A stretch of DNA of 18,529 bases from assembly GCA_900757695.1 (NCBI GenBank), contig CAAEOU010000291.1:1-18529 (forward strand), given 5' to 3'. Under the pieces are notes generated by a model. It worked only from the letters and a program-made list of their open reading frames with translations. It searched no databases and had not been told where the DNA came from. This DNA is from an uncultured Oscillospiraceae bacterium. Its GTDB lineage: Bacteria; Bacillota_A; Clostridia; Oscillospirales; Oscillospiraceae. How positions within the stretch are numbered: position 1 is the stretch's first letter; each line of letters opens with the position of its first letter. Below are positions 1-18,529 of this stretch, piece after piece. A program made the position numbers and the translations under genes.

Positions 1-2
1 CC

Positions 3-311
3 CGCCAGTATTCCGGCCCGGGCGGTGCGTTTGACTTTGCCTATGGTGCAGCCCATAGTAAGGGTGGCCGCAGCATTCTGATCATGCACTCCACCACCAA
101 CAAGGGTGCATCCAAGATCAAGCCCATTCTGACACCCGGCGCAGTGGTTACCATTCCTCGTCCCTATGTGGATATCGTGGTCACCGAGTACGGCATTGCC
201 CATATGCGCGGTCAGACTGTAGAAAACCGTGTGAAGAACCTCATTTCCATTGCCCATCCCGACTACCGTGAAGAGCTTACCCGTGAGGCACGGAAGCTGT
301 TCTATATCTAA
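3..311 (+). CDS. CoA-transferase of the acetyl-CoA hydrolase/transferase family, C-terminal fragment
   Basis: The gene runs in from the left edge; only the last 102 codons are here, in the frame starting at base 3, ending TAA at 309-311. The visible protein has the SGPGGAFDF, AAHSKGG and VDIVVTEYGIAHMRG segments and ends with the IAHPDYREEL tail, which are hallmarks of the C-terminal domain of 4-hydroxybutyrate CoA-transferase / butyryl-CoA:acetate CoA-transferase type enzymes. These cytosolic enzymes move CoA between short-chain acyl-CoAs and acetate in fermentation. The catalytic glutamate lies further upstream and is not visible, so the substrate cannot be decided. An intrinsic terminator follows 32 bp after the stop. 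Confidence 0.85.
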   Translation, partial: RQYSGPGGAFDFAYGAAHSKGGRSILIMHSTTNKGASKIKPILTPGAVVTIPRPYVDIVVTEYGIAHMRGQTVENRVKNLISIAHPDYREELTREARKLFYI

Positions 312-343
312 ATTTGTTACCTCCGGTCGTAAGACCGATAGCC

Positions 344-390
344 AAGGATCCCTGTGCAGAGATGGTCACTGCACAGGGATCCTTTTCTTT
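344..390 (+). terminator. Intrinsic terminator of the CoA-transferase gene
   Basis: A perfect 16-bp inverted repeat (344-359 with 369-384, 9-nt loop) is followed by TTCTTT on the plus strand. The left side lacks a T run, so it serves mainly rightward transcription, but it also sits just past the stop of the convergent dus gene and may block read-through both ways. Confidence 0.85.
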
Positions 391-1354
391 ATGAAACCCA
401 CGAGACCTCAGCATCCTGCCGCAGAGGCAGCTCCCGAAAGATCCTTGCCGTAATGGCATGATACTCGGTAAGGGAAGTGGTTTTTCGCAATAGCTTTTGG
501 TACTTTTCCCGCTGGTCAAACAGCAGAATCAAATAGCTCCATATCTCCTTCATGCGGAACATGGTATTTCTCGGACTTCCTACCTTCTGGGCTGTTGCCT
601 CAAACAACTCCCCGTGGAAATCCCGCAGTGCCTCCACCGTAGGCCCACCAATGCCCTTGAGCTGCTGCACCAGCGCCGGATTTGCCACCAGCCCCCGCCC
701 CAGCATCACCGCATGAGGTACCGGTCTTCCCGTTAAAATCCGCTTGGCATCTGCCTGTACCCCAATTCCCCCGCTGAGGCAGATAGGGAAGGGGCTGTTG
801 TCCATGGCCTCGTCAAAGTATTCCATGCGAACAGGGTGGCGATAGAGATCCTTGCGAACTCTTGGATGCACCGTCAGCTCCCGAATGGGGTACTGCCGGT
901 AGAGCCGCAGTAATGAATGAAATTCCTCGGGATCCTCCATTCCAAGCCTTGTTTTAATAGAGATACCGATCTCGGCATGTTCAAACACCTGATCCAGAAA
1001 GGCACGGAGCGCCTCAGGCTTTGCAAGAAAACCCGAACCTTTTCCTTTGGCCGTCACCGTACCGGAAGGACAGCCCAAATTCAGATTGACCTCCTGATAT
1101 CCCAGCTCCCGCAATTTTTTGGCCGCTTCCAGAAAGGGAGCCGCCTGATTGGTAAGCAGCTGCGGCACCACTGTAATACCGGGATTGTTTTCCGGAAGGA
1201 TCTGAAACAAATCCTTTTTGGTGATTGCTGGCCCATCTGTGGTTGGGGAGAGGAACGGCGTATAGTAGCGATCTACTCCCGGAAAAAAACGGTGGTGAAG
1301 ACTGCGAAAGGCACAGTCAGTGATGCCCTCCAAGGGCGCAAAATAATAAAGCAT
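389..1354 (-). CDS. dus: tRNA-dihydrouridine synthase
   Basis: FMN-dependent reductase that converts uridine to dihydrouridine in the tRNA D-loop. From the chosen start the protein has 321 residues, a normal Dus length. It opens with the TIM-barrel strand MLYYFAPLEGITD (1-13), carries NLNLGCPSGTV with the catalytic cysteine at about residue 95, a KGKGSGFL segment after it, the IKTRLG strand (133-138), the TVHPR motif with the FMN/uracil-contacting histidine at about 163, and a flavin phosphate loop around LSGGIG and MLGRG. A longer reading frame opens at a TTG (1408), but the predicted promoter puts transcription start near 1414 and the family N-terminus matches the ATG at 1354, so I chose the latter. 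Ribosome binding site is weak. The subclass (DusA/B/C) is not certain. It is transcribed divergently from marR. Confidence 0.93.
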   Translation of the reverse strand: MLYYFAPLEGITDCAFRSLHHRFFPGVDRYYTPFLSPTTDGPAITKKDLFQILPENNPGITVVPQLLTNQAAPFLEAAKKLRELGYQEVNLNLGCPSGTVTAKGKGSGFLAKPEALRAFLDQVFEHAEIGISIKTRLGMEDPEEFHSLLRLYRQYPIRELTVHPRVRKDLYRHPVRMEYFDEAMDNSPFPICLSGGIGVQADAKRILTGRPVPHAVMLGRGLVANPALVQQLKGIGGPTVEALRDFHGELFEATAQKVGSPRNTMFRMKEIWSYLILLFDQREKYQKLLRKTTSLTEYHAITARIFRELPLRQDAEVSWVS

Positions 1355-1420
1355 AACATCCGTCCATTTAGGGGGCAACGCCGCTTCATTTGTCTGGGCG
1401 ATCCCCAAGAGATTTTCTTT

Positions 1421-1450
1421 ATCATACAGGATGGAAAAAGGTCAAGTCAA
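1421..1450 (-). promoter_or_regulatory. Predicted sigma-A promoter for dus
   Basis: On the minus strand TTGACT (1450-1445) and TATGAT (1426-1421) are separated by 18 bp. The predicted start near 1414 leaves a leader of about 60 nt before the ATG at 1354. The -35 box lies 13 bp from the -35 box of the divergent marR promoter. Confidence 0.7.
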
Positions 1451-1492
1451 GGGTAGATTTTACTTGACATTCTAAATATGAACGACTATAAT
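1441..1492 (+). promoter_or_regulatory. Consensus promoter for marR-MATE operon with possible operator
   Basis: TTGACA (1464-1469) and TATAAT (1487-1492) are both exact consensus with the ideal 17-bp spacer. An inverted pair GTCAAG (1441-1446) / CTTGAC (1463-1468) brackets the space between the two divergent -35 boxes and is a candidate MarR operator able to control both directions. The operator part is inference. Confidence 0.85.
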
Positions 1493-1529
1493 ACCAAAAG
1501 TCTGAAATCGGACTTTAAGGAGAGATCTT

Positions 1530-1985
1530 ATGGACGCAGTTCAGCAGGCCAGATTGGGCCGCTATAATCAGCTCTGCCGTGGCTATGATGATATCTACCG
1601 TCAAGCTGCCATGCAGGCGGGTATTTCCTTTGTGCCCTACTATATTCTGGTGATGATATGCAGCACAGACGGCCCGCATACCCAGAGCGATATTCAGCGC
1701 TTTTCCTTTTATCCCAAGCAGACCATTAATTCAGCGGTCATGCGGCTACAGGAGCTGGGGTATGTGGAGCTTCACCCGGAGGGCAGGCGGAAAAATCTTG
1801 TCTTAACACCGGCTGGAGAGGCATTTTGTGCCCGCCGCGTCTACCCGGTTCTTCAAGCAGAGCAGGAGTCTTTTTCAGCCCTGACGCCCCAGGAGCAGGA
1901 AATGCTGCTCAGTACCACGGAGAAGCACATTCGGCTGTTTCGGCAGCAGTCAGGATTATTTGATTCACTGCACGCCGAGATATAG
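1530..1985 (+). CDS. MarR-family transcriptional regulator
   Basis: A 151-residue winged-helix regulator, a typical MarR size. Helices for dimerisation lie at both ends; the helix-turn-helix spans about residues 50-80 (QSDIQRFSFYPKQTINSAVMR), followed by a wing with EGRRKNLVLTPAG (84-96), the classic MarR wing signature. The ATG is preceded by AAGGAG seven bases away. The stop codon overlaps the ribosome binding site of the MATE exporter gene 9 bp downstream, so the two are co-transcribed and probably translationally coupled. MarR proteins usually repress their own operon until a phenolic or antibiotic ligand binds; autoregulation here is inferred from the operon layout. Confidence 0.92.
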   Translation: MDAVQQARLGRYNQLCRGYDDIYRQAAMQAGISFVPYYILVMICSTDGPHTQSDIQRFSFYPKQTINSAVMRLQELGYVELHPEGRRKNLVLTPAGEAFCARRVYPVLQAEQESFSALTPQEQEMLLSTTEKHIRLFRQQSGLFDSLHAEI

Positions 1986-1994
1986 GAGGTATTT

Positions 1995-3365
1995 ATGAAT
2001 AACCAAGATATTGCAAAGGATATGACCCAAGGTCCGGTGCTTCGGCAGCTGGCGATTTTCGCCATTCCCATTGCCCTTGCCAACGCCCTGCAGGCCATTT
2101 ATAGCATGGTCGATATGGTGGTGGTGGGTCAGGTCGTCGGTTCTTCCGGCCTTTCCGCAGTTGGGATCGGCGGGCAGCTGCTCAATATGTTTCTGTGCAT
2201 TGGTATGGGCTTCAGCTTTGGCGCACAGATTCTGCTCAGCCAGCAGGTCGGCGCAAAGGATCATGATCTCCAGCCCACCATTGGTACCCTGTTCACCACA
2301 GAGCTCATTGCCAGCGTGATTTTTGGCATTCTTGGGATTCTGCTCAGCAATCAGTTGCTTGGAGTTATGAATACCCCGGAGGCTGCATGGGCAGACGCAA
2401 AGCAGTATACCATCATCTGCTGCTGCGGCATGGTGTTCATCTATGGCTACAACGCCGTCTGTGCCATTCTGCGCGGCATGGGGGAGAGCAAGCTCCCCAT
2501 GATCTTTATTGCCATTGCGTCTATTGTAAATCTGGTATTGGATCTGGTGTTTGTAGCCGGATTTCATATGCGCGCCGCCGGCGCCGCATTGGCCACAGTA
2601 ATTGCGCAGGGCGTTAGTTTTATCATTTCTCTGGTTTATCTCTATAAAAATCGCACACGCTTTGGCTTCGACTTTAAGCTCCGCAGCTTTAAGCCCAGCA
2701 AAGAGCGGCTGATGCCCATCTGCAAGCTGGGCATCCCCTACATTGCCCAGTGCCTGCTGATCACCTGCTCCATGATGTATGTAAATGCACGGGTCAATGT
2801 ATTCGGCGTTACAGCCTCGGCTGTGGATTCCATTGGCAATAAGCTCAATTCCATTGTCAACATTGTGGTGGGTGCTATCTCTGTTGCCAGTGCCACCATG
2901 GTAGGCCAGTGCTTCGGAGCAAGAAAGCTGGATCGAATTAAGCACTGCTATCGCGCATGTCTTGCCATTTGCATGATCTCCTGCGCCATTCTCTGCGGTG
3001 CATATCTGCTGTTTCCAAAGCAGATCTTCCGGCTGTTCAGTGCAGATGCTGATGTCATTGCCATGGCTCCCCAGTACATGGTGATTGCAGCCATCTGGGT
3101 GCTCTCCATCTGCACCATGACCGCACCGTATTCTATTGTAGATGGCGTTGGTGCTGCCATGCTGGGACTTGTGATTTCCGTACTGGACGGTGTTGTTGCA
3201 AGAATCGGCCTGTGCATTCTGCTGGGTGATACCATGGGTCTGCCCGGATTCTGGCTGGGCAACGCCCTGGCCGGATTCGTTACCACCATTATGGCCGGTG
3301 TATACTATTACTCCGGTCTCTGGAAAAAGAGAAAGCTGCTGCTGAAAAAAGATGAGACCGCTTAA
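1995..3365 (+). CDS. MATE family multidrug efflux transporter (first of two)
   Basis: A 456-residue integral membrane protein with the 12 hydrophobic segments arranged as two six-helix bundles expected of MATE exporters. The N-terminal MATE signature is clear (AIPIALANALQAIYSMVDMVVVG, about residues 17-39), followed by LSAVGIGGQ; a second related set begins around LGIPYIAQCLL (about 244). These proteins expel cationic drugs or metabolites by Na+ or H+ antiport. Ribosome site AGGAGGT lies five bases from the ATG and overlaps the marR stop. Placement behind marR suggests inducible efflux; the ligand and substrate are unknown. A bidirectional terminator follows. Confidence 0.93.
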   Translation: MNNQDIAKDMTQGPVLRQLAIFAIPIALANALQAIYSMVDMVVVGQVVGSSGLSAVGIGGQLLNMFLCIGMGFSFGAQILLSQQVGAKDHDLQPTIGTLFTTELIASVIFGILGILLSNQLLGVMNTPEAAWADAKQYTIICCCGMVFIYGYNAVCAILRGMGESKLPMIFIAIASIVNLVLDLVFVAGFHMRAAGAALATVIAQGVSFIISLVYLYKNRTRFGFDFKLRSFKPSKERLMPICKLGIPYIAQCLLITCSMMYVNARVNVFGVTASAVDSIGNKLNSIVNIVVGAISVASATMVGQCFGARKLDRIKHCYRACLAICMISCAILCGAYLLFPKQIFRLFSADADVIAMAPQYMVIAAIWVLSICTMTAPYSIVDGVGAAMLGLVISVLDGVVARIGLCILLGDTMGLPGFWLGNALAGFVTTIMAGVYYYSGLWKKRKLLLKKDETA

Positions 3366-3402
3366 AAAATCTCCCAGCCGGTTTTGAACCGACTGGGAGA
3401 TT
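3364..3402. terminator. Shared convergent terminator between MATE and FAD oxidoreductase genes
   Basis: A 16-bp stem (3368-3383 with 3387-3402, loop TTG) has a single C/A mismatch when read rightward, which becomes a G-U wobble when read leftward. The leftward copy ends in a run of six T residues, so it is a strong terminator for the minus-strand oxidoreductase gene and probably a weaker one for the MATE gene. Confidence 0.85.
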
Positions 3403-3406
3403 CCAT

Positions 3407-4792
3407 TTACTTTTCTTCGCGCTTTGCGATGGTTCGTGCCACATGGACACCGGATGCACCGGCCTGTGCCAAACCGCGGGTAATCCCAGCGCCATCGCCA
3501 ATGGCAAACATATTCTCCAAGGGAGTTTCCAGCTCGCCGGACAATTCCAGACGTGCAGAATAGAATTTTACCTCAACGCCATAGAGCAGGGTATCCTGAT
3601 TTGCAGTACCGGGGGCCAGCTTGTCCAGCGCATAGATCATCTCAATGATGTTGTCCATATGCCGCTTGGGCAGCACCAGGCTCAGATCACCGGGGGTTGC
3701 ATTGAGGGTAGGCTTGGTAAAGCTCTTCCCCAGACGATGCTCATTGGTACGGACGCCCTTAATGAGATCGCCAAACCGCTGCACCAGTACGCCGCCGCCC
3801 AGCATATTACTCAGGGAGGCAATGTGCTTGCCATAGGTATAGGGCTCCTTAAAGGGGGAGGTAAAGCGGTTGGAAACCAGCAGAGCAAAGTTGGTATTCT
3901 CACTGCGAAGGGCCGGATCGGAATAGGAATGGCCATTTACCGTAATCAGACCGTCAACATTTTCCGATACGACATGACCATAGGGATTCATGCAGAAGGT
4001 ACGGACCTGATCGTTATACTGCTTGGTGCGGTAAACCAGCTTGGACTCATAGACAACGCTGGTGATATGCTCAAAGACTTTTGCGGGAAGCTCTACACGA
4101 ACGCCCAGATCCACCTGATTGTTGATCAGGGGAAGCTTTAATTTTTTGCACTCATTGCAGAACCACTCGGCGCCGCTGCGGCCGGGGGCTGCTACCAGAT
4201 ATTTGCAGGTAACAGTGTCATCATCCAGCTTCAGCGTATATTCACCATTCTCGTCCCGGTCAATAGAGCGAACCGGTGCACGGAAACGGAACTCCACATG
4301 GTCCTTCATATGCTCATAGATGCACTGGAGGATCTTCAGATTATTCTCTGTACCCAGATGCTTGCACCGTGCGCCCAGCAGATGGAGATCATGGTGCAGC
4401 GCCTGCACCTCAATGGCCCGGGCCTCCGGCGTCTCTGTGGAGAAAATATCCTTGGTCGCACCATGCTCCACATTGATGGAATCGACATAATCAATGAGAT
4501 CCATCAGCTCTTTGCCATCCATATAGTCGGTGAGCCAGCCGCCAAACTGGGTGGTAAAGTTATACTTACCATCGGAAAACGCTCCGGCACCACCGAAGCC
4601 GGCCATAATGGCGCAGGGCTTACAGCCGATGCAGGACTTCACCTTTCCGGTGACAATGGGACACTGACGGGAATAAATATCTGCTCCCTGCTCCAAAACC
4701 AGCACACTCAGCTCGGGGCGCAGCTTCATAAGCTCATATCCAGCAAATACGCCGGCCTCGCCGGCGCCAATGATCGCTACATCATAATGCAT
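3407..4792 (-). CDS. FAD-dependent oxidoreductase of the COG2509 type
   Basis: 461 residues from the ATG at 4792, which has AAGGAGG seven bases upstream; the 14 extra codons of the open frame upstream lack such a site. The N-terminus is a Rossmann FAD-binding motif, DVAIIGAGEAG (4-14), with the acidic end of strand 2 at LVLEQG (32-36). Next comes a cysteine-rich stretch (C44, C54, C57, C60) leading into GFGGAGAFSDGK, diagnostic of this flavoprotein group, and the C-terminus has FAIGDGAG, a second FAD contact. Substrate is unknown for the family; it is often annotated only as FAD-dependent dehydrogenase. The cysteine cluster could be redox-active or bind metal; that is inference. Monocistronic, with its own promoter and terminator. 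Confidence 0.88.
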   Translation of the reverse strand: MHYDVAIIGAGEAGVFAGYELMKLRPELSVLVLEQGADIYSRQCPIVTGKVKSCIGCKPCAIMAGFGGAGAFSDGKYNFTTQFGGWLTDYMDGKELMDLIDYVDSINVEHGATKDIFSTETPEARAIEVQALHHDLHLLGARCKHLGTENNLKILQCIYEHMKDHVEFRFRAPVRSIDRDENGEYTLKLDDDTVTCKYLVAAPGRSGAEWFCNECKKLKLPLINNQVDLGVRVELPAKVFEHITSVVYESKLVYRTKQYNDQVRTFCMNPYGHVVSENVDGLITVNGHSYSDPALRSENTNFALLVSNRFTSPFKEPYTYGKHIASLSNMLGGGVLVQRFGDLIKGVRTNEHRLGKSFTKPTLNATPGDLSLVLPKRHMDNIIEMIYALDKLAPGTANQDTLLYGVEVKFYSARLELSGELETPLENMFAIGDGAGITRGLAQAGASGVHVARTIAKREEK

Positions 4793-4837
4793 GATCGTTC
4801 CTCCTTCGATGATGGATTTGACAAGCCAAACCAATTT

Positions 4838-4865
4838 ATTTTATCACACTTTTTTTTAAAATCAA
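4838..4865 (-). promoter_or_regulatory. Predicted promoter for the FAD oxidoreductase gene
   Basis: Minus strand TTGATT (4865-4860), 16-bp spacer, TAAAAT (4843-4838) preceded by TGA, giving an extended -10. It sits about 45 bp upstream of the start codon. Confidence 0.55.
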
Positions 4866-4874
4866 GTATTTTTA

Positions 4875-4906
4875 CACAAAAAGGCCCTCCGTTTGGGAGG
4901 GCCTTT
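4875..4906 (-). terminator. Intrinsic terminator of the parA-to-rlmH operon
   Basis: An 11-bp perfect stem (4880-4890 with 4896-4906, 5-nt loop) is followed on the minus strand by a run of T residues. It lies 22 bp past the rlmH stop and closes the long leftward operon. Reading rightward there is no T run. Confidence 0.88.
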
Positions 4907-4928
4907 GCATTTGATGCAACATTTGGTA

Positions 4929-5405
4929 CTATTTATGATATTTACTGCCCGCTAAAATGCTTTCTGCCCGATACAGTTGTTCCAATGCCATGACCCGGCA
5001 CAGATGATGGGGAAATGTCATAGGGCTGATACTCAGTCGAAAATCTCCCTGCGCTTTCAGCTGCGCATCGATTCCAAAGGAAGAGCCCATCAGGAAAACC
5101 AATTCTGACTTTCCCGAAAGCCGTACCTGTGATAATTTTTCTGCCAGCGCCTCAGAGGACATAAGCTTTCCCTCCGGGGTCAAAACACAGAGCCATGCAT
5201 TTTTCGGGAGCTTTTGGCGGACTGCCTCAGCTTCCTTTTTCAGTGCCGCATCGATCTGCGTTCTGGATGGATTGTCCGGCAGCCGCACCTCCGGCAATTC
5301 AATGATCTGAATACCGCCATAGGATTTCAGGCGTTTTTCATATTCCGCCACTGCCTGCCGGTAAAAGGGCTCTTTCAGCTTTCCTGTTGCAATCAGCATC
5401 AGCAT
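4929..5405 (-). CDS. rlmH: 23S rRNA (pseudouridine1915-N3)-methyltransferase RlmH
   Basis: SPOUT-class SAM-dependent methyltransferase acting on helix 69 of 23S rRNA in the assembled 70S ribosome. At 158 residues it is full length. It starts with the family's IATGKLKE segment and ends with the invariant block SPMTFPHHL...EQLYRAESILAGSKYHK that forms the trefoil knot SAM site; the glycine loop reads FLMGSSFG where FVIGGSxG is usual. The start ATG overlaps the stop of the upstream kinase-like gene by seven bases, so translation is coupled. It is the last gene of the operon, directly before the terminator. Confidence 0.97.
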   Translation of the reverse strand: MLMLIATGKLKEPFYRQAVAEYEKRLKSYGGIQIIELPEVRLPDNPSRTQIDAALKKEAEAVRQKLPKNAWLCVLTPEGKLMSSEALAEKLSQVRLSGKSELVFLMGSSFGIDAQLKAQGDFRLSISPMTFPHHLCRVMALEQLYRAESILAGSKYHK

Positions 5406-5917
5406 GTCTTCCGCCGCTCCAGCTCCGCCACGATCTGATCCACCATGTTCTCAATATCATTGCGATTGGGATCCGCCTCAATGGTGATCTCTGCCCAGCT
5501 CTCATAAATGGGAACACGCTGGGCATAGAGGGTATCCAGACTCTCTCCCGGCCCAAAGGCAATGCCTCTGGTTTTGATATTACTGAGCCGGTTTCGGAGT
5601 TCCTCCAGACCGACCTTTAAGTAGATCACAGTACCGATCTCTTTCATATGGCCCATGGCCTCCGGCTCCAGCGGAACGGATCCGCCGGTGGCCACCACGG
5701 TATGATGGGGGTTGAGGCCGCAGATCACCCGGTTTTCGATCTCCAGAAAGGCATCTTTACCCTGATGATCCAGAATATCCTGCAACGTTGTCCCGGTCTC
5801 TTTGCAGATTTCAAGATCCCCATCCACAAAATCCATTGCCAGCGTCTTTGCCAGAATCACGCCGATGGTGCTTTTTCCGGCGCCGGGCATTCCGATCAAA
5901 ATCAGATTATCCTTCAC
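5399..5917 (-). CDS. Shikimate-kinase-like P-loop kinase with altered substrate site
   Basis: 172 residues, the usual length for the shikimate kinase fold. Walker A GMPGAGKST (9-17), the DGD acid pair (32, 34), TRG in the lid (116-118) and the QRVPIY segment (133-138) are all in register with AroK. However the shikimate-binding arginine expected at position 58 is leucine (AFLEIE), and the GGG loop is shortened to ATGGSV (76-81). ATP binding looks intact; use of shikimate does not. It may phosphorylate another small molecule. GTG start with GGAGG six to seven bases upstream, lying inside the end of the preceding gene; the 3' end overlaps rlmH. No other shikimate-pathway genes are in the window. 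Confidence 0.8.
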   Translation of the reverse strand: MKDNLILIGMPGAGKSTIGVILAKTLAMDFVDGDLEICKETGTTLQDILDHQGKDAFLEIENRVICGLNPHHTVVATGGSVPLEPEAMGHMKEIGTVIYLKVGLEELRNRLSNIKTRGIAFGPGESLDTLYAQRVPIYESWAEITIEADPNRNDIENMVDQIVAELERRKTC

Positions 5918-5918
5918 G

Positions 5919-6551
5919 TTAATCCTCCAAGTAATAGATAATATACCACATGCCCTGTTCTCCGTTTTTGTTGCTTACCAGCGTCATCGTGGTATCCTTC
6001 TGATCTGCCAGCACTGTCTCCGTATCGTCATAGGCAATGCCAACATAACCTGCGTCATCATAATAGAGATAGTAGTATACTACATGATCCTCTACCGCAA
6101 TATTCCACAGCCGCAGATCATCAATGGCCGTCCCCGCTGAGTTTTCCACCCCATAGAGCGCATCCTGGGTATTCATCAGCTGGATCAGGGAACGCTGAAG
6201 CTCCTGATCCTCTGCAAACAGCACAGAAATATCCTGATAGCTTCCATCATACCACGCCAGCATATGATCCCCATTTTTACTGCCATAAAGCCGCAGTCCA
6301 TTCATATTGCGCAGCTCCTGCGCCGTATCCATATAGGAATCCAGTTGATTTGGGTCTGTAAACACGGTTTTTGCTGCTGTCATATAGTCTGTGTAGGTGG
6401 TAGTGTTAATGATGGAATCGTCTGTTCCAAACAATGCTCCCAGGGCATTGCCCAGAAACATACCAATCAGAAACGCCACGATTACAGAAAACACCGCCAC
6501 CGCCATGGTTTTGGGAAAGGGATTTTCTTCTTTGGGAAATTTAATATCCAT
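5919..6551 (-). CDS. Single-pass membrane protein of unknown function
   Basis: I do not recognise a family. The 210-residue product has a short charged N-terminus (1-15), one strong hydrophobic segment (about 16-42, rich in A, V, F and G) and an acidic, tyrosine-rich domain of about 165 residues, likely outside the cell, anchored by the uncleaved helix. The C-terminal part contains alternating strands (VVYYYLYYDDAGYVGIAYDD) suggesting a beta-rich fold. It begins 3 bp after the mscL stop and ends 1 bp before the kinase-like start, so it is firmly inside the operon. Ribosome site AAGGAA lies in the end of mscL. Confidence 0.8.
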   Translation of the reverse strand: MDIKFPKEENPFPKTMAVAVFSVIVAFLIGMFLGNALGALFGTDDSIINTTTYTDYMTAAKTVFTDPNQLDSYMDTAQELRNMNGLRLYGSKNGDHMLAWYDGSYQDISVLFAEDQELQRSLIQLMNTQDALYGVENSAGTAIDDLRLWNIAVEDHVVYYYLYYDDAGYVGIAYDDTETVLADQKDTTMTLVSNKNGEQGMWYIIYYLED

Positions 6552-6554
6552 GAA

Positions 6555-6926
6555 TTACTTTTCCTTCAGCATGTCGCGGATCTCTGTCAGCAGTTCTTCT
6601 GCTGTAGGGCCCGCAGGTTCCTCCGGTTCTTCTTTCTTCGGTGCAACACGGTTTACGATCTTAACGATCCAGAATACCACAAATGTCGTGATCAGGAAGG
6701 TGACGATGGCGTTGATCACCGCACCAATTCCAAAGGGTCCAACGGTAATTCCAGAAAAATCCGTTTTTCCCATAATTAATGCAATAATTGGTGTCAGAAG
6801 ATTTTCCACTACAGAGGTGACAATGGCCGTGAAGGCAGAACCAATTACAACGCCTACTGCCATATCCAAAACATTTCCGCGCATAATAAAAGTTTTGAAC
6901 TCAGAGACCCATCCAGACTTTTTCAT
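6555..6926 (-). CDS. mscL: Large-conductance mechanosensitive channel MscL
   Basis: 123 residues, close to the family norm. It shows the N-terminal amphipathic helix (EFKTFIMRGNVLDMAVGVVIGSAF, about 9-32), the pore helix TM1 continuing into VENLLTPIIA, a short periplasmic loop (GKTDFSG), TM2 (about 68-90) and a cytoplasmic helix ending in EELLTEIRDMLKEK. The protein forms a homopentameric membrane pore that opens under membrane tension during osmotic downshock. AAGGAGG lies seven bases before the ATG. It starts 15 bp after the serS stop. Confidence 0.97.
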   Translation of the reverse strand: MKKSGWVSEFKTFIMRGNVLDMAVGVVIGSAFTAIVTSVVENLLTPIIALIMGKTDFSGITVGPFGIGAVINAIVTFLITTFVVFWIVKIVNRVAPKKEEPEEPAGPTAEELLTEIRDMLKEK

Positions 6927-6941
6927 GGAATATCCTCCTTT

Positions 6942-8249
6942 TTACTTCTTCTTTGGAACCAGCTTTTCCTTGCCGCCCATATAGGGACGCAGCACCTCCG
7001 GGATCAGGACGGAACCATCCTCCTGCAGGTTGTTCTCCAAAAATGCAATCAGCATTCTGGGAGGTGCAACGCAGGTGTTGTTCAGCGTGTGCGCCAGCTG
7101 CATCTTGCCGTTCTCATCCTTGTAACGGATCTTCAGGCGGCGAGCCTGTGCATCCCCCAGGTTAGAACAGGAGCAGACCTCAAAATATTTCTGCTGGCGG
7201 GGGCTCCAAGCCTCAATATCACAGGACTTTACCTTCAGATCAGCCAGATCACCGGAGCAGCACTCCAGCTGACGTACCGGAATATCCATGGAGCGGAACA
7301 GCTCAACAGACAGCTTCCAGAGCTTTTCATACCAGTCCTTGCTCTCTTCCGGCTTGCAGACCACGATCATTTCCTGCTTTTCGAACTGATGGATCCGGTA
7401 AACACCGCGCTCCTCAATGCCATGGGAGCCCTTTTCCTTCCGGAAGCAGGGGGAATAGGAGGTCAGGGTCAGCGGCAGCTGCTCAGCGGGAAGGATCTGG
7501 TCAATAAAGCGGCCGATCATGGAATGCTCAGAGGTGCCGATCAGATAGAGATCCTCACCTTCGATCTTATACATCATGGCATCCATATCGGTCTGGCTCA
7601 TAACGCCCTCTACCACGTTGCCGTGAATCATGAAAGGCGGGATCACATAGGTAAAGCCCTTGTCAATCATAAAATCACGGGCATAGGCCAGAACTGCCTC
7701 ATGAAGACGTGCAATATCTCCCAGCAGATAATAGAACCCGCTGCCAGAAACACGGCCAGCGGAATCCAGATCGATTCCGTCAAAGCTCTCCATAATATCC
7801 GTGTGATAGGGAACCGGATAGTCCGGCACTTTGGGCTCACCAAAGCGCTGTACCTCAACATTATAGCTGTCATCCGGGCCAAGCGGCACGGAGGGATCGA
7901 TGATATTGGGGATTACCAGCATGATCTTATGGATCTCCGCAGCCAGCTCATCTTCCTTTTTCTCCAGCTCAGCCAGCCGGTCAGCGTCAGCCTTGACCTG
8001 TGCCTTGACCTTTTCGGCCTCTTCCAGCTTACTGGGATCCTTCTTGGCCATGCCCATGAGCTTACCGATCTGCTTAGACAGCGTGTTGCGTGCAGTACGA
8101 AGCTCCTGTGCCTCAGAAATGGCTGCACGATTCTCAGCGTCCAGTGCAATTACCTGATCCACCAGCGGGAGCTTCTCATCCTGAAACTTCTTTTTAATAT
8201 TTTCTTTTACAATGTCCGGATTTTCCCGGATAAACTTAATGTCAAGCAT
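6942..8249 (-). CDS. serS: Seryl-tRNA synthetase
   Basis: Class II synthetase, 435 residues, charging tRNA-Ser in the cytosol. The N-terminal third is the long antiparallel coiled-coil tRNA-binding arm (about 28-110, rich in K, E and A). The catalytic domain has TSEHSMIG, motif 2 as FRKEKGSHGIEERGVYRIHQFEKQE-type sequence (about 270-295), the serine-pocket region and motif 3 near the C-terminus. Motif 3 reads NNTCVAPPRMLIAFLENN instead of the common NGSGLAVGR...LEN pattern. Start: MLDIKFIREN is the canonical N-terminus, with GAGGTGG upstream. It lies 18 bp after parB. Confidence 0.97.
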   Translation of the reverse strand: MLDIKFIRENPDIVKENIKKKFQDEKLPLVDQVIALDAENRAAISEAQELRTARNTLSKQIGKLMGMAKKDPSKLEEAEKVKAQVKADADRLAELEKKEDELAAEIHKIMLVIPNIIDPSVPLGPDDSYNVEVQRFGEPKVPDYPVPYHTDIMESFDGIDLDSAGRVSGSGFYYLLGDIARLHEAVLAYARDFMIDKGFTYVIPPFMIHGNVVEGVMSQTDMDAMMYKIEGEDLYLIGTSEHSMIGRFIDQILPAEQLPLTLTSYSPCFRKEKGSHGIEERGVYRIHQFEKQEMIVVCKPEESKDWYEKLWKLSVELFRSMDIPVRQLECCSGDLADLKVKSCDIEAWSPRQQKYFEVCSCSNLGDAQARRLKIRYKDENGKMQLAHTLNNTCVAPPRMLIAFLENNLQEDGSVLIPEVLRPYMGGKEKLVPKKK

Positions 8250-8267
8250 GTTTTTCCACCTCGTAAT

Positions 8268-9140
8268 TTATTTGCGGCCCAGAGCCTCCAGCGCATCCAT
8301 CAGCTGCTGAAGATCCTCCTGTCCGTAGTATTCCAACTGAAAAATACCCTTTTTCTTACCGGGCTGAATGTGTACGCCCCGCCCCAATCGTTTGCTGAGG
8401 CTCTTTTCACACTCTTTATAATAGTCTACCCTTAAAATGCTCTCAGGCTCCGGCTCTGTCTGCGGTTTCAGCATTCGTTTGATCAGTGCCTCCGTCTGGC
8501 GGACTGACAGCTGCTGCTCCATAATTTTTTGAGCCGCTTCCTTTTGCAATTCTTCTGAGGGCAGGGGAATCAGCGCTCTGGCATGGCCGGCAGACAGGCT
8601 GCCATCCTCAACCAGTAATACAATGGCTTTTGGGAGCTTCAGCAGACGCAGCGCATTTGCCACCGCAGGTCTTGATTTTCCAACACTTTTTGCCGCTTCC
8701 TCCTGACTCATGCCAAAGCTCGTTATCAGGGCCTCATAGCCCCGTGCTTCTTCCATGGGATTCAGATCTTCTCGCTGCAAATTTTCAATCAGCGTTAGTT
8801 CCGCTGCGGTCTGGTCATCCGCCTCGATGATATTTACAGGCACCTCTTTCAGCCCAGCCAATCTGGATGCACGCCACCTGCGTTCGCCAGCAATGATCTG
8901 ATAGTAGCCGTTTTCCATTTGGCGCACCGCAATTGGCTGAATCAGTCCATGCTCTGAAATGGAAGCCGCCAGTTCTCCCAGAGCTTCTTCATCAAAGTCT
9001 CTTCTAGGCTGCGCACGATTGGGTTCCAGCTTTTGAATGGGGAGTACCTGGATCTGCTTCTGTGGCTCTACCGGTGTGACCGGATCTGCAAACAGTGCCC
9101 CAAGGCCTTTTCCCAGTCCCTTCTGGCTTGATTTTGCCAT
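8268..9140 (-). CDS. parB: Chromosome partitioning protein ParB (Spo0J)
   Basis: 290-residue DNA-sliding clamp and CTPase that loads at parS and spreads over origin-proximal DNA. Visible parts: the basic N-terminal tail with GLGKGLGALF, which stimulates ParA; the CTP-binding domain with GERRWRAS (85-92) and the ENLQRED box (119-125); the parS-reading helix-turn-helix around SQEEAAKSVGKSRPAVANALRLL (145-167); and a C-terminal dimerisation segment. AAGGAG lies eight bases before the ATG. It follows parA after 65 bp that contain a perfect parS. Confidence 0.97.
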   Translation of the reverse strand: MAKSSQKGLGKGLGALFADPVTPVEPQKQIQVLPIQKLEPNRAQPRRDFDEEALGELAASISEHGLIQPIAVRQMENGYYQIIAGERRWRASRLAGLKEVPVNIIEADDQTAAELTLIENLQREDLNPMEEARGYEALITSFGMSQEEAAKSVGKSRPAVANALRLLKLPKAIVLLVEDGSLSAGHARALIPLPSEELQKEAAQKIMEQQLSVRQTEALIKRMLKPQTEPEPESILRVDYYKECEKSLSKRLGRGVHIQPGKKKGIFQLEYYGQEDLQQLMDALEALGRK

Positions 9141-9178
9141 AGAACCGCTCCTTTATGGTGATGTCCGCCGACTTTTGA

Positions 9179-9194
9179 TGTTTCACGTGAAACA
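9179..9194. promoter_or_regulatory. parS site 1 (between parA and parB)
   Basis: The palindrome TGTTTCACGTGAAACA matches the Firmicute parS consensus TGTTNCACGTGAAACA at all positions. It lies in the 65-bp parA-parB gap. Confidence 0.97.
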
Positions 9195-9205
9195 TCTCCA
9201 TCAGC

Positions 9206-9958
9206 TTATACTGATTTTTGGATGATTTCCTTTGCCAGATTCATATAGCTCTCAGCGCCACGGCTATACTTATCATAGGATGTAATGGGCATGCCGTGGC
9301 TTGGCGCCTCACTGAGCCGGACATTTCGAGGAATGACCGTTGCAAACACCTTTCCGGGGAAATGCCTCCGTACCTCCTGTGCTACCTGCATACTGAGGTT
9401 GGTACGACCATCATACATGGTAAGCGCCAATCCAAAGATGCCGATATCAGGCTGATAGGTGCGTTTTACTGCTCGAAGTGTCCCCATCAAGTCACTAAGC
9501 CCCTCCAGCGCATAATATTCGCATTGTACCGGAACGATGACTTGATCCGCTGCTGTAAGTGCATTCAATGTCAGTAACTCCAGTGACGGGGGGCAATCAA
9601 TGAAAATATAATCATATTCCTTTTTCAGTGGCTCCAGCTTATCCTTCAGACGAAATTCACGGCGTTCCAGACTGACCAATTCAATACCGGCACCAGCCAG
9701 TGCTGCACCTGAAGGGATCAAGTCACCATACTCCGTATGAATGACAGCATCCTTCGCCGGAACATCATTAATAATGACGTCATAGACCGAGCTGGCCACA
9801 TCGTTCTTTTCGACTCCAAGGCCGGATGTAGCATTGGCCTGCGGGTCAAAGTCACATAGCAGCACCCGTTTTCCCAGCGCCGTCATTGCTGCCGTCAGGC
9901 TTACAGCAGTGGTGGTTTTTCCCACACCGCCTTTCTGGTTAACCAGCGACAAGATCAT
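9206..9958 (-). CDS. parA: Chromosome partitioning ATPase ParA (Soj)
   Basis: 250-residue deviant Walker-type ATPase. KGGVGKTTT (9-17) is the Walker A motif with the signature lysine, LLCDFDPQANAT (33-44) the A' motif, and YIFIDCPPSL the Walker B strand. It works with ParB on origin segregation and control of initiation. The open frame reaches back to a TTG at 10066, but the real start is the ATG at 9958: it gives the standard MILSLVNQKGG N-terminus, has AAGGAGG seven bases upstream, and the predicted transcription start (about 10010) lies downstream of most of that extension. Confidence 0.97.
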   Translation of the reverse strand: MILSLVNQKGGVGKTTTAVSLTAAMTALGKRVLLCDFDPQANATSGLGVEKNDVASSVYDVIINDVPAKDAVIHTEYGDLIPSGAALAGAGIELVSLERREFRLKDKLEPLKKEYDYIFIDCPPSLELLTLNALTAADQVIVPVQCEYYALEGLSDLMGTLRAVKRTYQPDIGIFGLALTMYDGRTNLSMQVAQEVRRHFPGKVFATVIPRNVRLSEAPSHGMPITSYDKYSRGAESYMNLAKEIIQKSV

Positions 9959-10016
9959 TTTTCCGGCCTCCTTCTCCTGACACACAGCTTTACTGTGCTG
10001 TTTTTTAGGCTTTTTT

Positions 10017-10045
10017 ATTATAACAACTACTGTATCACAATGCAA
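10017..10045 (-). promoter_or_regulatory. Predicted promoter of the parA operon
   Basis: Minus strand TTGCAT (10045-10040), 17-bp spacer, TATAAT (10022-10017). The start would lie near 10010, about 50 nt before the parA ATG. It is the only clear leftward promoter upstream of the seven-gene operon, and parS site 2 sits 24 bp upstream of its -35 box. Confidence 0.75.
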
Positions 10046-10068
10046 GGGATTTGTCCCCCTGCTCAAAA

Positions 10069-10084
10069 AGTTTCACGTGAAACA
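10069..10084. promoter_or_regulatory. parS site 2 (upstream of parA)
   Basis: AGTTTCACGTGAAACA matches the parS consensus at 15 of 16 positions (only the first base differs). It lies between the parA promoter and the divergent lysR promoter, so bound ParB could also influence these two promoters. Confidence 0.93.
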
Positions 10085-10137
10085 TTTCGGGCAGGTTTTC
10101 ACAGCTCCGCATTTCAGCCTCACAGCGGCTCTCTGCC

Positions 10138-10166
10138 TTGACCGGACTACATTCTTTTGATAAAAT
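10138..10166 (+). promoter_or_regulatory. Predicted promoter for the lysR-tsaD operon
   Basis: TTGACC (10138-10143), 17-bp spacer, TAAAAT (10161-10166) preceded by TGA as an extended -10. Start near 10173, so the coding region cannot begin at the TTG inside the -35 box. Confidence 0.75.
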
Positions 10167-10188
10167 AATAGAAAAGGAGCGATGCAGC

Positions 10189-11154
10189 ATGGAACTTTCT
10201 CTACTCTATTACTTCAAAACCGTTGCAGAGCAGGAGAATATCACAAAAGCAGCCGAATTGCTGTATATCTCACAGCCGGCCCTCAGCAAAGCCATCGCAA
10301 AGCTGGAAAAAAGTCTGGATGTTACACTGTTTGAACGCAGGAAGGGACGAATCAGTTTATCAGCCATGGGGCGGGTCTACTACGAATATGTGTCCTCGGC
10401 ATTTCAGGTATTGGAAACCGGAGAAAAAAAGCTGGAAGAAATGAAGCAAACCTCTGCGGAAACCGTTTCCATTGCTTCTCCCGTGGCCGGAGTATTGCAG
10501 GAGCTGATCTACAATTTTTTGCTCTCTGGCGATTTAATTCAAATCAATCAGTATTTCTATGAGGAGCACATTCTGGAAAGTGAACTGCTTTCCGGAAAAC
10601 TGGATTTTGCCGTAACCCCGGTTACAATTGAAAACAGTGAAATTGAGCAGATCAAGCTCATGGAGGAAGAAGTATTCATTGTACTCAGTCAAGATCATCC
10701 GCTGGCAAAAAAGCAATATATCAAGCTGGCTGATCTCAAGAATAACTACTTTCTGGTAGATGAAGCAAGCTTTGATCAGAAAATCGTGTGTGTTCTTTGC
10801 GGAATTGCCGGCTTTGAGCCTAAAATTCTGCTGCACAGCAATGAAGGTGATCTGATCGATGATGCACTGCGGAGCAATTTAGGGGTTGCACTGGTTCCCG
10901 CTAACCTGATCTACCGAAAAAATATGAATCGACTGGCCATTCTCCGTTCCACTGATGTGGAACTGGTGCGTCTTCTGTCCATTGCAAAGCGGAGAGACCG
11001 TATTTTCCCCGCCAACACCGCCCGGCTCTATCATTATACCATTCATTACTTTGAGCAATTAGGGAGAGAACTCAGCGAATACTTTGACGGTCTTTTCCCG
11101 GAGATTCCTATGGAGGATCGAAAGCGGCTTGGAATCAACAATCTGAAAGAGTAA
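10189..11154 (+). CDS. LysR-family transcriptional regulator
   Basis: 322 residues from the ATG at 10189, which has AAGGAG nine bases upstream. The N-terminal winged helix-turn-helix is textbook LysR: LLYYFKTVAEQENITKAAELL followed by SQPALSKAIAKLEKSLDVTLFER (about residues 4-50). A linker helix leads into the periplasmic-binding-protein-like effector domain (about 90-300) with SQDHPLA and a NLGVALVP segment. The C-terminal tail after about 300 is longer than average. Ligand and target are unknown. LysR proteins often control the adjacent gene; the VOC gene 56 bp downstream is in the same direction and could be co-transcribed. Confidence 0.93.
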   Translation: MELSLLYYFKTVAEQENITKAAELLYISQPALSKAIAKLEKSLDVTLFERRKGRISLSAMGRVYYEYVSSAFQVLETGEKKLEEMKQTSAETVSIASPVAGVLQELIYNFLLSGDLIQINQYFYEEHILESELLSGKLDFAVTPVTIENSEIEQIKLMEEEVFIVLSQDHPLAKKQYIKLADLKNNYFLVDEASFDQKIVCVLCGIAGFEPKILLHSNEGDLIDDALRSNLGVALVPANLIYRKNMNRLAILRSTDVELVRLLSIAKRRDRIFPANTARLYHYTIHYFEQLGRELSEYFDGLFPEIPMEDRKRLGINNLKE

Positions 11155-11210
11155 TTGATTTATCTATATAAATAGATAGAAATCTAAAACCATAGAATTG
11201 AGGCATAATT

Positions 11211-11606
11211 ATGGATTCATTGATTTGCGGCATTCATCACGCCGCGCTAAAATGCGGAAGCATAGAAAAATTTGAGGAAACCCTTTCTTTCTATCAGAAT
11301 GTACTGGGCCTCAAGCTGGTTCGGAGTTGGGGCGAGGGGCTGAATGCAGGCGCCATGCTTTCTACAGGAGACAATCTCTTGGAGATCTTTGCAGACGGAG
11401 ACCTTCTTCCACAGGGAACCATCCATCATTTTGCTCTGCGCACCACCAACACCGATGCCTGTGTCTCCGCCGTGCGGCAGGCGGGTTATCCCATTACGGT
11501 TGTACCGAAAGATATTGTAATCGCTTCTGAGCCGCCATTTCCCGCACGAATTGCGTTTTGTCAGGGTCCCATTGGCGAAGTGATTGAGTTTTTTCAGGAG
11601 CGTTGA
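11211..11606 (+). CDS. VOC (glyoxalase/bleomycin-resistance superfamily) protein
   Basis: 131 residues with two beta-alpha-beta-beta-beta modules, the vicinal oxygen chelate fold. All four metal-ligand positions appear filled: H9/H10 in the first strand (GIHHAALKC), E58 (NLLEIFADG), H72/H73 (GTIHHFALR) and E126 (IGEVIEFFQ). That pattern fits a divalent-metal lyase, epimerase or dioxygenase-like enzyme such as lactoylglutathione lyase or methylmalonyl-CoA epimerase relatives; the substrate cannot be told. GAGG lies seven bases before the ATG. It sits between lysR and rimI, 10 bp upstream of the chosen rimI start. Confidence 0.85.
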   Translation: MDSLICGIHHAALKCGSIEKFEETLSFYQNVLGLKLVRSWGEGLNAGAMLSTGDNLLEIFADGDLLPQGTIHHFALRTTNTDACVSAVRQAGYPITVVPKDIVIASEPPFPARIAFCQGPIGEVIEFFQER

Positions 11607-11616
11607 AGCAAATACG

Positions 11617-12069
11617 ATGATAATTGCAACCATGAATCATGAAACGGTGGAAGCCGTGGCGCAATTGGAATCCCAATGCTTCTCCACGCCATGGAGCCAT
11701 GGGGATTTGATCCATGAATTGGACAATCCATGGGCCATCTGGCTTACTGCCACCGAAAACGACAAGCTGGCAGGATATCTGGGTATTCAATACGGGCCAG
11801 ACGGCGCAGATATCATGTCCATCGCCACAGAACCAGCCTTTCGGGGGAAAGGCGTTGCAAAACTGCTGCTGCAAGAAATGGAACAGCGGCTGATTGCGCT
11901 GTCCCTGCAATGGATCACATTGGAGGTGCGCCCTTCCAATGCCTCCGCACTGGCGCTTTATAAGAGTCTGGGTTTTCAACAGGTTGGCAGACGGCCCCGT
12001 TACTATCAAAAACCCACAGAGGACGCCCTGCTGCTGACAAAATATTTTAAGGAGGAACCCACATGCTGA
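11617..12069 (+). CDS. rimI: Ribosomal protein bS18-alanine N-acetyltransferase RimI
   Basis: GNAT acetyltransferase of 150 residues. It has the RimI N-terminal pattern E-x-x-CF-x-x-PWS (18-27), the acetyl-CoA pyrophosphate loop RGKGVAKLLL (76-85), the catalytic glutamate in TLEVRPSNASALALYKSLGF (101-120) and the conserved tyrosine at 115. It acetylates the N-terminus of S18 in characterised bacteria and is commonly paired with tsaD. The open frame begins earlier at a TTG (11584) inside the VOC gene; the ATG at 11617 gives the family N-terminus although its ribosome site (AGGAG 16 bases upstream) is distant. Its stop overlaps the tsaD start by seven bases. Confidence 0.9.
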   Translation: MIIATMNHETVEAVAQLESQCFSTPWSHGDLIHELDNPWAIWLTATENDKLAGYLGIQYGPDGADIMSIATEPAFRGKGVAKLLLQEMEQRLIALSLQWITLEVRPSNASALALYKSLGFQQVGRRPRYYQKPTEDALLLTKYFKEEPTC

Positions 12070-13097
12070 TTTTGGGAATCGAGAGCTCTTGTGATGAAAC
12101 AGCCCTTTCCGTGTCACGGGGCGGACGTGAGATACTGTCAAACTGCGTTTTAAGTCAGATCGATATGCACACCATCTATGGGGGTGTTGTGCCGGAAATT
12201 GCATCCAGAAAACATATCGAAGCCATTACCGGTCTTGCAGATGAAGCAATCAAACAGGCTGGCATTACCAAGGCTGATTTGGATGCCATCGCCGTTACCT
12301 ATGCACCGGGTCTCATCGGTGCGCTCCTGGTGGGTGTAAACTTTGCAAAAGCCGCCGCATTGGCACTGAATATTCCAATTATTCCGGTGCATCATATTCG
12401 TGGCCATATCGCTGCAAACTATATTGCATTTCCGGAATTGGAACCGCCCTTTGTATGCCTCAGTGTCTCCGGCGGAAATACGCTGATTCTGGATGTACGG
12501 GATTACACCGATACCCGAATCATGGGTTCCAGCCGGGATGACGCAGCAGGGGAGTGCTTTGACAAGGTTGCCCGTGTCCTCGGTATGCCCTATCCCGGTG
12601 GAAAAGCACTGGACGATAAAAGCAAAACAGGGGATCCCTCTGCCTACCATTTGCCCCGTTCCAAAGTGGATGGCGCTCCACTGGACATGAGCTTTTCCGG
12701 TCTGAAAACCGCCGCATTGAATATCATTCACAATGCCCAGCAAAAGGGGGAGGAACTGAATATTCCCGATCTCTGTGCCAGCTTTGTCTCCGCAGTACAG
12801 GATACATTGGTTCCCAGAACCATGGAAGCACTGAAGATCACCGGCTATCAAAAGCTTGCCATTGCCGGGGGTGTTGCAGCCAATTCCCACATTCGCAGTG
12901 CCTTTGAACGGGAGTGCAAAACCTGCGGCGCATCCCTTTACATGCCGCCTTTAAGCCTTTGCGGCGATAACGGTGCCATGATTGCCTGCCAAGGCTACTA
13001 TGAGTATTTGGCTGGGCATATTGCCGGTCAGGAGCTCAATGCCATTGCATCGCTCTCCGCAGAAAAAGGCAGCTACCATTTTGCGCCTGCGTTTTAA
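12063..13097 (+). CDS. tsaD: tRNA N6-adenosine threonylcarbamoyltransferase TsaD
   Basis: 344 residues, standard length. ASKHA-fold protein that transfers the threonylcarbamoyl group to A37 of ANN-decoding tRNAs together with TsaB and TsaE. It starts MLILGIESSCDETA, has the metal-binding HHIRGH (H111 and H115), SVSGGNT (134-140), the CFDKVAR and PYPGG segments and a C-terminal IAGGVAAN and CGDNGAMIA. AAGGAGG lies seven bases before the ATG; the start overlaps rimI. In many Firmicutes tsaE and tsaB precede rimI-tsaD; here lysR and a VOC gene occupy that place, so tsaB/tsaE must be elsewhere. Confidence 0.98.
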   Translation: MLILGIESSCDETALSVSRGGREILSNCVLSQIDMHTIYGGVVPEIASRKHIEAITGLADEAIKQAGITKADLDAIAVTYAPGLIGALLVGVNFAKAAALALNIPIIPVHHIRGHIAANYIAFPELEPPFVCLSVSGGNTLILDVRDYTDTRIMGSSRDDAAGECFDKVARVLGMPYPGGKALDDKSKTGDPSAYHLPRSKVDGAPLDMSFSGLKTAALNIIHNAQQKGEELNIPDLCASFVSAVQDTLVPRTMEALKITGYQKLAIAGGVAANSHIRSAFERECKTCGASLYMPPLSLCGDNGAMIACQGYYEYLAGHIAGQELNAIASLSAEKGSYHFAPAF

Positions 13098-13415
13098 TTA
13101 TCCATATTATTCCATTTATTTAGTAGATTACATGGAAAATCACGTTGTATGAAGGAAAATATTCTTGAAATTTGGTATTATTTTACTTGACAAGAAAAAT
13201 TTCAGCTTTTTATGTCAACTAAACTTATCCCCACACTGGTGTAAAACTATTGTGGATAATACTGTGGATAATCTGGAAAACCCCATAATAACCGGTGGAA
13301 TTCATGGGGATAACTGTGGATAACTCTGTGGAAACTGTGGATAACTTTTGCACAACCCCTTTCTTGTATAATTTATGTAAACAAAATGCGATTCTACTCT
13401 AAAAAGTTTTCCACA
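13098..13415. other. DnaA-box cluster in AT-rich non-coding DNA (candidate oriC or DnaA-binding locus)
   Basis: About 420 bp separate tsaD from the tRNA gene and no gene is seen in them. Four exact copies of TGTGGATAA (reverse complement of the DnaA box TTATCCACA) lie at 13251-13259, 13263-13271, 13315-13323 and 13336-13344, all in the same orientation. One-mismatch boxes lie at 13098-13106 (TTATCCATA), 13225-13233 (TTATCCCCA), 13305-13313 (TGGGGATAA), 13346-13354 (TTTTGCACA) and 13407-13415 (TTTTCCACA). The cluster is flanked by AT-rich DNA (13098-13220 and 13355-13410) that could serve as an unwinding element. This density is origin-like. dnaA itself is not in the window, so a secondary DnaA-titrating or regulatory site is also possible. 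Confidence 0.75.
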
Positions 13416-13473
13416 GGCATTCTGCATTATTAGAATCTTTCACCTTCATTTCCAGCAAATTTATGATCCGGGG

Positions 13474-13502
13474 TTGACGTGAAACCCGATTCATGGTAAA
13501 AT
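13474..13502 (+). promoter_or_regulatory. Promoter of tRNA-Thr
   Basis: TTGACG (13474-13479), 17-bp spacer, TAAAAT (13497-13502) preceded by TGG as an extended -10. The start near 13509 is about 8 nt before the mature tRNA. Confidence 0.8.
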
Positions 13503-13516
13503 AGTCAAGATAAATT

Positions 13517-13591
13517 GCTGATGTGGCTCAATGGCAGAGCATCTCACTCGTAATGAGAAGGTTGTGGGTTCGATTCCCACCATCAGCTCCA
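13517..13591 (+). tRNA. tRNA-Thr (anticodon CGT)
   Basis: Complete cloverleaf: 7-bp acceptor GCTGATG (13517-13523) with CATCAGC (13581-13587), D stem GCTC/GAGC, anticodon stem TCTCA/TGAGA with loop CTCGTAA (anticodon CGT at 13549-13551, reading the threonine codon ACG), five-base variable loop, T stem GTGGG/CCCAC with loop TTCGATT, discriminator T, and encoded CCA at 13589-13591. Its ANN codon makes it a substrate for the t6A pathway to which the upstream tsaD belongs. Confidence 0.97.
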
Positions 13592-13630
13592 TCCCCATGG
13601 AACCATGTTCCATGGGGATTTCTTTTTATT
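13591..13630 (+). terminator. Terminator of tRNA-Thr
   Basis: A perfect 13-bp stem (13591-13603 with 13607-13619, 3-nt loop) followed by TTCTTTTTATTT. The stem begins at the last base of the encoded CCA. Confidence 0.93.
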
Positions 13631-13738
13631 TAACATCCTCAGGCGGAATGAATCTGCCCTGTGACCGAAAGGAATGCCTGTGGTATGGGGACTCGGCTAC
13701 GCCGCGATTCACGACGAACCCGCTGCTTCATTTTTATC

Positions 13739-13767
13739 TTGACATTTTAAAGTATCTTTGCTTAAAT
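13739..13767 (+). promoter_or_regulatory. Predicted promoter for the cysteine-rich protein and second MATE gene
   Basis: TTGACA (13739-13744), 17-bp spacer, TTAAAT (13762-13767). The predicted start near 13775 leaves a leader of about 95 nt. The stretch before it (13636-13735) holds no gene I can support. Confidence 0.6.
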
Positions 13768-13869
13768 GTTAGTATTGTTTTGAAACTCTTTTCTAAAAGC
13801 GAGGATTCCTGCTGAATAATTCATTGTTATATTGTTAGGAAATATCATCATGAAAAGAGGGAGAAATTC

Positions 13870-14055
13870 ATGTCATGTGAAAATCAAAGACCCTGCACCT
13901 GTCGCAATATTAACTGTAAGAATCACGGCCGCTGCTGCGCCTGTGTTGCAACCCATCGGGAACGTGGCAATCTTCCATTCTGTCTCTATACCCCCGAACA
14001 AATTGCAGAAATGGAACGAAATCGCCCGAAAATGCCGCCACCAGATCATCACTAA
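13870..14055 (+). CDS. Small cysteine-rich protein, DUF6485-like
   Basis: 61 residues with eight cysteines: C3, C9, C11, C16, C22, C23, C25 and C38. The core CTCRNINCKNHGRCCACV followed by HRERGNLPFC closely follows the pattern I recall for the small clostridial DUF6485 family (CxCx4Cx5CCxC, then HRxRGxxPxC), probably a zinc-binding knuckle; function unknown. The family name rests on memory, not a search. The ATG has AGGGAG about seven bases upstream, and the next gene, a MATE exporter, starts 26 bp after its stop, so they likely form one operon. Confidence 0.8.
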   Translation: MSCENQRPCTCRNINCKNHGRCCACVATHRERGNLPFCLYTPEQIAEMERNRPKMPPPDHH

Positions 14056-14081
14056 ACATTCCGCAAGCAGGAGGATCGCAC

Positions 14082-15422
14082 ATGGAACAGGATCTTACAC
14101 AAGGATCAATATCAAAAGTCTTACTCAGGTTTGTGCTGCCGTTTTTAGGCGCATCCATTTTACAATTTCTTTACTCGGTCGTCGACATGATGATTGTAGG
14201 GCAATTTGCTGATGCCGCAGCCATTTCAGCCGTTAACACCTCCGGGCAAATCATGCAGCTCATCACCGGCCTGATTTCCGGAATCGCCACTGGCGGCACC
14301 GTTTTAATCGGGCAGCACGTAGGGGCAAAACGCTATCCCTCCGTCAGTTCCGTGGCGCAGGCGCTTCTGGCGCTTTGCCTGGGACTTGGCGTTCTGCTCA
14401 CAGCTGTCTTTCTCGCCGGGAACCATTTCATCATCTCCATCATGCAGGTTCCGGCAGCGGCAGTCCTACCGGCTCAGGATTATTTGCGCATTACCAGCCT
14501 AGGGATTCTTTTTATCGCCGGATATAACGGTATTTCCGCAATTCTCCGGGGTTTGGGAGATTCCAAACGCCCCATGTATTTTGTGGGCTGCTCCTGTATC
14601 CTCAACATTTTTGGAGACTTGCTGCTGGTTGGCGGATTCCGAATGGGCGCCGCCGGTGCCGCACTGGCAACCATGCTTTCTCAAGCAGTTGCCTGTATTC
14701 TGGCTCTGCTGTTTCTCCTTCGCGGAACGTTGCCGTTCCCATTTTCCTGCAATCCTCGGAAGGCACAGCCTGCGATCATGGGGCAGGTGCTCCACCTTGG
14801 CATTCCCCTGGCTGCACAGGATGTGCTGGTGAATCTCTCCTTCGTCATGATTACGGCCATTGTCAACCACATGGGGCTGACCCAATCCGCCGCAGTGGGC
14901 GTGGTAGAGCGAATTATTGGCTTTGGTATGCTGATTCCCATCGCCTTCCTCTCGGCGCTGTCCGCATTTACAGCGCAAAATGTGGGCGCCTGCGAGTTAG
15001 AGCGAACGAAATCCGGCCTGAAGCTCTCGATTTTGCTTTGCCTCATTGTGACTGGAATTTTTACCGGATTGATCGAATGCTTCCCCGGAACTGTTTCCAG
15101 ACTGTTTACCAGTGATCGTGACGTTATATCCAACTGCATTCTCTATCTGCGCACCTACTCGCTGGATATTCTAATGGTATCCTTCGTATTTTGCTTCAAC
15201 GGATTTTTCTCTGGCTATGGAAAGACCACCTTTACCATGCTCAACTGTGTTCTTTCCACGTTTTTGGTTCGGGTACCGCTGGTTTATTTGTTCAGCATCC
15301 TTCCGAATACCAGTTTACTGCTCATTGGTATCGCCGCGCCAACAGCCTCTTTGGTTCAAATCGTTATGCAGCTAATTTACTATCGTGCAGGAAACTGGAA
15401 ACACATAAAATTGGCTCCATAA
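14082..15422 (+). CDS. MATE family efflux transporter (second of two)
   Basis: 446 residues, 12 predicted membrane segments. The N-terminal signature LPFLGASILQFLYSVVDMMIVGQF (about 19-42) and NTSGQIMQL identify the MATE family; a second half repeat begins near LGIPLAAQDVLVN (about 234). It differs clearly from the first exporter in this window (only the family motifs agree), so they are not a recent duplication. Strong CAGGAGG lies seven bases before the ATG. Substrate unknown; no MarR-type regulator is adjacent, only the cysteine-rich small protein upstream. Confidence 0.92.
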   Translation: MEQDLTQGSISKVLLRFVLPFLGASILQFLYSVVDMMIVGQFADAAAISAVNTSGQIMQLITGLISGIATGGTVLIGQHVGAKRYPSVSSVAQALLALCLGLGVLLTAVFLAGNHFIISIMQVPAAAVLPAQDYLRITSLGILFIAGYNGISAILRGLGDSKRPMYFVGCSCILNIFGDLLLVGGFRMGAAGAALATMLSQAVACILALLFLLRGTLPFPFSCNPRKAQPAIMGQVLHLGIPLAAQDVLVNLSFVMITAIVNHMGLTQSAAVGVVERIIGFGMLIPIAFLSALSAFTAQNVGACELERTKSGLKLSILLCLIVTGIFTGLIECFPGTVSRLFTSDRDVISNCILYLRTYSLDILMVSFVFCFNGFFSGYGKTTFTMLNCVLSTFLVRVPLVYLFSILPNTSLLLIGIAAPTASLVQIVMQLIYYRAGNWKHIKLAP

Positions 15423-15512
15423 ACGCAGTAATATATGTTGTGATTACGATATGCCGCTTAATTGGATCAATTGAGTTCAAATGAGTGATATCTATTTTGT
15501 ACTGCATGCCCA

Positions 15513-15563
15513 GAAAAGGTTCCGAGTTTTCATAAATTCGGAGCCCTTTCTCTTTGTCTTTAT
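15513..15563 (+). terminator. Terminator-like hairpin, left copy of a repeated element
   Basis: A 14-bp stem (15513-15526 with 15537-15550, one mismatch and two wobbles) followed by a T-rich run (TCTTTGTCTTTATT). It lies 91 bp after the MATE stop and probably ends that transcript. Its sequence is related to the hairpin at 15994-16031. Confidence 0.65.
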
Positions 15564-15614
15564 TATAAAAACAGTTCTACGTCAATAGTTGGTGGAAATC
15601 AATAAAGTAAGATT

Positions 15615-15779
15615 CTATGCCCGAAGCCACGTGTCCGAGATACATTCTTCTGCATCCTCCGGGGAGCATAAAATTTTGTAGGCCACAACATTACAGTAGC
15701 TCCCATACTTTTTATCACTTTCCTGAATTGCCTGCTCTGACCGGTCAAAATACAAGGCAGTGATTTTGTCATCCTCCAT
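15615..15779 (-). pseudogene. Truncated sigma-70-family RNA polymerase sigma factor
   Basis: A 54-residue reading frame with a strong ribosome site (AGGAGG seven bases before the ATG at 15779). The product matches the N-terminal part of clostridial sigma-70-like factors: ALYFDRSEQAIQESDKKYG, then YCNVVAYKIL and EDAEECISDTWLRA, which are region 2 core-binding sequences. In intact relatives the W after this point is followed by more of region 2 and by region 4; here TAG follows WLRA and nothing resembling the missing 100 or so residues is found in 15560-15614. I take it as a decayed or deleted gene; a real short anti-sigma-like or competitor peptide is a less likely alternative. Confidence 0.75.
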
Positions 15780-15798
15780 GATGGTACCTCCTGGAGGG

Positions 15799-15924
15799 CT
15801 AGAAAATCAGCGCTTCGACTGTATTGACGTAATCATAGTCGAAAGGTCTCAATCCGACAAGTGGTTTTGAATTTTTTAACGGAGTACCTATCCGACAGGC
15901 ACCCCAAAACCGAATCGTTATCAT
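15799..15924 (-). CDS. Small protein of 41 residues upstream of the sigma fragment
   Basis: ATG at 15924 with GAGG six to seven bases upstream; TAG at 15799-15801, six bases before the ribosome site of the sigma fragment. The product starts MITIRFWGACRIGTPL and ends in FDYDYVNTVEALIF. I do not recognise a family. The codon use looks protein-like and the tandem arrangement with the sigma gene (small gene first, then sigma) suggests a two-gene unit. Too short to judge by composition alone. Confidence 0.5.
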   Translation of the reverse strand: MITIRFWGACRIGTPLKNSKPLVGLRPFDYDYVNTVEALIF

Positions 15925-15993
15925 GTTTATCCTCTACCGAGTGATAAAGAAAGCACGGGGAGTTTACCTGTAAATACAGTGAATGCATATATC

Positions 15994-16031
15994 AGAAACG
16001 GTTCCGAATTGATCAATCCGGAACCGTTTCT
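15994..16031. repeat. Strong hairpin, right copy of a repeated element
   Basis: A perfect 13-bp stem (15994-16006 with 16019-16031), extended internally by ATT/AAT around a GATC tip. It shares the skeleton GAAAnGGTTCCGA / TCGGAnCCnTTTC and the downstream TGTCTT-ATT with the hairpin at 15513-15550. There is no clean T run on either side, so terminator function is uncertain. Confidence 0.7.
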
Positions 16032-16098
16032 CGTGTCTTCATTCTAAAAAACAGAGTCTGCCTTTCCTTTGAAGCTGACTTAAATTGTGCACATTCCA

Positions 16099-16305
16099 TT
16101 ATTGCTTTTTGTTGGTTCGTCCTACTAAATAGTCAATGGTAACATTATAGAAGTCTGCCAGTATTATAAGGTAATCAATTGGAATGGTGCGAATGCCTTT
16201 TTCATACCGCCGATATACTTCGCGTTTGCAGCCCAATTTATCCGCAATTTCCTGTTGGGTCAAATCATGATCGATTCGTAGATCTTCCAGCCGTTGAAAC
16301 AGCAT
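16099..16305 (-). CDS. XRE-family helix-turn-helix repressor
   Basis: 68 residues, a stand-alone Cro/CI-type DNA-binding domain. The helix-turn-helix is LTQQEIADKLGCKREVYRRYEKGIRTIP (about 15-42); the end PIDYLIILADFYNVTIDYLVGRT is the usual XRE C-terminal helix. GAGGTGAGG lies just before the ATG. The 75 bp upstream hold a pair of operator-like sequences, and the same pair recurs in front of the SLH protein gene, so the likely job is a local repressor that controls itself and that gene. This link is inference from site placement. Confidence 0.9.
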   Translation of the reverse strand: MLFQRLEDLRIDHDLTQQEIADKLGCKREVYRRYEKGIRTIPIDYLIILADFYNVTIDYLVGRTNKKQ

Positions 16306-16316
16306 AGCCTCACCTC

Positions 16317-16375
16317 TTGACTATGCTATCATTCAGTGGCATAATATATTCGATATTGCTACCATACAGTAGTAT
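16317..16375 (+). promoter_or_regulatory. Promoter-operator cassette A (upstream of XRE gene)
   Basis: Rightward promoter TTGACT (16317-16322), 17-bp spacer, CATAAT (16340-16345) with TGG extended -10. Operator A1 GCTATCATTCAGTGGCAT (16325-16342) fills the spacer; operator A2 GCTACCATACAGTAGTAT (16358-16375) starts 33 bp later, just past the predicted start near 16352. The leftward XRE gene begins 12 bp to the left of the -35 box, so its own promoter must also lie under these sites. Confidence 0.7.
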
Positions 16376-16520
16376 TCTAATTTGTATTTTATGCTGGAAT
16401 AATTGCTTTTCAAAAATCATTGCATGAACAGGTTCGATCGTTTTTTACCTTCAGATTTCTCCAGCGCAAACAAAATAATTTGCGAGATGGTCTCTGCATA
16501 AAGCAGGGATCATCTTTTTA
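16352..16520 (+). ncRNA. Predicted short transcript from cassette A to an intrinsic terminator
   Basis: Cassette A would start RNA near 16352 and an intrinsic terminator ends at about 16519, defining an RNA of roughly 168 nt. A 25-codon frame (ATG 16424, TAA 16499-16501) lies in it but has no ribosome site, so I favour non-coding RNA. No homology to a known RNA family is recognised. Existence is inferred only from the promoter and terminator. Confidence 0.4.
16485..16520 (+). terminator. Intrinsic terminator inside the XRE-SLH intergenic region
   Basis: A 13-bp stem (16485-16497 with 16503-16515, two G-U wobbles, loop ATAAA) directly followed by TTTTTATT. It sits between cassette A and cassette B, with no gene upstream of it in this direction within 500 bp other than the predicted short RNA. 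Confidence 0.75.
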
Positions 16521-16594
16521 TTCAGCGACACGACCACCTTGCAGTTATCACATGTCGTCTGCTCATTCATGCTTTCGCTTCGTCTTTTCGTCCC

Positions 16595-16653
16595 TTGACA
16601 ATACTACCATTTGGTGGCATAATATATTTTGTTTTGCTACCATATGGTGGTAT
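16595..16653 (+). promoter_or_regulatory. Promoter-operator cassette B (SLH/MBL gene)
   Basis: TTGACA (16595-16600), 17-bp spacer, CATAAT (16618-16623) with TGG extended -10. Operator B1 ACTACCATTTGGTGGCAT (16603-16620) fills the spacer; operator B2 GCTACCATATGGTGGTAT (16636-16653) lies just past the predicted start (near 16630). The spacing of 33 bp between operators equals that in cassette A. The core CTACCAT/ATGGTGG is a pseudo-palindrome suited to a dimeric repressor. Leader to the ATG is about 130 nt. Confidence 0.8.
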
Positions 16654-16760
16654 TCTGTTCTATGTTTTAATTGCTGTTTTCTCGTTTTTTCAGAACAAAT
16701 TGAATTTTCAGCCATGAATCATCAGAACACAAACTTTTCAAAAAGGGGCGACAGAAAAAT

Positions 16761-18494
16761 ATGAAGAAAACAATTTGCCGGATCATTTCCGGCTTGTTGG
16801 TCGCTGTCATCGCATTGGCGGCTATGGCGGTTCCTGCTATGGCGGCCGATGACTTTGTTGATGTTCCATCCAATGCATGGTATTTTGATACCGTGGAATT
16901 TGCGGCTGCACACGATCTGGTAAACGGTACATCCGAAACGACATTCTCTCCAAACAGCAATATTTCCAGAGCACAATTTGTCACTATTCTTTACCGTGCT
17001 TTTGGTGCAAACGAAGTAATCAACCCCAGCTGGGAATTTTCCGATGTTCCTGCCTCCAGCTATTATCGTGATGCTGTTTATTGGGGACTCAACTATGGTA
17101 TTGTTTACGGCACTGGTAATTATACTTTCTCTCCCAAGAAGGACATTACCCGGCAGGAAGCAGTTGTAATGCTTGGGAGAACAATCACACAGCTGTCCAT
17201 CAACATTGTAGATGCCGATAACCCGACTTTGGAATTCTCAGATGCAGACATAATTGCCGACTGGGCAATGGATTCTGTTGACCTGATGCGGCAAAAGGCC
17301 CTGATTACTGGCTATACCGATGGTACATTTCGCCCCAAAAAGAACATGACAAGAGCCGAAGGTACAACGATACTGGTTCGGTTTGTGCAGGCAGCTACCG
17401 AGCCGCCGGAACGTCCAAAGGATATTGATCAGATTCACTTTATTAGCCTGCATGGTGCAGCCAGTGATTCTACGCTCGTAGAAAGTCAAGGGAAGTATAT
17501 GCTGGTGGACGCTGGAAACCCGGATGCATCTGTTGGCGGAAATTACGCCGTTGAAGACAATCGTTACAATGGTGACGCTGTTGTTTCCTATCTTCGCAGC
17601 ATCGGTGTGACCCATCTTGATTATCTGGTCATGACCCATAACCATTCCGATCATATCGGCGGCGTTCCGCTTCTTTGTAAAAACGGATTTGTTGGTTCCA
17701 ATACCACCGTATATTATCGCACCAACAAACGTACCGATGAAGACACCCAAACAGACTATCAAAATGTGGAATATCTCACTGCTGCACTTGATAGCTTAGA
17801 GTCTGTAAATGCCAATATCATCAGCCTCTTGGACACCAATACTACCGAATTGTCCTTCGATATGGGTAATTTCCATATTGATTTCAGAAATCTGGATGAA
17901 GACCATGATGGTAAAGTTGATTTTTGCACAGAAGATGAAAATAGAAATTCCATTGTTCTGAAAATCACAAAGGGTGATTTTTCCGCGCTCTTGGCCGCTG
18001 ACCTCGATCTGGCTGGTGAAAAAAAACTTTTGGAAAACGGCGACCTGTCAGACATCGACATTCTTAAATTAAGCCATCACGGCTACAACACCTCTAATTC
18101 CTTCTACTGGCTCGACACAATTCATCCATCTGCAACGGTTTTGACAAGAGACCAATGGTATACCGGAGAAAATGACGGTATGGTGTCTTACGCTTGTCTC
18201 AAGGATAAAAGGATCCCCGTATACGCTTGTGATAGTCAGAAAAAGGCAATCATTGTTGATATTCAGGATGATAACTATACAATATATGATATTAACAACT
18301 TGTTTTCCAAAGTAGCAGCAGCCGAGCTTACACAGCCAATTGCAGATGGTTTTTATTATTGGTCTGAAAAATTTATTGGCGAGAAAAATGCTGTAAAAAT
18401 TGAAGATGGAAAAATGGTTAAGGACGATTCTCGTACGAATGACGCTGGTGAAACCTATCACTTCGATCACAATGGCATTGGCACTATGCAATAA
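16761..18494 (+). CDS. Secreted S-layer-homology protein with ComEC-like metallo-beta-lactamase domain
   Basis: 577 residues. Signal peptide 1-28 (KKTICR, hydrophobic core, cleavage likely after AMA). Three SLH domains follow (about 31-82, 92-142, 158-210), which bind pyruvylated secondary cell-wall polymer. From about 224 to 505 is a metallo-beta-lactamase fold of the ComEC/Rec2 C-terminal group: LVDAGN (D250), MTHNHSDHIGG (H293, H295, D297, H298), LLAADL (D414) and LSHHG (H439, H440). Family members cleave phosphodiester or related bonds; the substrate here is unknown. A loop with D379, D381, D383, G384 and D387 matches a calcium-binding DxDxDGxxD loop. The C-terminus (about 525-577, GFYYWSEKF onward) is an aromatic tail of no clear family. 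The ribosome site (AAGGGG, 12 bases away) is poor. Likely repressed by the adjacent XRE protein. Confidence 0.92.
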   Translation: MKKTICRIISGLLVAVIALAAMAVPAMAADDFVDVPSNAWYFDTVEFAAAHDLVNGTSETTFSPNSNISRAQFVTILYRAFGANEVINPSWEFSDVPASSYYRDAVYWGLNYGIVYGTGNYTFSPKKDITRQEAVVMLGRTITQLSINIVDADNPTLEFSDADIIADWAMDSVDLMRQKALITGYTDGTFRPKKNMTRAEGTTILVRFVQAATEPPERPKDIDQIHFISLHGAASDSTLVESQGKYMLVDAGNPDASVGGNYAVEDNRYNGDAVVSYLRSIGVTHLDYLVMTHNHSDHIGGVPLLCKNGFVGSNTTVYYRTNKRTDEDTQTDYQNVEYLTAALDSLESVNANIISLLDTNTTELSFDMGNFHIDFRNLDEDHDGKVDFCTEDENRNSIVLKITKGDFSALLAADLDLAGEKKLLENGDLSDIDILKLSHHGYNTSNSFYWLDTIHPSATVLTRDQWYTGENDGMVSYACLKDKRIPVYACDSQKKAIIVDIQDDNYTIYDINNLFSKVAAAELTQPIADGFYYWSEKFIGEKNAVKIEDGKMVKDDSRTNDAGETYHFDHNGIGTMQ

Positions 18495-18529
18495 GACTCT
18501 CAACCTTCTACTATAGGAAGGCGGCTTCG
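18495..18529 (+). other. Right edge, no gene seen
   Basis: Only 35 bp remain after the SLH gene. A short CCTTC/GAAGG inverted repeat may be the start of a terminator cut by the window edge. Confidence 0.3.

Follow-up and report, generated by a model that had tools for sequence, protein, structure and literature searches.

The 18,529-nt stretch of DNA analyzed here (the window, a contig from an uncultured Oscillospiraceae bacterium) carries tsaD on the plus strand at positions 12063 to 13097 (TIGR03723, 412 bits versus a cut-off of 296). On the same strand, a tRNA search placed a tRNA-Thr gene (CGT) at 13517 to 13591. The 419-bp intergenic region between these two genes (13098 to 13516) holds a cluster of DnaA boxes and has a GC content of 33%, versus 48% for the window, in agreement with its initial annotation as a gene-free, AT-rich stretch. 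In a motif scan, four exact boxes (TTATCCACA) were found in this region (13251 to 13259, 13263 to 13271, 13315 to 13323 and 13336 to 13344), every one on the minus strand, and these are the only exact boxes of the whole 18.5-kb window. Five further boxes within 13098 to 13415 have one mismatch to TTATNCACA, one of them on the minus strand (TTATCCCCA, 13305 to 13313) and four on the plus strand (13098 to 13106; 13225 to 13233, also TTATCCCCA; 13346 to 13354, TTTTGCACA; 13407 to 13415, TTTTCCACA). The rescan thus reproduced the counts and coordinates of the initial annotation, four exact and five one-mismatch boxes, as well as the common direction that it had reported for the exact ones. Two weaker boxes on the minus strand, with two mismatches each, fill triads in which a 12-bp step is followed by a 9-bp step. 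In the triad at 13251 to 13280, the exact box at 13263 lies 12 bp from the one at 13251 and is abutted, at a 9-bp step, by the weak box at 13272 to 13280; in the triad at 13315 to 13344, the weak box (GTTTCCACA, 13327 to 13335) is the middle member between the exact boxes at 13315 and 13336. Under a first-order model, 0.010 exact TTATCCACA boxes are expected in the intergenic region and 0.16 in the entire window. When one mismatch to TTATNCACA is allowed, the entire window contains 20 matches, with a mean expectation of 15.8, and 32 of 200 shuffles reach 20. The total number of boxes in the window is ordinary, and only their clustering is unusual.

The core of the cluster (13315 to 13347) is nearly identical in the genus relatives L001, L301 and L303 and more diverged in L300, and the neighboring genes differ; window and L001 have the 33-letter core CTGTGGATAACTCTGTGGAAACTGTGGATAACT in common. 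The downstream neighbor is tRNA-Thr also in the genus relative G162 (L333) and tRNA-Met in G161 (L334) as well as, by sequence reading, in L001 (83% identity), where the gene order is polA (identified by eye), rimI, tsaD, boxes, tRNA-Met. In the genus alignment, TTATGTNAAC-like elements are present on both sides of the core. The left one, TTATGTCAAC (13210 to 13219, plus strand), includes a TGTCAA that mirrors the TTGACA at 13187 to 13192, and the right one is TTATGTAAAC (13373 to 13382, plus strand); both are conserved in the genus. The core is flanked, that is, by elements of the form TTATGT(C/A)AAC (13187 to 13219 and 13373 to 13382), the left one with TTGACA...TGTCAA arms.

The remainder of the window includes a run of genes on one strand from 4929 to 10066, namely rlmH, a shikimate-kinase-like gene, a gene for a 210-aa protein without a Pfam match, mscL, serS, parB and parA, and most of this block is also present in three genus relatives. 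The parB and parA genes occupy 8268 to 10066, and parS-like palindromes are located at 9179 (exact) and 10069 (one mismatch), about 4 and 3 kb from the cluster, so that ParA, ParB and two parS sites at a distance of 3–4 kb were correctly annotated. Likewise, the reported lack of a nearby dnaA was borne out, as there is no DnaA among the 17 scanned proteins of the window. The segment from 16761 to 18494 encodes a protein of 577 aa that includes a ComEC-like metallo-beta-lactamase part; its N-terminus appears to carry SLH-like repeats.

The association of such clusters with tsaD was analyzed in two sets of loci. For the phylum set, 149 genomes were sampled evenly across the phylum to which the complete genome G010 (Clostridiales bacterium CCNA10, L064) belongs; judging from G010, this set is presumably of the Clostridia type. 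In it, 147 tsaD loci were analyzed, and two genomes with only partial tsaD matches (G045 and G144) were left out. The Oscillospiraceae-type set consists of the best 80 of 557 confirmed TsaD loci, those closest to the window, with titles that mostly name Oscillospiraceae, Ruminococcaceae, Flavonifractor or Clostridiales. One locus occurs in both sets, as L245 in the phylum set and as L064 among the 80. A cluster was considered linked when at least two boxes (TTATCCACA, at most one mismatch) lie within 600 bp past the tsaD stop codon. In the phylum set, at least two boxes follow the stop codon in 102 of the 147 loci and at least three in 93, versus 27 and 5, respectively, of 939 control windows of 600 bp from the same loci, and 10 and 0 of 735 windows in a first-order simulation. 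After thinning by TsaD similarity, at least two boxes were found in 79 of 120 loci. Among the Oscillospiraceae-type loci (best 80 of 557), 29 of the 80 have at least two boxes, versus 15 of 1,942 controls. Box density was counted in 100-bp bins. In the phylum set, it is 17.0, 10.7 and 2.8 per kb in the three bins directly past the stop codon and 0.1–1.4 per kb in every remaining bin between −1500 and +1500. In the best 80 of 557 loci, it reaches 6.5 and 3.1 per kb from +100 to +300 bp, and one bin at −400, inside tsaD, is also elevated (2.1 per kb).

The cluster is common but not universal. Fewer than two boxes are present at 45 of the 147 phylum loci and at 51 of the 80 Oscillospiraceae-type loci (best 80 of 557), and the 15 named tsaD records that were checked, comprising 3 Clostridia, 4 Bacilli and 8 others, all have fewer than two boxes after the stop codon. 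These records are from a plasmid collection, and several of them are megabase-sized and evidently chromosomal pieces; they include Subdoligranulum, Acetoanaerobium, Monoglobus, Listeria, Enterococcus, Staphylococcus and Paenibacillus. Also in E. coli, no box lies within 600 bp after tsaD. The conservation of the boxes in relatives, proposed as a check in the initial annotation, is found in a large part of the loci and lacking in the others. In a tree built from the TsaD proteins of the 147 loci, cluster presence changes 26 times, compared with 33–44 times in 200 label shuffles; cluster presence thus follows the tree, but with frequent loss or gain. Across genomes, it is tsaD that the cluster accompanies, rather than par or dnaA.

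At the 147 phylum loci, the strand opposite tsaD carries 443 of the 492 boxes. The leading steps between consecutive boxes on the same strand (440 such boxes) are 9 bp (86 cases) and 12 bp (50 cases), followed by steps of 42–45 bp (61 together). In contrast, at 30 dnaA loci, only 2 of 195 steps are 9 bp long and 12 of 195 are 12 bp long. Distances between box pairs in the range of 13–110 bp have a period of 10.9–11.0 bp (R 0.44, n = 585; R 0.43, n = 443, after thinning to 120 loci; R 0.34 at 10.5) and leave the bins of 27–30, 59–61 and 91–94 bp empty. In these related, non-independent genomes, the boxes thus appear to share one face of the helix, which would suit cooperative assembly of DnaA. 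Searches of 29 genomes yielded 78 abutting box pairs, versus 17 matches of a reversed control pattern, and 70 pairs spaced by 21 bp in 24 of the 29 genomes (control, 15). Of the abutting pairs, 77 could be placed, one on a small contig having been left out: 25, from 17 genomes, are no more than 1.5 kb away from tsaD, 3 are at dnaA and 49 elsewhere. Abutting pairs are not exclusive to tsaD. In G010, perfect abutting pairs are found at C1 64086 and 117630, roughly 64 and 118 kb away from dnaA, and are candidate oriC-proximal clusters; two abutting pairs each, away from both tsaD and dnaA, are also present in G046 (2209497 to 2209618), G149 (3369797 to 3369837) and G134 (1254080 to 1254419).

The closest known counterpart is found in B. 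subtilis. We take gcp to be the old name of tsaD, and one plasmid record labels a TsaD match "gcp". The gcp/ydiF region of B. subtilis (region 4 in PMC4447404) is presumably one of the six clusters of Okumura 2012. In PMC4447404, this region is listed as lying downstream of gcp and downstream of ydiF and as having 10 sites, with a Kd of 0.15 μM with ATP-DnaA and of 0.33 μM with ADP-DnaA; at 55 nM, 16-fold more was bound with ATP-DnaA. The window cluster resembles it in being intergenic and directly downstream of tsaD and in the number of sites (9 here, 10 there), and both in B. subtilis and in the relatives of the window the cluster lies away from oriC. The likeness is one of position, and the next gene is a convergent ydiF in B. 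subtilis but a tRNA gene here. Four other Bacilli that were checked, unlike B. subtilis, are without the cluster. As none of the 15 named records has at least two boxes, the data do not connect the cluster and its B. subtilis counterpart by common descent. Among the matches listed in a search of titles and abstract starts of the open-licence literature, no tsaD-linked cluster outside B. subtilis was found. Clusters of DnaA boxes outside oriC, including the one in B. subtilis, were already known.

Taken together, these observations make it likely that the DnaA boxes of the window form a non-origin cluster that belongs to the 3' end of tsaD, matches the gcp/ydiF region in position and titrates DnaA. 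A titration site was one of three options in the initial annotation and has turned out to be the best supported; the nearest case is the B. subtilis region, rather than datA. On head-to-tail boxes with steps of 9, 12 and 21 bp and on one helix face, several DnaA molecules, mainly in the ATP form, would assemble together. Each passage of a replication fork through the cluster would double the number of sites and lower the level of free DnaA, and the next initiation at the true oriC, presumably beside dnaA in this organism, would be delayed or buffered. In B. subtilis, removal of six non-oriC clusters led to early initiation, which was strong only when all six were gone, and returning a single cluster relieved it partly (PMC5295017); the deletion of six clusters is also described in PMC13220808. 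In these papers, the DnaA-box clusters of B. subtilis are judged to be minor, and a 2017 review saw no significant role for them (PMC13220808, PMC5295017). If such a cluster remains next to one gene in 102 of 147 widely drawn loci, and its boxes are in phase, selection is probably acting on it, and it may matter for the control of initiation. If so, the old question of titration would become directly testable at a single locus that can be located via tsaD.

Beyond mere titration, the cluster might alter the nucleotide state of DnaA, in the manner of the E. coli sites datA (hydrolysis) or DARS (exchange), which we consider unlikely, although ordered, phased arrays on one strand would fit an oligomer. 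Also in line with such a role is a second element beside the core: TTATGT is enriched at Oscillospiraceae-type cluster loci (23 of 34, the window included, versus 10 of 122 control windows), and sites for IHF and Fis likewise accompany datA and DARS2 (PMC5295017). In the wider draw, however, the second element (TATGTNAAC) is scarce, with 10 of 147 loci and 0 of 147 control windows, and, according to a 2026 review (PMC13220808), IHF, datA and DARS are absent in B. subtilis, which also lacks Hda (PMC13220808, PMC5295017). The cluster resembles datA, a negative regulator, in having several strong DnaA boxes, probably outside oriC, and in the tRNA gene nearby (title of PMC10950094). It differs in that datA works with IHF, in that the gene context is not common to both and in that the tRNA linkage of tsaD clusters is not general. 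A tRNA gene starts within 1 kb downstream of tsaD at 0 of the 147 phylum loci and at 6 of the 80 Oscillospiraceae-type loci (best 80 of 557), and tRNA linkage as near datA was rejected as a general feature. DARS1 and DARS2 are, like the cluster as predicted from its boxes, non-coding DnaA-binding sites away from oriC; DARS regenerates ATP-DnaA, DARS2 together with IHF and Fis. A tentative and rather doubtful extension would be that the tsaD-linked cluster is an old cis-regulatory DnaA element of this large bacterial group with a role similar to datA or DARS. It would then serve as a phased, one-strand platform for DnaA assembly, joined in the Oscillospiraceae-type branch by an accessory factor acting at TTATGT(C/A)AA. 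It would usually stay 9–36% of the genome away from oriC, so that the next initiation is timed by its activity or by the moment at which it is copied.

It is quite improbable that, instead of titrating DnaA, the cluster is a site of DnaA-controlled transcription, at which bound DnaA regulates the downstream tRNA gene or limits read-through from tsaD. Its location between tsaD and tRNA-Thr, with a promoter-like site at 13474 to 13502, would be compatible with such control, and direct activation by DnaA is described for sda in B. subtilis (PMC4447404). However, the neighbor varies (tRNA-Thr, tRNA-Met or no tRNA) while the core is constant, the phylum loci are devoid of tRNA genes within the 1 kb examined, and both genes flanking the B. 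subtilis cluster end at it (PMC4447404).

In Bacillota, oriC usually adjoins dnaA. That the cluster is a working oriC, relocated from dnaA to a place beside parAB and parS, is very improbable in spite of its dense boxes in AT-rich, gene-free DNA, of parS and parAB 3–4 kb away and of the proximity of par to oriC in relatives, because similar clusters follow tsaD in genomes in which dnaA is far away, the unwinding motif lies after dnaA in three genus relatives and was not found here, par does not adjoin tsaD in these relatives, and the genes from LysR to tsaD point transcription toward the cluster, not away from it. The distance between tsaD and dnaA was 152–1141 kb, that is, 0.087–0.364 of the genome, in 29 near-complete genomes; 33 had been searched, and four were dropped because dnaA and tsaD were on separate contigs or the contig was very incomplete. 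These distances are non-uniform (KS p 5e-4), which may belong to the gene itself, and the genomes are related. Clusters in AT-rich DNA are also a feature of the bipartite clostridial origin, oriC1/oriC2 of C. difficile (PMC7561715). The C. difficile origin lies on either side of dnaA and includes DnaA-trios as well as an unwinding element, whereas no dnaA adjoins the window cluster and no trios were found in it. A motif composed of a box, a GC stretch and CTA-type DnaA-trios, of the kind described in PMC7561715 for B. subtilis and clostridial oriC2, directly follows dnaA in the three genomes of the genus of L001 in which dnaA is readable; it was detected by script in G161 and G162 and by eye in G163. 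The script, which is not exhaustive and matches at 16 of 40 other dnaA loci, found none in the window cluster; after tsaD it matched at 1 of the 147 phylum loci and at 0 of the 80 Oscillospiraceae-type loci (best 80 of 557). The pattern was composed after viewing the G162 sequence, so these counts are partly post hoc, and a first trio pattern had matched neither in the window nor beside dnaA of G162. Around dnaA, there are eight boxes in G162 and few (at most one mismatch) in G161 and G163. In G001, dnaA is cut off by the end of its contig; no box lies in the part of the upstream gap that is visible, and the downstream side is off the contig.

The suggestions of a relocated oriC or of one half of a split origin were rejected on account of the linkage to tsaD far from dnaA and the absent trio motif. 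The par neighborhood, which the initial annotation had counted in favor of an origin, was dropped as a lead: G161, G162 and G163 all have the par-serS-mscL block, but away from tsaD, and the ParB genes of the L001 genome are on contigs other than the tsaD contig. In G010, 18 samples of GC skew were positive in 8 of 8 cases at 0.3–1.7 Mb and negative in 7 of 7 at 1.9–3.1 Mb, and the remainder was mixed (positive at 3.3 Mb, negative at 3.5 and 0.1 Mb); there is no clear switch at tsaD (2.87 Mb) in these noisy samples, which are insufficient alone to place the origin. The window cluster is probably not oriC. It may still be near oriC, because the best-scoring parB lies 2.7–43 kb from dnaA in five relatives in which both are on one contig (G003, G005, G010, G011 and G012), and dnaA and tsaD are just 9.4 kb apart in the genus relative G163 (L329, 4282 to 15992), unlike in the 29 near-complete genomes. 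In G002, G007, G008 and G009, the best parB is on a different contig from dnaA, and G007 has a second parB-like gene 22 kb from dnaA.
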